From Candidatus Poribacteria bacterium (GTDB taxonomy: Bacteria > Poribacteria > WGA-4E > GCA-2687025), in assembly GCA_028818695.1 (NCBI GenBank), contig JAPPNK010000026.1:199164-263163 (forward strand): 64,000 nt of DNA, written 5' to 3'. Under the pieces are notes generated by a model. That model had not been told where the DNA came from and did no database searches. It saw only the letters and a program-made list of their open reading frames with translations. The first letter of the stretch is position 1. Every line of letters starts with the position of its first letter. Below are positions 1 through 64,000 of this stretch, piece by piece. Made by a program: the position numbers and the translations under genes.

Positions 1-1
1 T

Positions 2-907
2 TTGGCGACCGTTTCGGTGGACGAATACGACGCCCCGATCATCGCGGCATGGCAGGCGGGGCTGGGGCGCGCGCTCGCTTACACGGCTGAAGCGAGCGGA
101 AAACATACAGGGGAGATCGCCAAATGGGACGACTACGGCAACCTGCTCGCAGGGATGGCAAGATGGACGGCGGGCGACCGCCAGAATCTGCCGGACGGAA
201 TGGTTTTGACGCAGGAGGTTGAGAACGGCGTTCAGCGCATTGATCTTCACCTTGACCCTGAGCGGGAGGGCGCGGGCGTCTTTGACCCGCCGACCGTTTC
301 TGTTTTAAGAGGCGTACCGGGACGCCCGCCCGTCGCTGAAAAGGTTGTTATGGAGTGGACATCCGCGGACACGATCACGGCGCATGTGCCGCTTCGGGGC
401 AGCGAGACGGTCATTTCGACCGTTGACTTGGGAGAGGACGGGTCCGCGTCGTTTGCGCCGGTCAGTTTGCCGTACTCGCCGGAATATCTGCCGGAGCGGG
501 AGGGGGCGGGCTTGCAGGCGCTTCAGCAGGCGTCGCTCATCACGGGCGGAAAGGCGCGGGTGAACCTCGCCGAAGTGTGGCGCGACCTTGATCGGCTTCC
601 GCGCTATGTGCCGCTGGCGGCGTGGCTGCTGTGCGCGGCGGCGGCGCTGCTGCTGTTGGAGGTGTTGGAGCGGAGGACAGGGATTATCGGCGCCCGCCCG
701 CCGAGGCAGAAGAAGGAGAAAGCCGAAAAACGCCTGCGCCAACCGAGAAGAAAGCGGCGTCAAACTCCCGAAGAGACGGAAGAGCCGATAGAGGCGCCTA
801 TAGAAGAACCGGCTCCCCCGCCTCCCATTGAGGAGCCAAGACGACAGCCGGCATACAGCGCCCTCCGCCAGGCGCAGCGGCGCGCGCGCAACCGCATCGG
901 CGATTAG
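2..907 (+). CDS. C-terminal part of a VWA/glutamine-amidotransferase-like membrane protein (5' partial)
   Basis: The reading frame is open from the window edge, so the start is missing. Residues about 10-60 (PIIAAWQAGLGRALAYTAEA ... W..YG.LLAGMARWTAGD) resemble the end of large bacterial inner-membrane proteins that combine a von Willebrand A domain with a glutamine-amidotransferase-like fold; in that family this stretch usually reads PLLATWRYGLGR-AAFTSD followed by W-GFG-FW-Q-VRW. One transmembrane helix follows at about residues 203-224. The tail beyond it is first Arg/Lys-rich and then Pro/Glu-rich, so it is probably cytoplasmic and disordered. The gene converges on the phosphodiesterase gene on the other strand, 19 bp away, with a perfect GC palindrome (GCGGCGCGCCGC) in the gap. 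The cellular role is not known; surface remodelling is only a guess. Family placement is moderate because the diagnostic N-terminal domains lie outside the window. Confidence 0.6.
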   Translation: MATVSVDEYDAPIIAAWQAGLGRALAYTAEASGKHTGEIAKWDDYGNLLAGMARWTAGDRQNLPDGMVLTQEVENGVQRIDLHLDPEREGAGVFDPPTVSVLRGVPGRPPVAEKVVMEWTSADTITAHVPLRGSETVISTVDLGEDGSASFAPVSLPYSPEYLPEREGAGLQALQQASLITGGKARVNLAEVWRDLDRLPRYVPLAAWLLCAAAALLLLEVLERRTGIIGARPPRQKKEKAEKRLRQPRRKRRQTPEETEEPIEAPIEEPAPPPPIEEPRRQPAYSALRQAQRRARNRIGD

Positions 908-926
908 CGGCGCGCCGCATCCTCCT

Positions 927-1733
927 TTAAAACGGGACGGGGCTGCCTTCCCAGTGTTCGCCCGGCTCAAGACCCAGCAAGGCGGCGATCGTCGGCGCGT
1001 TGTCTATGATGCTCACAGGCGCCTCAATGGATTTGCCGCTCGGGACGCCCGCCCCGAAGCAGACCCAAGGTATCGTCATGTCTTCAGGCATGTCGGTTCC
1101 GTGCGTCTGCCCGTGTCCGCCATGGTCGGCGGTGACGATGACGGCGGTTCGTTCCATGGTTCCCGCTTGACGCGCAGCCTCCAGAACAATGCCGACGCAA
1201 ACGTCCGCGTTCGAGATCGCATCCAGATACGGCTCCGACATCCACCCATGCGCATGCCCCATCACATCCGTATGCCCCAGATAGACGAAGATGAAGGCGT
1301 ACGGATTCTTTGCCGTCCGCCGTATGAGCGCGCCCGCCGCTTCCGCCAGCTCCTGGTCGCCTTCCGGCGCGGCCCAGTTGCGCATCATGAGCGAATGCTC
1401 CAGGGAGCCGGGGCTGGCGAGGTCGCGCAGCGGCTCCCAGTTGTAAAACGCCGCCGCCTTCATCTGCGCCCGCCGCACAACGTCCATAATGCTCGGCACG
1501 GGGCGCGCCAGCGGCGTGAACGTATTCGTGACAACCCCATGGCGCGTCGGCGGGACGGAGCGAAACATGGAGCTGTGGCACGGCAGCGTCACAGACGGCA
1601 TGACCGTCTGAGCCGAAAAGGTGGAAACGCCGCCGCTGACGAGCGCGTCTGTGTTGGGCGTTTCCGCCTTCTGCAGCCCGTCAGGCCGCATGCCATCGAC
1701 GCTGAATAAAATGACCGTGTCTGCTTTCGCCAT
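927..1733 (-). CDS. Alkaline-phosphatase-superfamily phosphodiesterase
   Basis: This 268-residue protein belongs to the type I phosphodiesterase / nucleotide pyrophosphatase branch of the alkaline phosphatase superfamily, hydrolases with two bound metals. Visible motifs are FSVDGMRPDGL near the N-terminus (first metal aspartate), PSVTLPCHSS (the threonine is the expected nucleophile), YLGHTDVMGHAHG (metal-binding Asp/His) and VTADHGGHGQTHG (Asp-His pair). It has no signal peptide, so it should be cytoplasmic, and the substrate cannot be told. The ATG at 1733 is chosen because AAAGGAGG lies just upstream and the conserved domain begins there; the frame stays open further upstream but runs antisense to the LamG gene and is shadow. 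It follows the upstream LamG gene by 11 bp and is probably co-transcribed with it. Confidence 0.85.
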   Translation of the reverse strand: MAKADTVILFSVDGMRPDGLQKAETPNTDALVSGGVSTFSAQTVMPSVTLPCHSSMFRSVPPTRHGVVTNTFTPLARPVPSIMDVVRRAQMKAAAFYNWEPLRDLASPGSLEHSLMMRNWAAPEGDQELAEAAGALIRRTAKNPYAFIFVYLGHTDVMGHAHGWMSEPYLDAISNADVCVGIVLEAARQAGTMERTAVIVTADHGGHGQTHGTDMPEDMTIPWVCFGAGVPSGKSIEAPVSIIDNAPTIAALLGLEPGEHWEGSPVPF

Positions 1734-1744
1734 CAATGCCTCCT

Positions 1745-2518
1745 TTACCGTTGCGCCTTCAGACCCGCCCATGAGACGGCTGTCTTGCCCTGCGGGTTCA
1801 CCGACAGAAAACTGCCGTTCATGACCGAATTGATCTCGTTTTCGTCCAACGCTCTTGAGAAGATATAATACTCGTCCAGCAAGCCGGTCAGCCAGCGATC
1901 GTTCTTGTGGTCGCCGATGCCGGCGTTGACATCCCAGTTGTCGGAGAGTGTGCCGGCGCCGTTTGCGGCGTGCGTTTCCTCGCCGTTCACAAAGGTTTTC
2001 GCTTCGCCCGAATCGCTGTCGTAGGTTCCGGCAAAATGAACCCATTCACCCGCCGGAAGCACGGGGCCGGGGTTGATGTTGAAGACCGTCGTCCCGCCTG
2101 CGTCACGATGGAACCAGCGGAAGCCGCCGGCGCGTATTTCGGCGTGGTAGAGTCCGCTGCCGTGGTCGGTGGTGTTGGCGTCTAGAAGCGTCTGAACGCC
2201 GACGCCATTATGGTTCACCCAGACCGCCAGCGTGATGCCGTCCACCGGTCCGTTTTGAAATTCAGGTCCGTTCATGTCGACGCGGGTCTGCTCAAAAAGG
2301 AGAGCCTTGCCGGCGATGTCGCTGTTTTCGCGTTTGGAACCGCCCTTTGTGATGGTTCCATCGTTGCCGTAGGAGGACTGGTCAATGATCGTGTCGCCCT
2401 CTTCGTCGAAGTTGTAATAGACGGAGAGGGTCGGGTCGTTTGCGTTTGCATGCGCGCCCAGCCCGAAGCAGGCTGCGGCGGCAATCGCCAAGAGATGTAT
2501 GCGCGCGCGTTTCGTCAT
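1745..2518 (-). CDS. Secreted LamG-domain protein, paralogue 1
   Basis: An N-terminal signal peptide (MTKRARIHLLAIAAAACF...AHA) is followed by one concanavalin-A/LamG-like domain of about 200 residues (YYNFDEEGDTIIDQSSYGNDG; GEWVHFAGTYDSDSGEAKTFVNGE; LLDEYYIFSRAL). Such domains bind carbohydrate or protein ligands outside the cell. The protein ends in VNPQGKTAVSWAGLKAQR, a tail it shares with the neighbouring paralogue and with an unrelated secreted protein near 42.5 kb. Two ATGs lie at 2524 and 2518; 2518 is preferred because the GGAG is then 9 nt away, the same spacing as in the paralogue, whereas 2524 leaves only 3 nt. The phosphodiesterase follows after 11 bp. No catalytic residues are seen; a cell-surface binding role is inferred. 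Confidence 0.82.
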   Translation of the reverse strand: MTKRARIHLLAIAAAACFGLGAHANANDPTLSVYYNFDEEGDTIIDQSSYGNDGTITKGGSKRENSDIAGKALLFEQTRVDMNGPEFQNGPVDGITLAVWVNHNGVGVQTLLDANTTDHGSGLYHAEIRAGGFRWFHRDAGGTTVFNINPGPVLPAGEWVHFAGTYDSDSGEAKTFVNGEETHAANGAGTLSDNWDVNAGIGDHKNDRWLTGLLDEYYIFSRALDENEINSVMNGSFLSVNPQGKTAVSWAGLKAQR

Positions 2519-2765
2519 GTTCATGATCTCCAATTCGTTTGATGCTGCCGTTCTTTGAAACGCTTTCATTTGAATGTATTTTAACCAACCTCCATTTTAT
2601 GTCAACTTTCAGCGCGGACAAGCCGCCGTTTCCGCGTGAGCGGCGATCCAGTCTCCTGGCAGAAACCGCTCGCCTTCGCCAAGCGGCATGTCCTCATAAA
2701 ACGCTAAAGCCAGACAGAGAAGAGCGCGCTGTATCTGCGCCCTTCATGATGTAAAACGTCCGCCT

Positions 2766-3539
2766 TTACCGCCCCGTCTTGACGCCCGCCCATGAAATGG
2801 CCGCTTTGCCTTTCGGGTCAACCGAGGTGAACGCGCCTGTCATGACAGCGTTGATCTCATCGGCGCTGAGCGCGCGGGAAAAGATGAAGTACTCGTCCAG
2901 CAAGCCGGTCAACCAGCGGCCCCCGTTGTGGTCGCCGATGCCGGCAGTGTCGTCCCAGTTGCCGGACAGCTTCCCGGCGCCTTGCGCTTCGTGCGTCATC
3001 TCTCCGTTCACATAGGTTCGCGCCATGCCGCTTTCGCTGTCGTAGGTTCCGACAAAATGAACCCATTCGTCCGCCGGAAGCACAGGTCCTGGGTTGATGT
3101 TGAAGACCGTCGTCGAGCTGCCGTCTCTGGAGAACCAGCGAAAGCCGCCGGGGCGTATCTCGGCGTGGTAGAGTCCGCTGCCGTGGTCGGTGCCTTTGGC
3201 ATCGAAAAGCGTTTGCGGATCGCCGGAGCCTGCGTGGCGTATCCATGCGGCGATCGTGATGCCGTCGACAGGTTTGTTTTGAAATTCAGGTCCGTTCAGG
3301 TCGACGCGCGTGTTCTCAAAGAGCAGCGCCATGCCGACATGTCCGTCTTGGCGCGTCAAGGCGCCGGCGGCGATGGAACCGTGGTTGCCGTAGGAGGAGT
3401 GGTCGGTGATGACGTCGCCGTCTCCGTCGAAGCTGTAGTAAACGGAGAGGCTGGCGTCGTTCAGATTTGCCTGCGCTGTCATCCCGAAGCAGAGCGCGGC
3501 GGCAACCGCTAAGATATGGATGTTCGCGTTTTTCATCAT
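2766..3539 (-). CDS. Secreted LamG-domain protein, paralogue 2
   Basis: This is a close tandem paralogue of the next gene downstream, with the same order of parts: signal peptide (MMKNANIHILAVAAALCFGMTAQA), a single LamG domain and the C-terminal tail VDPKGKAAISWAGVKTGR. Long stretches are nearly identical (DHGSGLYHAEIR, FNINPGPVLPA-EWVHF, RWLTGLLDEY). Differences are spread along the protein, which fits a duplication that is not very recent. The start at 3539 has GGAG nine bases upstream; an ATG at 3554 is also in frame but would put charged and polar residues before the signal peptide and lacks a ribosome site. The intergenic gap to paralogue 1 is about 250 bp and AT-richer. Ligand unknown. 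Confidence 0.82.
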   Translation of the reverse strand: MMKNANIHILAVAAALCFGMTAQANLNDASLSVYYSFDGDGDVITDHSSYGNHGSIAAGALTRQDGHVGMALLFENTRVDLNGPEFQNKPVDGITIAAWIRHAGSGDPQTLFDAKGTDHGSGLYHAEIRPGGFRWFSRDGSSTTVFNINPGPVLPADEWVHFVGTYDSESGMARTYVNGEMTHEAQGAGKLSGNWDDTAGIGDHNGGRWLTGLLDEYFIFSRALSADEINAVMTGAFTSVDPKGKAAISWAGVKTGR

Positions 3540-3944
3540 GCCTGTGGACTCCAATTTGCGTTAAACAGTCTCGCTGCAATGCGTTCCTTTTGGCGCATTT
3601 TAAACCTGCCCGCGATTTTTGTCAACCTTCAACGCCGCGGCACAAAACCCGTCATTCCCGCGCAAGCGGAAATCCAGAGTCCAACAGACGACATCCGCCC
3701 CTTGCGGTAATGACGTCCATCAGATTTGCTCTAACTCAAGAGGCAATCTCAGAAACTGACCTTAGCGCTTTAGTTGGGACATTCGCCTGGGCGAACGCGG
3801 ACGGTTTCTGCGGCGCCTCTAGATTCCCGCTTTCGCGGGAATGACGGCCTGGTTGGCGGCGCCTTTTTCCCATCAATAGAGCGATCATTCGTTCAAATGT
3901 CCCAACTTTACGCATGAGGTCAGCAGAAAGGTCTGTCAAACCGT
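3540..3944. other. Intergenic stretch without a gene
   Basis: No convincing coding sequence is seen here. The stretch holds one short palindromic core repeat (3651-3679, CATTCCCGCGCAAGCGG...) and a complete family-2 inverted-repeat element (3756-3923). The element lies just downstream of the stop codon of inositol-3-phosphate synthase. Confidence 0.7.
3756..3923. mobile_element. Family-2 MITE-like element, complete copy
   Basis: The 168-bp element has imperfect 27-bp terminal inverted repeats (3756-3782 and 3897-3923; 20 of 27 positions match, with the inner AGTTGGGACAT perfect). CAGAAA directly flanks both ends, a likely target duplication. The interior contains a strong hairpin (GATTCCCGC ttt GCGGGAATG) at about 3822-3844. 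It encodes nothing. Partial or decayed copies lie at 5120-5230 (left half), 18945-18975 (right end), about 37305-37318 (one terminus) and 52115-52218 (right half). Confidence 0.7.
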
Positions 3945-5018
3945 CTAACGCCCAGCGATGAAGCTCTCCACCATCTCCAGCGCCTCCGAATCGGTGTACT
4001 GAATCGGCGGCGACTTCATGAAGTAGGCGCTTGGACCCAGCAGCGGTCCGCCGATGCCTCTGTCCCGCGCCAACTTGCAGCACCGTATCGCATCGATGCT
4101 CACGCCCGCGGAGTTCGGCGAATCCCACACCTCCAACTTCAGCTCTATGTTGACCGGCACATCGCCGAATTCGCGCCCCTCTATCCGTATGTGGCACCAC
4201 TTGCGGTCTTCAAGCCATGGGATATGGTCGCTCGGTCCGATGTAAACATTCTGCGGCTCCACCTTGTAATCCAGCTGCGAGGTCACGGCGTCCGTCTTGC
4301 TGATGCGCTTCGACTCAAGCCGCTCCTTCTCAAGCATGTTCAGGAAGTCCATGTTCCCGCCCACATTCAGCTGCGAGGTGCGCTCCATCAACACGCCCCG
4401 GTCGTTGAAGAGGCGCGTCAAGACGCGGTGAACAATCGTCGCGCCCATCTGCGCCTTGATGTCGTCGCCGATGATCGGCAGCCCGGCGTCCTCAAACCGC
4501 TCGCGCCAGCGCTCATGCCTGCAGATAAAAACGGGGATGCAATTGACGACCGCAACGCCCGCCCGCAGCGCCTGCTCCATATACATCCGCGTCGCCTTTT
4601 CGCTTCCGACGGGCAGGTAGTTCACCAGCACATCCGCCTTCGCGTCTGTCAGCGCCTGCGCGACATCAACCGGCTCCGCGTCCGATTCGCGTATCGTCTG
4701 GCGGTAGTACCGCCCCAGCCCGTCGCCTGTCGGTCCGCGCATTACCTGGACGCCGGTCGGCGGAATATCGGCGAATTTGATCGTGTTATTGATGGGCGAC
4801 ATGAGCGCGTCGCTCAGATCGCGCCCGACCTTGTTGTCGTCCACATCAAACGCCGCGACCGCCTCAACATCGGAAACGTGGTATCCGCCGAGGCGGACAT
4901 GCATCAACCCTGGGACAATGTCCTGGTCGGAGGCGTTCTGGTAGTAGTAAAGGCCTTGTACGAGTGAAGAGGCGCAATTGCCTGTTCCAACAATCGCAAT
5001 CCGCGTTTTTTTGCTCAT
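3945..5018 (-). CDS. ino1: Inositol-3-phosphate synthase
   Basis: This enzyme converts glucose 6-phosphate to myo-inositol 3-phosphate with NAD+, the entry step to inositol lipids and inositol-derived solutes. The 357-residue protein matches the shorter bacterial/archaeal form: the Rossmann motif [12 protein letters not shown] is at residues 10-21, followed by [26 protein letters not shown], a stretch very like the mycobacterial enzyme. Also present are the central [15 protein letters not shown] block, which carries active-site lysine and NAD contacts, and the catalytic region [12 protein letters not shown]. The ATG at 5018 has AAAGG 7-11 nt upstream; the longer open frame beyond it runs into repeat DNA and is not used. 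A sigma70-like promoter lies at 5080-5108. The gene stands alone; no inositol monophosphatase is adjacent. Confidence 0.93.
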
Positions 5019-5079
5019 GTCCAACCCTTTCTGGATTCCGCTCAACTTGCTTCCCTTAAAAATATAACGCGCATTGCCT

Positions 5080-5108
5080 ATTATATCCTGATGCGCTCCA
5101 TGACGCAA
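5080..5108 (-). promoter_or_regulatory. Sigma70-type promoter of ino1
   Basis: On the minus strand, -35 TTGCGT (5108-5103), a 17-bp spacer and a perfect -10 TATAAT (5085-5080) stand about 60 bp before the ino1 start. Transcription should begin near 5073, giving a leader of roughly 55 nt. Confidence 0.6.
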
Positions 5109-5119
5109 GTTGTCCTTTT

Positions 5120-5230
5120 CTGACCTTATGTCTTTAGTTGGGACATGTCGGCGGACGGATGCGGACGGTTTCTGCGGCGCCTCTAGATTCCCTCCCCGTT
5201 TCACGGGGACATGGCTTGCGCGGGAATTAC
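5120..5230. repeat. Family-2 element, left half
   Basis: From CTGACCTTATG at 5120 the sequence follows the left end of the complete element at 3756, including TTTAGTTGGGACAT and CGGACGGTTTCTGCGGCG, and then a degenerate core palindrome. No matching right terminus is found, so this is a remnant or a half copy. Confidence 0.6.
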
Positions 5231-5292
5231 GGGCTGAGCCGCCGGACGCTTCGCATCATAATAAGGTCTATCGTTTGCTAAGAACATCGGAA

Positions 5293-5420
5293 TAAACCCC
5301 CCAAACCCCCCTTGACAGGGGGGCTTCGACTCTCACCCTTGACAGGGGGGCTTCGACTCTCACCCTTGATAAAGGGCTTCGACTCTCTCCCCCCTTGATA
5401 AGGGGGGATGGGGGGGTTTA
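5293..5420. repeat. C/G-run tandem repeat within a large inverted repeat
   Basis: Units of about 27 bp (TTGACAGGGGGGCTTCGACT...CACCC) occur twice in tandem and a third time in altered form (TTGATAAAGGGCTTCGACT). The array is bounded by AAACCCCCC runs on the left and GGGGGGTTTA on the right, so the whole block can fold back on itself. It lies between the divergent ino1 and accA promoters. There are no spacers, so it is not a CRISPR. Confidence 0.7.
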
Positions 5421-5453
5421 GGCGCGGGAATGGCGTTCTATCGAGCGCGGATG

Positions 5454-5481
5454 TTGCGCATTTGGAAAAGCGCGCTATACT
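5454..5481 (+). promoter_or_regulatory. Promoter of the accA-rib operon
   Basis: -35 TTGCGC (5454-5459), a 16-bp spacer and -10 TATACT (5476-5481) lie 29 bp before the accA start codon. The -35 is weak but the -10 is good. Confidence 0.5.
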
Positions 5482-5509
5482 ATTATAGAAACGGCGGGCG
5501 GAGAGCGTC

Positions 5510-6487
5510 ATGAAATCGAACGACATTCATTTTGAAGAGAGCATGTTCGCTGTCGAAGAGCGGCTCAAAGAATTGCGCGCCGCTATTGAGGATGCCCCCA
5601 TCAACCTCCAAAAAGACGCGCAGCTGCTTGAAAAGGCGTATGAACAGGAGCGGAACCGCTTTTATGAGCGGCTGTCGCCCTGGCAGAAGGTGTGGCTGGC
5701 GCGCCGATCCGAGCGCCCAAGAGGCTCCGACTACGTACAAGCTCTCATTGAAGACCCTGTCCCGATCTGCGCCGACCGAATCGACGGCGACGACCCGGCG
5801 CTTTTAACAGGCGTCGGATGGTTCGACGAAACGCCGGTCGTCTATTTCGCCCAACAAAAAGGGCGCAACACCAAAGAGAATATCCGCACCAGCTTCGGCA
5901 TGATGCATCCGCAGGGTTACCGCAAGGCGCGCCGTCTCATGCGCTTCGCGGCGAAGTTCAACCGCCCCATTCTGAGCTTTGTCGACACGCCGGCGGCGCA
6001 TCCGTGCGCGCATGCCGAAAAACGCGGACAGGCGAACGCGATCGCTGAGAATCTGTTTGAGATGTCGCAGCTGCCGGCGCCGTTCATCGCGGTCGTTGTG
6101 GGCGAAGGCGGAAGCGGAGGCGCTCTCGGCGTGGCGATGGGAAACGCGGCGCTGATGCTGGAACACGCCGTTTACTGCGTCGCGCCGCCGGAGGCATGCA
6201 GCGGCATTTTGTGGAAAGATTCGGGCGAACACGCCCCAGAGGCGGCTGAAGGATTGAAACTGACCGCCAACGATCTGAAAAAGTGGAAGGTGATCGACGA
6301 GATCATCCCTGAACCGCCGGGCGGAGCGCACCGCGACCCGCAGGAGACCTACCGGCGCGTCCAAAACGCTGTCAAGGCGCGTCTGCAGGAGCTGTCCGCC
6401 TTGACGCCCGACCAGCTCATTGAACAGCGCAGGCGCCGGTTTAGACAGATCGGCGTCTTTCAAGAAGGCGGGGAGCCGCCCGACTAA
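5510..6487 (+). CDS. accA: Acetyl-CoA carboxylase carboxyltransferase subunit alpha
   Basis: AccA pairs with AccD to move the carboxyl group from carboxybiotin to acetyl-CoA in fatty acid synthesis. The 325-residue length is normal. Recognisable segments are FEESMFAVEERLKELRAA at the N-terminus, QKGRNTKENIRTSFGMMHPQGYRKARRLM, the oxyanion-hole glycines in VVGEGGSGGALGVAMG, and the C-terminal PPEACSGILWKDSGEHAPEAAEGLKLTANDL. One canonical block is altered: the usual DTPGAYPG...AEERGQ reads DTPAAHPCAHAEKRGQ, so two glycines are replaced. A GGAG precedes the start. accD is not in the window. The gene heads a run of same-strand genes with the riboflavin enzymes and is probably co-transcribed with them; linkage of fatty acid and flavin synthesis is unusual but may be only positional. 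Confidence 0.93.
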   Translation: MKSNDIHFEESMFAVEERLKELRAAIEDAPINLQKDAQLLEKAYEQERNRFYERLSPWQKVWLARRSERPRGSDYVQALIEDPVPICADRIDGDDPALLTGVGWFDETPVVYFAQQKGRNTKENIRTSFGMMHPQGYRKARRLMRFAAKFNRPILSFVDTPAAHPCAHAEKRGQANAIAENLFEMSQLPAPFIAVVVGEGGSGGALGVAMGNAALMLEHAVYCVAPPEACSGILWKDSGEHAPEAAEGLKLTANDLKKWKVIDEIIPEPPGGAHRDPQETYRRVQNAVKARLQELSALTPDQLIEQRRRRFRQIGVFQEGGEPPD

Positions 6488-6503
6488 CGCATCGGAGAGC
6501 GGT

Positions 6504-7145
6504 ATGTTCACCGGCATCATCGAAACGCTCGGAAGCGTCCAACGGATCGAACGCGCCGGCGGCGGAATGCGCCTCGCCATCGAAATGGAAGCGGATGAGC
6601 CGCTGCGTCTGGGCGAAAGCGTCGCGCTGAACGGCGTCTGTCTCACTGCGGCGGCCGTTCCAAGCGACTGCCTCTGGGAGGCGGACGTCTCGCTCGAAAC
6701 GATGCGCCGAACCGCCCTCGGCGACCTGCGCCCAGGCGCGCTCGTACACCTGGAGCGGGCGTTGAAAGCGGACGGACGCATCGGCGGGCATTTTGTACAG
6801 GGACATGTGGACGAGACGGGAATCGCCGCGCGGCTCTCTCCTGAAGGCGCCGGGATGCTGCTGGATGTGCGCGTTTCTTCGGACGGCATGCGTTATCTTG
6901 TTGAAAAAGGTTCCGTCTCGGTGGACGGCGTTAGCTTGACGGTTGCGTCGCTTTTGCCGGACGGCTTTCAAGTCGCGCTTGTTCCGCATACCTTGGAGAA
7001 GACGACGTTCGCGCGCCGTTCCGCCGGCAGCCGCGTCAACCTTGAGTTCGATATTTTGGCAAAATATGTGGAGCGCGCCCTGACCTATCGTCCGAACGGG
7101 GGCGTCGGCGCGGAGCTGTTGAAGGCGCAGGGGTATATGCGATGA
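6504..7145 (+). CDS. ribE: Riboflavin synthase, alpha chain
   Basis: It dismutates two 6,7-dimethyl-8-ribityllumazine molecules to riboflavin. The 213-residue protein has the usual two repeated barrels. The first opens with [12 protein letters not shown] and has [13 protein letters not shown]; the second, from about residue 96 ([13 protein letters not shown]), has [13 protein letters not shown]. The start at 6504 is fixed by the invariant MFTGIIE N-terminus and a GGAGAG upstream. Its TGA overlaps the ATG of ribBA (ATGA), which points to translational coupling. The lumazine synthase that makes its substrate is two genes downstream. Confidence 0.95.
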
Positions 7146-8386
7146 ACATTCAATTTGCGCGTATCGAAGAAGCGATCGAGGCGGTGCGGCGGGGCGAGAT
7201 GGTGATCGTCACCGACGACAGCGACCGCGAAAACGAAGGCGATCTGACGATGGCGGCAGAGAAGGCGACCCCCGAAGCGGTCAATTTTATGGCGACCTAC
7301 GGAAGAGGCCTCATCTGCCTGCCTATGACGCAGCGGCGGTTTCAGGAGCTGGACATTCCGCCGATGACGACCGTTAGGCAGGACCCTCTCGGCACCGCAT
7401 ACGGCGTCTCCATCGACGCAAAAGAGGGGCTGACGACCGGCATCTCCGCGGCGGAACGGGCGTTGACGATTCGCCGAGCGGCGGATCCGGACGCCGAGGC
7501 AGGCGATTTTCAGCGTCCTGGGCATGTGTTTCCGCTTCAGGCGCGCGAGGGGGGCGTTCTCAGGCGCGCCGGGCATACGGAGGCGGCAGTCGATCTGGCG
7601 CGTCTGGCGGGGCTGTTTCCAGCCGGCGTTGTGTGCGAAATCATGAACGAGGACGGGTCGATGGCGCGCGCGCCGCAGCTGATGACCTTCGCCCAGAACC
7701 ATGGTCTCAAGATCATCTCCATCGCCGACCTGATCGCCTACCGGCGGCGCACCGAAAAGCTGATCTCCAAAGCCGCCTCGGCGCGCCTGCCGACGAAGCG
7801 CGGCGAATTCCTGCTCCATGCATACAGCAGCGTCATCGACCGGCGCGAGCATCTCGCCTTGACGATCGGGGATATCAGCGGCGGAGAGCCGACGCTCGTC
7901 CGCGTCCACTCCGAATGCCTCACGGGCGACACGTTCGGCTCGCTGCGCTGCGACTGCGGCAATCAGCTGGACGAGGCGATGCGCGTCATCCAAGAGGAAG
8001 GCAAGGGCGCCATACTCTACATGCGCCAAGAGGGGCGGGGCATCGGCCTTGTCAATAAAATGAAGGCGTACCAGCTCCAAGACACCGGCTACGACACGGT
8101 GGAAGCGAACGAAAAGCTCGGATTTAATGCGGATCTGCGCGACTACGGCATTGGAGCGCAGATACTGTACGATCTCGGCATCCGCAAGATACGGCTCATG
8201 ACGAACAATCCGCGCAAGATCGCCGGCATCGAAGGGCATGGGCTGGAGGTGGTGGAGCGGGCGCCGATACAGGTTCCGCCGCATAAGGAAAATCTGCGTT
8301 ATCTTCAAACGAAACGCACCAAGTTGGGGCATCTTCTCATGGACGATCTTTCATATTCGGACGAGGATGAGCATGGCGATTTTTGA
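7142..8386 (+). CDS. ribBA: Bifunctional DHBP synthase / GTP cyclohydrolase II
   Basis: This fused enzyme supplies both branches of riboflavin synthesis: 3,4-dihydroxy-2-butanone 4-phosphate from ribulose 5-phosphate, and the pyrimidine precursor from GTP. The N-terminal domain (to about residue 205) has [26 protein letters not shown] with its acidic metal/catalytic residues and RPGHVFPL. The C-terminal domain has the zinc ligands in [19 protein letters not shown] (three cysteines), [21 protein letters not shown], and [10 protein letters not shown] followed by TNNPRKI. Both domains look intact. It overlaps ribE by 4 nt and ribH by 14 nt. The deaminase/reductase RibD is not in this window, so the pathway is incomplete here. 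Confidence 0.96.
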
Positions 8387-8846
8387 GGGTCGGCTGATCG
8401 GCGAGGGGCTGCGCATCGCTGTCGCGGCGTCGCGTTTTAATGAGTTCATCACCTCCAAGCTGGTCGCCGCGGCGGTGGACGGCTTGACGCGGCATGGAGT
8501 CGACGCCGACAAGATCGATATCTGCTGGGTTCCGGGCGCGTTTGAGATTCCGCTGGCGGCGTCGCGTTTGGCGCGGTCGCGCAGGTACGACGCCGTCATA
8601 TGCCTTGGCTGCGTTATCCGAGGCGCGACGCCTCATTTTGATTATGTCGCGGGCGAGTCGGCAAAGGGGGTCGCCCGCGTAAGCCTAGACGCCGATCTGC
8701 CGGTCATCTACGCTATTTTGACCGTCGACACAATTGAGCAAGCCATCGAACGGGCGGGAACGAAAGCGGGCAACCGCGGATTTGACGCCGCGCTCGCCGC
8801 GATGGAGATGGCGACCCTCATGAAGGTTCTGCCAGAAGAAGCATAA
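8373..8846 (+). CDS. ribH: 6,7-dimethyl-8-ribityllumazine synthase
   Basis: Lumazine synthase joins the two products of the RibBA branches and forms an icosahedral or pentameric assembly. The 157-residue protein shows [35 protein letters not shown], the phosphate/substrate block [23 protein letters not shown] (catalytic His in TPHFDYV) and [19 protein letters not shown]. The ATG at 8373 lies inside the end of ribBA with GAGGA upstream, giving a 14-nt overlap. The TPR gene follows after 10 bp. Confidence 0.96.
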
Positions 8847-8856
8847 AGAGAAAACC

Positions 8857-9396
8857 ATGAACGACGACTCTTCCGACGACGGCAAAACAAAAGACCAGCC
8901 CGCGCTCGTCTCTGAAAGCAGGCCCGACCGGGCGCGCCGCCTCGCCCAGCGCGGACGCCGGCACCTAGAGCGGCATCAGCGCATCTCCCGCGACCTGCGC
9001 GACGGCCTCTTCGCGCTGCGCGACAAGAAGTTCACCCAAGCGCTGCAGCTTTTCAACAAGGCGGTCAAGGCAGACCCCGAACGCGGCGAATCGCACTACT
9101 ATCTCGGCCTCGCGCGTTTTATGATGAACGACTATGAGGCGGCGGCCGATGCGTTCCGAACCGCTATCGAGAACGGGCATGCGGGTCCGGACACGGCGCA
9201 GAGCCTAGGGGACGCGCTCATGCCGTTAGAGCAATACGAAGAGGCGGCGAAGGCGTACCAGAGCGCGCTGGCAGAGCGCCCCTCCGCCGAGCTGTACGGG
9301 CGTCTGGGACTGGCGCTTTCGGCGCTCGGCCGGCGGGACGAGGCAAAAAGCGCCGTCAAGGCGGCTATACAGATGCGCCTGGGCGGGAAGCGTTAA
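8857..9396 (+). CDS. TPR-repeat protein at the end of the rib operon
   Basis: The 179-residue protein has a charged N-terminal region of about 50 residues and then three to four tetratricopeptide repeats (DGLFALRDKKFTQALQLFNKAVKADPE; SHYYLGLARFMMNDYEAAADAFRTAIENG; SLGDALMPLEQYEEAAKAYQSALAERP; LYGRLGLALSALGRRDEAKSAVKAAI). There is no signal peptide or membrane helix, so it is a cytoplasmic scaffold of unknown partner. It begins 10 bp after ribH and is probably the last gene of the accA-rib transcript. No link to flavin metabolism is known. Confidence 0.8.
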   Translation: MNDDSSDDGKTKDQPALVSESRPDRARRLAQRGRRHLERHQRISRDLRDGLFALRDKKFTQALQLFNKAVKADPERGESHYYLGLARFMMNDYEAAADAFRTAIENGHAGPDTAQSLGDALMPLEQYEEAAKAYQSALAERPSAELYGRLGLALSALGRRDEAKSAVKAAIQMRLGGKR

Positions 9397-9472
9397 AGAA
9401 AGTCCGCCCTCTTTACCCTCCCCTCCCCCTCCCCATTCCCGCCCCTCTTTCTGCCATCCCCATCCTCATTCT

Positions 9473-9567
9473 GTCATTCCCGCGAAAGCGGGAATCCAGA
9501 GACCTCCCAGACAGCCGCCGCATTCCAAAACAGCTCTAAAATCAAAATCGTCTCCTATAAAACAGCC
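9473..9567. repeat. Family-1 MITE, right half
   Basis: Starting at the core palindrome CATTCCCGCGAAAGCGGG, the sequence follows the right half of the complete copy at 14859-15008, with a diverged right terminus (CTCCTATAAAACAGCC). The left terminus is absent. Confidence 0.7.
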
Positions 9568-9676
9568 AAAGCGCGTCGTCCGCTAAGAGCCGATATGCGC
9601 CCTTTTACATATGCGGCGCGCCAAGGTACGTTATGCTTATCTTCTTGAACAAGGACGGCATGCGGGTTGGAGGGCG

Positions 9677-11596
9677 ATGCGTTCAGAATCGGAGCGGCCG
9701 AGACACATCACCAAAAAAGCGGTTGCGGTCGGCTTGCTCATGGTCGTTGTCAACGCCTACTGGGTCGGCCTGGCGAGCGAGCTCTGGTACGCCGTTTATA
9801 CGCTCGTCTCCCCGTTCTCAAACGCCGTCTTTACGCTGGTCGTCCTGCTGGGTTTGAACGCGGGGCTGCGCAGGTTTGCCCCCCGCGCGGCGCTCACATC
9901 GGCGGAGCTGCTGCTGGTCTATGTGATGGTCACAATGGTCTCGACCATCTCCGGACACGCCATGATGGCGATCTTGACAGGCGCGCTTGCGCATCCGTTC
10001 TGGTTCGCTTCGCCTGAAAACCAGTACGCCCAGCTGTTCCACCGCTTCATTCCCGACTGGATGACCGTCCGAGACGCGGAGCTGCTGCGCGGCTACTTCG
10101 AGGGCGAGTCGAGCGTCCTGTCCATGGAGCTGCTCAGGGTGTGGACGGGACCTGTTCTCATCTGGTCGGGGTTTATCTTGGCGCTCTACGGGTCGCTTCT
10201 CGGCTTCAGCCTTCTTTTTCGAAAACAATGGTCGGAACGGGAGAAGCTCAGCTTCCCGCTAACGCAGCTGCCCCTGCAGATGACGACAAACGAAAACTTC
10301 TGGAAGACGCGCGGACTATGGGCGGGAATCGCGCTCGCCGGCTCTATCCGCCTCATCAACGGCGTCCATGACATCTTCCCCGCTTTCCCAGGCTTTCCCG
10401 CCAGCATCCGCGTTGACGGCTACTTCACGGAGCGCCCCTGGAACGCGATCGGCTACACCTCTCTCTCGTTCAACATGGCGATCGTCGGCCTCGCCTATTT
10501 CATGCCGTTGGATCTGGCGTTCTCTTGCTGGTTCTTTTTCTGGTTGACTCGGGCGGAGCGCGTCCTTGCGGCGGCGATGGGCTGGCAGAACCTGCATCTG
10601 AACGACAGGGCGGCGGGAGCATGGATCGGCATCGCGTTCATCGCGCTCTGGTCGGCAAGGCGGCATCTCGCGGAGGTCGCCCGGCACATCGCCGGAAAGG
10701 CGCGCGGACAGGACGCGAACGAACCGCTCTCCTACCGCGCGACCGCCGCGTTGACGCTGGGCTGTCTGGCGGTCGTGTTTCTCTTCTGCGCCGCGGCGGG
10801 AATGTCGCTCTGGGCTTTGGCGGTCTGGTATGCGCTCTTCTTCGCGTTTGCGCTCGCGCTGGGGCATGTGCGCGCCGGCTTAGGACCGCCGTACCATGAG
10901 GTGATCGGAATGAGTCCGCGGCAGATCATGACCGACCTGTTCGGCTCGCGCCGGCTGGGCGGACAGAACCTGACGGCGCTCTCCATGCTGTACGCCTTCA
11001 ACCGCTGCAACCGCTCGCATCCGATGCCGAACCAGGTGGAGTCGCTGCGCGTCGGCGAGCGGGGCGGCATACCAGGGCGCGCGCTTGTTTGGATGATGGT
11101 TGCCGCTATCGGCGTTGGCGCCGTCGCCACCTTTGCGTCCTATCTTCAGTTTGCGTATCAGCATGGCGCGCTGGCGAAGAGTCGGGGGCATTTTGGGCGT
11201 TTCGGATGGGAGGTGTACAACCCGCTGCAGCGGTTGATTCAGTCGCCGACAGACCCTGACCTGACGGCGGGCGCGTATATGGGGGGCGGATTTCTGTTTG
11301 TCGCGTTTCTGCATGCGATGCGGACGCAATTTTTATGGTGGCCGCTGCATGCGTCGGGGTATGTGCTGTCGGGGGCGTCATGGGGCGGGATGGTCTATTT
11401 TTGGTTCCCAGTGATGGCGAGCTGGTTTTTGAAGATGACGATTTTGAAGTTCAGCGGTTTGGCGGCGTATCGGCGCTGGCAGCCGTTTTTTCTCGGTTTA
11501 GTTTTGGGAGATTTCATCCCGCGCAGCGTGTTGAGCATTCTCAGCTTTGCGCTCAACCTGTATATGCCGTCCTCTGGGGCGGGGCATACGTTATAG
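9677..11596 (+). CDS. Large multi-pass membrane protein, DUF6785/DUF6784-like
   Basis: The 639-residue protein has about 12 hydrophobic helices spread along its length (for example AVGLLMVVVNAYWVGL, LLLVYVMVTMVSTISGHAMM, AALTLGCLAVVFLFCAAAG, FFLGLVLGDFIPRSVLSILSFAL). Conserved-looking loops include FRKQWSEREKLSFPLTQLPLQM, GYFTERPWNAIGY and LGPPYHEVIGMSP. The layout matches a transporter-like family often annotated as DUF6785, frequent in Planctomycetes and Poribacteria; no function is established. An in-frame ATG exists at 9611, but 9677 is preferred because GGAGGG precedes it, although only a few bases away, and because family members have only 10-20 residues before the first helix. It stands alone after the rib operon. 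Confidence 0.7.
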   Translation: MRSESERPRHITKKAVAVGLLMVVVNAYWVGLASELWYAVYTLVSPFSNAVFTLVVLLGLNAGLRRFAPRAALTSAELLLVYVMVTMVSTISGHAMMAILTGALAHPFWFASPENQYAQLFHRFIPDWMTVRDAELLRGYFEGESSVLSMELLRVWTGPVLIWSGFILALYGSLLGFSLLFRKQWSEREKLSFPLTQLPLQMTTNENFWKTRGLWAGIALAGSIRLINGVHDIFPAFPGFPASIRVDGYFTERPWNAIGYTSLSFNMAIVGLAYFMPLDLAFSCWFFFWLTRAERVLAAAMGWQNLHLNDRAAGAWIGIAFIALWSARRHLAEVARHIAGKARGQDANEPLSYRATAALTLGCLAVVFLFCAAAGMSLWALAVWYALFFAFALALGHVRAGLGPPYHEVIGMSPRQIMTDLFGSRRLGGQNLTALSMLYAFNRCNRSHPMPNQVESLRVGERGGIPGRALVWMMVAAIGVGAVATFASYLQFAYQHGALAKSRGHFGRFGWEVYNPLQRLIQSPTDPDLTAGAYMGGGFLFVAFLHAMRTQFLWWPLHASGYVLSGASWGGMVYFWFPVMASWFLKMTILKFSGLAAYRRWQPFFLGLVLGDFIPRSVLSILSFALNLYMPSSGAGHTL

Positions 11597-11747
11597 GGGA
11601 ATGGGAAGCGGGAATCCAGAGTCCCTGAACAAAAGACGAACATATACGCATCGCTTGCCAAAATGCCGACAGATCGGCGCGCTTGGAAAAGTCGGCGCAT
11701 AACGCTAACGTGTATGCATCACAATCGCATAACGTTATAGGTTGGGC

Positions 11748-12674
11748 ATGATGAAACGACGTAGTATTCTGGCGGGGGCGTTGATAGGTACTTTGGCGGC
11801 GCTTGCATTGCTGTTGATTTGGCTGAGCGGCGATAAAGGCCCTGATAACGGAGTCAACAAAACCATCAGAGAATCGCAGCAGTCCGAGCGCGTGGATGCA
11901 ACTCCCGTTCAAGAGACGGAAGAAACTGAACAACAGGATTCACAGACAGAATCGTCGGAAATGACGTCTGAATCAATCAATACCGCCGTCGATACAGACA
12001 TCCCGTACGATTTCAGAACATGGGAAGACGCGCTGAATTACTATGCTGAACTGGTGGGCAAACAGTACGATATTGTCAAGACGACCATGACGCCGCCTTC
12101 GCCTCCTGAGGGCATTGATCCGGAACTGTATGCGCTGGGAGTAAAAGGATGGTTTCAATCAATGGCTGCCGCAATTGTTTTCGACCGTGTTTTTGTGAAT
12201 GGTGAGAACCCGCGCCTAGAAGCGGCGATGAAGCCTTTTCTAGGCGAGATGCCGTTGCATTCCTTCGCTCCTGACAATCTACTGATTCGGGCAGGGCGCA
12301 TTCCAGAGTCGGTCCTATACCAAGAAATAGAATTGCCGAACGGAGAAATATACAGCTTAAAACGCGGCAAATTTTTGGTTGTAAAATACCGCCGGGAGGG
12401 TACCCCCGCCAAAGAGCGTCTTCAGCGTATCGCTAAGCAAGAAGCTAGAGAACTGGATCTGTTGCAGCGCATGAGCGAAGGTCCTTCTGAGAGTGAAGCT
12501 TCGAAATTGAATAAAGAGCTGACGGAGGTTCAGCGAAACCTGGAGACGCTTCGGACGCCTATTTACGTCAATTGGACAATGCAGGTTGGAACGGGCAAGC
12601 CTGACCATCCGGATTATGAAGTGCTTGATCTTAACCTGGGTACGCTTCCTTCCACAAACGAAGTGGAGGAATGA
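11748..12674 (+). CDS. Membrane-anchored protein of unknown function
   Basis: The 308-residue protein starts MMKRRSILAGALIGTLAALALLLIWL, a signal anchor, followed by an acidic Glu/Gln/Ser/Thr-rich linker to about residue 85. A folded region follows (FRTWEDALNYYAELVGKQYDIV; YALGVKGWFQSMAAAIVF). Near the C-terminus there is a predicted coiled coil (ERLQRIAKQEARELDLLQRM ... LNKELTEVQRNLETLR). I do not recognise the family. Codon use is AT-richer than in neighbouring genes. Two ATGs lie at 11748 and 11751. The last codons overlap the next small gene (ATGA), so the two are probably translated together. Confidence 0.65.
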   Translation: MMKRRSILAGALIGTLAALALLLIWLSGDKGPDNGVNKTIRESQQSERVDATPVQETEETEQQDSQTESSEMTSESINTAVDTDIPYDFRTWEDALNYYAELVGKQYDIVKTTMTPPSPPEGIDPELYALGVKGWFQSMAAAIVFDRVFVNGENPRLEAAMKPFLGEMPLHSFAPDNLLIRAGRIPESVLYQEIELPNGEIYSLKRGKFLVVKYRREGTPAKERLQRIAKQEARELDLLQRMSEGPSESEASKLNKELTEVQRNLETLRTPIYVNWTMQVGTGKPDHPDYEVLDLNLGTLPSTNEVEE

Positions 12675-12907
12675 CATCCGACGCAGCCTTCAGACGATAT
12701 AGCGGCAACTCCATGGAAAATCATAACTTCCTTCTCATGAATGCGGAAGGGCAGGAAAGGGTAGGCCGCAGCGCTGCCTTCGCTGTCGCGCTTTTTCTTT
12801 CTGTGACGCTTATCGGATGGGAAGCCGCTGGACTAGCTGCTTTGTTTTTGTTTCGCATGGCGGCGATTCCGTTCGCAGTGTGGCTGATAGAGGCGGATCA
12901 GCTTTGA
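12671..12907 (+). CDS. Small membrane protein of 78 residues
   Basis: The start ATG overlaps the stop of the preceding gene and has GGAGG five bases upstream, strong signs of real, coupled translation. After about 30 polar residues come two hydrophobic helices (SAAFAVALFLSVTLIGW and AAGLAALFLFRMAAIPFAVWLI) separated by a very short turn. No homology is recognised. It may be a partner of the membrane-anchored protein encoded just before it. Confidence 0.55.
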   Translation: MTSDAAFRRYSGNSMENHNFLLMNAEGQERVGRSAAFAVALFLSVTLIGWEAAGLAALFLFRMAAIPFAVWLIEADQL

Positions 12908-12936
12908 AAAGTGAGCCGCTTGCGCCGCCGACGTCC

Positions 12937-12966
12937 TTGACAACGGCTCTCTTCTTGCTTTACACT
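12937..12966 (+). promoter_or_regulatory. Promoter of WD40 gene 1
   Basis: Perfect -35 TTGACA (12937-12942), an 18-bp spacer and -10 TACACT (12961-12966). The same TCCTTGACA...TTTACACT block stands before all three WD40 genes. Confidence 0.65.
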
Positions 12967-13012
12967 CATCCCCGAAGAGAACGCGCGTTTCAACCAGAAT
13001 GCATGCGCCAAC

Positions 13013-14863
13013 ATGACCAAAGAGAGCCGTCTCCGTTCCAACATTCTGCGCCTCGCCCTGTTTTTAGCTGCGCCGTTTGTTTTCGCCAACGCGCCCGCCC
13101 CGCCTGCCGTCACGCTCGCGGGGCATACCTACAGCCCTACCTCGATCGCGTATTCTCCGGACGGCAGCCGTCTCGTTTCTGCCGCCTGGGATGGGACGAT
13201 ACGGCTCTGGGACGCGCGGACAGGCGCCCCGCTTCGCTTGATTGATGGGCATTACGCCCGCATCTATTTCATCTCCTACGCGCCGGACGGACGTACCTTC
13301 GCCTCCGGCGGCTCCGATCTCGCCGTTCGCGTCTGGAACGCCGAAACAGGCGCCCTGCTCCATGCGCTTCCAGGGCATTCCAACACGATTCGATATGTAA
13401 CCTACTCCCTTGACGGCAAAACGATTGTCAGCGCGGGCAACGACAGCTCCATCCGCCTCTGGAACGCCGAGACAGGCGCTCATCTTCGGACGCTGAAAGG
13501 GCATACGGACGATGTGATCTGCGTCGCCTTTTCGCCGGACGGCAAGACGCTTATCAGCGGAAGCGCCGACAGCTCCATCCGCCTCTGGAACGCCGAGACA
13601 GGCGCTCATCTTCAGACGCTTGAAGGACATACGAACGAGGTGAGAACCGTCCAATACTCTCCCGACGGCAAGACGATCGCCAGCGGCGCCGAAGACAATT
13701 TCATCCGCCTCTGGGACGCCGAGACGGGCAAGCAGCTCCAAAGTATCGAGGGGCATACGCGCTACGTCTGCTATTTGAGATACGCGCCCGACGGCAGCTC
13801 CTTCACAACCGCCAGCGACGATCGGACGATCCGCGTCTGGGACGCCAAGACGGGAACCCTTGTGCGCACTTTGCGGGGGCATGGGAGTTTTGTGGTGTCG
13901 CTCGCCTTTTCGCCGGATGGCAAGACGCTTGCGTCCGCCAGCTTTGACGAAACGATCCGCTTCTGGGACGCCAAGACGGGGGCTGCTCTTCATATGATCG
14001 CCGCTCATGTGTCGGCGGATGTCCGCGCGGTCGCTTATTCGCCGGACGGCAAGACGCTCGCCACAGGCGCCGGGGACAAGACAGCGCGCCTCTGGGACGC
14101 CCAGACGGGGGCGCATCTTCGGACGCTGGAGGGTCTTTCTGAAGGGGTTTCTTCGGTCGCGTTTTCTCCAGACGGCAAGACGCTTGCCGCCGCCTCCGGC
14201 TTCGGCGTTCGGCTCTGGAACGCGCAGACGGGGGCGCATCTTCAGACGCTGCTTGGGCATCAGAGCGAGGTGAAGGACGTTGTCTTCTCGCCGGACGGCA
14301 AGCGGGTCGCCTCTGTTGGAATGGACGACACGGCGCGCCTCTGGGACGCCAAGACAGGCAGTCTGCTCAACACCCTGCGCGGACATGTCAGCTTTGTCTA
14401 TGCGGCAGCCTATTCGCCGGACGGCAAGACGCTTGCTACAGGCGGACTGGACAGGACAGTGCGGATCTGGGACGCCCAGACGGGGCAGCATTTAAAAACG
14501 CTTGGGAACAAAAAAGCGGTCGTTTACGACGTCGCGTTTTCTCCAGACGGAAAGACGCTCGCCTCGACAGCCGGCAGGGTTGTTCAGCTTTGGGATGTTC
14601 AAACGGGCGCGCCGCTGAAAACGCTCGGCGCCGGCGCTGAGAAGATGTACGCCGCGGCTTTTTCGCCGGACAGCAAGCTGCTCGCGTCAGCGGGAGAAGA
14701 GAGGGTTATACGAGTTTGGGATATAAAGACGGGCAAGGTTGTAGAGACGTTCTCGGCGGAGGGGGCGCCGATACGGTCGTTGGCGTTTTCTCCGGACGGC
14801 AAGAGCCTCGCCGCCGCCGACTCGAACTATAGTGGACGCATCTATCTCCTCGCCGCCCGGTAG
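13013..14863 (+). CDS. Exported WD40 protein 1 (14 repeats)
   Basis: The 616-residue protein has a signal peptide (LRLALFLAAPFVFANA) and then 14 WD40 repeats of about 42 residues from residue 35 to the end, enough for two seven-blade propellers. Each repeat shows GH...V..V.YSPDGKTLASG..D..IRLWD..TG. No kinase, NACHT or other effector domain is attached, so it is probably a periplasmic or extracellular binding scaffold. There is no clear Shine-Dalgarno site; the bases before ATG (TTCAACCAGAA...AAC) are conserved in the three paralogues. The C-terminus was altered by a MITE insertion: the stop codon TAG at 14861-14863 is supplied by the element's terminus, whereas the reconstructed original frame would end LAAQRP. 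Confidence 0.88.
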   Translation: MTKESRLRSNILRLALFLAAPFVFANAPAPPAVTLAGHTYSPTSIAYSPDGSRLVSAAWDGTIRLWDARTGAPLRLIDGHYARIYFISYAPDGRTFASGGSDLAVRVWNAETGALLHALPGHSNTIRYVTYSLDGKTIVSAGNDSSIRLWNAETGAHLRTLKGHTDDVICVAFSPDGKTLISGSADSSIRLWNAETGAHLQTLEGHTNEVRTVQYSPDGKTIASGAEDNFIRLWDAETGKQLQSIEGHTRYVCYLRYAPDGSSFTTASDDRTIRVWDAKTGTLVRTLRGHGSFVVSLAFSPDGKTLASASFDETIRFWDAKTGAALHMIAAHVSADVRAVAYSPDGKTLATGAGDKTARLWDAQTGAHLRTLEGLSEGVSSVAFSPDGKTLAAASGFGVRLWNAQTGAHLQTLLGHQSEVKDVVFSPDGKRVASVGMDDTARLWDAKTGSLLNTLRGHVSFVYAAAYSPDGKTLATGGLDRTVRIWDAQTGQHLKTLGNKKAVVYDVAFSPDGKTLASTAGRVVQLWDVQTGAPLKTLGAGAEKMYAAAFSPDSKLLASAGEERVIRVWDIKTGKVVETFSAEGAPIRSLAFSPDGKSLAAADSNYSGRIYLLAAR

Positions 14864-15008
14864 CCTCTACAGGCGATGATGTACGAAAATCCTGTTCAAA
14901 TCGGGCAGATCGCCATTCCCGCGAAAGCGGGAATCCAGAGTTCTCCCAGACAGCCCCGCATTCTAAAACAGCTCTTTAAAATCAAAATCATCGCCTATAG
15001 AGACTGCC
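14859..15008. mobile_element. Family-1 MITE, complete copy with 8-bp target duplication
   Basis: A 150-bp non-coding element with 22-bp terminal inverted repeats (14859-14880 and 14987-15008; 19 of 22 match). It is flanked by a perfect direct duplication CGCCGCCC (14851-14858 and 15009-15016). The core palindrome ATTCCCGCGAAAGCGGGAAT lies in the middle. Removing the element and one duplication restores a sequence matching the junction between WD40 genes 2 and 3. Confidence 0.88.
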
Positions 15009-15023
15009 CGCCGCCCAACGTCC

Positions 15024-15053
15024 TTGACAGCGGCTCTCTTCCTGCTTTACACT
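15024..15053 (+). promoter_or_regulatory. Promoter of WD40 gene 2
   Basis: -35 TTGACA (15024-15029), an 18-bp spacer and -10 TACACT (15048-15053), immediately after the right end of the MITE. It is nearly identical to the promoter of WD40 gene 1. Confidence 0.65.
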
Positions 15054-15100
15054 CATCGCGGAAGAGAGAGCGCGTGTTTCAACCAGAACGCATCCTTAAC

Positions 15101-16978
15101 ATGACTAAAATGAGCCGTATCCGCTTCAACTTTCTGCGCCTCGCCTTGCTGCTCGCCTCGCCGTTTTTGATTTACAGCGCGCTTGCCCAAGAGAACGCGC
15201 CTGTCCATCCGTCCATGACGCTCGCGGGGCATACGCATTTTATCGCGGCGGTCGCCTATTCTCCAGACGGCAGGACGCTCGCCAGCGGCGGATGGGACGG
15301 CAAAGTACGCTTCTGGGACGCCGAGACGGGCGGCCTTCTCCGTACGCTCAAGGGGCATCGAGGCTCCATCTACGGCATCGCCTTTTCGCCGGACGGCAAG
15401 ACGCTCGCCAGCGGCGGACGGGATATGAAGGTCCGTCTCTGGAACGTTCAGACAGGCGCCGCTCTCAAGACGCTCGAAGGGCATACGCATTTTGTTGGGC
15501 GCATGGCCTTTTCGCCGGACGGCAAGACGCTCGCCAGCGCAGGGAACGACGACACGATACGCCTTTGGGACGCGCAGACAGGCGCCCATCTTCAAACGCT
15601 CAAGGGGCATACGAGCGACATCTACGCGATCGCCTACTCGCCCGACGGCTCTACGATTGCCACAGGCGCCGACGACGACACGATCCGCCTCTGGGACGGC
15701 AAAACAGGCGCCCCGCTCCAGACGCTCCTTGGACATACGGCGAGGGTGCGAACCGTGTACTTTTCACCCGACAGCGCGACGCTCGCCAGCGGCGCCGAAG
15801 ACGACATGATCCGCCTCTGGGACGTCAAGACCGGCGCCCCGCTCAAAAAAATTGTCGGGCATCTGCATTATGTCACCGACGTCAAATACGCGCCCGACGG
15901 CAAAACCCTCGCGTCCGCCAGCGACGACCGAACGGTGCGCGTCTGGGACGTCAAGACCGGCGCCGCTTTGCGAACCTTGTCGGGGCATGAAAGCTATGTG
16001 GTGTCGGTCGCGTATTCGCCGGACGGGAAGCGTCTCGCGTCCGCCAGCAACGACAGCGCGATCCGTCTATGGGACGCCTCGACAGGGGCGCATCTACAAA
16101 CGCTTCTGGGGCATCGGTCCAAGGAGCTGCGCGCGGTCGCCTATTCGCCGGACGGCAAGACGCTCGCCACAGGCGGAAGCAGTCCGGCGGTTTGCGTTTG
16201 GGACGCCAAGACAGGGGCGTATCTTTGGAAGTTGGACGATCTGCCCAGCGCCCCGCGCGCCGTCGCTTATTCGCCGGACGGCAAGACGCTGGCGGTCGCA
16301 AGCAGCTTAGGCGTCTGGCTTTGGAACGCGCCGACGAAGGCGTATCTTCGACCTCTCATGGGGCATCAGGGCGAGGTGACAGACGTCGTCTTCTCGCCGG
16401 ACGGCAAGCGGATCGCCTCCGTCGGAATGGACGACACGGCGCGCCTCTGGGACATCAAGACAGGCGGTCTGCTCAACACTTTGCGCGGACATGTCAGCTT
16501 CGTCTATGCGGCAGCCTATTCGCCGGACGGCAAGCTGCTCGCCACAGGCGGACTGGACAGGACGGCGCGGATCTGGGACGCCCAGACGGGGCAGCATTTA
16601 AACACGCTTGGAGACAAAAAAGCGGTCGTTTACGACGTCGCGTTTTCTCCAGACGGCAAAACGCTCGCCTGGGCGGGCGGCGGCGGAGCTGTTCAACTCT
16701 GGGATGTTCAAACAGGGTCGCCGCTGAAGACGCTCAGCGCCGGCGCCGGGAAGATGTACGCCGCAGCCTTTTCGCCGGACAGCCGGCTGCTTGCGTCAGC
16801 GGGAGAAGAGAAGGTCATACGAGTTTGGGATATAAAGACCGGCAAGGTTGTAGAGACGTTCTCGGCGGAGGGGGCGCCGATACGGTCGTTGGCGTTTTCT
16901 CCGGACGGCAAAAGCCTCGCCGCCGCCGATGAAGACTATAGCGGACGCATCTATCTCCTCGCCGTCCAACGTCCTTGA
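15101..16978 (+). CDS. Exported WD40 protein 2 (14 repeats)
   Basis: The 625-residue protein begins MTKMSRIRFNFLRLALLLASPFLIYSALAQ, a signal peptide with an ALA-Q cleavage site, and carries 14 WD40 repeats. Repeats 8-14 are almost identical to those of protein 3 (for example PSAPRAVAYSPDGKTLAVAS and KKAVVYDVAFSPDGKTLAWAG), while repeats 1-7 are more varied. An open frame continues upstream through the MITE and promoter but is not used: the start at 15101 aligns exactly with the other two copies. The TGA stop (16976-16978) lies inside the -35 TTGACA of the next gene, so its end and the next promoter are interlocked. Confidence 0.88.
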   Translation: MTKMSRIRFNFLRLALLLASPFLIYSALAQENAPVHPSMTLAGHTHFIAAVAYSPDGRTLASGGWDGKVRFWDAETGGLLRTLKGHRGSIYGIAFSPDGKTLASGGRDMKVRLWNVQTGAALKTLEGHTHFVGRMAFSPDGKTLASAGNDDTIRLWDAQTGAHLQTLKGHTSDIYAIAYSPDGSTIATGADDDTIRLWDGKTGAPLQTLLGHTARVRTVYFSPDSATLASGAEDDMIRLWDVKTGAPLKKIVGHLHYVTDVKYAPDGKTLASASDDRTVRVWDVKTGAALRTLSGHESYVVSVAYSPDGKRLASASNDSAIRLWDASTGAHLQTLLGHRSKELRAVAYSPDGKTLATGGSSPAVCVWDAKTGAYLWKLDDLPSAPRAVAYSPDGKTLAVASSLGVWLWNAPTKAYLRPLMGHQGEVTDVVFSPDGKRIASVGMDDTARLWDIKTGGLLNTLRGHVSFVYAAAYSPDGKLLATGGLDRTARIWDAQTGQHLNTLGDKKAVVYDVAFSPDGKTLAWAGGGGAVQLWDVQTGSPLKTLSAGAGKMYAAAFSPDSRLLASAGEEKVIRVWDIKTGKVVETFSAEGAPIRSLAFSPDGKSLAAADEDYSGRIYLLAVQRP

Positions 16979-17003
16979 CAGCTCCCGCCTTCTCCTTTAC
17001 ACT
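16975..17003 (+). promoter_or_regulatory. Promoter of WD40 gene 3
   Basis: -35 TTGACA (16975-16980), a 17-bp spacer and -10 TACACT (16998-17003). The -35 overlaps the stop codon of WD40 gene 2. Confidence 0.6.
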
Positions 17004-17050
17004 CCTTGCAAAAGAGAAAGCGCGTGTTTCAACCAGAACGCATCCTTAAC

Positions 17051-18910
17051 ATGACCAAAAAGAGCCGTATCCGTTCCAACGTTCTGCGCCTCGCCCTGTT
17101 TTTAGCCGCGCCGCTTGTTTTAGCCAACGCGCCCGCCCTGCCGGACATCACGCTCGCGGGGCATACCTACTACATCACCTCGGTGGCGTATTCTCCGGGC
17201 GGCAAGCGGCTTGCCTCCTCCGGCTGGGACCACACCGCGCGGATTTGGGACGCGCAGACAGGCGGGCTTCTTCACACGCTTCTGGGGCATAACGGCCATG
17301 TGTATTTTGTGGCGTATTCTCCGGACGGCAAGCGGATCGCCTCCGTCGGCGCGGATACGACCGTGCGCTTTTGGGACGCCGAGACGGGCGCCCTGCTCCA
17401 AACGCTTAACGGACATACGGACAAGGTTCGGTATGCGGTTTATTCGCATGACGGCAAGACGCTCATGAGCGCCGGGAACGACGCGACCGCGCGCCTCTGG
17501 AACGCGCAGACAGGCGCGCCGATCCATACGCTTAAAGGGCATAGGAGCTATGTCGTCTCCGGCGCCTTTACGCGCGACGGCAAGCGTATCGCCACCGGCA
17601 GCTCCGACCAGACGATACGGCTCTGGAACGCCGAAACAGGCAAGCCGCTCCAAACGATTCAAGGACACACGGGAGAGGTTCGAGCGCTCCAGTACTCCCC
17701 CGACGGCAAGACGCTCGTCAGCGGCGCCGAAGACGACACGATACGCTTCTGGGACGCCGAAACGGGCAAGCATCTGAATACCTTTACAGGACACGCGCAT
17801 TATGTCACCTCAGTCGCCTACTCGCCGGACGGCAAGCGGATCGCCTCCGCGAGCGACGACGCGACCTTGCGCCTCTGGGACCTGAAGACAGGGCGCTCGC
17901 TCCACATCTTGACCGGACACACATCGTATGTGGTCTGGCTCGCTTACTCGCCGGACGGCAAACGGATCGCCTCCGCCTGCTGGGACAGAACCATACGCAT
18001 CTGGGACGCCTCCACAGGAGCGCATCTGCAAACGCTTCTGGGGCATCAAGCGAAGGAGCTGCGCGCGGTCGCGTTTTCTCCAGACGGCAAAACGATCGCC
18101 ACAGGCGGAAGCGGTCCGGCGGTTTGCGTTTGGAACGCCAAGACAGGGGCGTATCTTTGGAAGCTGGACAATCTGCCCAGCGCCCCGCGCGCTGTCGCTT
18201 ATTCGCCGGACGGCAAAACGCTGGCGGTCGCAAGCAGTCTGGGCGTCTGGCTTTGGAACGCGCAGACGAAATCGTATCTTCGACCCCTCATGGGGCATCA
18301 GAGAGAGGTGACGGATGTTGTCTTTTCGCCGGACGGCAAACGGATTGCCTCCGTTGGAATGGACGACACGGCGCGCCTCTGGGACGCCAAGACCGGCGGT
18401 CTGCTCAACACCCTGCGCGGACATGTCAGCTTTGTCTATGCGGCAGCCTATTCGCCGGACGGCAAGACGCTCGCCACAGGCGGACTGGACAGGACGGTGC
18501 GGATATGGGACGCCCAGACGGGTCAACATTTAAACACGCTTGGGGATAAAAAAGCGGTCGTTTACGACGTCGCATTTTCTACAGACGGCAAAACGCTCGC
18601 CTGGGCGGGCAGCAAAGGGGCTGTTCAACTCTGGGACGTTCAAACAGGATCGCCGCTAAAGACGCTCAGCGCCGGCGCCGAAAAGATGTACGCCGCAGCT
18701 TTTTCGCCGGACAGCAAGCTGCTCGCGTCAGCGGGAGAAGAGAAGCTCATACGAGTTTGGGATATAGAGACCGGCAAGGTTGTAGAGACATTCTCGGCGG
18801 AAGGGGCGCCGATACGGTCGCTGGCGTTTTCTCCGGACGGCAAAAGCCTCGCCGCCGCCGATGAAGATTATAGCGGACGCATCTATCTCCTCGCCAAGCC
18901 GTCGAAATAA
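17051..18910 (+). CDS. Exported WD40 protein 3 (14 repeats)
   Basis: The 619-residue protein has a signal peptide like that of protein 1 (LRLALFLAAPLVLANA), 14 WD40 repeats and the end GRIYLLAKPSK. Its second half is nearly the same as in protein 2. In the first half, two repeats depart from the SPDGK consensus (YSHDGKTLMSAG, FTRDGKRIATGS). It is the last gene of the tandem array, and no partner gene is attached. A short relic of a family-2 element and then the secD promoter follow. Function is unknown; WD40 propellers commonly bind peptides. Confidence 0.88.
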   Translation: MTKKSRIRSNVLRLALFLAAPLVLANAPALPDITLAGHTYYITSVAYSPGGKRLASSGWDHTARIWDAQTGGLLHTLLGHNGHVYFVAYSPDGKRIASVGADTTVRFWDAETGALLQTLNGHTDKVRYAVYSHDGKTLMSAGNDATARLWNAQTGAPIHTLKGHRSYVVSGAFTRDGKRIATGSSDQTIRLWNAETGKPLQTIQGHTGEVRALQYSPDGKTLVSGAEDDTIRFWDAETGKHLNTFTGHAHYVTSVAYSPDGKRIASASDDATLRLWDLKTGRSLHILTGHTSYVVWLAYSPDGKRIASACWDRTIRIWDASTGAHLQTLLGHQAKELRAVAFSPDGKTIATGGSGPAVCVWNAKTGAYLWKLDNLPSAPRAVAYSPDGKTLAVASSLGVWLWNAQTKSYLRPLMGHQREVTDVVFSPDGKRIASVGMDDTARLWDAKTGGLLNTLRGHVSFVYAAAYSPDGKTLATGGLDRTVRIWDAQTGQHLNTLGDKKAVVYDVAFSTDGKTLAWAGSKGAVQLWDVQTGSPLKTLSAGAEKMYAAAFSPDSKLLASAGEEKLIRVWDIETGKVVETFSAEGAPIRSLAFSPDGKSLAAADEDYSGRIYLLAKPSK

Positions 18911-18944
18911 ACGTCCGCTGGTCATCGCGGTTCTTTCGAGATGG

Positions 18945-18975
18945 TGTCCCAACTTTATGCATGAGATCGGACGCC
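18945..18975. repeat. Family-2 element, right-end fragment
   Basis: TGTCCCAACTTTATGCATGAG matches the right terminus of the complete element at 3897-3923 with only a few changes. Nothing else of the element is visible here. Confidence 0.5.
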
Positions 18976-18980
18976 TCGTC

Positions 18981-19009
18981 TTGACTCTCGACCGAACCGC
19001 CGTTAAGAT
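18981..19009 (+). promoter_or_regulatory. Promoter of secDF
   Basis: -35 TTGACT (18981-18986), a 17-bp spacer and -10 TAAGAT (19004-19009), 48 bp before the secD start. Confidence 0.6.
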
Positions 19010-19057
19010 TGTTTCTTGTTGCGCGTATTGACATCAGACAGATAGGGGCGATTTCCG

Positions 19058-21046
19058 ATGCAGCGAATCGGCGCATGGAGGGTAGCAGTCATTCTTTTCA
19101 CATTCGCGCTTGCCGTGATGTGCATCCTCCCCAGCTTCTCCTCCTACTACGGAACAATGTTCGGATATCTTGACTCGCCGCTGCAGAAAAAAGACGGCGT
19201 CAGCAAGCCGCTCCCGGTCGACGAGGGCATCGAATTCACGCTCGAAGCCAGCCCTGGCAAGACGCTCCGAAACCAGTACCGCGACTTCGCCAACACGGTT
19301 CGAACGCGGGCCGCCGCCATCGGCCTTGAAGACGCAGCTGTAAACGGAGCCAAAGCTCCCATCGAAGACGCCGCGCGCGTCCAGAACAAAGCGCTCTTCA
19401 CCTACACGGACCCGCAAAACCGAACGCCTGAACAGATCATCGAACAGATGCAGCTGTTCGGCAAGTTGCCGGCGTCGCTCCGCTGGCTATTCCCGACAAC
19501 GCGCCTCAACCTAGGGCTAGACCTGAAAGGCGGCGTGTACCTTGTGCTGGAGCTGGACCTGAAAGCCGCGCAGCAGGAAACGCTGGACAATCTTCAAATA
19601 AACGTGCGCAGCAACCTGCGCGACAGTTATTACGTCAACTGCAAGGAGGTGCGGCGCGACGAAGACGCGCTCATTGTCGTCATTCAACCCAACAAAAGCT
19701 GGGGAGCCGCCGCCGATTCCAAAAAACAGGATGTCGAGCAGTATCTGAACGAGATCGAAAGCGTTCGGTCGGATCCGCTCAACGGCGGAATGCCGAACGC
19801 GGACGGGCTTGTCGAATACAGGCTATCGATCGACGAGGAGCAGTTCAGGGAGCGCGAAGACCAAGCGCTGGCGCAGATGCTGGAGGTGCTGCGGAACCGC
19901 GTCGACGCCTTCGGAGTGTCGGAGCCGGAGATACGCCGACAGCCGAACCGCCCCCGCATCATCGTTCAGCTGCCCGGCGCAAGCGATTCGTCAACAGCGG
20001 TGAATGTGGTGCGGACGATGGGCATCCTGCAGTTTCGTATGGTGAAGGAGCGCGACGACCGCCCGTGGACAGGAGTCGCCTCTCCGCCGGAACCGTCCGA
20101 GATACCGGACGACGCGGAGCTGCTGTACGACGAAGAGGGCGCTTGGTATGTGGTGGATAAACGAACGGAGGTGGAAGGAAGCCAGCTGGTGCGCGCCGGG
20201 ACATCGATCAACCAGCTTGCCGAGATTGTTGTGACGCTGAAATTCAACAGCGGCGGGCGGCGCGCCTTCGCCGACACGACGATAAACCACACGAACGAGC
20301 GCCTTGGGATCATACTGGACGGCTCGGTCGTCTCGGCGCCGAACATCAACGAGCCGATACGCGGCGGAGAAGCGACCATTAGCGGCAACTTTAGCCAGGA
20401 GGAGGCGTCCGATCTGGCGCGCATTCTGAGAGCGGGGGCGTTTCCCGTCGGCGTTGTCATTGCGGAGGAGCGCACCGTCGGACCGAGCCTAGGGAAAGAG
20501 GCGATCCTGAAAGGCGCGCGCGCCGGCGCTCTTGGAATGGCGCTCGTCCTCGTCTTTGTCATTCTTTTCTACAATCTGTGCGGCTTCTTCTCCTGGATCG
20601 CGCTGGCGCTGAACGGGCTGTTGATACTCGCCGCGCTCGCGCTGCTGAACGCGACGCTCACCCTTCCAGGCCTCGCCGGACTGGTGCTGACGATCGGCAT
20701 GGCGGTCGACGCGAACGTTCTCATCAACGAGCGCATCAAGGAGGAGATCAAGGCGGGCAAGACGATCATGTCGGCGATCAACGCCGGCTATTCGCGCGTG
20801 TTCTGGACGATCTTTGACGCGAACGTGACAACCTTTTTGACCGCTCTTGTGCTGTATATGTTCGGATCGGGCGCGGTGAAGGGGTTCGGCGTCACGCTCA
20901 TGATCGGCATTGTCTGCACCATGTTCACCGCGCTGTTTGTCACCCGCGCATTCTACCGCATTTATGAGACGCGGCAGCGGACCTCGCTTCCGATTTTCCC
21001 GCTGTTCATCGCGCGCAATCCTGCTGAAAGGGAAGCCGTTGGATAA
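19058..21046 (+). CDS. secD: Protein translocase subunit SecD
   Basis: SecD works with SecF and uses the proton gradient to pull exported proteins across the inner membrane after SecA action. The 662-residue protein has a first helix at 8-29 (VAVILFTFALAVMCILPSF), the RLNLGLDLKGGVYLVLELDL signature around residue 145, a large periplasmic P1 domain, and the five C-terminal helices (ALGMALVLVFVILFYNLCGFF; IALALNGLLILAALALLNATL; GLAGLVLTIGMAVDANVLINERIKEE; then two more). The charged block DANVLINERIKEEIKAGKT is the conserved proton-path region. Length is normal. YajC is not next door. It overlaps secF. Confidence 0.95.
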   Translation: MQRIGAWRVAVILFTFALAVMCILPSFSSYYGTMFGYLDSPLQKKDGVSKPLPVDEGIEFTLEASPGKTLRNQYRDFANTVRTRAAAIGLEDAAVNGAKAPIEDAARVQNKALFTYTDPQNRTPEQIIEQMQLFGKLPASLRWLFPTTRLNLGLDLKGGVYLVLELDLKAAQQETLDNLQINVRSNLRDSYYVNCKEVRRDEDALIVVIQPNKSWGAAADSKKQDVEQYLNEIESVRSDPLNGGMPNADGLVEYRLSIDEEQFREREDQALAQMLEVLRNRVDAFGVSEPEIRRQPNRPRIIVQLPGASDSSTAVNVVRTMGILQFRMVKERDDRPWTGVASPPEPSEIPDDAELLYDEEGAWYVVDKRTEVEGSQLVRAGTSINQLAEIVVTLKFNSGGRRAFADTTINHTNERLGIILDGSVVSAPNINEPIRGGEATISGNFSQEEASDLARILRAGAFPVGVVIAEERTVGPSLGKEAILKGARAGALGMALVLVFVILFYNLCGFFSWIALALNGLLILAALALLNATLTLPGLAGLVLTIGMAVDANVLINERIKEEIKAGKTIMSAINAGYSRVFWTIFDANVTTFLTALVLYMFGSGAVKGFGVTLMIGIVCTMFTALFVTRAFYRIYETRQRTSLPIFPLFIARNPAEREAVG

Positions 21047-21926
21047 CACGATCAACTTTTTAGGGGCGCGCCGCGTCTGCTTTTCGGTCTCCGTCGCGCT
21101 CATCGCCGTCGGGCTGGGAGTTTTGCTTCTCAAGGGCGGACCGAGCCTCGGCATCGACTTTCGGGGCGGGGTGCATATCGTCGCGACGCTAACAGAGCCC
21201 GCCGACCCCGATCAGGTCGCGGACGCCGTCGAAGCGGCAGGCATCGACCGTCCAAAAGTGGTCGCCGCCGCCGACAATGTCCTCCTGATCGACGCCTCCG
21301 CCGATAAACCGGGCGTCGGACAACAGATTGTCGAGGCGGTCGGCAAAGCTTTTCCGCTTAAAACGGGCGGCGTCGAAATCAACGAGGTCGGAGCCAATGT
21401 TGGACAAGACCTGCAGATCGCCGGCATTCTCATGATTGTCGTTTCGCTGGGCTTGCTGCTCATCTATATCTCGCTGCGGTTTGAGTGGCGGTTTGCCGTC
21501 GCCGCCATCGCCGCTATCGTCCATGACGTTCTGATTGTGCTATGCGTCTTTACGGCGCTGAATCTAGAGATCAACCTGCCGACGCTCGCCGCGTTCTTGA
21601 CGGTGGTCGGTTACTCCATCAACGACACGATCGTCGTCTTCGACAGGATACGCGAAAACAGGCGGCTCATGCGCGGCGTCCGCTACCTTGACCTCATCAA
21701 CGCGAGCGTGACGCAGACCCTGTCGCGGACGCTTCTCACTTCGCTGACAACCTTTTTTGTGGTGGCGCTCATTTTTTGGCAGTCGGTGGCGGGGGAGCTG
21801 CGGACGTTTTCGCTGGCGCTTGTGTTCGGGATCGTCGTCGGAACCTACTCGTCGATCTACATCGCCAGCCCGATTGTGTTGGCGCTTCGTCCGAAGGCGC
21901 GGTACGCGGCGGCAAAGCCGTCCTGA
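21039..21926 (+). CDS. secF: Protein translocase subunit SecF
   Basis: SecF is the second half of the SecDF pump. The 295-residue protein has NTINFLGARRVCFSVSVALIAVGLGV (first helix), GPSLGIDFRGGVHI (the SecF counterpart of the D-GG motif), GQDLQIAGILMIVVSLGLLLIYI, VVGYSINDTIVVFDRIRENRR and SRTLLTSLTTFFVVALI. The start is taken as the TTG at 21039, with AAAGGGAA six bases upstream, overlapping the end of secD by 8 nt; no ATG fits the conserved N-terminus. The overlap suggests equal, coupled synthesis of the two subunits. Confidence 0.93.
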   Translation: MDNTINFLGARRVCFSVSVALIAVGLGVLLLKGGPSLGIDFRGGVHIVATLTEPADPDQVADAVEAAGIDRPKVVAAADNVLLIDASADKPGVGQQIVEAVGKAFPLKTGGVEINEVGANVGQDLQIAGILMIVVSLGLLLIYISLRFEWRFAVAAIAAIVHDVLIVLCVFTALNLEINLPTLAAFLTVVGYSINDTIVVFDRIRENRRLMRGVRYLDLINASVTQTLSRTLLTSLTTFFVVALIFWQSVAGELRTFSLALVFGIVVGTYSSIYIASPIVLALRPKARYAAAKPS

Positions 21927-22001
21927 TATTAAGGGATAACCGGCGGCGCATCTGGATTTCCGATTTCGCAGACATGAAAGACAAGGATGGAGAAATAAAG
22001 T

Positions 22002-22508
22002 ATGAAATTGAAATCAATCGTTTGCGGCATGATCGCTTGCAGCGTTATCGCTTGCGGTGGAGGCGAGACTGAGCGCGACTCCAAAACACAACCAACCATA
22101 GAGCATGACCTCAAAGCGCGAGCAGTCAATGCGCCGAGTTATGTCCTCACAGGGACAAGAGATGTTTCCTTCCCTGGCGCAGTGCGTAAAGTATTTCAAG
22201 TACGAGTTGACCGTCAAAATACCGCTGACGTGCAATTCTCAAAAGACGACGCCATAAAAGTGGCAGCCGGCGTCATTGCAAAGAATTGCTTTCCTCCCAA
22301 TCCTCGTGTCAATGCTGCTGCTGTGCACATCCAGTTTCATGGCAGGCGCGCTGATTCCGTCGCTGACTATACCGTGAATTGGGCGCCTAACGGCGAATGG
22401 GGTAATGCTAACACAGTGAGAGCGGGCGACTACGACACCTTCAAACTGCTTATAGATTTTGAAGGCGTCGAAATAAACGACCAGGTAGAAAAAGCATTTC
22501 CAAGGTAA
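22002..22508 (+). CDS. Putative lipoprotein, unknown
   Basis: The 168-residue protein has a lipoprotein signal peptide (MKLKSIVCGMIACSVIAC, lipobox SVIAC, lipidated Cys18) followed by a Gly/Glu spacer and a compact domain of about 130 residues. I do not recognise the domain; it contains KDDAIKVAAGVIAKNCF and VHIQFHGRRADSVADYTVNWAPNG. A GGAG precedes the ATG. Base composition is clearly more AT-rich than in secF and the following genes, as with the genes at 11.7-12.9 kb, which may reflect transfer. A hairpin (22529-22561) follows the stop. Confidence 0.68.
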   Translation: MKLKSIVCGMIACSVIACGGGETERDSKTQPTIEHDLKARAVNAPSYVLTGTRDVSFPGAVRKVFQVRVDRQNTADVQFSKDDAIKVAAGVIAKNCFPPNPRVNAAAVHIQFHGRRADSVADYTVNWAPNGEWGNANTVRAGDYDTFKLLIDFEGVEINDQVEKAFPR

Positions 22509-22528
22509 GCCTGGAGTGCTTGGCCGAG

Positions 22529-22561
22529 ATTTGACGGTTGATGATCAAATACCCGTCAAAT
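22529..22561 (+). terminator. Hairpin after the lipoprotein gene
   Basis: ATTTGACGG (22529-22537) pairs with CCGTCAAAT (22553-22561), and the loop itself contains TTGATGATCAA, a further inverted repeat. There is no T-run, so termination is only possible, not shown. Confidence 0.35.
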
Positions 22562-22680
22562 ACGCAAGCCTAGACTATTAGAGGTTTGTCGAGTTTCGGA
22601 GTCCCGCAGCAGCTCACAGAACATGATCGCTGTCTTCAATCTCCGACCTCACTGATTGGGAACGCAGACGTAGTTTGCAA

Positions 22681-22765
22681 GACTCTGGATTCCCGCTTGC
22701 GCGGGAATGACGACAGGCGGCGCGGACGTTTTAAGATCAAAAATGAAAACCTCCGTATAAGCGAA
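22681..22765. repeat. Core palindrome plus ACGTTTT-type arm (inverted copy of 36589-36670)
   Basis: Read on the minus strand, the sequence from 22765 down to 22681 (CGCTTATACGGAGGTTTTCA ... AAAACGTCCGCGCCGCC ... core palindrome) is nearly the same as 36589-36670. The two copies share the arm and the palindrome but not what lies beyond them, which indicates a third repeat type. Confidence 0.6.
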
Positions 22766-22792
22766 CTGCTATTTTTAGAAGAGGAGCGGAAC

Positions 22793-23704
22793 GTGGCGAC
22801 GAAAGAGAAACCGAAGGTCGGATTTATCGGGCTGGGGATCATGGGCGCGCCCATGTCGATGAACCTGCTGAACGCGGGATTTGAGCTAGTCGTATGGAAC
22901 CGCACCGCCTCCAAAATGGAGCCGCTTCTTGAGGCGGGAGCTGAAGCGGCAGGGTCTCCCGCCGACGCGGCAGCCCGCAGCGAGGTTGTCGTCTCCATCG
23001 TCGGCGACTCGCCCGACGTCGAACAGGTCGCGCTGGGCGAAAACGGCGTCGTTGACGGCATACAGGCGGGCGGCGTCTATGTGGATATGTCGACCATCTC
23101 GCCCGCTGTGACGCGCCGGGTCGCCGAGCGTCTGTCGGCGAAGGGGGCGCTCATGCTGGACGCGCCCGTCAGCGGCGGGGACATCGGCGCGCAGGCGGGG
23201 ACGCTCTCCATTATGGTCGGCGGACCGTCCGAGGCGTTTCAAAAATGCCTCCCGCTTTTTGAAGCGATGGGCAAGAACATCGTCCACGCCGGCGAGGAGA
23301 ACGGACTTGGTCAATATGTCAAGCTCTGCAACCAGACCGCGTGCGTTTTGAACCTGCTTGCGATGTGCGAGTCGATTTCGCTCGGAGCAAAGGCGGGGCT
23401 TGACCTTGAAAAAATGCTTGCGGCGATCACAAAAGGCGCCGCCGGATCATGGATGCTGACGAACGTCGCGCCGAAGGTTCTGGACGGCGATTGGGAGCCT
23501 GGCTTTATGATCGATCTTCAGCAAAAAGACCTGCGCCTTGTTCTAGAAGCGGCGGCGGAGCTGAATCTGCCGCTGCCGGGTACGGCGCTGGTGAACCAGC
23601 TGTTTCGGTCGGTTCAAGCGGCGGACATGGGCAAAAAAGGAACGCAGGCGCTGATACACGCGCTGGAACGGCTCGGACATTTCAAGGCGGCGCGGGAAGA
23701 ATGA
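22793..23704 (+). CDS. NAD(P)-dependent 3-hydroxyisobutyrate-dehydrogenase-family oxidoreductase
   Basis: The 303-residue protein belongs to the beta-hydroxyacid dehydrogenases, which oxidise 3-hydroxy acids such as 3-hydroxyisobutyrate or tartronate semialdehyde. It has the dinucleotide site [21 protein letters not shown] at the N-terminus, the substrate motif [22 protein letters not shown], and [11 protein letters not shown] with the catalytic lysine. The exact substrate cannot be read from the sequence. The GTG at 22793 is chosen because GAGGAG stands just upstream and the Rossmann fold begins within 10 residues. The upstream 200 bp are repeat-rich. The stop overlaps the mnmG start (ATGA). 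Confidence 0.86.
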
Positions 23705-25581
23705 ACCGATACGGGAAGACGTACGATGTGATTGTGGTCGGCGGGGGGCATGCCGGCATTGAGGCGTCGCTTGCGGCGGCGCGCATGGGGGCGCAAACGC
23801 TTCTTTTGACGATGAATCTGGACACCATCGGGCAGATGTCGTGCAACCCTGCCATCGGCGGCCTCGCCAAGGGGCATATGGTGAAGGAGATCGACGCGCT
23901 CGGCGGAGAGATGGCGCGCGCCATTGACGACACGGGCATTCAGTTTCGGCAGCTGAACACGCGCAAGGGTCCCGCTGTCCGCGCTTCCCGCGCCCAAGCC
24001 GACAAAAAAGAGTACCAGGTTCGCATGAAAGAGACGGTCGAATCGCAGGAGAACCTGGACGTCAAGATGGCGATGGCGGACGACTTTGTCGTGGAAGGAG
24101 AAGGCAGGCCGCGCGTTCAGGGCGTCTTAACGAAAACGGGCATGTTCTACCCAGGGCGAACCGTCGTCATGACGACCGGCACGTTTTTGCGCGGGCTGAT
24201 CCATATCGGAACCTTCCAGCATAAAAGCGGGCGCGCGGGGGAGCCTTCCGCCGAAACGATGTCCGCCGGGCTGGGTCGGCTTCAGTTTCGGCTCGGCCGG
24301 CTAAAGACAGGCACGCCGCCCCGCGTCCAGGCGCGAACGATCGATTTTAGCCAACTGGAAACGCAGCCGGGCGACGACCCGCCAAAGCCGTTCTCCTTCG
24401 CTAACGACGCGGTTAAGCAGGAGCAGATGGACTGTTACCTCGCCCGCACAACGCCGACAACGCATCGGATCATCTCCGACAACCTTCATCTGTCCGCCAT
24501 GTATTCGGGGCAGATTGAGGCGAAAGGACCGCGCTACTGCCCGTCCATTGAGGACAAGATCGTCAAGTTTCCCGACAAGAGCGAGCATCTTATTTTTGTG
24601 GAGCCTGAAGGTCGGCGGACGCGCGAGGTGTACCTGAACGGCGTCTCCATGAGCCTGCCGGAGCCTGTTCAGATCGACATTGTGCGCTCCATACCGGGCT
24701 TTGAACAGGCGGAGCTGATGCGCCCCGCTTACGCCGTCGAATACGACTACTGCGATCCGACGCAGCTGCTGCCGAGCCTTGAGACGAAGCCGGCGGCGGG
24801 GCTGTATTTTGCGGGGCAGATCAACGGAACGACAGGATATGAAGAGGCGGCGGGGCAGGGCATTATGGCGGGGATCAACGCCGCCCTTGCCGCGCGTGGA
24901 GAGGAGCCGCTCGTATTGGACAGGTCAGAGGCGTATATCGGCGTTCTCATCGACGACCTTGTGACGAAAGGGACGCAGGAGCCGTATCGGATGTTCACAT
25001 CGCGCGCGGAATACCGCCTGCTGCTTCGGGAGGAGAACGCGGATCTGCGCTTGACGGAGAAGGGGCGGCGCGTCGGGCTGGCGTCGGACGGGGCGTATGA
25101 GCGATACTGTTTGAAGCGGAGGCAGATTGAAGAGGAGCTGGATCGGCTGAAAGGAGCGCGCGTGGACCCGACTGTCGAGACGCAGCGCGTCTTGCGCCGG
25201 CATGGCTCCGCCGAGCTGAAAAAGCCGACGCGCGCTTCGGAGCTGATTCGCCGCCCGGAGCTGTCGTATGAGGCGGTTTGCGCGTTGAGTCCTCCGCCTG
25301 AGCCGCTGATGCGGTCCGCCGCGCAGGAGGTTGAGCAGACGCTCAAATACGAGGGCTATATCGCTCGGCAGAACGCGCATATTGAGCAGTTTAAGCGGCT
25401 TGAGGCGTGGAAAATACCGGCTGGGTTCGATTATGAGCAGGCGGTCGGGTTGAAGCGGGAGTGCCGCGAAAAGTTGGCGGCGATACAGCCGGCGTCGCTC
25501 GGTCAGGCGTCGCGCATCTCCGGCGTTTCGCCTGCCGACATCTCGGTACTGATGGTAATTCTGCGCGGTATGGGCGGGTAA
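23701..25581 (+). CDS. mnmG: tRNA uridine 5-carboxymethylaminomethyl modification enzyme MnmG
   Basis: MnmG (GidA) acts with MnmE to install the 5-carboxymethylaminomethyl group on wobble uridine 34 of several tRNAs. The 626-residue protein has the FAD site [21 protein letters not shown] at the N-terminus, the family signatures [44 protein letters not shown] and RLKTGTPPR, then [31 protein letters not shown] and [17 protein letters not shown]. It ends in the C-terminal tRNA/MnmE-contact domain ([30 protein letters not shown]). Length and motifs are normal. The start overlaps the stop of the oxidoreductase gene by 4 nt. mnmE is not in the window. Confidence 0.97.
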
Positions 25582-25628
25582 CGTTGAACGGGGCGTTGGC
25601 GCTATATTAAAGCGCGGAGGCGGACGGC

Positions 25629-26309
25629 ATGAAGAAATCGCTCGCGTTGACTCTGGCGGCGGCGGTCTTGGCGGCTCTGGCGGCTTATGCCGCGTTTCGC
25701 GCCGCTACAACGTCTGTTGAGGAAACGATTGAGCCGTTGGCAATTGGGTCGGAAGTGGAGGATTTCACGCTCATTGATGCGCGCGAAAGGCAGACCGCCT
25801 CCCTGGGCGACTATGAAGAGGCGGCGGCGTTTGCGCTGATCTTTATCGGCGTTGAGTGCGAGGCGTCGAACGCCTACATAAGCCGTCTTTCGGAACTTCA
25901 TGAGGCGTATAAACAGAAGGGGGTACAGTTCCTCGCCGTCAACTCGAACGAAGAGGAGATGTTCAGCGCTGTCGAGGCGCATGCGGAGGCGCAGCAGCTG
26001 CCGTTTCCCGTTTTAAAAGACACAAACAACGCGCTGGCTGATCAGCTGAAGGCGGTTGCGGCGCCTGAAGCGTTTTTGATAGAGCCTGTCCGGCATGAAA
26101 CGGAGACAGGGGGAAAGACGGTCTATATTCTGCGTTACAGCGGAGCGGTGGACGATTCAGAAGATTCGAAGGAAGCGAAGAACCATTTTTTAAAAGAGGC
26201 GATCGACGCGCTGCTGTCAGCCGATTCGATTGTCCAGAAGCGCGTCAAGCCGAAGGGCTGCCCCATAGACCGCGTCGAAAAAGACGCACAACCGAAAGCG
26301 ACGCCATGA
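25629..26309 (+). CDS. Membrane-anchored thioredoxin/peroxiredoxin-like protein
   Basis: The 226-residue protein has an N-terminal signal anchor (KKSLALTLAAAVLAALAAYAAF) and an AhpC/TSA-type thioredoxin fold facing the periplasm: IGSEVEDFTLIDARERQTASL, FALIFIGVECEASNAYISRLSEL, GVQFLAVNSNEEE and FPVLKDTNNALADQLKAVAAPEAFLI. The active site is C-E-A-S rather than C-x-x-C, so only one catalytic cysteine (about residue 78) is present; this suggests a peroxidase-like or one-Cys mechanism. It closely resembles redoxin-domain proteins of Planctomycetes-type bacteria. GGAGG precedes the start. The stop overlaps the ispH start (ATGA). Confidence 0.78.
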   Translation: MKKSLALTLAAAVLAALAAYAAFRAATTSVEETIEPLAIGSEVEDFTLIDARERQTASLGDYEEAAAFALIFIGVECEASNAYISRLSELHEAYKQKGVQFLAVNSNEEEMFSAVEAHAEAQQLPFPVLKDTNNALADQLKAVAAPEAFLIEPVRHETETGGKTVYILRYSGAVDDSEDSKEAKNHFLKEAIDALLSADSIVQKRVKPKGCPIDRVEKDAQPKATP

Positions 26310-27244
26310 GCATAGAGCGGAACAACGAGACATTAGAGGTGATTGTAGCGCGGAGCGCGGGGACATGTTTCGGCGTTGAGGCGGCGATTGAGATCGCCGA
26401 GCGGGAGCGGAAGCCGATACTCGGTCCGCTTGTGCATAACCCGCGCACCGTGAACCGCCTTGCCGCGCAGGGCATTCCGATCTTGGAGCGTTACGCTTCG
26501 CTGGATGAGCTGGAGGACGTCAACGAGGCGGTCATCACGGCGCATGGGTATCCGAAGGAGCTGAAGGAGGCGTTGACGGAGCGCGGCATCGCCTACCATG
26601 ACGCGACCTGCCCCGTCCTGTTGAAGTGGGTTTACCGCAAGATTGAGAACTTTGAGCGGGACGGGTACCATGTGATACTGATCGGCAACCCGAACCATGC
26701 GGAGATCATCGCCAGCCGCAGCTACGGGCGAAACATCAGCGTTGTGTACAGCGCGGAGGATGTGGACGCTTTGCCGACGGGGCTGGGTTTGACCGTCGCG
26801 GTTTGCCAGACGACAATCACGCGGGAGAAGTTTCAGGGGCTGGTGGACCTGATACGGGAACGCCGGTATCCCGACCTGAAGGCGGTCGACACGCGCTGCC
26901 ATCCGGTGAAAAATCAGCAGGAGGCGGTCGAGTCGCTCGCGCAGTGGGTGGACGCGATGGTGATTGTGGGCGGTTTTGATTCAAGCAATACGACGAACTT
27001 GGCGCGCATTTCCCGCAAGTATCTGCCTGAGCGCACCTACCATATCGATTCGAAGGAGCTGCTTCAGCGGGAATGGTTTCTTGGGGCGCGTCATCTTGGC
27101 ATCGGCGCGGGAACCAGCACGCCCAAAGATCAGATCGAAGGGGTGAAGCGGCGCATCGCGGAGCTGTCGGACGCGCCGGTCGTTTTTCGCAAGGACGGTT
27201 CGGACGACGAGGATCTTGAAGGGATCGACGGGTCGGAGATTTAG
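26306..27244 (+). CDS. ispH: 4-hydroxy-3-methylbut-2-enyl diphosphate reductase
   Basis: IspH makes isopentenyl and dimethylallyl diphosphate in the last step of the MEP pathway with a [4Fe-4S] cluster. The 312-residue protein keeps the three cluster cysteines: SAGTCFGVEAAIE, HDATCPVLLKWV and DTRCHPVKNQQEAV. It also has GPLVHNPRTVNRL, ITAHGYPKEL, the QTT of VAVCQTTITREKF, GGFDSSNTTNLARIS and the final GAGTSTPKDQIE. The third cysteine block differs from the common NTICxATxxRQ. It begins inside the stop of the redoxin gene and overlaps the methyltransferase gene tail-to-tail by 4 nt. Confidence 0.92.
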   Translation: MSIERNNETLEVIVARSAGTCFGVEAAIEIAERERKPILGPLVHNPRTVNRLAAQGIPILERYASLDELEDVNEAVITAHGYPKELKEALTERGIAYHDATCPVLLKWVYRKIENFERDGYHVILIGNPNHAEIIASRSYGRNISVVYSAEDVDALPTGLGLTVAVCQTTITREKFQGLVDLIRERRYPDLKAVDTRCHPVKNQQEAVESLAQWVDAMVIVGGFDSSNTTNLARISRKYLPERTYHIDSKELLQREWFLGARHLGIGAGTSTPKDQIEGVKRRIAELSDAPVVFRKDGSDDEDLEGIDGSEI

Positions 27245-28113
27245 CCGCTCGTTGTTGTTCCCGCCGGCACTTTCTCATACCGCGGAATCAGATGGTAACG
27301 TCGGTACGGCGGTTGGGCGCGTATGCGTTCCTGTGAGAGCTGCAGATACCGCGCCTCAATGTCGTACCCGACGCAGCGCCTGCCTTCGCGCAGGGCGGCG
27401 AGCGCCGTTTGTCCGCTTCCGAGAAACGGGTCTAACGCCTCATCGCCTTCTTCCGAGTAGAGCAGGACAAGCCGACGCGCAAGCTCCAGCGGGAACGGAC
27501 ACGGGTGGTCAATCGCCTTCGGCGGCACGGGCGCAATATGCCAGACATTGTTGGCAATGTCGCGCTTAAAGAGCTCGTCAATTTCTAACGCCTGTTTTTT
27601 GCCGCGGCGCGGCGGTCCTGGCTTTCTAAAAATAAGAATGTACTCCGTCATGATGTTCGGATAGTAGTACCCCGACTTTGGACGCTGAATGAACGACCCC
27701 GCGCGTTTGACGCCGCCCGTCACCTTGTTCCAGACAATGTCCTCATGGAACTCCCAGCCCGTTTCCAGCATTCGAGACACAATGAGCATCGGTATCGGAT
27801 AGCGCCGTTTTTTGAAGATCAGCGTTCCCGCAACGACAGCGCAGAATCCGCCCTCGACCGTCGCGCGCAGAACCTCCGCAAAGGTCTTCTGGATGTTGTC
27901 TAGATACTCCTCAATGCCGTCTCCAAAGCTGTCGTATTGGCGGGTTCGGTGCCAGACGCCGGCGCCTTTTTCGGCATGGATGTTGTAATCGATGGCGTTC
28001 CAATACGGGGGCGAGGTGACGGTTAGGGCGATGGAGTTGTCAAGACACTGCGGCATGCGCGCCGACGATTGGCAGTAAAATCGGTATCCGTCCCCTTCGA
28101 TGCGACTCTCCAT
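27241..28113 (-). CDS. Orphan DNA methyltransferase (N4-cytosine/N6-adenine type)
   Basis: The 290-residue protein has the amino-methyltransferase motif IV TSPPYWN (near residue 34) before the AdoMet-binding DPFLGSGQTALAALREGRRCVGYDIE (near residue 232), the order of the beta class. SPPY is common in m4C and some m6A enzymes, so the modified base is not certain. No restriction endonuclease or specificity gene is next to it, so it is solitary. Its 3' end overlaps ispH on the opposite strand. Upstream lies a family-1 MITE. Its recognition site cannot be inferred. Confidence 0.85.
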   Translation of the reverse strand: MESRIEGDGYRFYCQSSARMPQCLDNSIALTVTSPPYWNAIDYNIHAEKGAGVWHRTRQYDSFGDGIEEYLDNIQKTFAEVLRATVEGGFCAVVAGTLIFKKRRYPIPMLIVSRMLETGWEFHEDIVWNKVTGGVKRAGSFIQRPKSGYYYPNIMTEYILIFRKPGPPRRGKKQALEIDELFKRDIANNVWHIAPVPPKAIDHPCPFPLELARRLVLLYSEEGDEALDPFLGSGQTALAALREGRRCVGYDIEARYLQLSQERIRAQPPYRRYHLIPRYEKVPAGTTTSG

Positions 28114-28215
28114 GGACGCCCCTTTCGATAGCGGTCTGTTTAAGATACGCTTGAATGGGGCGTTCGTTACGAATTGTCAAGGCATACCGACCGGCGACGG
28201 CGCATCTCTCATTAG

Positions 28216-28365
28216 GGCAGCCTCTACAAGCGATGATGTACGAAAATCCTGTTCGAATCGGGCAGGTCGCCATTCCCGCGAAAGCGGGAATCCAGAGTCC
28301 TCCCAGACTGCCTCCGCATTCTAAAACGGCTCTTTAAATCAAAGTCATCGCCTATAGAGACTGCC
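28216..28365. mobile_element. Family-1 MITE, complete copy
   Basis: 150 bp, the same length as the copy at 14859, with terminal inverted repeats GGCAGCCTCTACAAGCGATG.. and ..CATCGCCTATAGAGACTGCC. It is flanked by CTCATTAG (28208-28215) and TTCATTAG (28366-28373), 7 of 8 bases identical, a slightly aged target duplication. Confidence 0.82.
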
Positions 28366-28380
28366 TTCATTAGAGATGTT

Positions 28381-28491
28381 CGCAAGGCGCGGAGCCCCGC
28401 GCGCCGGCATCAACGCTTCGACGCCAACGCGCAGGACCGCCAGCCCAACGTTCGTCCATAACGCCTGCTTGCGCTTTATCCAGGCTCGCAT
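28381..28491 (-). pseudogene. Truncated DoxX paralogue
   Basis: Read on the minus strand from the ATG at 28491 the sequence encodes MRAWIKRKQALWTNVGLAVL... and keeps NVGLAVLRVG exactly as in the intact DoxX gene just upstream (MNEWMNREKDAIENVGLAVLRVG). After about 30 residues the similarity ends, close to the MITE. It is a duplicate that has lost everything beyond its first helix. Confidence 0.7.
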
Positions 28492-28509
28492 GCGTTCAGC
28501 CGCCGCGCG

Positions 28510-28962
28510 TCACTCTTCCGCCGGCGCGTCATGAGAAGGAGCGCCGCCTCCTTTCATAATGCCGTCCACCGAATACTTGCCCGCGCCCAGCAGGAAAACG
28601 GCCGCGAAGGCGATCAGGAAGAACAGCGCCAGCTCCTTTTCTTTGAACGCGTCGCCGGCGTGGACGACAAAGAAGGCGACCGCCATCGCGATCATGAGCG
28701 GGATCGACGCAAGCCGCGTCCATAGCCCGGCGATGATTGCGATGGCGCAGAAGAACTCAGCGAAGACCAGCAGCGCGACCGTGATGTTGCCGCCCAGACC
28801 GAGCGGGTCCATTCCGTTCTTTACCATCATTTCGACGGTTCCATTGAAGTCGAACAGCTTGTCCCACCCATGCTTCAGCATGAGCCCTCCTGCGCCGACG
28901 CGCAGAACCGCCAGCCCGACGTTCTCGATGGCGTCTTTTTCTCGGTTCATCCATTCGTTCAT
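28510..28962 (-). CDS. DoxX-family membrane protein
   Basis: The 150-residue protein has four hydrophobic helices and the DoxX pattern: LAVLRVGAGGLMLKHGWDKLFDF, FAEFFCAIAIIAGLWTRLASIPLMIAMAVAFFVVHAGDAF and LALFFLIAFAAVFLLGAGKYSVDG. DoxX proteins are small inner-membrane proteins tied to redox or sulfur metabolism, but no precise activity can be given. AAAGGA precedes the ATG. A decayed duplicate of its N-terminus lies directly downstream. The amidohydrolase gene on the same strand ends 20 bp before its start, so the two may share a transcript. Confidence 0.85.
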   Translation of the reverse strand: MNEWMNREKDAIENVGLAVLRVGAGGLMLKHGWDKLFDFNGTVEMMVKNGMDPLGLGGNITVALLVFAEFFCAIAIIAGLWTRLASIPLMIAMAVAFFVVHAGDAFKEKELALFFLIAFAAVFLLGAGKYSVDGIMKGGGAPSHDAPAEE

Positions 28963-28982
28963 GATGCGTTCCTTTCTTGATG

Positions 28983-30287
28983 TTACTCTGCGGCTTGAAC
29001 GGCTTGCGCGATGTTGGCGCGCGTTCCGTCCAGATCGAAGCAGTCGCGCTGATTCTGGAGCATGATGCGCGACGCAATCCCCATCGCCTGCTTCTCGTTC
29101 ATATACCCCTCATCGATTTCTGCCTGCAGGGCGCGGCGCAACTCCTGCCGCGCTTGTATCGAGTAGGCGTAGGCGCTGGTCGGCCAGGCGGTGTCTCCGC
29201 CGAAGGCGAACAGCTTGTTGATCGGGACGGCGTGGACGCACCGCCGCAGCGTGTCGCGCGAACTCCACGGATCGATGCTCCATGCCCAGCAGAAGTCGAT
29301 CCAGACGTTCCGGTAATGCTTCGCCAGAGCGATCAGTTCCCCGCTGTACGGGTAGGCGATGTGCATGAGAACAAACTTGGCGTTCAGGTTTCGCGCGAGA
29401 AGAGCGCACATGTTGCCCGACTTGATTCGGCTGACCGGCATTCGGTCGTTCCCGGCGTAGTAGCCTGTGTGTATTTTGAAGGGGAGGTTGTGTTCGACGC
29501 TCAGCTCAACGCCGCGCTGCCAGCACCAGTCGCCGAGGCAGAGGCGCGTTTCGACGCTGATCTCGTTGTCGGGCTTTGTCAAAACCTCCTGAAGGGCGGC
29601 TTCAGCGTCGCTGTCGGAGCGCTCTCTCCAGAGCAGCGTTCTGTTGTAGGCGTGCTGCGCCTTCATGGCGACGGCGCATGGCGCATGCTTCTCAAACAGC
29701 GCCTCCATCGCCTGCCGCAGCGACGCAAGGTCAACGACGCCGACGCCCGTCTCTTTGTGGAGCGCGTCGGGGAACACCTGCCCGTTGCAGAAGGTCGCCC
29801 ATGACATGTCGTACAGGAAGAAGTTGGGACCAGACATGTCTGGGGGGCAGGGCCAGCTGAAGTCGTCCGTCTGGATATGGTCGAGGTTGGCGTCCACTTT
29901 CAAAATGCGGAGCCGTTCGCCGGGTTTTTGGAGTTCGCGCGTTCGATGCGCTTTCGAGGCGATGGCGGCTCCCGTCAGCTCCTGTATGCCGTACACCCGC
30001 TCGGCGATGAGGCGCACCGCTTCGCCGTAGCCGGTGAACTGAACCGCTTCCCATGCCTCCCGTATGCCTTCGAACCGTCCGGCGATGTCCTCGTCCGCGG
30101 CGTTCATGAGCCGATGCATCGCTTCCCCTGTCGCGCCGGCTGTGTGCAGGTCGGCGGGGACATAGTTGCCGAACAGGTCTTGGAGTATGTCAGGTCCTTG
30201 CTCCGTCCAGTCCTGCTCGCGGCGCATATGTTCGTGGGTGTCGACGAGCGGCGTTTCTTCGATGTGGCGTTCTAGATCGGTAACCAT
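28983..30287 (-). CDS. Amidohydrolase-superfamily enzyme
   Basis: The 434-residue metal-dependent hydrolase has an N-terminal HxH motif (LVDTHEHMR, residues 17-20), later metal-ligand candidates IHTGYYAG and MHIAYPYSGE, and the closing aspartate in FAFGGDTAWPTSAYAYS. The overall pattern is that of the amidohydrolase-2 / uronate-isomerase-like group; the substrate is unknown. The ATG at 30287 is chosen for its GGAG eight bases upstream; the open frame continues 22 codons further but overlaps the divergent Rieske gene. Long conserved aromatic stretches (FLYDMSWATFCNG; WIDFCWAWSIDPWSSRD) suggest a well-defined subfamily. Confidence 0.82.
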   Translation of the reverse strand: MVTDLERHIEETPLVDTHEHMRREQDWTEQGPDILQDLFGNYVPADLHTAGATGEAMHRLMNAADEDIAGRFEGIREAWEAVQFTGYGEAVRLIAERVYGIQELTGAAIASKAHRTRELQKPGERLRILKVDANLDHIQTDDFSWPCPPDMSGPNFFLYDMSWATFCNGQVFPDALHKETGVGVVDLASLRQAMEALFEKHAPCAVAMKAQHAYNRTLLWRERSDSDAEAALQEVLTKPDNEISVETRLCLGDWCWQRGVELSVEHNLPFKIHTGYYAGNDRMPVSRIKSGNMCALLARNLNAKFVLMHIAYPYSGELIALAKHYRNVWIDFCWAWSIDPWSSRDTLRRCVHAVPINKLFAFGGDTAWPTSAYAYSIQARQELRRALQAEIDEGYMNEKQAMGIASRIMLQNQRDCFDLDGTRANIAQAVQAAE

Positions 30288-30336
30288 CGCGTGTCTCCGT
30301 TTGCATTGGCGCGTTTTCGCATGCATCATGTCATAG

Positions 30337-30879
30337 ATGAGTTTTAAACGCAAGCGTCAATCTGGTTTGAGCGATGCCGCAGCGCAAGGAGAGCGGCGGA
30401 GCGGCGAAACGGCGAAGCGGACGCGCCGTCAGTTTTTGGGCGGGGCTTTGCTCGCCGGTTTGTTGGGAAAGCTGGGTTGCGGGAAGTCGAAACGCGGCGA
30501 TGAGGAGGAGAAGGAGCGGACGCCGTCGCCGGACGCTGAGCGCGTTTCGTTTCCGCTGGCGGAGCATCCGGCGCTTGCCAAAACGGACGGCATGACGGAG
30601 ATTCCCGCCGAGGGGAACGCTCCGTCGCTTGTGCTTTTGCGGACGGAGAACGGGTTTCGCGCATATGTGAATGTCTGCACGCATGCGGCATGTCCGCTGG
30701 AGCCGGACGCCGAGAAGCGCCGCATCTACTGCGATCGGCAATGCGGGCATGGGTCCGTTTTCGGGCTGGACGGAAAGGCGCTGGCGGGTCCGTCGGCGCG
30801 CCCGCTGTATGAGTATTTTACCGAATGGAGCGAAGGGGGCGATTCCGTGACGGTCGTTTTGGAGCTCAAAAACCCGTGA
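30337..30879 (+). CDS. Tat-exported Rieske-domain protein with atypical cluster box
   Basis: The 180-residue protein has a twin-arginine signal (TRRQFLGGALLAGLLGKLG, residues 28-46), a charged linker and a Rieske [2Fe-2S] domain. The first ligand box is normal (CTHAACP), and the end GLDGKALAGPSARPLYEY also fits. The second box reads C-D-R-Q-C-G-H-G-S in place of C-P-C-H-G-S: two residues are inserted and no C-x-x-H spacing remains. It may bind the cluster differently or not at all. It is divergent from the amidohydrolase, with 49 bp between the starts. No cytochrome b or c partner is adjacent. Confidence 0.78.
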   Translation: MSFKRKRQSGLSDAAAQGERRSGETAKRTRRQFLGGALLAGLLGKLGCGKSKRGDEEEKERTPSPDAERVSFPLAEHPALAKTDGMTEIPAEGNAPSLVLLRTENGFRAYVNVCTHAACPLEPDAEKRRIYCDRQCGHGSVFGLDGKALAGPSARPLYEYFTEWSEGGDSVTVVLELKNP

Positions 30880-30914
30880 GTTGAGCTTTATCGTCCCCTG
30901 CGCTGATTTACGGC

Positions 30915-32468
30915 TCACTCCTCCTCGCCGCTGTCGTCATCCTCCTCGCCGCCCGGCGGCTGCCTTTTGAGACGCTCCCGCTCGTCAAAACGGCGGAAGG
31001 CCTGCTCAATCTCCTCGCGCGAATGACGCTTGCGGACGGCGTTGTAAGCGTCCTGGGCGCGCTGGGCGTCGCCCGCTCGGGCGAAGGCGCGCGCCATGTC
31101 CAGCAAGGCGTTCATGTAGCCTTCGGACGTCGCGTCGGAGAGGGCGTATTCCATCTCAAACGCGCTCTGATACGCTTTGGCGAAGTCGGCGTATGCCGCG
31201 GACATCTCCGCCTCTAAGTTGGGCGGCGGGGGCGGAGGCTCTACGCCGCGCGGAGTTTCCGACGGCATCGGCGCGTCAGGCGGGCGCGGCGGCGCGGACG
31301 CTTCTGCGGGTTGAGGCGTCTGCTTTGCCGCTTCAGCGGCGGCGCGTTCCTCCCAGATGGACGGATAGCTCCGCTCTCCGCGCTCCAGTATTGAAAAACG
31401 GAACCGTCCAGCCATTGTCTCCCCTGCGGCATATGCTTTCTGGAACTGATCTGCCGCTTCATACATCATATCCAGCCGCTCATAGGCGCTGCCAAGAAGC
31501 AAATGATGTTCAGGGTAGGAATGCAGGCCGTCCTCAGGAAGAATGCGCGAGATCGCGTCAATTGTTTTCTCCGGATAATTGAGATACAGCTCGCGAGCTG
31601 CGTTGAGAACCGCGCGCTCATCGTCCGGATGATGCTCAACCAGAAGTTGCGCCGATTCGATCACATCAACTCCCGAATATATTTTCACGATCAGCGCATC
31701 CCGCTCCGCAGGATTCTTCTCAAGAGCGCGGTCGGCGTATTCGGCAGCATATTCTTTTTCGCGCCTGCCCCAGTATTCGCCCGACACGTCAGGAAAAAGA
31801 CGGTATTCGGGGTCGTTGCGCTGCGACAACGTATCAATCAAGTACTTGGCGGCGGTCAGATCGCCCATCCCCTCCACCAGAATCTCGATGACCGCGCGCG
31901 GCGTTTTCCCTTTGCGGTAAAAGGAGCTTCCGAACCGCTCATGTCTGTATTTGTGGATGCGGTTTCTTTTCTCTGAGTACTCCGGATCGTACTGCCAGCC
32001 ATCGCTTTCGGTTTCGTCGTACAGATGGTCTTCCCGCGATATTTCGATGAACCTTTCCAACTCTCCCGGATTCTCAACCTCCCGCATGTCCCAAAGATCG
32101 CTGTCAAGCAAACTGATGATGTCGCTGTCCTCTTCGCCGTCGGCGATCAATTTGTTTCCATACCTTACAAGCCAGTCGCGAATCTTGGGGTTCGATTCGG
32201 GTCCTCTATGGTCGTACAGGGTCTGGAGAATCTTTGCCAAGCGGGGGCTAATTTCAGACGATTCTTTCTCCTGCGCGGCGCCCCCTGCGTTGGGGGCGCC
32301 CGTCTCTTTTCTCGGCTCGGAGCTGCCGACTGCTTCAGGAGGGTTCGTTTGCGCGGCCGGGTCTGTGTCGTTTGATTGAAAAAGAACCGCGACGCCAATC
32401 GCCAGCGCCGCCAGCAAGACAGCGCCGACCAACAGCGCAAGCCGTTTTTTCCGTTTTGTTGCGCTCAT
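30915..32468 (-). CDS. Membrane-anchored helical-repeat protein with Pro-rich linker, paralogue A
   Basis: The 517-residue protein has an N-terminal signal anchor (RLALLVGAVLLAALAIGVAVLF), a disordered linker, and a large helical region (about 75-370) with TPR-like units (HHLLLGSAYERLDMMYEAADQFQKAYAAG). A Pro/Glu-rich linker (about 390-425) and a final TPR-like domain (AYADFAKAYQSAFEMEYALSDATSEGYMNALLDMARAFARAGDAQRAQDAYNAV) follow, then an acidic tail GEEDDDSGEEE. A paralogue with the same architecture lies at 58936-60477, 28 kb away, with blocks almost unchanged (YRKGKTPRAVIEILVEGM; NYPE-TIDAISRILPEDGLHS). I do not recognise the family; a periplasmic scaffold is inferred. Confidence 0.72.
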   Translation of the reverse strand: MSATKRKKRLALLVGAVLLAALAIGVAVLFQSNDTDPAAQTNPPEAVGSSEPRKETGAPNAGGAAQEKESSEISPRLAKILQTLYDHRGPESNPKIRDWLVRYGNKLIADGEEDSDIISLLDSDLWDMREVENPGELERFIEISREDHLYDETESDGWQYDPEYSEKRNRIHKYRHERFGSSFYRKGKTPRAVIEILVEGMGDLTAAKYLIDTLSQRNDPEYRLFPDVSGEYWGRREKEYAAEYADRALEKNPAERDALIVKIYSGVDVIESAQLLVEHHPDDERAVLNAARELYLNYPEKTIDAISRILPEDGLHSYPEHHLLLGSAYERLDMMYEAADQFQKAYAAGETMAGRFRFSILERGERSYPSIWEERAAAEAAKQTPQPAEASAPPRPPDAPMPSETPRGVEPPPPPPNLEAEMSAAYADFAKAYQSAFEMEYALSDATSEGYMNALLDMARAFARAGDAQRAQDAYNAVRKRHSREEIEQAFRRFDERERLKRQPPGGEEDDDSGEEE

Positions 32469-32569
32469 CGTTATCTGCCCTTAGTAACTGGGTTGAGAAT
32501 TGCTTTCGTCAATGGGGCTGCGCAACTTATAAGTCCCCAACGAACTTCGACCGTTTCACATCTTAGAGG

Positions 32570-34063
32570 TCAAAAATGGCTCCATTTCCGCCCGTCCCGC
32601 TGCATGATCGCGTTGGCGGACTGCGGTCCTGCGGCTCCCGCCGGATAGAAGTCAAGCGGGCATATTTCGGGACTTTCCCAGGCGGTCAAGAGCGGGTCTA
32701 AAACTGCCCATGCCGCCGCATGCATTTCGGACGGCGCAAACAGCATCGAATCGCCCATGATCACATCCATGATGAGCGTCTCGTAAGCGTCCGGCATGAC
32801 GCGGTCGGGAAACGCCTCCGAATAACGGAACGCCATCAGCGCCGACTCCAGCGCCATGGCGACGCCCGGCTTCTTCGCGTCAATGGAGAGCGAGATGCCC
32901 TCGTCCGGCTGTATGCGCATCGTCAGAATGTTGCTGGGCGCGCCGCCGCAGTCTCGAAAAAGCGTCATCGGCGGTTCTTTAAAATGTATCGACGCCTCCG
33001 TCACCCGCTTAGAGAGCCGCTTGCCCGTGCGGATGTAAAACGGAACGCCGTTCCACCGCCATGTCTCGATGTGAAACTTCCCCGCCATGTAGGTTTCGGT
33101 CAGCGAATCGGATGCGACCTGATTCTCCTGCCGATACCCTTTCACCGGCTGCCCGCCCGCCGCGTCGGCGATATACTGCGCGCGCACAAAATCGGTCTCC
33201 GCGCTTTCAGGATCGACAGGGCGGATCGCTTCGATGACGGTCGTCTTCTCGGCGCGGACGCGCTGGGCGTCGAAGCGGCTCGGCGGCTCCATCGCGACGG
33301 TCGCCAGCAGCTGCATGATATGGTTCTGGACGATGTCGCGCGCGGCTCCCATCTGCTCGTAGGTCTTCCCGCGGTTTTCCACGCCGATCGATTCGGCGAC
33401 GGAGATCTGCACATGGTCAATCCAGTTGCGGTTCCAGATCGACTCAAAGATCGTGTTGCCAAAACGGAACACCATCAGGTTCTGCGCCATCTCCTTGCCA
33501 AGATAATGGTCAATGCGGTAGATGCGCTCCTCGTCAAAGGAGCGGAGCAGCTCGGCGTCCAGCTCTCTGGAGGAAGCGAGGTCGCGCCCGAACGGTTTCT
33601 CTACGACGATGCGCGGCCAGTCCCCGTCCTCCGTTTTCAGCGGCTGCGTCAAACCCGCGGCGTCCATCTGCCTGCTTGCCAGCGCGAACGCCTGCGGCGG
33701 CGTCGCCAAATAAAACACGCGCCGCTGTCCGACGCCGCTGGTCTCGTCCAGCTCCTCAAGCCGCTGTTTGAGCCGCTCATACCCGCTTTGGTCGTTCATA
33801 TCGAACCCGACGAAGAAGAGGCGGGCGGCGAATCGTTCCCATGCGCCGTCTTGGAGTACATCCGCGCCGACGAATTCGCGCAGGGAGCCTGCCGCTTCGT
33901 CTCTGAAGGCGTTGTCGTCCCATTCGCGCCGGGCGGCGCCGACGAACGCCGTCCGCTCATCCAGATGCCCCCCGCGCCAGAGATGAAACAGCGCCGGCAT
34001 CAGCTTTCGCCGCGACAGATCGCCGGCGGCTCCGAAGATCACAAACGCGCATGGATGCGCCAT
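32570..34063 (-). CDS. zwf: Glucose-6-phosphate dehydrogenase
   Basis: First enzyme of the oxidative pentose phosphate pathway, giving NADPH and 6-phosphogluconolactone. The 497-residue length is typical. Features are the coenzyme motif FVIFGAAGDLSRRKLMPAL at the N-terminus, VVEKPFGRDLASS, the active-site block RIDHYLGKEMAQNLMVFRFGN with its catalytic His-Lys, SIWNRNWIDHVQISVAE, and FYIRTGKRL. The ATG at 34063 has GGAG six bases upstream; the longer open frame overlaps queC. It follows queC by 16 bp and is probably co-transcribed. No pgl or gnd gene is adjacent. Confidence 0.95.
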   Translation of the reverse strand: MAHPCAFVIFGAAGDLSRRKLMPALFHLWRGGHLDERTAFVGAARREWDDNAFRDEAAGSLREFVGADVLQDGAWERFAARLFFVGFDMNDQSGYERLKQRLEELDETSGVGQRRVFYLATPPQAFALASRQMDAAGLTQPLKTEDGDWPRIVVEKPFGRDLASSRELDAELLRSFDEERIYRIDHYLGKEMAQNLMVFRFGNTIFESIWNRNWIDHVQISVAESIGVENRGKTYEQMGAARDIVQNHIMQLLATVAMEPPSRFDAQRVRAEKTTVIEAIRPVDPESAETDFVRAQYIADAAGGQPVKGYRQENQVASDSLTETYMAGKFHIETWRWNGVPFYIRTGKRLSKRVTEASIHFKEPPMTLFRDCGGAPSNILTMRIQPDEGISLSIDAKKPGVAMALESALMAFRYSEAFPDRVMPDAYETLIMDVIMGDSMLFAPSEMHAAAWAVLDPLLTAWESPEICPLDFYPAGAAGPQSANAIMQRDGRKWSHF

Positions 34064-34079
34064 ATCGGCTCCTTCCTCG

Positions 34080-34778
34080 TCATTCGCGCTCGGCGTACTG
34101 GGTCGGATCGGGCGCGCCCGCTTCCGCGAATCCTTTTTTGCGCAAGAGGCATGCGTCGCAGCGGCCGCAGGCAAAGCCGTCTGCGTCAGGGTCGTAGCAG
34201 GAGTGGGTGAGGCTTAAATCGACCTTCAGCTCCAACCCGCGCCGCACGATCTCCGCCTTTGTCATATCGATGAGCGGCGCGTGTATCTGGAAGCGCGCGC
34301 GCCCTTCGACGGCAGCCTTGACTGCCAGATTCGCCGCCGCTTCAAACGCGGCGATATACTCCGGTCGGCAGTCGGGGTAGCCTGAATAGTCCAGCGCGTT
34401 GACGCCGATAAAGATGTCGGCGGCGCCGATCGTTTCGGCGTAACCCAGCGCAAGGGCGAGAAAGATCGTGTTGCGCGCCGGAACGTAGGTGACGGGAATG
34501 CCGCGCTCCATGTCGCGCGGCGAGCGCCCCTTCGGCACGTCGATGCGGTCGGTGAGCGCCGAGCCGCCGACAGCGCGCAGATCGATTCGCACAACCTTGA
34601 ACGGAACGCCAAGGGAATGGGCGACGCGGCGCGCCGCTTTCAATTCCGCCGCATGCCGCTGTCCGTACCGCACAGCGAGAGCGCCGCACTCATAACCGTT
34701 ATGAAGCGCGTCGGCGAGCGCGACAGCGGAATCCAACCCGCCGCTCAACAGGACGACAGCGCGTTTTGACGCGCTCAT
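34080..34778 (-). CDS. queC: 7-cyano-7-deazaguanine synthase
   Basis: QueC makes preQ0, the precursor of the tRNA base queuosine, from 7-carboxy-7-deazaguanine with ATP and ammonia. The 232-residue protein has the PP-loop [16 protein letters not shown] at the N-terminus, [39 protein letters not shown] and the zinc site near the C-terminus ([22 protein letters not shown], four cysteines). Its ATG overlaps the stop of queE (ATGA), the enzyme that supplies its substrate. QueD and FolE are not in the window. Confidence 0.95.
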
Positions 34779-35455
34779 ACGCCCCTCCGATTTCCCCAGA
34801 TGTCCACATGAAGGCGCGGCGAGAGGCGGTAACCTTTCTGTCTGCAGATTTCGGCGAGCTGCCGCATTTTGGGGCGCGTTTCGTCTGTTGAAACGCCCTG
34901 CGGCATCAGAAGCGTTTGACGGGGCGGTATCTCCGCCTCTTTCGCAATGCGCTCAATCTCCGCCAGATCGGACGGCGCGTCGACAACAAACTTCACCTGG
35001 CACTCATGGCTCTGCAGATATTGGCGGATGACGGTCAGATTGACGCGCTTTGCTTGGTGGAATCGAAAGGCGCGGCTTTCAGGCGGCGGGTTCGAATTGG
35101 ACAGCTTGGGGCTGATGGAGATCAGGTCTGCCTGAACGGGAACATAGACGGTTCCGTTCGTTTCGATGGTGATATGCATGCCGGCGTCGGAGAGCGCGGC
35201 GCACAACTTTGTCAGTTCGTCCGCCTGTATGGTCGGCTCTCCTCCGGTGATCACGACATGGGGGCAGTTGTAGCGCAGGATTGCCTCCGCCGCCTCTTCT
35301 ACAGAGATGTCCTTGTTTTCGGGTTCCCAGCTGGTGTACGGCGTGTCGCACCAGACGCAGCGCAGGTTGCAGTAACTGGTTCTAAAAAAGACGCTCGGGA
35401 CGCCTGCCAACGCGCCTTCGCCCTGAATGGAGTAAAAGATCTCGCTGTATTTCAT
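34775..35455 (-). CDS. queE: 7-carboxy-7-deazaguanine synthase (radical SAM)
   Basis: QueE contracts 6-carboxytetrahydropterin to 7-carboxy-7-deazaguanine. The 226-residue protein begins [30 protein letters not shown], has the radical SAM cluster [18 protein letters not shown], and [10 protein letters not shown]. It ends with the C-terminal [16 protein letters not shown]. The ATG at 35455 fits the family N-terminus. There is no Shine-Dalgarno sequence; the bases directly upstream are AAACTATTATAT, which look more like a -10 region, so the message may be nearly leaderless. It heads the queE-queC-zwf set. Confidence 0.94.
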
Positions 35456-35551
35456 ATATAATAGTTTACACCGAACGGCGATGTACGTTAAGAGCGGCGC
35501 CCCGCCTCGTTTCATGAGTTGGGCATGGTAGCGGAATGCAGCCTTTCAAAG

Positions 35552-35702
35552 GGCAGTCTTTACAGACGACGATTTTGATTTTAGAGGGCTGTTTCGGAAT
35601 GCGGAAGCTGTCTGGGAGGTCTCTGGATTCCCGCTTTCGCGGGAATGACGCTCTGCCCGATTTGAACGGGATTTTCGTATATCGTCGTTTGTAAAGAATG
35701 CC
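35552..35702. mobile_element. Family-1 MITE, complete copy in opposite orientation
   Basis: 151 bp with terminal inverted repeats GGCAGTCTTTACAGACGACG.. and ..CGTCGTTTGTAAAGAATGCC. The interior is the reverse complement of the copies at 14859 and 28216. Flanks are TTTCAAAG and TTCAAAAA, similar but no longer a clean duplication. It separates queE from the TIM-barrel gene. Confidence 0.75.
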
Positions 35703-35712
35703 TTCAAAAAGG

Positions 35713-36519
35713 TTAAAGCGCCTCAACCAGCAGGCGCCGCAGGTTCTGGACGCACCGCCTTGACGCGGCGACTTTCGGCTCAAAATGCGTCTCGACGGTA
35801 TAGACGCCGTCCCAGCCGCTCTGAACAAACGCGCGTAGAATCGCGCCCCATCCGACTTCGCCCTCGCCGATGTGCGCCCCGCGGAAACGCCCCGCCCGCC
35901 CGCGCGCCGTGTCCTTAATATGAAGATGCCCAATATGCGGTTTCACAAGCTCATACTCGCGCGGAAACGGCGACCCGCCCGCCCAGACAACGTTGCAAGG
36001 GTCCCAGTTCAGCTCCATGTTCGGATGATCCGTCAAGTCCAGAATGGCTTTCGCGTTCGTTCCGGTGTCCGCCCAGCAGATATGCTCATTTTCTAGCAGC
36101 ATGCCGAGATCGGCGTCCGCCAGCATTTCGGCGCACCGGCGCAGCAGGTCGGCGGCTTTGCGGCTGGCGTCCGCTCTAGGGAGGCCGCTCTCTTTTCGGC
36201 CGGCAAAGAAATCGATCTTCGGGACGCCGAGGCGGTGCGCGAGCTCAATAGCGCGGGGAAGCCCCTCCTCCAGCTGCCGCCGCGTGACGCCACTGTCGAG
36301 CGGAGCTTTGAAAAAGCCTGGCGACATGACGGTCAGCTCCATATCGCCGCGGCGCGCCAGCGAGTCCAACTTGCGCAAATCCGCTTCAGAGACAAACGGC
36401 AGCCGCCCCGACGAAACGGCGCGCAGCTCAAACCGACGGACGCCCCATTCAAGCCCCAGTTCAACGGCGGTGATCGGATCTCCGCTGATTTCATCCGTCA
36501 CGATTGCGATGCGCGCCAT
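35713..36519 (-). CDS. Sugar phosphate isomerase/epimerase-type TIM barrel
   Basis: The 268-residue protein belongs to the AP-endonuclease-2 / xylose-isomerase-like TIM barrels, usually metal-dependent isomerases or epimerases of sugars and inositols. Typical strands are IAIVTDEISGDP at the start, ELRAVSSGRLPF, ENEHICWADT, NWDPCNVVWAGG, HLHIKDTARG and GEGEVGWGAILRAFVQSGWDGVYTVETHF; the Glu/Asp/His metal residues are present. The start at 36519 (MARIAIVTDE) is preferred because GGAG lies upstream; another ATG at 36531 has poorer spacing. The gene stands alone between two repeats. Substrate unknown. Confidence 0.82.
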   Translation of the reverse strand: MARIAIVTDEISGDPITAVELGLEWGVRRFELRAVSSGRLPFVSEADLRKLDSLARRGDMELTVMSPGFFKAPLDSGVTRRQLEEGLPRAIELAHRLGVPKIDFFAGRKESGLPRADASRKAADLLRRCAEMLADADLGMLLENEHICWADTGTNAKAILDLTDHPNMELNWDPCNVVWAGGSPFPREYELVKPHIGHLHIKDTARGRAGRFRGAHIGEGEVGWGAILRAFVQSGWDGVYTVETHFEPKVAASRRCVQNLRRLLVEAL

Positions 36520-36588
36520 ACGCTTCTCCATCTTCCTTACGGAAGTATGCCGCAGTTTCGCGTCGGTGTCATCTCCGCCCGGGGTAGT

Positions 36589-36738
36589 ACGCTTATACGG
36601 AGGTTTTCATTTTGACCCTAAAACGTCCGCGCCGCCCGTCGGTCATTCCCGCGAAAGCGGGAATCCAGAGACCTCCCAGACAGCTTCCGCATTCCAAAAC
36701 GGCTCTCTAAAATCAAAATCATCGTCTATATAGACTGC
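36589..36738. repeat. Composite repeat: third-type left arm joined to family-1 right half
   Basis: The left part (36589-36642) matches the inverse of 22712-22765. From the core palindrome on (36643) the sequence is the right half of a family-1 MITE, ending near GACTGC at 36738. It is therefore a mosaic, and the junction is the shared palindrome. Confidence 0.6.
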
Positions 36739-36746
36739 TGCTTGCC

Positions 36747-36775
36747 TTGCGCTTTTGACCCGTTTTATTTACAAT
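36747..36775 (+). promoter_or_regulatory. Promoter of the YkvA-like gene
   Basis: -35 TTGCGC (36747-36752), a 17-bp spacer and -10 TACAAT (36770-36775), 31 bp before the start. It lies directly behind the composite repeat. Confidence 0.45.
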
Positions 36776-36805
36776 GAGCGTAGGCGCATCATGTTAGGAG
36801 CAAAG

Positions 36806-37147
36806 ATGATCTTCACCGGCGGTCCTGGGCTTAAAATCGCGCGGCTGCTCTATCATATGCCAAACTTTGCGCGCCTTTTCCGCGCTTTATGGATAGACTC
36901 CCGCGTTCCGATCCACCATAAAGCGGCGGCGGTTCTTGCGGGATTTGTCGCGCTGCTCATTTCGGCGGCGTATTTTGTCTGGAAAATGGACGCGGACTTT
37001 GTGCCTGTCGTCGGAAAGTTTGACGACATTCTCGTCGCGGCGGGGCTTGTGATCCTGCTGCCGGGATGGCTTTTTCTGCGCGTTGCGCCGAAGGAAATAC
37101 TTGCCGAACATGTCGCTGAAATCGACAGCAGGCGGCGCGGAAATTAA
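36806..37147 (+). CDS. YkvA (DUF1232)-like small membrane protein
   Basis: The 113-residue protein contains the DUF1232 pattern: VPIHHKAAAVLAGFVALLISAAYFVWKMDADFVPVVGKFDDILVAAGLVILLP, close to the family form Y-x-SP-D-IPDFIPVLGYLDD-L. Two hydrophobic helices flank the motif. Family function is not established. ATG codons also occur at 36755 and 36791; 36806 is chosen because TAGGAG lies seven bases upstream. It is a single gene between the repeat and the tRNA. Confidence 0.7.
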   Translation: MIFTGGPGLKIARLLYHMPNFARLFRALWIDSRVPIHHKAAAVLAGFVALLISAAYFVWKMDADFVPVVGKFDDILVAAGLVILLPGWLFLRVAPKEILAEHVAEIDSRRRGN

Positions 37148-37161
37148 ACGAAAGGCGGAAA

Positions 37162-37238
37162 TGGTGGCTTCGCTCGGATTTGAACCGAGGACCTAGCGAT
37201 TATGAGTCGCTCGCTCTGACCGACTGAGCTACGAAGCC
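37162..37238 (-). tRNA. tRNA-Met (CAT), elongator type
   Basis: On the minus strand the sequence folds as a full cloverleaf: acceptor GGCTTCG / CGAAGCC, D-arm GCTC..GAGC, anticodon stem AGCGA / TCGCT around loop CTCATAA (anticodon CAT), T-arm CTCGG TTCAAAT CCGAG, discriminator A and an encoded CCA (37164-37162). The body is very like the elongator tRNA-Met of Escherichia coli. The first pair G-C rules out the usual initiator C-A mismatch. Confidence 0.95.
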
Positions 37239-37348
37239 CCGTGAATGAGTATAACCGAACGCCAGCCGGCAATCAAGTCGAAAATGCGCCGACCTTTCGC
37301 CTTAAGTTGGGACATCGTGAGAAAAGAATCGTTTGAGAGGAAGAGCGT

Positions 37349-38719
37349 TTGACGGTCTCGCTGCATTTTGACGCGGGCGCCATCGTTGTGCGCGGGCTGG
37401 AACGTTCCGAGTCGCCGCCGCTTCCCCGCGCATGCCTCTGGGACGAGCGGGAGAATGTGTACCGCGCCCCTGGCTCTGAATACGCGCCCATCTCGCTTGC
37501 CCTTCTCCGAAACCGAACCCCGTACGAAGACGAAGCGCGCCAATACGGCGAGCTAGAAAAGGGACTCCAGATACGCCGAGAGCCGCGGCCGTTCCAAACG
37601 GAGGCGGTGAAAGCATGGGAGGCATTCCATCGGCGCGCCGTGGTCGTCCTGCCGACAGGCTCCGGAAAAACGGAAGCCGCCCTTCTAGCGATGGACGCCG
37701 CCCGGCGCGATACGCTCGTCGTCGCCCCGACGCTCGACCTGATTGCGCAGTGGCGCATGACGCTCGCCGACAGGTTCCAACGAAACATTGGCGTTATCGG
37801 CGGCGGCGAATACGACCTTCAGCCCATCTCCGTTACGACGTACGACTCCGCCCATCGTTTCATGGAGAACATCGGGGCGCGCTTTGGGCTTGTCATTTTT
37901 GACGAGTGCCATCATCTGCCGAGCGAAATCTATTCGAGGGCGGCGAGCCGCTGCATCGCCCCGTTTCGTTTGGGCTTGACGGCGACGCTGGAACGCGCGG
38001 ACGGCAAGCATGCCGCGCTCACAACGCTCATCGGACCGGTCGCGTATCGAAAAAGCATTGTGGAGCTGTCGGGAGAGTACCTCGCCGAGTATGAAACGAT
38101 CAGGTTCTTCGTCGAGCTCTCTGACGAGGAGCGGAAAGAGTATGATGAAGCGAACAAGATCTACCGCGATTTTGTCATGAAACAGGGCATACGCATGTCC
38201 TCAAGAGACGGATGGAGTCAGTTCATCATCCGCACATCGATCAGCGCGGAGGGGCGGCGCGCGATGGCGGCGTACCAGCGAAGGCGCGAGCTGGCGCTGG
38301 CGGCGCCGTCCAAGATGGACCTGGTCGAAAAGCTGCTGTGGAAGCACCGCCGCGACCGAGCTCTCCTGTTCACGGAGCGCAACAGCGCGGCTCATGCGCT
38401 CTCCCGCCGCTTTCTGGCGCCGATCATCACCCATCAAACGAAGGTGTCCGAAAGGACGCGCATCTTGAGAGACTTTGCCGACGGCGTTTACAACGCGCTC
38501 ATCGCCTCCAAAGCGCTGAACGAGGGAGTCGACATCCCCTCCGCCAATGTGGCGATCGTCATCTCAGGCAGCGGAACGACGCGGGAGCATGTTCAGCGGC
38601 TTGGACGCATTCTGCGCAAGCAGGAGGACAAAACAGCCGTTCTGTATGAGCTCGTCGCAAACGACACGACCGAGATGCATGCGAGCCAACGGCGGAGGTC
38701 GCACATTGCTTACGAGTGA
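37349..38719 (+). CDS. XPB/Rad25-type superfamily 2 DNA helicase
   Basis: The 456-residue protein has an N-terminal damage-recognition-like domain (about 1-75) and a two-domain SF2 core: VVLPTGSGKTEAAL (Walker A), VIFDECHHLPSE (Walker B, DECH), LGLTATLERADGKHAAL (motif III with the R-x-DG of XPB), the loop IVELSGEYLAEYETI, LIASKALNEGVDIPSANVAIVISGSGT and EHVQRLGRILRK (motif VI). XPB helicases open DNA in nucleotide excision repair and transcription in eukaryotes and archaea. The TTG at 37349 is used, with GAGAGGAAG upstream. The next gene, overlapping by 14 nt, is the Bax1-type nuclease that partners XPB in archaea. Confidence 0.88.
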   Translation: MTVSLHFDAGAIVVRGLERSESPPLPRACLWDERENVYRAPGSEYAPISLALLRNRTPYEDEARQYGELEKGLQIRREPRPFQTEAVKAWEAFHRRAVVVLPTGSGKTEAALLAMDAARRDTLVVAPTLDLIAQWRMTLADRFQRNIGVIGGGEYDLQPISVTTYDSAHRFMENIGARFGLVIFDECHHLPSEIYSRAASRCIAPFRLGLTATLERADGKHAALTTLIGPVAYRKSIVELSGEYLAEYETIRFFVELSDEERKEYDEANKIYRDFVMKQGIRMSSRDGWSQFIIRTSISAEGRRAMAAYQRRRELALAAPSKMDLVEKLLWKHRRDRALLFTERNSAAHALSRRFLAPIITHQTKVSERTRILRDFADGVYNALIASKALNEGVDIPSANVAIVISGSGTTREHVQRLGRILRKQEDKTAVLYELVANDTTEMHASQRRRSHIAYE

Positions 38720-39977
38720 TCTGACGCGCGCGCGGCGGCGGAACGGACGCATTGAGCCGATCCCTCTGACGCCGAAAGACAGAGAGCGGCTCTTGCCCGC
38801 CGCCGAACATCTGGCGCTTTCTGCGCAGGGATGCGTTGGAAAGACGCGCGCGGAATTTGAAGCGGCATGCGCCGAGGCGCCCGCCCGACCCACCGACTAC
38901 AAGATTGTAAAAGGGCTGCGCAAGCTGATCGAAGACAGATGCGTCTTTGAAGCGCGCTTTAAATCGCAAAGCGGCGGGGAGCCGTGGGAGCTGCGCCGCG
39001 CCGTCTTTTCCTGCGCCGCTGAAATTCGCCGAAACGCGGAGACTCCAGACCAGTTTGACGCCGACGCGCTGCTGGCATCGACAGGCGCCGAATTTGATCT
39101 CACGCCAGAGGAGGCGGAAACCGCGCTGTTTGCCGACCTAAAACAGAACCATCTGTTGACGCAATTCAAGCGGATCGACGCCGAGAGTCTTCTGGATGCG
39201 TATGAGACGGGGCAGAAACAGGCGATCCTGCTGCGCGCCGCCCGCGTAACGATCGAGTTTCCAAAGCCTGACCCTGGCGGGGCGCGTCTCTTTTTTCGAA
39301 AGCTGAAATTCCGCCGTCTGCTTTACACGGCGCGCCAGCTGAAAGGCGGCGGATACGAGGTCGAGATCGATGGTCCGTTCAGCCTGTTTCGGCTGACAAC
39401 GGCATACGGACTGCAACTGGCGCTCATGCTGCCCGTACTGGACGAGTGCGGGCTGTGGAGGCTGCGCGCCGACATCGTCTGGAAGCCGAACCCGAAGCCG
39501 TACCTGTTTGAGCTGGAAGGCGGGCGCGAATTCAGCGCCGAGCGGGACAACGAACCGCTGGCGGACGAGGTACAGCAGCTCAAAGAGCGGTTTCTACAGC
39601 TAGAGTCGGAGTGGGAGGTGGAGACGGCGCGGGAGCTGCTGGATATGCCGGGCGTCGGCTTGTGCGTTCCCGATCTCGCGTTCACGCGCAAGGGGGAGCC
39701 GTTCCGCGTTTACTTGGAGGCGTTGGGCTACTGGAGCCGCGAGGCGGTCTGGCGGCGGGTTGAGCTGGCGGAGGCGGGGATGAAGGAGCCGGTCATCTTT
39801 GCGTTCAGCAGCCGCCTGCGGGTGAGCGAGGAGGCGCTGGACGAGGACCTGCCGAGCGAGCTGCTTTCCTATAAGGGCGTCGTCAGCGCGAAAGCGGTTC
39901 TGGAGCGTCTTGAAAATATGTGGGCAAGAAGAAAAGCGCTGCCTTCCGCTTCTGAATTCCCGCCTGCGCTGGAATGA
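38706..39977 (+). CDS. Bax1-type (DUF790) nuclease, XPB partner
   Basis: The 423-residue protein starts LLTSDLTRARRRNGRIEP, the characteristic N-terminus of DUF790, the family of archaeal Bax1, a structure-specific nuclease that binds XPB. Other blocks are YKIVKGLRKLIEDRCVFE, LLRAARVTIEF, FFRKLKFRRLLYTA and, in the C-terminal nuclease part, PDLAFTRKGEPFRVYLEALGYW. The start is TTG at 38706 with GGAGG seven bases upstream, inside the end of the helicase gene. The last dozen codons (KALPSASEFPPALE) and the stop lie in a palindromic repeat (about 39945-39977), so the tail of the protein is repeat-derived. Confidence 0.88.
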   Translation: MLTSDLTRARRRNGRIEPIPLTPKDRERLLPAAEHLALSAQGCVGKTRAEFEAACAEAPARPTDYKIVKGLRKLIEDRCVFEARFKSQSGGEPWELRRAVFSCAAEIRRNAETPDQFDADALLASTGAEFDLTPEEAETALFADLKQNHLLTQFKRIDAESLLDAYETGQKQAILLRAARVTIEFPKPDPGGARLFFRKLKFRRLLYTARQLKGGGYEVEIDGPFSLFRLTTAYGLQLALMLPVLDECGLWRLRADIVWKPNPKPYLFELEGGREFSAERDNEPLADEVQQLKERFLQLESEWEVETARELLDMPGVGLCVPDLAFTRKGEPFRVYLEALGYWSREAVWRRVELAEAGMKEPVIFAFSSRLRVSEEALDEDLPSELLSYKGVVSAKAVLERLENMWARRKALPSASEFPPALE

Positions 39978-40022
39978 CAGGTTGGGGAGTCGCTTCTGGA
40001 TTCCCGCTTTTGCGGGAATGAC
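39945..40022. repeat. Two core palindromes in tandem
   Basis: GAATTCCCGCCTGCGCTGGAATGACAG (from 39954) and GGATTCCCGCTTTTGCGGGAATGACAG (to 40022) are two copies of the core repeat in the same orientation. The first overlaps the end of the Bax1-type gene and provides its TGA stop. Confidence 0.75.
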
Positions 40023-40045
40023 AGGTCTGGGAAGGGCGCGGGGCT

Positions 40046-41431
40046 TCATGGTCTCCCTAACTTTTCCGACACAAGCCCAACGACGACCAAGAAAAATAGA
40101 AAGAGATAGACAGCGATCACCAGCGCGCCGATTCCCCATACGATCGTCACGGCGAGCAGCAATCCAATGGTCAGCCAAGCGGTTTTCTTGATCCATGGCA
40201 TTCGCAGCGGCCTTGACGCCGGTCTCTCCGCCAGCTCCGTTTCCGGAAAATGCAATTCAAGCAGCTCAAGCGCGGTGAAATCTTGATGCGCATACCAGAA
40301 ATCCGCCTCTTTCTCCTTCAGCGCCTTCGCGATCTTCTGATACCTGCGCGCGATTTGACGATCAGCCCACCGCAGATCATACAGCTCTGTGAAGATGCGC
40401 GCTCTTGATCTTGCGGCGGTTTGCGTCACTGGAGAAGCGCTTTGAAACGGCTCTAGATCAAGAGACTGCGACACGAGCAACTCTTTAGCGGTGAAATTTT
40501 GATGCGCATGCCAGAACGCGGCGTCCTTTTTCTTAAGGCTGAAAGCAAACCTGTAGAGCGGACCCAAATAGTACGGGCTTTTCTTCCCCAAATAGCGCGG
40601 AGTTTTCTTCAGATTGCGCATCTCTGCGACAAAGCGGACGCGCGCCTTGGAGGCGGCGCGCGTCTCTTCCGTATCGCCCGCAAACGGCGCGAGATTCTCC
40701 TCCAGCGACACGAGCAATTCTTCGGCGGTGAAATCGCGATGCGCATGCCAAAACTCCGCGCCCTTGCGCTCAAGCTCTGTCAAGCGATCTGCCGGCAGCG
40801 GCTCCAGATCGTCCATCAGACGCGCATACGCTCCCGCCGCTTTATGCTCAATCGGGCTGACGACATCAAACGGGACAAGGTCCGCAGGTCTCCGCTCCAG
40901 CGCATGCGTTTCATACAACCGCTCCGCTGTATAATCCTGAACCTTTAACCAGAACTCCGCCTCCTGTTTCGCTAAACTGGAGAGGATCGCGCGGCGGCGC
41001 CAAGGGGAAAGCGGCTGACCCTGAACCGCGGGCAGAGACGCCATCTCATGCAGCTCGGTCATGAGCCGTATGCGTATGGCGGACGCGGCGTCGGCGTTTG
41101 GCGAAGCCTCTTCAAACGGCTCCAGACCCAGCTCCATGGAGACCAGCAGCTCAAGCGGCGAAAACGTCTGATGCGCGAGCCAGAACCCCAGCCCTTTCCG
41201 TTTGAGGTCGGACGCGACGCGCCGATACCTGACCGGATAACCGGCTTGCAGCTTCTGAACCGCTTCAAGACGCGCTTTCGCCGCCTTCTCGATGAAGGGC
41301 GAATCGCCGCCAAGCGGGGCAAGACCGAACCGCCGCTCCGCCTTTGCGAGGCGCGCCTTCTCCAGCGCCGCGCGCGCCTCCAGCGGCATCTTCTCCAGAT
41401 CGCGCAACAGCTCGCGGTCGTCTAACTTCAT
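40046..41431 (-). CDS. Membrane protein with five FW-AH-FTA-ELL repeats
   Basis: The 461-residue protein of unknown family is built of units of about 70-80 residues. Each starts with K-x-A-x-F-W-x-A-H-x-x-F-T-A-x-E-L-L (FW at residues 83, 160, 227, 307 and 378) and ends with L-x-P-F-x-x-x-S-P-x-x-x-A-A-x-A-R-x-R. The array opens with a second half-unit (residues 36-56, LAPLGGDSPFIEKAAKARL) and closes with a first half-unit, so it is circularly offset. Two transmembrane helices fill the C-terminus (TAWLTIGLLLAVTIVWGIGALVIAVYLFLFFLVVV). The helices would place the repeats in the cytoplasm. No enzyme motif is seen. Confidence 0.72.
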   Translation of the reverse strand: MKLDDRELLRDLEKMPLEARAALEKARLAKAERRFGLAPLGGDSPFIEKAAKARLEAVQKLQAGYPVRYRRVASDLKRKGLGFWLAHQTFSPLELLVSMELGLEPFEEASPNADAASAIRIRLMTELHEMASLPAVQGQPLSPWRRRAILSSLAKQEAEFWLKVQDYTAERLYETHALERRPADLVPFDVVSPIEHKAAGAYARLMDDLEPLPADRLTELERKGAEFWHAHRDFTAEELLVSLEENLAPFAGDTEETRAASKARVRFVAEMRNLKKTPRYLGKKSPYYLGPLYRFAFSLKKKDAAFWHAHQNFTAKELLVSQSLDLEPFQSASPVTQTAARSRARIFTELYDLRWADRQIARRYQKIAKALKEKEADFWYAHQDFTALELLELHFPETELAERPASRPLRMPWIKKTAWLTIGLLLAVTIVWGIGALVIAVYLFLFFLVVVGLVSEKLGRP

Positions 41432-41493
41432 ACGCTCATATGTCCGCTTTTCGATCTGACGCCGCCGTTCTCCACAACCCGCCTGTCAGACGC

Positions 41494-42525
41494 TCAAGCA
41501 TGCCGAACGCCCATCTTGACGCTCCGCCGCGGCTCCTCATCAATCTGGCGGTACGCCTCCGCCGCTTCCTCCATCGGCACGATCGGATGGAGCAGCCCGT
41601 CCACCTTCAGCTGTCCGCTCGCCAGCAGATGAAACGCCGTTTCGTCAATGCGCCTTGGGTTCCAGAGCGGGTGATCGCGCATCGGCTCGCTTCGGTCGCG
41701 GCTTGAAACGACGTTCAGGCGGTTGCGGTGCCATTCGCCCTCAAGAGCCAGCGCGGAGGCGTCGCCGATGTAGTACGCCGAGGAGACGACCGCCGCGCCG
41801 TACCCAGCCGCGCGTATCGCGTCGTTGAGCGCAGCGTAACTTCCGCTCGTTTCAAGGCACGCATCCGCCCCGACGTTGTTGGACCCTCTCTTGACCGCCA
41901 AGCCGACGTCGGTTTCAAGCGGATCCAGCGCCTCGTCCGCGCCCAGGTCGAGAGCGCGCTGCCGGCGAATCGGTATCGGGTCGCTTGTCCATACCCATCT
42001 CGCCCCCTGCAGACGCGCGATCTGCGCCGCCATCTGCCCGATGGCGCCCAGCCCAAGCACGAGCGCCCTGTCGCCGACGCGCAGGCGGCTCTCCCGCACC
42101 GCGCCCAGAGCCACCCCGGCAGGGTCCGCAAAGAGCGCCGCCTCATACGGCATTCCCGCCGGCAGCCGTTTCAGTCTGTTTTCGTTCACGGCGTGCGTCT
42201 GGCGTATCGGCAGATGGGCGAAAACGATGTCGCCGACCTTGAAGCGGCGCGCCTCCGCTCCTGTCTCCGTCACCTCTCCGACCGCCATGTTTCCAAGCCG
42301 CATCGGAAAGCGGGGCGGGCGCGGCTGACCCGTATGGAGCCGCATCCCTCCGTCAAACGGCGCCGAGTCGTCCATCGTGTCGGCGCGGTAGGCGCGCAGT
42401 TCCGTCCCGTGCTTGGGCGCCGAGAGCAGACTCTTCACCCGAACCTCGTTTGGCTGAAGCGGCTGTTCCTCATACTCGCGCAGCTGCGGCGTTCGAGGCG
42501 CCGTTGCGATCAGTTCCCAAGGCAT
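41494..42525 (-). CDS. Medium-chain dehydrogenase/reductase, zinc-less type
   Basis: The 343-residue protein has the MDR order: a GroES-like N-terminal domain (QPNEVRVKSLLSAPKHGTELRAYRA) and a Rossmann domain with ALVLGLGAIGQMAAQIARL. The usual catalytic cysteine before GT(D/E) is replaced by serine/histidine-type residues and no structural four-cysteine lobe is present, so it probably acts without zinc, like BchC- or threonine-dehydrogenase-like relatives. GGAAA precedes the ATG. The upstream gene on the same strand ends 11 bp before. The substrate is unknown. Confidence 0.82.
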   Translation of the reverse strand: MPWELIATAPRTPQLREYEEQPLQPNEVRVKSLLSAPKHGTELRAYRADTMDDSAPFDGGMRLHTGQPRPPRFPMRLGNMAVGEVTETGAEARRFKVGDIVFAHLPIRQTHAVNENRLKRLPAGMPYEAALFADPAGVALGAVRESRLRVGDRALVLGLGAIGQMAAQIARLQGARWVWTSDPIPIRRQRALDLGADEALDPLETDVGLAVKRGSNNVGADACLETSGSYAALNDAIRAAGYGAAVVSSAYYIGDASALALEGEWHRNRLNVVSSRDRSEPMRDHPLWNPRRIDETAFHLLASGQLKVDGLLHPIVPMEEAAEAYRQIDEEPRRSVKMGVRHA

Positions 42526-42536
42526 GTTCGTTTCCT

Positions 42537-43013
42537 TTATCTGCCCGTTTTGAGTTTCGCCCAGGCGGTTGCCAGCTTCTGTCTCGGACGAACATCCATC
42601 GGCTCGTCTGTGATGCGGAAGGTCTCTGCCGATACGGTTCCATGTTCAAAGGTTTCAAAATGGGCGGCGTATTTGCCCGATTCGGTCTGAACGCGCAGCG
42701 CTTCGGGGTCGGGCGCCTCCTCATGTTTCTGTAGATAGACGCGCTGATCCCATTCCCATTGTTTCGATTCGTCAGGCGCCAGAACTCCGATTGCCAGAAG
42801 GACAACGACAGGGAGCTCGCGTACAAGCTCCTCTTTTCCGTTCTCCAGCTGCCGCCAGACGGTCGGATAATTGCTGATGGAGCTCCATGAGAGGTTGACG
42901 TTCGAGCGGTTTGTCAAGGTGAACGCGACAGGTTCGCCCAGCTTGTAGACGTCTTTGTCGGTTTCAAGCGTCGGATTGGCGGCGATGATGAGCGTTAAAA
43001 GTAAAGCGGTCAT
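42537..43013 (-). CDS. Secreted Ig-like (BsuPI-like) protein with WA-x-x-K tail
   Basis: The 158-residue protein has a short signal peptide (MTALLLTLIIAAN) and one beta-sandwich domain resembling BsuPI/DUF-type Ig folds (YKLGEPVAFTLTNRSNVNLSWSS; WDQRVYLQKHEE; GKYAAHFETFEHGTVSAETFRI). It ends VRPRQKLATAWAKLKTGR, which matches the C-terminal tails of the two LamG proteins at 1.7-3.5 kb position for position. The domain folds are unrelated, so the tail is likely a separate signal. It is followed by the MDR dehydrogenase after 11 bp. Confidence 0.65.
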   Translation of the reverse strand: MTALLLTLIIAANPTLETDKDVYKLGEPVAFTLTNRSNVNLSWSSISNYPTVWRQLENGKEELVRELPVVVLLAIGVLAPDESKQWEWDQRVYLQKHEEAPDPEALRVQTESGKYAAHFETFEHGTVSAETFRITDEPMDVRPRQKLATAWAKLKTGR

Positions 43014-43071
43014 GGCAAAGATTCCCGATTATAATGTATGTTAGATTATACTTTGAAATGGGAGACAGGAC

Positions 43072-43491
43072 ATGTCGGAAGTGAACGTTGAGGGCATGGC
43101 GGCCGTCTTTCTGGTGAGCGATGTGCGCCGCTCGGCGGAGTATTACCGCGACTCTCTCGGCTTTTCGTTTGAACGGTACTGGGGCGGCGATCCGCCTGCG
43201 TTCTGCATTGTGCGGCGCGGCGCAAGCGGCGTCATGCTCGCGCGTCATGCGCATGAAGGAGGCGAAGCCGACGTCAACCCAAACGGAAAAACGACCGGAT
43301 ACGGCGACGACAGCGACGCCTACATCTGGGTGAGCAACGCGGACGCGCTCGCCGCCGAAGTGAAAGCGAACGGAGCCGTCGTTTCCAGAGACCTGCACAG
43401 TACCTTCTACGATATGCGCGAATTTTCTGTGAAAGACCCTGACGGGTACCGCATCTGCTTCGGCAGCCCGATTGAGCGCGCCGTGAAATGA
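43072..43491 (+). CDS. VOC-family (glyoxalase/bleomycin-resistance-like) protein 1
   Basis: The 139-residue protein has the paired beta-alpha-beta-beta-beta modules of the vicinal oxygen chelate fold: VFLVSDVRRSAEYYRDSLGFSFERYWGGDPPAFCIVRRG and YIWVSNADALAAEVKANGAVVSR, then FSVKDPDGYRICFGSPIE. It has a first-strand valine where many members keep a metal His; the late Glu is present, so metal binding is uncertain. GGAGACAGGA precedes the ATG. It is followed by a near-identical copy. Confidence 0.88.
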   Translation: MSEVNVEGMAAVFLVSDVRRSAEYYRDSLGFSFERYWGGDPPAFCIVRRGASGVMLARHAHEGGEADVNPNGKTTGYGDDSDAYIWVSNADALAAEVKANGAVVSRDLHSTFYDMREFSVKDPDGYRICFGSPIERAVK

Positions 43492-43604
43492 GCGGCGGCG
43501 TCCGTATTTCAGATTCCTTTCGTCCCAATGGGCGGAACGGGAGGCGGCAAATCTTCGTCTATATGTTACAATGAACGAGACCATACATGAACGGGAGAAA
43601 AAAG

Positions 43605-44024
43605 ATGCATGAGGCGAATGTGGAAGGGATGGCGGCCGTCTTTCTGGTGAGCGATGTGCGCCGTTCGGCGGAGTATTACCGCGACTCTCTCGGCTTTTCG
43701 TTTGAACGGTACTGGGGCGGCGACCCGCCTTCGTTCTGCATTGTGCGGCGCGGAGTGAGCGGCGTCATGCTCGTGCGTCATGCGCACGGGGACGGCAAAG
43801 CCGACGTCAACACCAACGGAGAAGCGACCGGACACGGCGACGACTGGGACGCCTACATCTGGGTGAGCGACGCGGACGCGCTCGCCGCCGAAGTGAAAGC
43901 GAACGGAGCCGTCGTCTCCAGAGACCTGGACAACACATTCTACGATATGCGCGAATTCGTCGTGAAGGACCCAGACGGGTACCACATCTGCTTCGGCAGC
44001 CCGATTGAGCGCGAACGCGCTTAG
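43605..44024 (+). CDS. VOC-family protein 2 (tandem duplicate)
   Basis: The same length (139 residues) as the preceding gene, with only scattered changes (for example RRGVSGVMLVRHAHGDGKADVNTNGEATGHGDDWDAYIW). The start at 43605 (MHEANVEGMAAVF) is supported by GGGAG upstream and by exact alignment with copy 1; an ATG at 43587 is less likely. The DNA upstream of the two genes differs, so they may be expressed differently. It converges on the oxidoreductase gene, 6 bp away. Confidence 0.88.
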   Translation: MHEANVEGMAAVFLVSDVRRSAEYYRDSLGFSFERYWGGDPPSFCIVRRGVSGVMLVRHAHGDGKADVNTNGEATGHGDDWDAYIWVSDADALAAEVKANGAVVSRDLDNTFYDMREFVVKDPDGYHICFGSPIERERA

Positions 44025-44030
44025 ACCGCG

Positions 44031-45113
44031 TTATGAAATGAGCGGCAGCGTCCGTTTCCGCTCGGCGCTCTGGACAGCCGTGTCGACGATCTGCTGACCG
44101 ATGCGGCAGATCGTCGGCGACAGCGGCCCGTCCACCTCAACGCCCTCTTCCAAGCAATGGATCAGGTACTGAACCGGATTCTGATGCGGCGGCTCAAGCT
44201 GATCCGCCGGCAGCGCGACGCCCTCCGGACGCTCGCGCGTCTGCAGCCGAACCGTCGTTTCGTAGTCGTAATTGCTGACGGTTCCTTCCGTTCCTTTCAA
44301 CACAAACCCGCACTTCGGCTGCGGCTGATGCGTCCAAGGGTCGGTGAAAGTTCCCCAGCGCGTCTCAAACTTCGACAAGCCGAACGCATATCTGCATACG
44401 ACGACGCTATGCTCGTCCACCTCCAAGCCTTCCGGTTCGTCCACGACGGCGGTCACCTCCAGCGGCGAGGCTCCGTTCAGATACCAGGTTCCGAGCGTCG
44501 CGCCGTAGCCGAGATAATCCAGCAGCGAGCCGCCCCCCGCCGACTTTTGATAAAACCAGCTCTTCGACTTCTGCTCCGCTCGAAACTGCTCGTCCGTCTC
44601 GATCTTGTCCTCCACATGGTAGAGCGGGCCGCGGTTGCCGTCGTAATAGTGGACCTCTTCGACCTCTCCCAGAACGCCCTCGTCCACAAGCCGCTTCGCC
44701 GTCACATGCGGCGGATACCAGCGCAGCGGCCAGTTGATCGCAAGCGTCTTCCCTGACGCGCGCGCCGCAGCCGTCATCCGATCCGCCTCGGCGAGCGACG
44801 CGGCAAACGGCTTTTCCATCAGAATATGAACCCCGTAAGGGGCGACGCGCTCCGTCCACTCCCCATGATGAGCCGTCGCGGGACAGAGAATGACGATATC
44901 GGGCTGCGTTTTCTCGATGCATTCGCGGTAGTCGGTGAAGACCTGATTCTCTTTCAGGTTGAAGTTGCGCGCCGCCGATTCCATCCGTTCAGGCTGCTCG
45001 TCGCACACGCCCGCAATCTCAACGCGCGGATGCTCCCACGCCATCCGAAGATTGTCCCCCATATGCATATGGTCAAAGTTGATCCCGGCGATGCGCCATA
45101 TTTTGTCCGACAT
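44031..45113 (-). CDS. Gfo/Idh/MocA-family oxidoreductase
   Basis: The 360-residue NAD(P)-dependent oxidoreductase usually acts on sugars, inositols or their derivatives. It has an N-terminal Rossmann half (IAGINFDHMHMGDNLRMA, VCDEQPERMESAARNF), the EKPFAASLAEADRM motif with its catalytic lysine, and the C-terminal sheet domain (GGGSLLDYLGYGATLGTWYLNG, where the Asp-x-x-x-Tyr region sits at the active site). GGAG precedes the start. The gene stands before truD on the same strand. The exact substrate cannot be read. Confidence 0.87.
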   Translation of the reverse strand: MSDKIWRIAGINFDHMHMGDNLRMAWEHPRVEIAGVCDEQPERMESAARNFNLKENQVFTDYRECIEKTQPDIVILCPATAHHGEWTERVAPYGVHILMEKPFAASLAEADRMTAAARASGKTLAINWPLRWYPPHVTAKRLVDEGVLGEVEEVHYYDGNRGPLYHVEDKIETDEQFRAEQKSKSWFYQKSAGGGSLLDYLGYGATLGTWYLNGASPLEVTAVVDEPEGLEVDEHSVVVCRYAFGLSKFETRWGTFTDPWTHQPQPKCGFVLKGTEGTVSNYDYETTVRLQTRERPEGVALPADQLEPPHQNPVQYLIHCLEEGVEVDGPLSPTICRIGQQIVDTAVQSAERKRTLPLIS

Positions 45114-45159
45114 GATCCGCTCCGTTTTTGTTTAAATCGTTGCGCCGCGCATGCGCAGT

Positions 45160-46398
45160 TTACCTGTTCACAACGTCTTTTTCAAACAGGTCAAGCGTTC
45201 CGCGCTTCATGATCTCGTCCATGACGACCGTCGCATAGCTGCCGCTGGGCAGTCTAAAAGCGCAGACGACGGCGTCCTCCTCCTGCCATGCGTTCGCCTC
45301 CATCACCGGGACGCGCAGCGGGCGCCTCGCTCCGTTCACCGCCGCAAACGCCGCCTGCATAGCGCTCGGCTCAACTCCCTGTTCCTGTAAGACGCGGTCT
45401 TCCATGCGCCTCGGCTCTCCTGTCGGCTGAAGCATCTTGACGCCGAAGAGCGGTCCTGTCGGGCTGATTTCAAAATCATCGGCGCGGGGCTGCTCCTTCT
45501 CGGCGTCCGTCGCCAGAAAACATGCCCCGCCCCGATGCTTATAGGCGATGTCGCCCTCTAGCAGCGTTCCGAGGTTCGGCATGCGCATGTTCAAAACGCG
45601 GTTGAACAACCATGACTGATACGCTGAGACGAAGATGCGCCGTATGCGGTAAGAGATTTGCCGCAGCGCATGTTTTGGGGTGAGTCGGCGCAGAAGTCCG
45701 CCGAGAACGCGCCGTTCGTTGCGCCGTTCCGGCAGGGGGAACCGCTTGCGCGCCGCGTCGTAGTCGCCGTTTTCATACGCTGTTCGGGCGTCAACGATCC
45801 AGGGCGGCTCATCCGGCTGCGGGCGGCCGAGATACTCGTCCAGCGCCTCCTGCCAGTTTTCAAGCAGTATCGACCTGCCGATCCGATGGCCGTTGCGCCT
45901 GCCGCTGAACCGCTGCATGCCGTAGAAGTTTGGGGCGCCCGTCTGCGAAAGCCGTTCCAAAACCTGCCGCGCCGACTCCAGCGCATGCGGCTCCCCGCCC
46001 CGAAGCCGTATCGTGAAACGGTTGCCGGCGAGATGTCCGACGCGCAGCTTGTTCGTGTGAAGCCGCGCGTTGAGGATCTCAACGTTCTTGATGCGGGCGT
46101 TGAGCGCCTCTTCAACCGGCAGGCGTTCGATGGAGAACCGCTGCGTCGCCACCGCCTGGGCGTCTTTCATGCCGGCGTAGCCGATGTCGCGCGGGTTGAC
46201 GCCGAAATACTGCCCAAGGCGAACCGCCGCCTCGGCGGTGGGAATGCCGCGCTTTTGAACGTCTAGATAGGTGTGGACGCCTTCGCCCCTCGGCTCATAG
46301 AGCGGAATCTCGTCGACCAAAAAATCGTCGGCGGTCTGTTTGATCTGTCCGCCGGCGCCGGGGATCTCATGCGTGATGTAGAGGCTGCGTCCGTTCAT
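45160..46398 (-). CDS. truD: tRNA pseudouridine(13) synthase TruD
   Basis: TruD isomerises uridine 13 in tRNA-Glu. The 412-residue protein has the N-terminal block IKQTADDFLVDEIPLYEPRGEGVHTYLDVQKRGIPT, the catalytic motif DIGYAGMKDAQAVATQRFS (the Asp in GMKD), and the typical APNFYGMQRFSGRRNGHRIGR and SAYQSWLFNRVL; the insertion domain in the C-terminal half is present. All look intact. The start at 46398 is the first ATG before the conserved region; DUF1080 begins on the other strand 77 bp away. Confidence 0.93.
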   Translation of the reverse strand: MNGRSLYITHEIPGAGGQIKQTADDFLVDEIPLYEPRGEGVHTYLDVQKRGIPTAEAAVRLGQYFGVNPRDIGYAGMKDAQAVATQRFSIERLPVEEALNARIKNVEILNARLHTNKLRVGHLAGNRFTIRLRGGEPHALESARQVLERLSQTGAPNFYGMQRFSGRRNGHRIGRSILLENWQEALDEYLGRPQPDEPPWIVDARTAYENGDYDAARKRFPLPERRNERRVLGGLLRRLTPKHALRQISYRIRRIFVSAYQSWLFNRVLNMRMPNLGTLLEGDIAYKHRGGACFLATDAEKEQPRADDFEISPTGPLFGVKMLQPTGEPRRMEDRVLQEQGVEPSAMQAAFAAVNGARRPLRVPVMEANAWQEEDAVVCAFRLPSGSYATVVMDEIMKRGTLDLFEKDVVNR

Positions 46399-46475
46399 CG
46401 TTTTCCCATGCTTGCCATGAATGAAATAAAGTGTATCATGGGCAGCGTTCTATCGAGAGCCTATTGGAGAAAAAC

Positions 46476-47201
46476 ATGGCGAATGTAGGATACAGCGACA
46501 CGCCCGAACTTCCCGAAAGCAACTGGAAGGTGCATGACGGAGCGCGCCCGCAGCCGCGGGTTGTGACGCCCGGCGCGACCGCCGCCGACCCGCCCTCCGA
46601 CGCGGTCGTCCTGTTTGACGGGAGCGATCTTTCCAAATGGCAGGGGCGCGGCGGCGACGCGCAATGGAAGGTCGAAAACGGGTATATGGAGGTCGTGCGC
46701 GGAACAGGCGACATCCAGACGCGCGGTCAGTTCGGCGACATTCAACTCCACCTCGAATTCGCATGCCCAGCCGAGGTGAAAGGCGACAGCCAAGGGCGCG
46801 GCAACAGCGGCGTCTTTCTCGGCGGACGGTACGAGGTGCAGGTGCTGGACGGGTACGACAACCCGACCTACGCCGACGGCACAACCGGCGCCGTCTACGG
46901 GCAGTACCCGCCGCTTGTGAACGCGAATCGGAAGCCCGGCGAGTGGCAAACCTACGAGATCGTCTTCACGGGACCGCGCTGGGACGGCGAGCGGCTTGTC
47001 CGTCCAGCGCACATCACCGTTCTGTTCAACGGCGTTCTTGTGCAAAACCATGCCGCGGCGCACGGACCGACAGGACACCGCAACTTAGCCAACTACAACA
47101 ACCCGCACCCCGCCGAGGGTCCGCTTCGTCTGCAAGACCATGGGGACCCTGTGCGGTTCCGCAACATCTGGATACGGGAGCTGCGCGGATACGACGAGTA
47201 A
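46476..47201 (+). CDS. DUF1080 (3-keto-disaccharide hydrolase) protein
   Basis: The 241-residue protein has the family opening VVLFDGSDLSKWQGRGG, W..ENG.MEV, and the beta-sandwich strands DIQLHLEFACP, NSGVFLGGRYEVQVLDGYDN and WQTYEIVFTGPRW..GERLVRPAHITVLFNGVLVQNH. Some members of this family hydrolyse 3-keto-glucosides in sugar catabolism by 3-keto oxidation. No signal peptide is seen, unlike many relatives, so it should act in the cytoplasm. The ATG at 46476 has GGAG six bases before. It ends in a bidirectional hairpin. Confidence 0.88.
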   Translation: MANVGYSDTPELPESNWKVHDGARPQPRVVTPGATAADPPSDAVVLFDGSDLSKWQGRGGDAQWKVENGYMEVVRGTGDIQTRGQFGDIQLHLEFACPAEVKGDSQGRGNSGVFLGGRYEVQVLDGYDNPTYADGTTGAVYGQYPPLVNANRKPGEWQTYEIVFTGPRWDGERLVRPAHITVLFNGVLVQNHAAAHGPTGHRNLANYNNPHPAEGPLRLQDHGDPVRFRNIWIRELRGYDE

Positions 47202-47212
47202 AGACGGCGACA

Positions 47213-47247
47213 GCGCCCTCTTCAAACCTGCGGCGCGAAGAGGGCGC
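47213..47247. terminator. Bidirectional hairpin between convergent genes
   Basis: A perfect 11-bp stem (GCGCCCTCTTC at 47213-47223 with GAAGAGGGCGC at 47237-47247) and a 13-nt loop occupy the 53-bp gap between the DUF1080 gene and the convergent gene ending at 47255. No long T-run follows on either strand. Confidence 0.6.
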
Positions 47248-47254
47248 GCCGCTT

Positions 47255-47758
47255 TCAATCGAAACCGATCTTCTCCAGCGCCCTCTCTATGAAACCTTCT
47301 TTTGGCGGGGAAGCTTCTATGGAGCCTGTCGGTATGCCGAGAATCTTCATCAACTTTTCCGGCAACTTGATCTGATTCATATGCGATTCCAGCTCCTCAA
47401 GCTCCTCCATTTTGATATGAGCAGGCAGGTTTTCTAATGAGAGCTGGTATGAAGCGATGCTCTCTAAAAAGCGCTCCTGTAGCTTTTCAACCCGCTCTCG
47501 GCGGGTCAATTTTTCTAGGTTCAGCTCCTTGTTATACCGCTTCAATTCCTCGCCGACTGCCGACATCGTTTTTCTGACATGCTCGGCGGCGGAGTTGGAA
47601 GGAAATCTGGCTTTGACCTCATCGCCAAACTGGACGACCTCGTCCACCGCGGCGTCAAACCGCTGTGTAAAGTAATGGTCGCTGTAAACATAATAAAACG
47701 CGCCTAATACCGCCAGGGCTGCGGCAGCCAGAAATGCGAACATGCCTTTGCGAAGCAT
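47255..47758 (-). CDS. Membrane-anchored helical protein, family copy C
   Basis: The 167-residue protein has an N-terminal signal anchor (FAFLAAAALAVLGAFYYVY) and an otherwise helical, charged ectodomain. Shared with the next two genes upstream is the pattern V-x-x-F-G-(D/E)-x-(V/I/L)-x-x-R-(F/Y) followed by GEELKRYNKEL..L...ERVEKLQERF. AAGGAGGTACCA before the ATG is a textbook ribosome site. It is the last of three paralogous genes on one strand. I do not recognise the family. Confidence 0.65.
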   Translation of the reverse strand: MLRKGMFAFLAAAALAVLGAFYYVYSDHYFTQRFDAAVDEVVQFGDEVKARFPSNSAAEHVRKTMSAVGEELKRYNKELNLEKLTRRERVEKLQERFLESIASYQLSLENLPAHIKMEELEELESHMNQIKLPEKLMKILGIPTGSIEASPPKEGFIERALEKIGFD

Positions 47759-47779
47759 TGGTACCTCCTTGAAGTCTCC

Positions 47780-48463
47780 TCACCAACTGCTAAGATCGAA
47801 CTGGACGTCCAGCGTCGCGAACAGCTTGCTCGGCAGGTTCTCGGAGGCGTATCGGGCGAATTCCATCAGCGACTGCTCCATTTCAGGATTGTTCCGCGCC
47901 TCCGCATGATCGATTTCGGGCCGTTCAAGGTCTTGGATCGCCCGCTCCAAACGAGTCTTCAACTTCGCATGGCGATCCGAATGCGGCAGATTCTGTCGGC
48001 GCAGCTGCGCGTCATACAACGCCAGAGCGTCCGCAGACTTGGCGATGTGGTCGCTCACCGTCTCTGCATAGGGAATGTTCTGAAAACGCTCTTTCAGGTT
48101 TTTTCCAAAAGCTAGGAATTCGTCAATCCCCTCCGTCAGCTCCGCCGTGAACGGGTCGGCGCTCTCCGCTTGCGGCGCTTCAGGTTGAACAGGCTCCTCT
48201 TCATTTCCGTCTTGCGCTGCCGCCTCGTCTTCTTGAGAAGCTTCTTCTTGCGCTTCGTTTGGCTGTTCCCGTTGCGCTCTGTCTGTCGTTTCATTCGGGG
48301 TTGTCCGCTCGGTCTGTTGTTGCTGAACGCGCGGGCTTTGCCGCTCTGTCGTCAAGCCGTTTTCAGATTCGTCGTCAGAACCGCCGCCAATGACAAAATA
48401 CAGAACCGCAAACGCCCCCAATACCGCCGCCGCAACAACAACGATCAACGCATTTAGACGCAT
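47780..48463 (-). CDS. Membrane-anchored helical protein, family copy B
   Basis: The 227-residue protein has a signal anchor (ALIVVVAAAVLGAFAVLYFVI), a Gln/Glu/Asn-rich linker of about 80 residues, and the shared helical domain (EGIDEFLAFGKNLKERF ... LALYDAQLRRQNLPHSDRHAKLKTRLERAI), ending in a C-terminal segment LPSKLFATLDVQFDL. The linker is poorly conserved in length compared with copies A and C. GAGGAGG precedes the ATG. Gaps to its neighbours are 21 and 35 bp, so the three genes form one operon. Confidence 0.65.
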   Translation of the reverse strand: MRLNALIVVVAAAVLGAFAVLYFVIGGGSDDESENGLTTERQSPRVQQQQTERTTPNETTDRAQREQPNEAQEEASQEDEAAAQDGNEEEPVQPEAPQAESADPFTAELTEGIDEFLAFGKNLKERFQNIPYAETVSDHIAKSADALALYDAQLRRQNLPHSDRHAKLKTRLERAIQDLERPEIDHAEARNNPEMEQSLMEFARYASENLPSKLFATLDVQFDLSSW

Positions 48464-48498
48464 GGACGCCTCCTCAGCGTTTCTTTCATGACTCGCAA

Positions 48499-49080
48499 TT
48501 AAAACCCATATTTGATCTCCAGAACCGCGCGCAGCTTTTGGGGTCCTGGCTTACGAAGATGTTCGTTCAATTCGTCATACAGCCGCAGCGTTTCAAAATC
48601 GATCTCCGGATTCTGAGACAGCTGCGCGATGTCGATGAAAAGCAAGGAGCGATGTTTGCGGTGCGTCTCTTTATAATGCGCCCGCAGCGCGGCAATCCGT
48701 TTCTCAAGCGGCATCTCCTGTTCGCGCAGCTCGGCGTCGTACCGCCTCACTTCTTCGCCGATTTTGACGAACGATTCGCCAAACTTTTTCGCGTCCGGCA
48801 GCGAGGAGTAGCGGCTCAGAATCTCCTCGCCGTACTGAATAAACTCTTGGACCGCCTCTTCCAGCGCGGCTGGATATGTCTCCAGCGTGTAGGCGGGCGG
48901 AGCGGGGGCGGGAGCGGGCTTCGGCTCTGCCGGCTGTTGAGTTGGGGCGGGCTGCTCGGTTGGCGCCGGCGTATCGATTTCGGGCGATGTCCCTAACGTT
49001 CCCCGCAAAGTGTAATATGCCGCCGCAAGAGCCGCCAACGCCAGCGCCGCCAAACCGGCGATCAATATCTTCCGTCTCAC
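48499..49080 (-). CDS. Membrane-anchored helical protein, family copy A
   Basis: The 193-residue protein has a signal anchor (RRKILIAGLAALALAALAAAYY), a Pro/Ala/Thr-rich linker and the shared domain (EEAVQEFIQYGEEILSRYSSL ... GEEVRRYDAELREQEMPLEKRIAALRAHYKE), then LRAVLEIKYGF. The GTG at 49080 is chosen because GGGGGA stands about six bases before it and this start aligns with the paralogues; an ATG at 49110 is in frame but has no ribosome site. It is the first gene of the three and is divergent from the OsmC gene. Confidence 0.62.
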   Translation of the reverse strand: MRRKILIAGLAALALAALAAAYYTLRGTLGTSPEIDTPAPTEQPAPTQQPAEPKPAPAPAPPAYTLETYPAALEEAVQEFIQYGEEILSRYSSLPDAKKFGESFVKIGEEVRRYDAELREQEMPLEKRIAALRAHYKETHRKHRSLLFIDIAQLSQNPEIDFETLRLYDELNEHLRKPGPQKLRAVLEIKYGF

Positions 49081-49158
49081 GCGCTTTCCCCCGTCTGTTC
49101 GACGCTGCATATGCGCCGTCTCTGGATACTTTACCCGCGCCGGCGCGCTGCGGCAACC

Positions 49159-49187
49159 ATGACAGACGGGAGGGAGCGCGCTATACT
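49159..49187 (+). promoter_or_regulatory. Promoter of the OsmC gene
   Basis: -35 ATGACA (49159-49164), a 17-bp spacer and -10 TATACT (49182-49187), 24 bp before the start codon. Confidence 0.55.
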
Positions 49188-49210
49188 TCAACAAAAATAG
49201 AGGAGAGACG

Positions 49211-49660
49211 ATGGCAGCGCAGATCAAACGACCGCCGACAACCGTCAAGGCGTACCTGACGCAGAATTTTCAGCGCTGCATCGTGAGCGCGCGGGAGCGT
49301 CATTTTGTGGTGGACGGGCCGGCATACGCCGGCGGACCGCAGGAGGCTATTCATCCGACCGAGGCGTTTCTGGCGGGCGTCGCCAGCTGCGCGTCGCTCA
49401 TGGTGGAGCGGCTCGCTAAAGCGGCGGGGTACGCGCTGCGTCAAGCCGAAGTGGAGACCTCCGCCCTTGTCATACCCGAAGAGCAGCCGAGGGACGACCT
49501 CACCCTCATCACCGAGTTGGACATGCATTTTGATCTATACGGCGTTTCCGAAGAGCAGGCGGCGGAGCTTGTTAAAACCTTCAAAGAGCGGTGACCGCTC
49601 TACGGGTGCGCCGCAGTTGCGGCAAAGCGGGTGCGCGTCCAATTTGACGCCCATTCTTGA
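49211..49660 (+). CDS. OsmC-family peroxidase-like protein, probable selenoprotein
   Basis: OsmC proteins reduce organic peroxides with a pair of reactive thiols. The first catalytic cysteine is Cys60 in FLAGVASCASLMVERLAKA. At the position of the second one the frame has TGA (49592-49594, codon 128): LVKTFKER-TGA-PLYGCAAVAAKRV; relatives normally read FK-RCPLYGT-A. If TGA is selenocysteine the protein has 149 residues, the normal length, and ends at the TGA at 49658-49660, two bases before the next ATG. If TGA is a stop, the product is 127 residues and lacks its second catalytic residue. A hairpin suited to a bacterial SECIS follows at once (49595-49630). A point mutation from a Cys codon cannot be excluded. 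Confidence 0.8.
49595..49630 (+). promoter_or_regulatory. Candidate bacterial SECIS element
   Basis: Directly after the in-frame TGA, CCGCT (49595-49599) pairs with AGCGG (49626-49630). Inside it, GCCGC (49610-49614) pairs with GCGGC (49619-49623) around the four-base loop AGTT. The loop has G in its second position and starts 20 nt after the TGA, as bacterial SECIS models require. Confidence 0.65.
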
Positions 49661-49662
49661 GC

Positions 49663-52041
49663 ATGAGCCTAGAGCCTAAGCCGAGAATCACTTGGGATTT
49701 CGGCCCCTGGGGCGGCGATCTGCGCCGTCTCTGGACGTCGAGGCGTTTTCGCGTCTGGGCGGGGCTGATCGGCGTTTGCGCGGCGGCTCTCTGCTTTGCG
49801 CCTCTGTTTAATACGCTCGGATACGAATTTTCTATAGTCGCGGGCGGAATCGCCGGACTCGCGTCCGGGTACCTCGGCGCCGCCGCGGTTGACCAGGCGC
49901 GCCGCCTGCGCCGAAATCGAAGCGTCGGCAGCCTTTTCTGCCTCGCGTGGACCCTCTCCGCGGCGCTCATCGCGGTCCCTTTCGCGCTCGTCTCGTTGAA
50001 CGCCCTGCGCGTTCACAACTGCCATTACGCCGCCGGTCTGATGTATTACGCTCTCATTCCGCTTGTGAGCGTTACGTACGGCTCGGCGGCGGGCGTCTTT
50101 TTTGGGTTATGGGCGGCGACGCTGCGGCGCGCTTCGCTGTTATGGACGCTCTGGGTTGCCGGGTCGATCGCCGCGGCGGCCGCGCATGTGTTGATTCATC
50201 CGCCTATTTTCGCCTACCACAGCCTGCTTGGGCTTGTTCAAGGAGCCATCTACGACGATGAAATGACGGCGAGCTGGACGCTTCTGGCGGCGCGCGCGAT
50301 TGCTCTCTTGACAGCGTGCGCTTTTCTGACGGCGGCATGGACCTTCCATAGCCCGCAGCGGCAGCGGCTTTCCCTGCGCGCCCTTTTTTACGGCAAACCG
50401 AAACGGCGGCTGCCGGCGGCGCTGCTGGCGTTTTGCGCCGCAGGACTTGCCTTCGGATGGATCTACCGAAGCGAAATCGGCTGGCGGCCGACGCGGGCGG
50501 CGCTCGAAGCGGCTTTGAGCGGACGGTACGACACAAAGCATTTCATCATCCGATACGACGATCTACCCTCCATACGGGACGACATCGAACAGATCGCGCT
50601 AGACCATGAGTATCGATACGATCAGCTGCGGAAATTTTTCGGTTTTGAACTGAACAGCAAAATTCGCTCCTATATCTATACAGACGGCGAGATGAAGCGC
50701 CGGCTTCAAGGCTCTAAAAATGCGCATATGGCGGATCCGTTCAATCTTGAGATTCATCTGCTGCATGATCCGTTTCCGCATCGGTCGTTGAAACATGAGC
50801 TGGCGCATCTGTTCGCGGGGGAATTTCAGCCGGTCTTCAAGTTGTCGCCCGCCGTTGGGCTGATTGAGGGCATCGCCGAAGCCGCCGCATGGGACGACGC
50901 CCGCATGACGCCGCACCAGAAATCGAAGCATATGCTTCTTGAAGAACGTCTGCCGCGCCTTAAGACGCTCATGTCGCCGGTCGGTTTCTGGCAGACGCCG
51001 TCAGGACGCTCCTATGCGGCAGCGGGTTCCTTTTCGCGCTGGCTCATTGAGGAGCATGGGATTGAGGCGTTCGGGCGCGCCTACGCCGGCGGCGACTTTA
51101 AAAAAGCGTACAACCGATCCCTGAGCGCGCTGGAAAAGGATTGGCTCTTTTTTTTGGCGGAGGTCCCGCTCAATGTTCAGCAGCGGGTGGAGGCGCAGCG
51201 GATTGCGACGCGGCTGGGCATTTTTGACCGCGCCTGTCCGCACGTTTCAGCGAATCTGCGGGCTGAGGGATGGGAACATTACGCGCGGGGCAATTACGCC
51301 AAAGCGGAGCGCGCCTTCCAAAAACTGGCAAAAATGGAGCCGAACGATCCTGAACATGCGCGGCGAATTCTCTGGGCGCAGCGGGCGGCGCATGACTGGG
51401 AGGGGTTGAAGCGGTCGGCTAGAGAGCTGTCGATGTTAAAAAATGCGGGCGTGTACCGCTTGATGGAGGCGATGTTGGCGTTTGGCGACGCCTTCTGGTG
51501 GACAGACGCGCCTGAAATGGCGCGCAAATCGTATGCGACGATCGTGGAGCGGCCCCCAGGTTCAGACCTATACCGCTCGGCGGCCGTCAAATTAAGCGCG
51601 CTGGAGCTGGACGGCGAAAGTCAGGAATGGGCGCGGCGCGGGCTGGGCGATCAGCGCCCCGAGCTCCGCATCTACGCGCTTCAACAGCTGCGAATAAAAG
51701 CGCCTGAATGGCGGTACGGCGCCTATCTGCTAGGGCGGGCGCTCTACAACGCGCGGGAGTGGGGCGGGGCGCTGGATCTTCTGAACGAAGCGGGGCGGAA
51801 AATGGAGGACAGCGAGTTTGTGTATGAAACGCTTCGGCTGCGCGCCCTTTGCCTGTATCGGCTGAATCGGCTGCATGAAGCGTCCAGCGCTTTTCAGTCC
51901 GCGGCGGACGCTTCTCCGCTTGACGCCGGCCGGCGCGCGATGATGGACTGGCATGAGCGCATTCAATGGCTCTTGAACAGACCGCCTCTTCTTGAAGCGG
52001 ACGGGCGCGCGCAAGATGTAGATAGACTCGCCGAAAACTAG
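49663..52041 (+). CDS. Membrane gluzincin-type metallopeptidase with TPR domain
   Basis: The 792-residue protein has three parts: about six N-terminal transmembrane helices (25-265), a peptidase domain, and C-terminal TPR-like repeats (about 530-780; EGWEHYARGNYAKAERAFQKLAKMEPNDP; GRALYNAREWGGALDLLNEAG). The zinc motif is HELAH in FPHRSLKHELAHLFAGEF (about residue 374), followed by EGIAEAAAW, whose glutamate fits the third ligand of the gluzincins. The sequence after it, SPSGRSYAAAGSFSRWLIEEHG-like, is common in peptidase-MA-type proteins. It starts two bases after the proposed end of the OsmC gene and is probably co-transcribed. Substrate unknown. Confidence 0.8.
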   Translation: MSLEPKPRITWDFGPWGGDLRRLWTSRRFRVWAGLIGVCAAALCFAPLFNTLGYEFSIVAGGIAGLASGYLGAAAVDQARRLRRNRSVGSLFCLAWTLSAALIAVPFALVSLNALRVHNCHYAAGLMYYALIPLVSVTYGSAAGVFFGLWAATLRRASLLWTLWVAGSIAAAAAHVLIHPPIFAYHSLLGLVQGAIYDDEMTASWTLLAARAIALLTACAFLTAAWTFHSPQRQRLSLRALFYGKPKRRLPAALLAFCAAGLAFGWIYRSEIGWRPTRAALEAALSGRYDTKHFIIRYDDLPSIRDDIEQIALDHEYRYDQLRKFFGFELNSKIRSYIYTDGEMKRRLQGSKNAHMADPFNLEIHLLHDPFPHRSLKHELAHLFAGEFQPVFKLSPAVGLIEGIAEAAAWDDARMTPHQKSKHMLLEERLPRLKTLMSPVGFWQTPSGRSYAAAGSFSRWLIEEHGIEAFGRAYAGGDFKKAYNRSLSALEKDWLFFLAEVPLNVQQRVEAQRIATRLGIFDRACPHVSANLRAEGWEHYARGNYAKAERAFQKLAKMEPNDPEHARRILWAQRAAHDWEGLKRSARELSMLKNAGVYRLMEAMLAFGDAFWWTDAPEMARKSYATIVERPPGSDLYRSAAVKLSALELDGESQEWARRGLGDQRPELRIYALQQLRIKAPEWRYGAYLLGRALYNAREWGGALDLLNEAGRKMEDSEFVYETLRLRALCLYRLNRLHEASSAFQSAADASPLDAGRRAMMDWHERIQWLLNRPPLLEADGRAQDVDRLAEN

Positions 52042-52114
52042 CCCGCTTTCGATCTTTTCATGAGAAGAAGACCCGACCTCGCCCCTTCAGTTAGGGCGTT
52101 GACGCGATTGAACT

Positions 52115-52218
52115 CGTCATTCCTGTTTGCGCGGAAATGACGATCTGGTTCACAGAGCCTTTTTCCACAAATAGAGGCGTCATTCGTTCAAATTTTCTCA
52201 TCGAAGGGGCGGTCAGAA
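52115..52218. repeat. Family-2 element, decayed right half
   Basis: GTCATTCCTGTTTGCGCGGAAATGACG, GAGCCTTTTTCC-CAAATAGAGGCGTCATTCGTTCAAAT and GGTCAGAAA follow the right half of the element at 3756-3923. The outer terminus (CCCAACTTTA) is no longer recognisable. Confidence 0.5.
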
Positions 52219-52277
52219 AAGGCGGTTGACAAATCGCGCGAACAGAAACAACATGACATGAAAGAAAGGAGCGGCAT

Positions 52278-52658
52278 ATGGACAATCAAGCGATTCAAGC
52301 AGGCGGACTCACCTTTTACCCGGAGTATCGAAACTTCGGAGGCGACCGCGGACCTTCCATCCGCGTCTTCGGCGATGTGGACGGAAACCCGAAGCAGATC
52401 CTGCGGTTCGACTGCTTTGAAAACGACCCGCATTACCATTACGACCCGACCGGCATGAACGCCTTTCACCGCATCGACCGCGCCGTGTCGCCCGATACGG
52501 TCGCCTTTGCGCTCGTTATGATACGCGACAACATCGCCGCCATGACGAAAGCGGCAGGCTATGCCGAGTTGGCGAACTCCATCGACGCGAAGGCGGTCGG
52601 CGAATGCATCGGCGAGCTGCGCAGCGCGCTCGAAAAAGCGGCGGCGGAAGCGTCCTAA
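52278..52658 (+). CDS. Conserved-looking cytoplasmic protein, unknown
   Basis: The 126-residue protein has no signal or membrane helix. It has an N-terminal beta-rich part (GGLTFYPEYRNFGGDRGPSIRVFGDVDGNPKQILRFDCFENDPHYHYDPTG) and a C-terminal helical part (VSPDTVAFALVMIRDNIAAMTKAAGYAELANSI...IGELRSALEKAAAEA). The His/Asp/Tyr-rich HYHYDP segment could bind a metal, but no family is recognised. GAAAGGAG precedes the ATG, which supports a real gene. The next gene follows in another frame with a short gap. Confidence 0.7.
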   Translation: MDNQAIQAGGLTFYPEYRNFGGDRGPSIRVFGDVDGNPKQILRFDCFENDPHYHYDPTGMNAFHRIDRAVSPDTVAFALVMIRDNIAAMTKAAGYAELANSIDAKAVGECIGELRSALEKAAAEAS

Positions 52659-52705
52659 CAACGGACGCGCATGGACGCAGATGGACGGTTGCGTCGGCGC
52701 GTTCG

Positions 52706-54217
52706 ATGCGGGATTGTCCATCTCGCGTCTTGACAGCGCGCATTGCAGACCTGCCGACCTCCAACGACATGAACGAGGCGCTGGAGCGGCTCACGGCGCC
52801 AAGGGCGGAGGCGCGCCTGCGCGGTTATTTTCTGCGCGGGGATGAATTCCGCCAAAGTTTTTATTACGACATCTCGGAGCCGATGCGCAACCCGTCCGCG
52901 GTCGCGCACAAGCTGAAGGGGCGGCGCGTCGCGCGCGTGGACGAGGAGCCGGGGCGTCCAAACTGGTGGGCGGAAAATCTGCCGCAGGCGGCGGAGGCGG
53001 CGCTGGAGGCGTCGGGCGCGGACGGCTTGCTTTTGGCGCATGATTGGCTCCCTTCCGCTCCGCTGCCGTGGTCGCAGGCGGTTGAGAAGGCGTTCGGGCG
53101 CGCCGAGTCGTTTGCGGAAACGGTCGGCTGGCTTTTTGACGCGGGCGCGCCGTCTCTTCGCGTTCGCGGATCGTATGCGGACGCGCTGCGGCAGGCGGCT
53201 CGCGAGAACCTGCGCAGAACCGCGCAGACCTTCGGCAAGGCGGCGCGGCTAGGCGTCGTTTTGCCGTATAGCCGACGGCGCGCCTGGTGGATAACGCCCG
53301 CGCAGTTGGAGGCGGACGGCGTCGTCCCGGCGCTGGATATTCCGCCAGTGGAGGCGCGGGAGTTTCTGCGTTCCCGCGCCTCTCTTCGCCTTGACGAGCT
53401 GCGCCGGGCGAGCAGTCCCGCCGCGCTCGCTCCGTCGGAGGAGTGGGCGCGCCTCCTGTGGAGCGTCGGCGTCAACCCGATCGGCGCCAGCGCGGGCGGC
53501 GGTCCTCCGTTCGACGCCGTCCCGTTTGAAGAAGGCGGCGCGGCAGTTCTGCAGTCGACCGAAGACAAGTGGGCTTCTGGGCAGGACGCCGAGACAAACC
53601 GGCGCGACCGGCTCTTCGCGCAGGCGGCGGAGGCGGTTCGCCGGCTGGGCATGGAGTGCGCTGTCGTGGAGGAGGCGGAGCTGTCCGACATGCCGCCGCA
53701 GCGCGTCCGCCTGCTGATGGTCGGTCCATGGCGGTCGCTGCGGACGCGGACGCTCGAAACGCTGGAGGCGCGCTTCTCCAAAAAACAGCTGGCGCTCATG
53801 GAGCCGACTCCGCACCTGCTGGACGGCGCGCCGTCGCCCCGCCTTGAACGCTGGCTCACCAAAATGCGCAGGCGGCGGATTCAGCTGGACTCGACCAGCT
53901 TTGAGAAGCGGCTTCAGGCATGGCTCGCCAAGTCGGGCGCGGAACCCCAGGCAGGCGCCTATCGACGATCCGACGGGTACGCCCCCGCCGCGCTGTGGAG
54001 CCGTCTCATGTCGGGCGGCGGCGATGAGTATTTCACCTTCACGCATGAGGAGCCGCGCCCGCTGGAGCTGCTCATTGAACGCGCCGCCGAACGCAGCCGA
54101 TGCGAACGCTGGACGGGGCGCGAATGGAAGCCGACGCGCAGCTGGACGGCGGACGGGCATACGTTTTTGACGCTGGAGTCGGCGCCGCGCTGTTTTGAGA
54201 CGATACGGCTGCGGTAA
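52706..54217 (+). CDS. Large protein of unknown function
   Basis: The 503-residue protein has a soluble sequence rich in Arg, Ala and Trp (for example GADGLLLAHDWLPSAPLPWSQAVEKAFGRAESFAETVGWLFDAGAPSLRV; LLWSVGVNPIGASAGGGPPFDAVPFEEGGAAVLQS; VRLLMVGPWRSLRTRTLETLEARF). The pattern of alternating helices and strands with many aromatic residues could belong to a carbohydrate-active or TIM-barrel-like enzyme, but no motif proves it. The start is uncertain: ATGs at 52706 and 52769 are possible and neither has a clear ribosome site; high GC keeps the frame open further upstream. It converges on recQ. Confidence 0.6.
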   Translation: MRDCPSRVLTARIADLPTSNDMNEALERLTAPRAEARLRGYFLRGDEFRQSFYYDISEPMRNPSAVAHKLKGRRVARVDEEPGRPNWWAENLPQAAEAALEASGADGLLLAHDWLPSAPLPWSQAVEKAFGRAESFAETVGWLFDAGAPSLRVRGSYADALRQAARENLRRTAQTFGKAARLGVVLPYSRRRAWWITPAQLEADGVVPALDIPPVEAREFLRSRASLRLDELRRASSPAALAPSEEWARLLWSVGVNPIGASAGGGPPFDAVPFEEGGAAVLQSTEDKWASGQDAETNRRDRLFAQAAEAVRRLGMECAVVEEAELSDMPPQRVRLLMVGPWRSLRTRTLETLEARFSKKQLALMEPTPHLLDGAPSPRLERWLTKMRRRRIQLDSTSFEKRLQAWLAKSGAEPQAGAYRRSDGYAPAALWSRLMSGGGDEYFTFTHEEPRPLELLIERAAERSRCERWTGREWKPTRSWTADGHTFLTLESAPRCFETIRLR

Positions 54218-54283
54218 AACGTCGGAAGGCGCCGAGAAGCCGCCCGCGCCTCTTGGTCAAGCCGTGTAAGCTGGGCGGGAATC

Positions 54284-56122
54284 TTATGCGCCCGACTCGT
54301 TCTCTCGCCGCTCCTGACAATGTTGGCGGATGATCTGCAAGAAGGCGTCGCCGTATTGTTCAAGCTTCGTCGGTCCGACGCCTGAAATCTCAAGAAACGC
54401 CTCCTCCGTCTGCGGAAACCGAGACGCCATTTCTCTCAAGCTGCTGTCATAGAACACGATAAACGCGGACAGGCTCTTTTTGTCGGCAAACTCTTTCCGC
54501 TTGACGCGCAGCTTTTCAAATAGCTCCTTGTCATATTCAGCTGAGACCGCGCCTTTTATCTGAGGAGCCTTTGCTTTCGGCAGCGGCAGTATGGAACGAC
54601 CCATGAACGGCTCATTCCCCTTAAGAACCTCCCACCCCGCGTTGGTCATCTTCAAGCTGCCATGCTGCAGATCGCGTTTGATCATCCTCCGCTTCAGCAG
54701 CTGAAACGACAAGACCTGCCACCCCGCTCTGCTGAACTCGCTGCCGATTCCATAAACGGACAGCTCATGATGTTTGTTGTTTAGAATCTTCTGCTTAGCG
54801 GATCCTTTCAACACATCAATGATATACGCTTCGCCAAACAGCTGCTTTGTCCGCACAATGCAGGACATGAACTTCTGCGCGGGTATCGTCAGATCGATTT
54901 GCGGCTTCTCTGCGGCGGCGCAGTTGTCGCACATGCCGCACCGTTCCTGCTCCCGCCCCTCTCCATAATACTCCAAGAGCGTTTTGCGCCGGCAATCTGA
55001 AGAGTACGCCCAATTCAGCAGCCAGTTCAGCCGTTCCAGCCGCCCTTCCCTTTCAGAAGGCGCGCCTTCTTGTATGAAATGCAGGATCATGTCCACATCG
55101 CTGTAGCCGAACAGCCAGAGGCAGTCGGCGCGTTTGCCGTCGCGCCCCGCCCGACCGATCTCCTGATAGTACGCTTCGGGCGACTTCGGCAAGCCCGCAT
55201 GCAGCACAAACCGCACGTCCTCCTTGTCGATGCCCATCCCGAACGCGACGGTGGCGACCATGATGGGCGCACTGCCGTCCAGAAACGCTGCCTGATTCGC
55301 CTGCCGATCCTCGCTTTCCATACCCGCATGGTAGGGAAGGGCTGAAAATCCGAGCGTTGTCAGCTTTTCAGCCAATGCGTCCACCTGTTTTCTTGTAGGA
55401 CAGTAAACGATGCCCGATTGACCCTCGCGTCCCCTCAAAAACGCGGCGATCTGGTCATTCATTCGGATTCGCGGCTCCACCGACAGAAACAGATTTTCTC
55501 TGTCGAAGCTGCCGACAAAAGCGTTTTCAGGCGCAATGCCGAGCGTTTGCGCGATGTCCTCTTGAACGCGCGGCGTTGCGGTCGCCGTCAGCGCGACACA
55601 CACCGCGTCTGGATGCCTGCGCCGAATCGCCCCAAGCTCTCGGTATTCGGGGCGGAAATCATGCCCCCATTGCGAGATGCAGTGCGCCTCGTCGATGGCG
55701 ATACAGGAGAGGTTCGCCTCTTCCAGAAGCGACAAGATTCGGTTTTGGACGAGTCCTTCAGGCGCAATGTAAAGCAGCTTGATCCTCCCCGCGCGGACGC
55801 CTCTAGCGATGTCCATCCTTTCGGCGCCGCTGAGGGTACTGTTGTAAAAGGCGGCGGGGACTCCGCGCTCTCTCAGCGCCTCCACCTGATCTTGCATGAG
55901 CGAGATGAGCGGCGACACAACGACCGTCAGCCCGTCAAAGATCAGCGCGGGGAGCTGGTAGCAGAGCGATTTGCCGCTGCCGGTGGAGAGAACAACAAGC
56001 GCGCTTCGCCGGGCGAGGACATGGTCGATGATTTCGCGCTGCATGGGGCGAAACTGCGCATGTCCAAATACATCCTGAAGCAGACGCTGCGGGTCTTGAG
56101 GCGGAACGATAGAATGCGGCAT
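54284..56122 (-). CDS. recQ: ATP-dependent DNA helicase RecQ
   Basis: RecQ unwinds DNA 3'-5' in recombination and fork repair. The 612-residue protein has FGHAQFRPMQREII, VLSTGSGKSLCYQLPAL (Walker A), the DEAH box IDEAHCISQWGHDFRPEY, ALTATATPRVQEDI, VATVAFGMGIDKEDVRFVLHAGLPKSPEAYYQEIGRAGRDG, the zinc-binding domain with C-RRKTLLEYYGEG.....CGMCDNC, a winged-helix region and a C-terminal HRDC domain (ELFEKLRVKRKEFADKKSLSAFIVFYDSSLREMA). All parts look intact. No ribosome site is obvious before the ATG at 56122, which matches the family N-terminus. Confidence 0.96.
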   Translation of the reverse strand: MPHSIVPPQDPQRLLQDVFGHAQFRPMQREIIDHVLARRSALVVLSTGSGKSLCYQLPALIFDGLTVVVSPLISLMQDQVEALRERGVPAAFYNSTLSGAERMDIARGVRAGRIKLLYIAPEGLVQNRILSLLEEANLSCIAIDEAHCISQWGHDFRPEYRELGAIRRRHPDAVCVALTATATPRVQEDIAQTLGIAPENAFVGSFDRENLFLSVEPRIRMNDQIAAFLRGREGQSGIVYCPTRKQVDALAEKLTTLGFSALPYHAGMESEDRQANQAAFLDGSAPIMVATVAFGMGIDKEDVRFVLHAGLPKSPEAYYQEIGRAGRDGKRADCLWLFGYSDVDMILHFIQEGAPSEREGRLERLNWLLNWAYSSDCRRKTLLEYYGEGREQERCGMCDNCAAAEKPQIDLTIPAQKFMSCIVRTKQLFGEAYIIDVLKGSAKQKILNNKHHELSVYGIGSEFSRAGWQVLSFQLLKRRMIKRDLQHGSLKMTNAGWEVLKGNEPFMGRSILPLPKAKAPQIKGAVSAEYDKELFEKLRVKRKEFADKKSLSAFIVFYDSSLREMASRFPQTEEAFLEISGVGPTKLEQYGDAFLQIIRQHCQERRENESGA

Positions 56123-56300
56123 TGGAAGATTTCTGTTGATTGGAAGTGAAACGGCTGACCCTCGTCATTTTTACATACAACCGGCGCTTCGCGCAAGTCT
56201 TACCGCCTTGCATGCGCTGCCAAGCGGCGGAGCGCATGCGTTTCGTACAAAGACGCTGTATCATGCGCGTTGAACGAGACGCCCTATTGGAGGCTAAGCG

Positions 56301-56888
56301 ATGCAGCAGCTTGAATCGATCGACGCCCTCGCCATTCGGCAGCTGAAAGAGTGGGACGAAATACTGACCGGCTGGGAGATGACGAACCGGTATGAGGTGA
56401 TGGACGCGAACGGAGTGAAACTGTTCGATGCAGGCGAGCAGCGCGGCTCTCTCCTTGGCCGGCAATTTTTGGGACCGAAGCGCCCCTTCAGCCTCGTTGT
56501 TTTGAAGAGCGGATCGCCTGTCCTCCATGTTCATCGCCAGTTCCGCTTCTTCAGAGAGACCGTCAACATACTGGACGGCGGCGGCTCCCAGCTCGGCTCC
56601 ATCGAAAAGACGCTCAACCCTGTCCAGCGAAACTACCACATACGCAACCGCGACGGCAGAGAAGTTTGCGAACTCCACGGTCCGCTTACCAAACCATGGA
56701 CGTTCTTCATCATGCAAAACGGAAACGAAACAGGCGTCATAACAAAGCGCTGGGGCGGCATTGCGCGAGAGGCGTTCACGGACGCCGACGCGTTCGGCGT
56801 ACGGTTCCCCAGGGAAGCGTCTCCTGAAGTTAAGGCGCTGCTGCTCGGCGCCGTATTTTTGATCGACTTTGTCCATTTTGAAGAGTAA
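56301..56888 (+). CDS. Phospholipid-scramblase-like (LURP-one fold) protein
   Basis: The 195-residue protein follows the scramblase/Tubby-like family closely: GWEMTNRYEVMDANGVKLFDAGEQ, FLGPKRPFSLVVLKSGSPVLHVHRQFRFF, GSQLGSIEKTLNPVQRNYHIRN, FFIMQNGNETGVITKRWGGIAREAFTDADAFGVRFPREASPEVKALLLGAVFLIDFVHFEE. Eukaryotic members move phospholipids between leaflets in response to calcium; bacterial members are poorly studied. The hydrophobic segment is at the C-terminus. GGAGG precedes the ATG. Neighbours give no hint of role. Confidence 0.82.
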   Translation: MQQLESIDALAIRQLKEWDEILTGWEMTNRYEVMDANGVKLFDAGEQRGSLLGRQFLGPKRPFSLVVLKSGSPVLHVHRQFRFFRETVNILDGGGSQLGSIEKTLNPVQRNYHIRNRDGREVCELHGPLTKPWTFFIMQNGNETGVITKRWGGIAREAFTDADAFGVRFPREASPEVKALLLGAVFLIDFVHFEE

Positions 56889-56917
56889 TGACCCGCCGCC
56901 AACCTGACCGCCCTTCC

Positions 56918-56946
56918 CGCGCAGGCGGGGAGCGGAAATCCAGAAG
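56918..56946. repeat. Degenerate core palindrome
   Basis: TCCCGCGCAGGCGGGGAGCG followed by GAAATCCAGAAG is a changed copy of the core repeat. It lies in the gap between the scramblase-like gene and GH127. Confidence 0.5.
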
Positions 56947-57022
56947 CGCGGCAAATGTTCTCCACAAACCGCATGAGAAGCGCCAACGCGAGAATTTTAT
57001 TCAACAGGAAAGGCTTGAACCG

Positions 57023-58873
57023 ATGCCGTTTGGAAACACCCCTTCCGTCGACACCTCCAACAGCCCGAACGCGCGGCTCAAACCGGTACCCATCGAGGCG
57101 GTTCAGTTAGAGGACCGCTTCTGGGCGCCGAAGATTCAACAGATGCGCGAGACAACCCTCCCGACGCAGCATCGCATCCTTGAAGAAACGGGGCGCATCG
57201 ACAATTTTAGACGCGCCGCCGGCAAGATCGAGAACGATTTTCAGGGGCTGTATTTCAACGACTCAGACGTCTACAAGTGGCTCGAAGGATGCGCATACTC
57301 GCTTGCGTATCAGGGCGGCGGAGAGGTCGAGCGGCTCGCCGACAGCGTCATCGCCGAGATTGCGCAGGCGCAATGCGGAGACGGCTATCTGAACACGTAC
57401 TACATGTTCGACCGCGAAGATCAGCGGTGGACAAACCTGCGCGACATGCATGAGCTGTACTGCGCGGGGCATCTCTTCTCCGCTGCGGCAGCGCACCATC
57501 GCGCCACAGGCAAGCGCTCGCTCTTGGATGTCGCCCTCCGCTTCGCCGACTGCATCGACAACCTGTTCGGCGAGGGAAAGAAAGAGGGCGTCCCTGGACA
57601 TGAGCAGATCGAGATGGGCCTCATTGAGATTTACCGCGAAACCGGCGAGGCGCGCTATCTGAAACTGGCGCAGTTCTTTCTAGACAAGCGCGGGCAAAAC
57701 CTGATCGGAGGCGGCGAATACCATCAGGATCATAAGCCGGTGCGCGAGCTGGACTCGGTCGTTGGGCATGCGGTGCGGGCTTTGTATCTGAACGCGGGAG
57801 CCGTCGACCTGTATATGGAGATGGGCGAAGAGGCGCTCATGGAGGCGATGACGCGCATTTGGACGAACATGACCGAGCGGCGCATGTATGTCACGGGCGG
57901 CGTCGGGGCGCGCCGGGCGGGCGAGGCGTTTGGCGGCGATTACGAGCTGCCGAACGAGATCGCCTATTCCGAAACATGCGGCGCCATTGCGAACGCGCTT
58001 TGGAACTGGCGCATGCTGCTCGCGACCGGCGAGGCGCGCTACGCCGACGTCGCCGAGCTGGCAACCTACAACGGCGCCCTGTCCGGCATCTCTCTGGACG
58101 GGCGGCATTATTTTTATGTGAACCCGCTCGCCAGCCGAGGGGGCCACAGACGGCAGCGCTGGTTCGGGTGCGCCTGCTGCCCGACCAACATCATTCGGCT
58201 CATCGGGCAGGTTCCGGGGATGATCTACTCAACCTCCGAAAACGCGGTCTGGACGCATCTTTACGCCGCCAGCTCCGCCAAGGCGAACGTTGCCGGCGCC
58301 GAGGTTTCCATTCAGCAGCGGACCGATTATCCGTGGGACGGAGCGGCGGAGATGGAGCTCTCGCTGGACAAGCCCGCCCGTTTTGCGCTCAACCTGCGGA
58401 TGCCTGGGTGGCTCCGATCAGCCAAAATCGAAGTGAACGGCGAGACGGCGGAAGCGTCCGCCCCGGGCTCGTATGCGTCCATTGAGCGCGATTGGAAAAG
58501 CGGCGACATCGTCCGTCTGGCGCTGCCGATGCCGATTGAGCAGATAACGGCGCATCCGTATGTGGAGGCGGCCGCGGGAAAAACGGCGTTGAAGCGCGGC
58601 CCGCTCGTGTATTGCATGGAGGATGAGCAGGCGCCGGCGGCGGGCGTCATCGCGGACGGACAGATGACGCATGCGTACGACAAGGAGCTGCTGGACGGCG
58701 TCGGAGCGATCCATTTTGAAGGCGTCGCAGGCGAAACGGAAGGATGGGAAAACAGCCTCTACCGGCGGCGCGCCGACATGTCGGAGGAAAAATCGGCTCT
58801 CCGCGCCATCCCGTACTACGCTTGGGCGAACCGCGTTGAGGCGCCGATGCGCGTTTGGCTTCATCTGCGTTGA
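57023..58873 (+). CDS. Beta-L-arabinofuranosidase (GH127)
   Basis: The 616-residue enzyme of glycoside hydrolase family 127 (DUF1680) removes beta-L-arabinofuranose from plant-type glycoproteins and sugars. Signature blocks are VQLEDRFWAPKIQQMRETTLPTQH, DSDVYKWLEGCAYSLA, QCGDGYLNTYYMFDREDQRWTNLRDMHELYCAGHLFSAAAAHH, YVTGGVGAR, YELPNEIAYSETCGAIANALWNWRML and the zinc/nucleophile cluster WFGCACCPTNIIRLIG with its cysteines. No signal peptide is visible, so it would act in the cytoplasm on imported sugars. The ATG at 57023 has AGGAAAGG upstream. It may belong to the same catabolic set as the isomerases downstream. Confidence 0.93.
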   Translation: MPFGNTPSVDTSNSPNARLKPVPIEAVQLEDRFWAPKIQQMRETTLPTQHRILEETGRIDNFRRAAGKIENDFQGLYFNDSDVYKWLEGCAYSLAYQGGGEVERLADSVIAEIAQAQCGDGYLNTYYMFDREDQRWTNLRDMHELYCAGHLFSAAAAHHRATGKRSLLDVALRFADCIDNLFGEGKKEGVPGHEQIEMGLIEIYRETGEARYLKLAQFFLDKRGQNLIGGGEYHQDHKPVRELDSVVGHAVRALYLNAGAVDLYMEMGEEALMEAMTRIWTNMTERRMYVTGGVGARRAGEAFGGDYELPNEIAYSETCGAIANALWNWRMLLATGEARYADVAELATYNGALSGISLDGRHYFYVNPLASRGGHRRQRWFGCACCPTNIIRLIGQVPGMIYSTSENAVWTHLYAASSAKANVAGAEVSIQQRTDYPWDGAAEMELSLDKPARFALNLRMPGWLRSAKIEVNGETAEASAPGSYASIERDWKSGDIVRLALPMPIEQITAHPYVEAAAGKTALKRGPLVYCMEDEQAPAAGVIADGQMTHAYDKELLDGVGAIHFEGVAGETEGWENSLYRRRADMSEEKSALRAIPYYAWANRVEAPMRVWLHLR

Positions 58874-58935
58874 TGGGCTGCGGCGCGCGCGTCCGGGCTG
58901 TCGATGGAGAACGTTAATTTTAAAGGCGGGCGGCT

Positions 58936-60477
58936 ATGAGCGGATTTGAAAGGTTTTCGAATTTCAAAGCGATTCTGCTTTCTGCTGGCGCGGTTTTGCT
59001 GATAGCGGCGCTGGCGTTTCTTGCCGCCCGCCGCGCGGCGGAGCCGCCGACAGCTGGCTCCAGCGCGGAACCAACAACAGAAAGCGGCGCGCATGACGAG
59101 GAGACGCCTGAAATCACCCCCCGCTTGGCAAAGCTTCTTCAGGCGGTGTACGACCTGCGGGGCGCTGAATCGAACCCCAAGATTCGCAAATGGCTGGAAT
59201 GGTACGGAAATAAGATGATCGCCAACGGCGAAAAGGACGAGGAAATCATCCGCGCGCTTATTTTCAATCTCTGGAATATGAGGAAAACTAAGAATCCGAA
59301 AGAGCTGGAACGGTTCATCGAAGAATCGCGGGAGAGCGAGTTGGAGGATGAGACCGAAAGCGCCGGCTGGAAGTACAACCCGGAATACTCAGAGAAAATG
59401 AACCGTATCCACAAATACAGATACGAGCAGTTCGGATACTCACTCTACCGCAAAGGGAAAACGCCTCGAGCGGTCATCGAGATTCTGGTGGAGGGGATGG
59501 ACGACCTGACCGCCGCCAAGTACTTGGTTGACGCGGTGACTCAACCCGAAGGGAGTCTTTTTCCTGAGGTGAAGGGCGAATCTTGGAGCAGGAGCGAAAA
59601 AGAGTATGCGGCGGAATACGCCGACCGAGTTCTTGCGAAAGACCCGTCCTCGCTCGACGCGCTGAGAGTCAAAATATATTCAGACGTTGACACGATAGAA
59701 TCGGCGCGGCTTCTGATTGAACATCATCCGGACGATGAGCAAGCGGTTCTCAGCGCTGCAAGCCAGCTGTATCTCAATTATCCTGAGGAAACAATCGACG
59801 CGATTTCACGCATTCTGCCGGAGGACGGTCTGCATTCCAGGTCGAAGTTTCATACGCTTCTCGGCAACGCGTATGAGCGTCTGGATATGCTATATGAAGC
59901 GGCAGATCAGTTTCAGAAGGCGTTCGCTGCCGGCTCTACTATGGGAGGACGTTGGCGTTATCAAATGTTAGAGCAGGGAAAACGCTCCTTTCCGTCTATC
60001 TGGGAAGAACGCGCCGCGGCCGCTGAATCGGCAAAGCAGACGCCAACCGCTCCGAGCGCGCCGTCTCATGGCCGTCCCCATGGGGCTGCCCCGGACGAGC
60101 CGCATGGCGCGCCGCCGCTGCCTGACCATCCAGACGCCCCGCGTCCTGAAGGCGCGCCGCCGCCCCCGTCCGGCGCAGCGATGGACATGGCGTCGGCATA
60201 CGCCGACTTTGCGAAGGCGTACCAAGATGCGTTTGAGATGGAGTACGGACTCTCCGAGGCGACGCCAGAAGGCTACATGAACGCCTTGCTCGGAATGGCG
60301 CGCGCCTTCGCCAAAGCGGGAGACGCCCAGCATGCCCAGGACGCTTACAACGCCGTCCGCAAACGCCATTCGCGCGAGGAGGTTCAGCAGGTCTTCCGCC
60401 GCTTTGACGAACAGGAGCGTCTCAAAAGGCAGCCGCCGAGCGACGAGGAGAATGACGACAACGGCGAGGAGGATTGA
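58936..60477 (+). CDS. Membrane-anchored helical-repeat protein with Pro-rich linker, paralogue B
   Basis: The 513-residue paralogue of the gene at 30915-32468 has the same order of parts: N-terminal anchor (ILLSAGAVLLIAALAFLAA), linker, helical region (ITPRLAKLLQAVYDLRGAESNPKIRKWLEWYGNKMIANGEKDEEII), TPR-like units, a Pro/His/Gly-rich linker (HGRPHGAAPDEPHGAPPLPDHPDAP in part) and the final AYADFAKAYQDAFEMEYGLSEATPEGYMNALLGMARAFAKAGDAQHAQDAYNAV. It ends in an acidic tail. Its surroundings differ from those of paralogue A, so the pair is dispersed. Function unknown. Confidence 0.72.
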   Translation: MSGFERFSNFKAILLSAGAVLLIAALAFLAARRAAEPPTAGSSAEPTTESGAHDEETPEITPRLAKLLQAVYDLRGAESNPKIRKWLEWYGNKMIANGEKDEEIIRALIFNLWNMRKTKNPKELERFIEESRESELEDETESAGWKYNPEYSEKMNRIHKYRYEQFGYSLYRKGKTPRAVIEILVEGMDDLTAAKYLVDAVTQPEGSLFPEVKGESWSRSEKEYAAEYADRVLAKDPSSLDALRVKIYSDVDTIESARLLIEHHPDDEQAVLSAASQLYLNYPEETIDAISRILPEDGLHSRSKFHTLLGNAYERLDMLYEAADQFQKAFAAGSTMGGRWRYQMLEQGKRSFPSIWEERAAAAESAKQTPTAPSAPSHGRPHGAAPDEPHGAPPLPDHPDAPRPEGAPPPPSGAAMDMASAYADFAKAYQDAFEMEYGLSEATPEGYMNALLGMARAFAKAGDAQHAQDAYNAVRKRHSREEVQQVFRRFDEQERLKRQPPSDEENDDNGEED

Positions 60478-60568
60478 GCCTTAAATCTGCGCAGAGCCTT
60501 TTCGGCGGCGGCATTCATTTTCAGGCGGCGTCCGACTGCCCAACGGATCCTTCCCGCGCGGGCGCCGC

Positions 60569-60597
60569 TTGACAGGATCAAACCCGCCCGCCAAAAT
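60569..60597 (+). promoter_or_regulatory. Promoter of the second TIM-barrel gene
   Basis: -35 TTGACA (60569-60574), a 17-bp spacer and -10 CAAAAT (60592-60597), 39 bp before the start codon. Confidence 0.45.
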
Positions 60598-60635
60598 GGG
60601 CTTCAAATAGACGCATCTATCAAAGGAACACGCCA

Positions 60636-61481
60636 ATGCGCAGACTTGCCATCTCAACATGGACGCTTCACCGCGAGCTTGGGGCGATGTATCGACAAGC
60701 GGAGCATGGGTCAAAGGAGATGATCCCGAACGGCGGCGGCGAAGGCAGGCTGTCGCTGCTGGAAACGCCCGCGGAGCTTCAAAAACGGGGCATCGCCGCC
60801 CTGGAGGTGTGCCACTTCCATTTCCCGTCGCTTGAGAACGCCTATCTGAACCAGTTCCGCGCCGCGCTGGACGAAGCGGGCATCGAACTGTACAGCCTGC
60901 TCATCGACACGGGCGACATCGCGCATCCAGACGACCGTCAGCGGCAAAAAGAGATCGAAACGATTCGGTTTTGGTTAAGGATCGCCGCCCAGATTGGAGC
61001 GTCGCATGCGCGCGTCGTCGCCGGCGGCATGGACATCGGTCCTCAAAACGGCGGCGCAAAAGACCACCCTGTCATTCGGCAGAGCGCCGAGACGCTTCTC
61101 GCGCTCGCCCGCGAAGCCGCTGAAACGGACGTTCAGGTGAACACCGAAAATTTCAGACCGCTTACCAAAACGGCGGAAAATTTGCTCGCCATTCTAGACC
61201 TGTGCGAGGGAGAGGTCGGGCTGTGCGCCGACTTCGGCAACTACCGCGGCGACAACAAATACGATCAGCTCGCGCAGATCATCCCTAGAGCGAATGTGCT
61301 GCATGCGAAGGCGCATTATCCGACAGCGGGGCAGATGGAGCAGAAGGATTTTGAAAAGTGTCTCGATCTTGCCGACGACGCCGACTTCAACGGTCCCTAT
61401 TCGCTCATCTTCGACGGTCCTGGGAGCGAATGGGAGAGCGTCAAGCAGATTCAGGAGGTCGTTCAGCGGCGGATTCATTAG
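60636..61481 (+). CDS. Sugar phosphate isomerase/epimerase-type TIM barrel
   Basis: The 281-residue TIM-barrel protein is of the xylose-isomerase-like group: LAISTWTLHRELGAMY at the start, GIAALEVCHFHFPSLE, LYSLLIDTGDIAHPD, HARVVAGGMDIGPQNGG, VQVNTENFRPLTKTAEN (Glu metal ligand), GLCADFGNYRGDNKY (Asp), VLHAKAHYPTAG (His) and PYSLIFDGPGSEWESV. Such enzymes isomerise or epimerise sugars or keto-sugars with a divalent metal. AAAGGA precedes the ATG. Its 3' end overlaps the opposing transporter gene by 41 nt. The substrate is not known. Confidence 0.84.
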   Translation: MRRLAISTWTLHRELGAMYRQAEHGSKEMIPNGGGEGRLSLLETPAELQKRGIAALEVCHFHFPSLENAYLNQFRAALDEAGIELYSLLIDTGDIAHPDDRQRQKEIETIRFWLRIAAQIGASHARVVAGGMDIGPQNGGAKDHPVIRQSAETLLALAREAAETDVQVNTENFRPLTKTAENLLAILDLCEGEVGLCADFGNYRGDNKYDQLAQIIPRANVLHAKAHYPTAGQMEQKDFEKCLDLADDADFNGPYSLIFDGPGSEWESVKQIQEVVQRRIH

Positions 61482-62382
61482 GGCGTCCGCCGCGCAGGAG
61501 AGCGGACGCTTCATGGGCGGCGATGGAGACGAGCAGCGCGCCCGCCCCGATCCATTGTATCAGGGAAAGCCTGTCGCCTCCGATCCATAAACCGAAAAGG
61601 AGCGCAAACGCAGATTCCAGCGTCAGCAGCATCGCCGTCCGCGCCGAAGAGATGCGCTGCTGCGCGTAGGTCAAGATCAGATAGCAGACGCCGGAGGCGC
61701 CAAGCCCCGTCAACAGCAGCCCCGGCCAGACGGACGGCGGCGGCGCCGAAGCCCCTTCAAAAAGAAGAGCCGCGGCGGAAAATAGAACGGCGCACGCGAG
61801 CATCTGCGCGAAGGTCAGCGCAACCGCGTTCAAGCCGGGCGCAAAGCGGGATGTGAGCGTCAGATGTAACGCAAAGCCGAACGCGCATCCGAGCGTCAGC
61901 AGGTCGCCTGGGCGCGCCTCGGCCGGCGATGCGCCCGTCATGAAGCCGAGTCCGCCCAAAGCCGCCAGCGCGAAAACGGCGGCCGTCTTCAACACAGGTT
62001 TTTGAAACAGCGCCCTGTCTAGGAGCGGCGCGATCAGGACGACGCAGCCCGTGATGAGTCCCGAATTTGTGGGCGAGGCGTATTTCAAACCCCAGGTTTG
62101 CAAAAAATAGCCGAGCGCGATCGGCAAGCCGAGCGTCAGCCCGACGCAGAAGGCGCGGCGCGTCATTTTAAAAGGCTTAAACAGAACAAACGGAAACAGC
62201 GCTCCCGCCGCCAAGACGAAGCGAACCGCCAGAAAACTCAAAAAGTTGTATGCTTGGATCGCCTCGTCCACGACGACAAAGGTCGCGCCCCAGAGCGCCG
62301 TCGCGCCGATGAGCAGGAGCGTCGGGGCGGCGTTCGTTTTGGTCGGTTGAGGGGCGGGCGCCGCGTTCATATGCGTTGGCAC
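61441..62382 (-). CDS. EamA/DMT-superfamily transporter
   Basis: The 313-residue protein has ten transmembrane helices arranged as two EamA halves (LLLIGATALWGATFVVVDEAIQAYNFLSFLAVRFVLAAGALFPFV; LLTLGCAFGFALHLTLTSRFAPGLNAVALTFAQMLACAVLF), typical of drug/metabolite exporters. The second half ends LTLESAFALLFGLWIGGDRLSLIQWIGAGALLVSIA. ATG codons at 62382 and 62370 are both possible. It overlaps the TIM-barrel gene on the other strand by 41 nt at its 3' end. It is divergent from the third TIM-barrel gene, with 47 bp between the starts. Confidence 0.88.
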   Translation of the reverse strand: MPTHMNAAPAPQPTKTNAAPTLLLIGATALWGATFVVVDEAIQAYNFLSFLAVRFVLAAGALFPFVLFKPFKMTRRAFCVGLTLGLPIALGYFLQTWGLKYASPTNSGLITGCVVLIAPLLDRALFQKPVLKTAAVFALAALGGLGFMTGASPAEARPGDLLTLGCAFGFALHLTLTSRFAPGLNAVALTFAQMLACAVLFSAAALLFEGASAPPPSVWPGLLLTGLGASGVCYLILTYAQQRISSARTAMLLTLESAFALLFGLWIGGDRLSLIQWIGAGALLVSIAAHEASALLRGGRPNESAAERPPESA

Positions 62383-62429
62383 GATTGTTGCTTGATTGCG
62401 CGTAGGTTCTCATTCAAAGGAGCGGGTTC

Positions 62430-63239
62430 ATGCATTGCATTGTCTTTCCGAGATTCTTCCAAAAACTGAGCGTACCGCAGTTGGCAAGCGAGTTGAGCCG
62501 CCTCGGCTTTGACGGCGTTGACGTCATGGCGCGGGACGGTTACTGGACAACGCCCTCGAATCTGCCCCGCACACTGTCCCATTTCGTACGTACGATGTAC
62601 GATTTCGGACTCTCGGCGGAGAACGCGACGACCGAGTATCTTGACCCGAACAAGCCGGGCGCCGAAGCGGGAGTCGCCGCTCTAGCTGAAAACGGCATAC
62701 GGCAGTTCCGCCTGAAGCATATCGCATACCGCGGCCCGAAAACATACCGCAGCGACCTTGATCGCGCCAAACATTATTTTGACGGATGGGAACGAATCGG
62801 CGAAAAGCATGGGATACGCGCTTTTTTACAGACGCACGGCGGCTCCATTCATCCGAGCGCGAGCGCGTCGATCCGTCTTGTAGAGGGGCTGAACCCCGCG
62901 TATATCGGCGTTCACCATGACCCTGGCAACATGATCTGCCAAGAAGGGTATGAGAACTGGGAGATCGGGTTCGACATACTGGGCGAGTATCTCTGCATGC
63001 TGGGTGTGAAGAACGCGGCATTTTTTCAGACAGCGGACGGAAAATGGAAGCGCAGATGGACGCCGCTTGCCGAAGGCGCGGTCGATTACCGGCAGGTTTT
63101 GAAAGCGGCTCAGAAGACCAGCTTCAACGGACCGCTCTGCATGCACAACTTTTATAAGCGCGGGCTTGAGCATCTAAAGCGGCAGACGCGCGCCGATTTG
63201 GAACATTTGAGAGCATTGATCAAGGAGGTTGAGGCATAA
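62430..63239 (+). CDS. Sugar phosphate isomerase/epimerase-type TIM barrel
   Basis: The 269-residue protein is of the same superfamily as the genes at 35.7 and 60.6 kb but not closely alike: FPRFFQKLSVPQLASELSRLGFDGVDVMARDGYW at the start, RAFLQTHGGSIHPSAS, YIGVHHDPGNM (Asp/His), and KNAAFFQTADGKWKRRWTPLAEGAVDYRQVLKAAQKTSFNGPLCMHNFY. The pattern suggests a metal-dependent sugar enzyme. GGAG precedes the ATG. It is divergent from the transporter gene, so transport and catalysis may be linked. Substrate unknown. Confidence 0.84.
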   Translation: MHCIVFPRFFQKLSVPQLASELSRLGFDGVDVMARDGYWTTPSNLPRTLSHFVRTMYDFGLSAENATTEYLDPNKPGAEAGVAALAENGIRQFRLKHIAYRGPKTYRSDLDRAKHYFDGWERIGEKHGIRAFLQTHGGSIHPSASASIRLVEGLNPAYIGVHHDPGNMICQEGYENWEIGFDILGEYLCMLGVKNAAFFQTADGKWKRRWTPLAEGAVDYRQVLKAAQKTSFNGPLCMHNFYKRGLEHLKRQTRADLEHLRALIKEVEA

Positions 63240-63385
63240 AGGGAGGCATGGTCGGCGGGCAGCCGCGTAAAAGGAACGCCTTCGCCTAAGGTACATCCGC
63301 TTTGCCAAAACATTTGCGGTTTGCGCCGTTACTGTATATGATATGGACGTTCATATGCGGCGGACATCCACAAAGGAGGCGGGCG

Positions 63386-64000
63386 GTGAAACACGCCGAA
63401 GCGACCGCGCAAGCGCATACCGAAGCGCCAACCATCGATCTGAAAGACCCGTCGCTCTATATCAACCGAGAGCTGAGCTGGATCGAATTCAACGGGCGCG
63501 TACTGGGCGAGGCGCAAGACCCTGAAAAACCGATCGCCGAGCGACTCAAATTTCTCGCCATCGTCGGCTCCAACCTGGACGAATTCTTTATGGTGCGCGT
63601 CGCAGGATTGAAGCGGCAGGTGGAATCCGGCGCGCTGTACGCCGCCGCCGACGGACTCACGCCCGCCGAGCAGCTGGAGCGAATCTCCGCCGCCTGCCAC
63701 CAACAGATACGCGCCCAGTACCAGTGCCTTTTACAAGACGCGCTCCCCGCCCTTGAAGAGCGCGGCGTCGCCATTCATCCCATCAGCGAACTCTCCCCCG
63801 ACCTATACGAATGGATCGACAACTACTTCCACCGACAGGTTTTCCCTGTGTTGACGCCGCTCGCCATCGACTCTGGGCATCCATTTCCGCGCCTGCGGTC
63901 AATGACCCTGAACCTGGCGGTCTCCCTGCGCAAGAGAATGGGCGGGCGCGTGAACTCCTACTTTGCCGTCGTCCAGACCCCGCAGCCAATTTCCAGATTC
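63386..64000 (+). CDS. ppk1: Polyphosphate kinase, N-terminal part (3' partial)
   Basis: PPK1 reversibly makes polyphosphate from ATP. The 205 codons seen include the PPK N-domain: LYINRELSWIEFNGRVLGEAQDPEKPIAERLKFLAIVGSNLDEFFMVRVAGLKRQV, a strongly conserved opening, then the start of the head domain (FPVLTPLAIDSGHPFPRLRSMTLNLAVSLR). The start is the GTG at 63386 with AAAGGAGG six bases before; there is no ATG before the conserved region. The catalytic histidines lie beyond the window edge. Confidence 0.94.
   Translation, partial: MKHAEATAQAHTEAPTIDLKDPSLYINRELSWIEFNGRVLGEAQDPEKPIAERLKFLAIVGSNLDEFFMVRVAGLKRQVESGALYAAADGLTPAEQLERISAACHQQIRAQYQCLLQDALPALEERGVAIHPISELSPDLYEWIDNYFHRQVFPVLTPLAIDSGHPFPRLRSMTLNLAVSLRKRMGGRVNSYFAVVQTPQPISRF

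Follow-up and report, generated by a model that had tools for sequence, protein, structure and literature searches.

An OsmC-fold protein family with probable selenocysteine at the second catalytic position

In this work, we analyse an OsmC/Ohr-type gene of a Candidatus Poribacteria bacterium, carried on a stretch of 64,000 nucleotides (the window), and find by comparison with its relatives that the UGA at its codon 128 is almost certainly read as selenocysteine (Sec), that is, that this is a real selenoprotein gene. Together with these relatives, which we refer to as the RUPLYG family, it very probably represents a widespread and undescribed selenoprotein subfamily with selenium at the resolving position, Sec having arisen independently at both catalytic positions of the OsmC fold. 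Sec-containing OsmC proteins are known as a kind, under the motif UxxT; what appears to be new, as judged from the sequences, is Sec at the second catalytic position and its RUPLYG context. If this holds true, the effect of selenium at each catalytic position of one fold becomes comparable.

The OsmC frame starts with an ATG at 49211, contains a single in-frame TGA at 49592–49594 and closes with a second TGA at 49658–49660, and the ATG of the downstream gene follows at 49663, two bases further on. A preliminary description of the window, made from the sequence alone, had already placed an open frame of 21 codons past the first TGA and its end two bases before the next ATG, and its coordinates are accurate; these 21 codons encode PLYGCAAVAAKRVRVQFDAHS. 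Under the standard code, the gene would stop at 49594 and yield a product of 127 residues. Annotation routinely truncates selenoprotein genes, and this one would be cut to 127 residues, losing the second catalytic residue.

The encoded protein is the sole match to PF02566 in the host genome (47.2 bits, gathering cut-off 27.5). Its AlphaFold2 model (pLDDT 82.6) has the OsmC fold, with a predicted helix (H129–137) and a predicted strand (E140–148) in the part past the TGA, and matches Ohr/OsmC structures with Z scores of about 10–13 (up to 13.0), the oxidised Xylella fastidiosa Ohr (4xx2) among them. Upstream of the gene and divergent from it, a row of three small genes occupies 47255–49128 on the minus strand; their products, each with a hydrophobic N-terminal segment, are without a Pfam match and look like related hypothetical proteins.

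Table 1. Features of the putative selenoprotein gene (window coordinates) and of the host selD gene.
Feature	Position	Strand	Basis or remark
OsmC/Ohr-type Sec protein, 149 aa, TGA 128 as Sec (probable)	49211..49660	+	PF02566 match, relatives, model
Cys60 codon, Ohr/OsmC peroxidatic (Cp) position	49388..49390	+	column invariant in family and superfamily alignments
In-frame TGA, Sec128 (probable), Ohr/OsmC resolving (Cr) position	49592..49594	+	TGA/Cys family alignment
Coding extension past the TGA: rest of second catalytic helix region and last beta strand	49595..49657	+	
Apical hairpin of bacterial SECIS, GCCGC-AGUU-GCGGC	49610..49623	+	loop starts 20 nt past the UGA
selD	locus L013, G000:C35:179319-180242	minus	in-frame TGA, ECAG-U-ASK

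Overall, the case from this single sequence is weak, and it is the comparison with relatives that decides. A fold of 40 nucleotides forms both helix arms, with a stability no better than that of shuffled sequences (z = −0.20). As a control for chance, we considered the 24 likely genes of the window that end in TGA: at least 21 open codons follow the TGA in 17 of them, a SECIS-like hairpin in 7 and both in 5, so an open frame plus a hairpin in this sequence alone does not stand above chance.

Used as a lone query against sequence collections, the window protein found no relatives. Distant homologues, once aligned, proved too divergent to yield search patterns; patterns were instead made from an alignment with hand-written variants, which bear on no conclusion. 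The pattern scan of species genomes returned eight loci, seven of which are family members with 36–46% identity to the window protein, with TGA at codon 128 in one (L060, the nearest Sec relative) and Cys in the rest. Profile searches extended to three more phyla matched strongly in 4 of 395 genomes of the first, 7 of 396 of the second and 11 of 395 of the third. No family member was found on plasmids (searched at 1e-5) or, by pattern search, on viral contigs, and the 83 other genomes of the window's phylum are without a close relative of the window protein.

The resulting RUPLYG family comprises 25 distinct members, the window protein included, to which the other 24 are 33–46% identical. Codon 128 is TGA in 16 members and TGC or TGT in 9, which bears out the Cys/Sec pairing proposed for this codon in the preliminary description. 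The Sec forms are spread over at least four phyla, namely that of the window and those of G084 (labelled Deltaproteobacteria), G088 (labelled Acidobacteria) and G087 (labelled Gemmatimonadaceae). The relatives were also checked for frameshifts and further stops: in all Sec members the frame is intact on both sides of the codon-128 TGA, which is the only in-frame stop. Past it, mismatches are distributed over the three codon positions as expected under coding constraint (0.23/0.17/0.50), and stops are absent from frame 0, with 10 and 7 in the other two frames.

The peptide after the TGA had been thought to match the CPLYG pattern of the family, and it does. A profile made of Cys homologues alone gives the full frame 139.9 bits and the 127-residue product 109.8 (a gain of roughly 30 bits), whereas none of 200 frames with a shuffled tail exceeds 123.8 bits; the real tail beats every one of them and so matches the family far better than chance would allow. 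The simplest reading of the protein tree has four exchanges between Sec and Cys, at least two of which are forced by supported branches, so that the family displays Cys/Sec exchange at least twice. The branch leading to the window protein itself is long (1.71 changes per site), which makes the placement of this protein unsure.

The 45 nucleotides from the TGA onward align without gaps across the 16 Sec genes and yield a consensus stem, GGUCGC/GCGACC, capped by a four-base loop, NGUN. This loop lies 20 nt past the UGA in 16 of 16 genes; its distance and its G, first noticed in the window gene, are thus common to the Sec members. In total, 95 of 96 pair cells form, and four of the six stem pairs have changed on both sides (none or one in slid controls), counts that are not independent events because the 16 genes are related. 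When the genes are recoded with synonymous codons as a null, the summed pair run comes to 55.5 ± 6.9 and never exceeds 82 over 5,000 draws, compared to an observed 95, a contrast that looks stronger than it is for the same reason. The element thus has what is expected of a bacterial SECIS, a covarying stem of 5–6 bp just past the UGA with a small, G-containing apical loop.

The window gene has five stem pairs rather than six (49610–49614 with 49619–49623, loop AGUU). It had been described as having a two-part hairpin, of which the apical helix is conserved in relatives and covaries, but the lower helix (49595–49599 with 49626–49630), although it forms in the fold, is particular to this sequence and draws no support from relatives. 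The GU of the loop falls in a codon that specifies Val (GTN) in all 16 Sec genes, whereas 8 of the 9 Cys genes have Ala there. A SECIS covariance model gives the window site 43.2 bits and scores Cys homologues too; it was not used as evidence, as the window site is among its training sequences and it includes coding conservation. The one Cys member without this Ala (L091:1477-1938) still has a SECIS-like stem and a GU loop and, from its sequence, may be a snapshot or relic of a recent Sec-to-Cys replacement.

The host genome has the Sec machinery that the preliminary description had anticipated, with selB (316 bits) adjoining selA (552 bits), selD (348 bits) and tRNA-Sec (74.7 bits), all over their curated cut-offs, and its selD is a selenoprotein gene too (Table 1). 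Genome-wide recoding of TGA was considered and rejected: TGA ends 24 of the 55 likely genes in the window, and as a normal stop in so many of them it is not recoded throughout the genome. Among the 16 Sec-bearing genomes, the two checked for selB (the window's and that of L060) both have it over cut-off; the relatives' genomes searched (G084–G090), that of L060 and six hosts of the Cys form (G085–G090, loci L061–L066), are seven in number and all have it over cut-off. Since the Cys-form hosts tested carry selB, the change from Sec to Cys in the RUPLYG family is not simply a loss of the Sec trait.

In a superfamily alignment of 12 members, columns 60 and 128 are the only invariant cysteine columns, and the RUPLYG family shows no variation at Arg22, Arg28 or Glu51. 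Cys60, proposed earlier as the intact first catalytic Cys, is thereby upheld, its column being invariant in the family alignment as well. The peroxidatic residue of Ohr is Cys61 and the resolving one Cys125, and the two positions are close enough to bond (PMC5962072). From the alignment, the match of the model to Ohr structures and these roles, Cys60 occupies the Cp position and Sec128 the Cr position, and by this analogy Sec128 is somewhat likelier than not to act as the resolving residue of a peroxidase. Some proteins of the OsmC superfamily, YhfA among them, are without known activity (PMC5962072).

In the mechanism we propose, the SelA/SelB/SelD/tRNA-Sec system of the host would insert Sec at UGA 128, directed by the hairpin with its GU loop. 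By extension from Ohr, Cys60 would attack an organic hydroperoxide and become a sulfenic acid, Sec128 would attack this to form a Cys60–Sec128 selenenylsulfide, and a dithiol of the lipoyl or thioredoxin type would reduce the latter. Sec128 would quicken resolution and re-reduction and shield Cys60 from over-oxidation. We infer Sec incorporation itself, like the peroxidase activity, the resolving role of Sec128 and the dithiol reductant.

Two readings would deny the protein its Sec. If the TGA were an ordinary stop, the product would be a 127-residue OsmC protein without the second thiol and the last strand, a view in keeping with the common use of TGA as a terminator in the window and with a hairpin that does not exceed chance on this sequence alone. 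Yet in 16 genomes the peptide past the TGA stays in frame and shows coding bias as well as residues specific to the family, codon 128 alternates with Cys across the family, the covarying hairpin is retained, and the short product would, according to the model, miss both H129–137 and E140–148; we consider this reading highly improbable. In a source assembly of 35 contigs that is 91% complete, one might suspect an error of sequencing or assembly, or a Cys codon newly lost to a nonsense mutation, but TGA stands at the same codon in fifteen other genomes from several phyla, with intact frames on either side, and such an origin is scarcely credible. Given the spread of Sec forms over at least four phyla and the repeated exchange with Cys, we regard sequencing error, a pseudogene and a plain stop as all but ruled out.

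The remaining alternatives accept the Sec and concern its role or its kinship. In a variant of our favoured explanation, with which its probability overlaps, the roles are swapped, with Sec128 peroxidatic and Cys60 resolving. Sec is the attacking residue in several known selenoenzymes, which provides a general precedent. The swap would also suit the bonding reach between the two positions in Ohr (PMC5962072), but Cys60 holds the canonical Cp position, and the invariance of Arg22, Arg28 and Glu51 is as expected if the Arg/Glu activation of Cp were retained, and we judge it unlikely while giving it some weight. Membership of the window protein in the published Sec-OsmC family (UxxT; NCBIfam NF041052) is suggested by NF041052 being its best NCBIfam match (E = 1.2e-7) and by the Pfam domain common to both. 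It is, however, very unlikely: the window protein reaches 31.8 bits and its relatives 19.6–35.7, against a curated cut-off of 95, and three proteins over this cut-off (L097–L099, 134–138 bits) have their Sec at the other catalytic position. We favour a distinct family in which Sec128 somewhat more likely than not serves as the resolving residue.

The OsmC-like selenoprotein with the motif UxxT was reported from the Sargasso Sea and GOS (PMC1088965, PMC2398784) and is listed in Table 1 of PMC13188914; across PMC1088965, PMC2398784, PMC9312934 and PMC13188914 there is this one OsmC-like selenoprotein, and Sec at the second Cys of OsmC is absent from the 2026 inventory (PMC13188914). The three NF041052 proteins (OsmC_like_Se, OsmC-related (seleno)protein), from the phylum of G085, have a TGA at Cys1, the Cys60 column, within AFULLTQL, a match to UxxT, while their Cys2 is normal. 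From motif and model name we infer that the published UxxT is NF041052, and, so taken, it most likely carries Sec at the other, first Cys. The preliminary description had likened the window gene to the Sec-OsmC proteins of marine metagenomes; it was right in calling it a selenoprotein, but the two do not appear to be of the same kind. They share PF02566, a conserved catalytic Cys replaced by Sec, a predicted SECIS just past the UGA and the existence of Cys homologues, and differ in the site of Sec, which is Cys1 in the NF041052 members found and Cys2 (RUPLYG) in the window family, whose window member combines Cys60 with U128. The 2026 inventory assigns selenoproteins that differ in Sec position or motif to separate subfamilies (PMC13188914), and by this criterion the window family stands apart from UxxT.

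Another OsmC-like gene, in two genomes of the same class as the window's (L047:1336-1797 and L051:1330-1788), has a TGA at Cys1 (STAGULTGTF ... CPVARTL). Like the window protein, it has an OsmC domain and a single in-frame TGA, which falls on a catalytic Cys position, and its host has selB; unlike the window protein, it has the putative Sec at Cys1 with Cys2 intact, shares 11–15% identity with it and matches NCBIfam OsmC models weakly (TIGR03562). By its sequence, it is possibly a further undescribed Sec-OsmC subfamily. In their sequences, the Sec-OsmC proteins otherwise traceable thus carry the predicted selenium at the first catalytic position, unlike the window family, and as Sec stands at Cys1 in other OsmC subfamilies, the fold permits a direct test of selenium at the peroxidatic versus the resolving site.

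The window protein scores 28.3 bits against TIGR03561 (Ohr, cut-off 88.85) and 19.5 against TIGR03562 (OsmC, cut-off 85.8), values so far below the cut-offs that it falls outside both subfamilies. With the Ohr/OsmC peroxidases of these models, such as X. fastidiosa Ohr (1zb9/4xx2), it has in common the fold, the Cp and Cr positions and the CP motif at the second site, whereas its Cr would be Sec.
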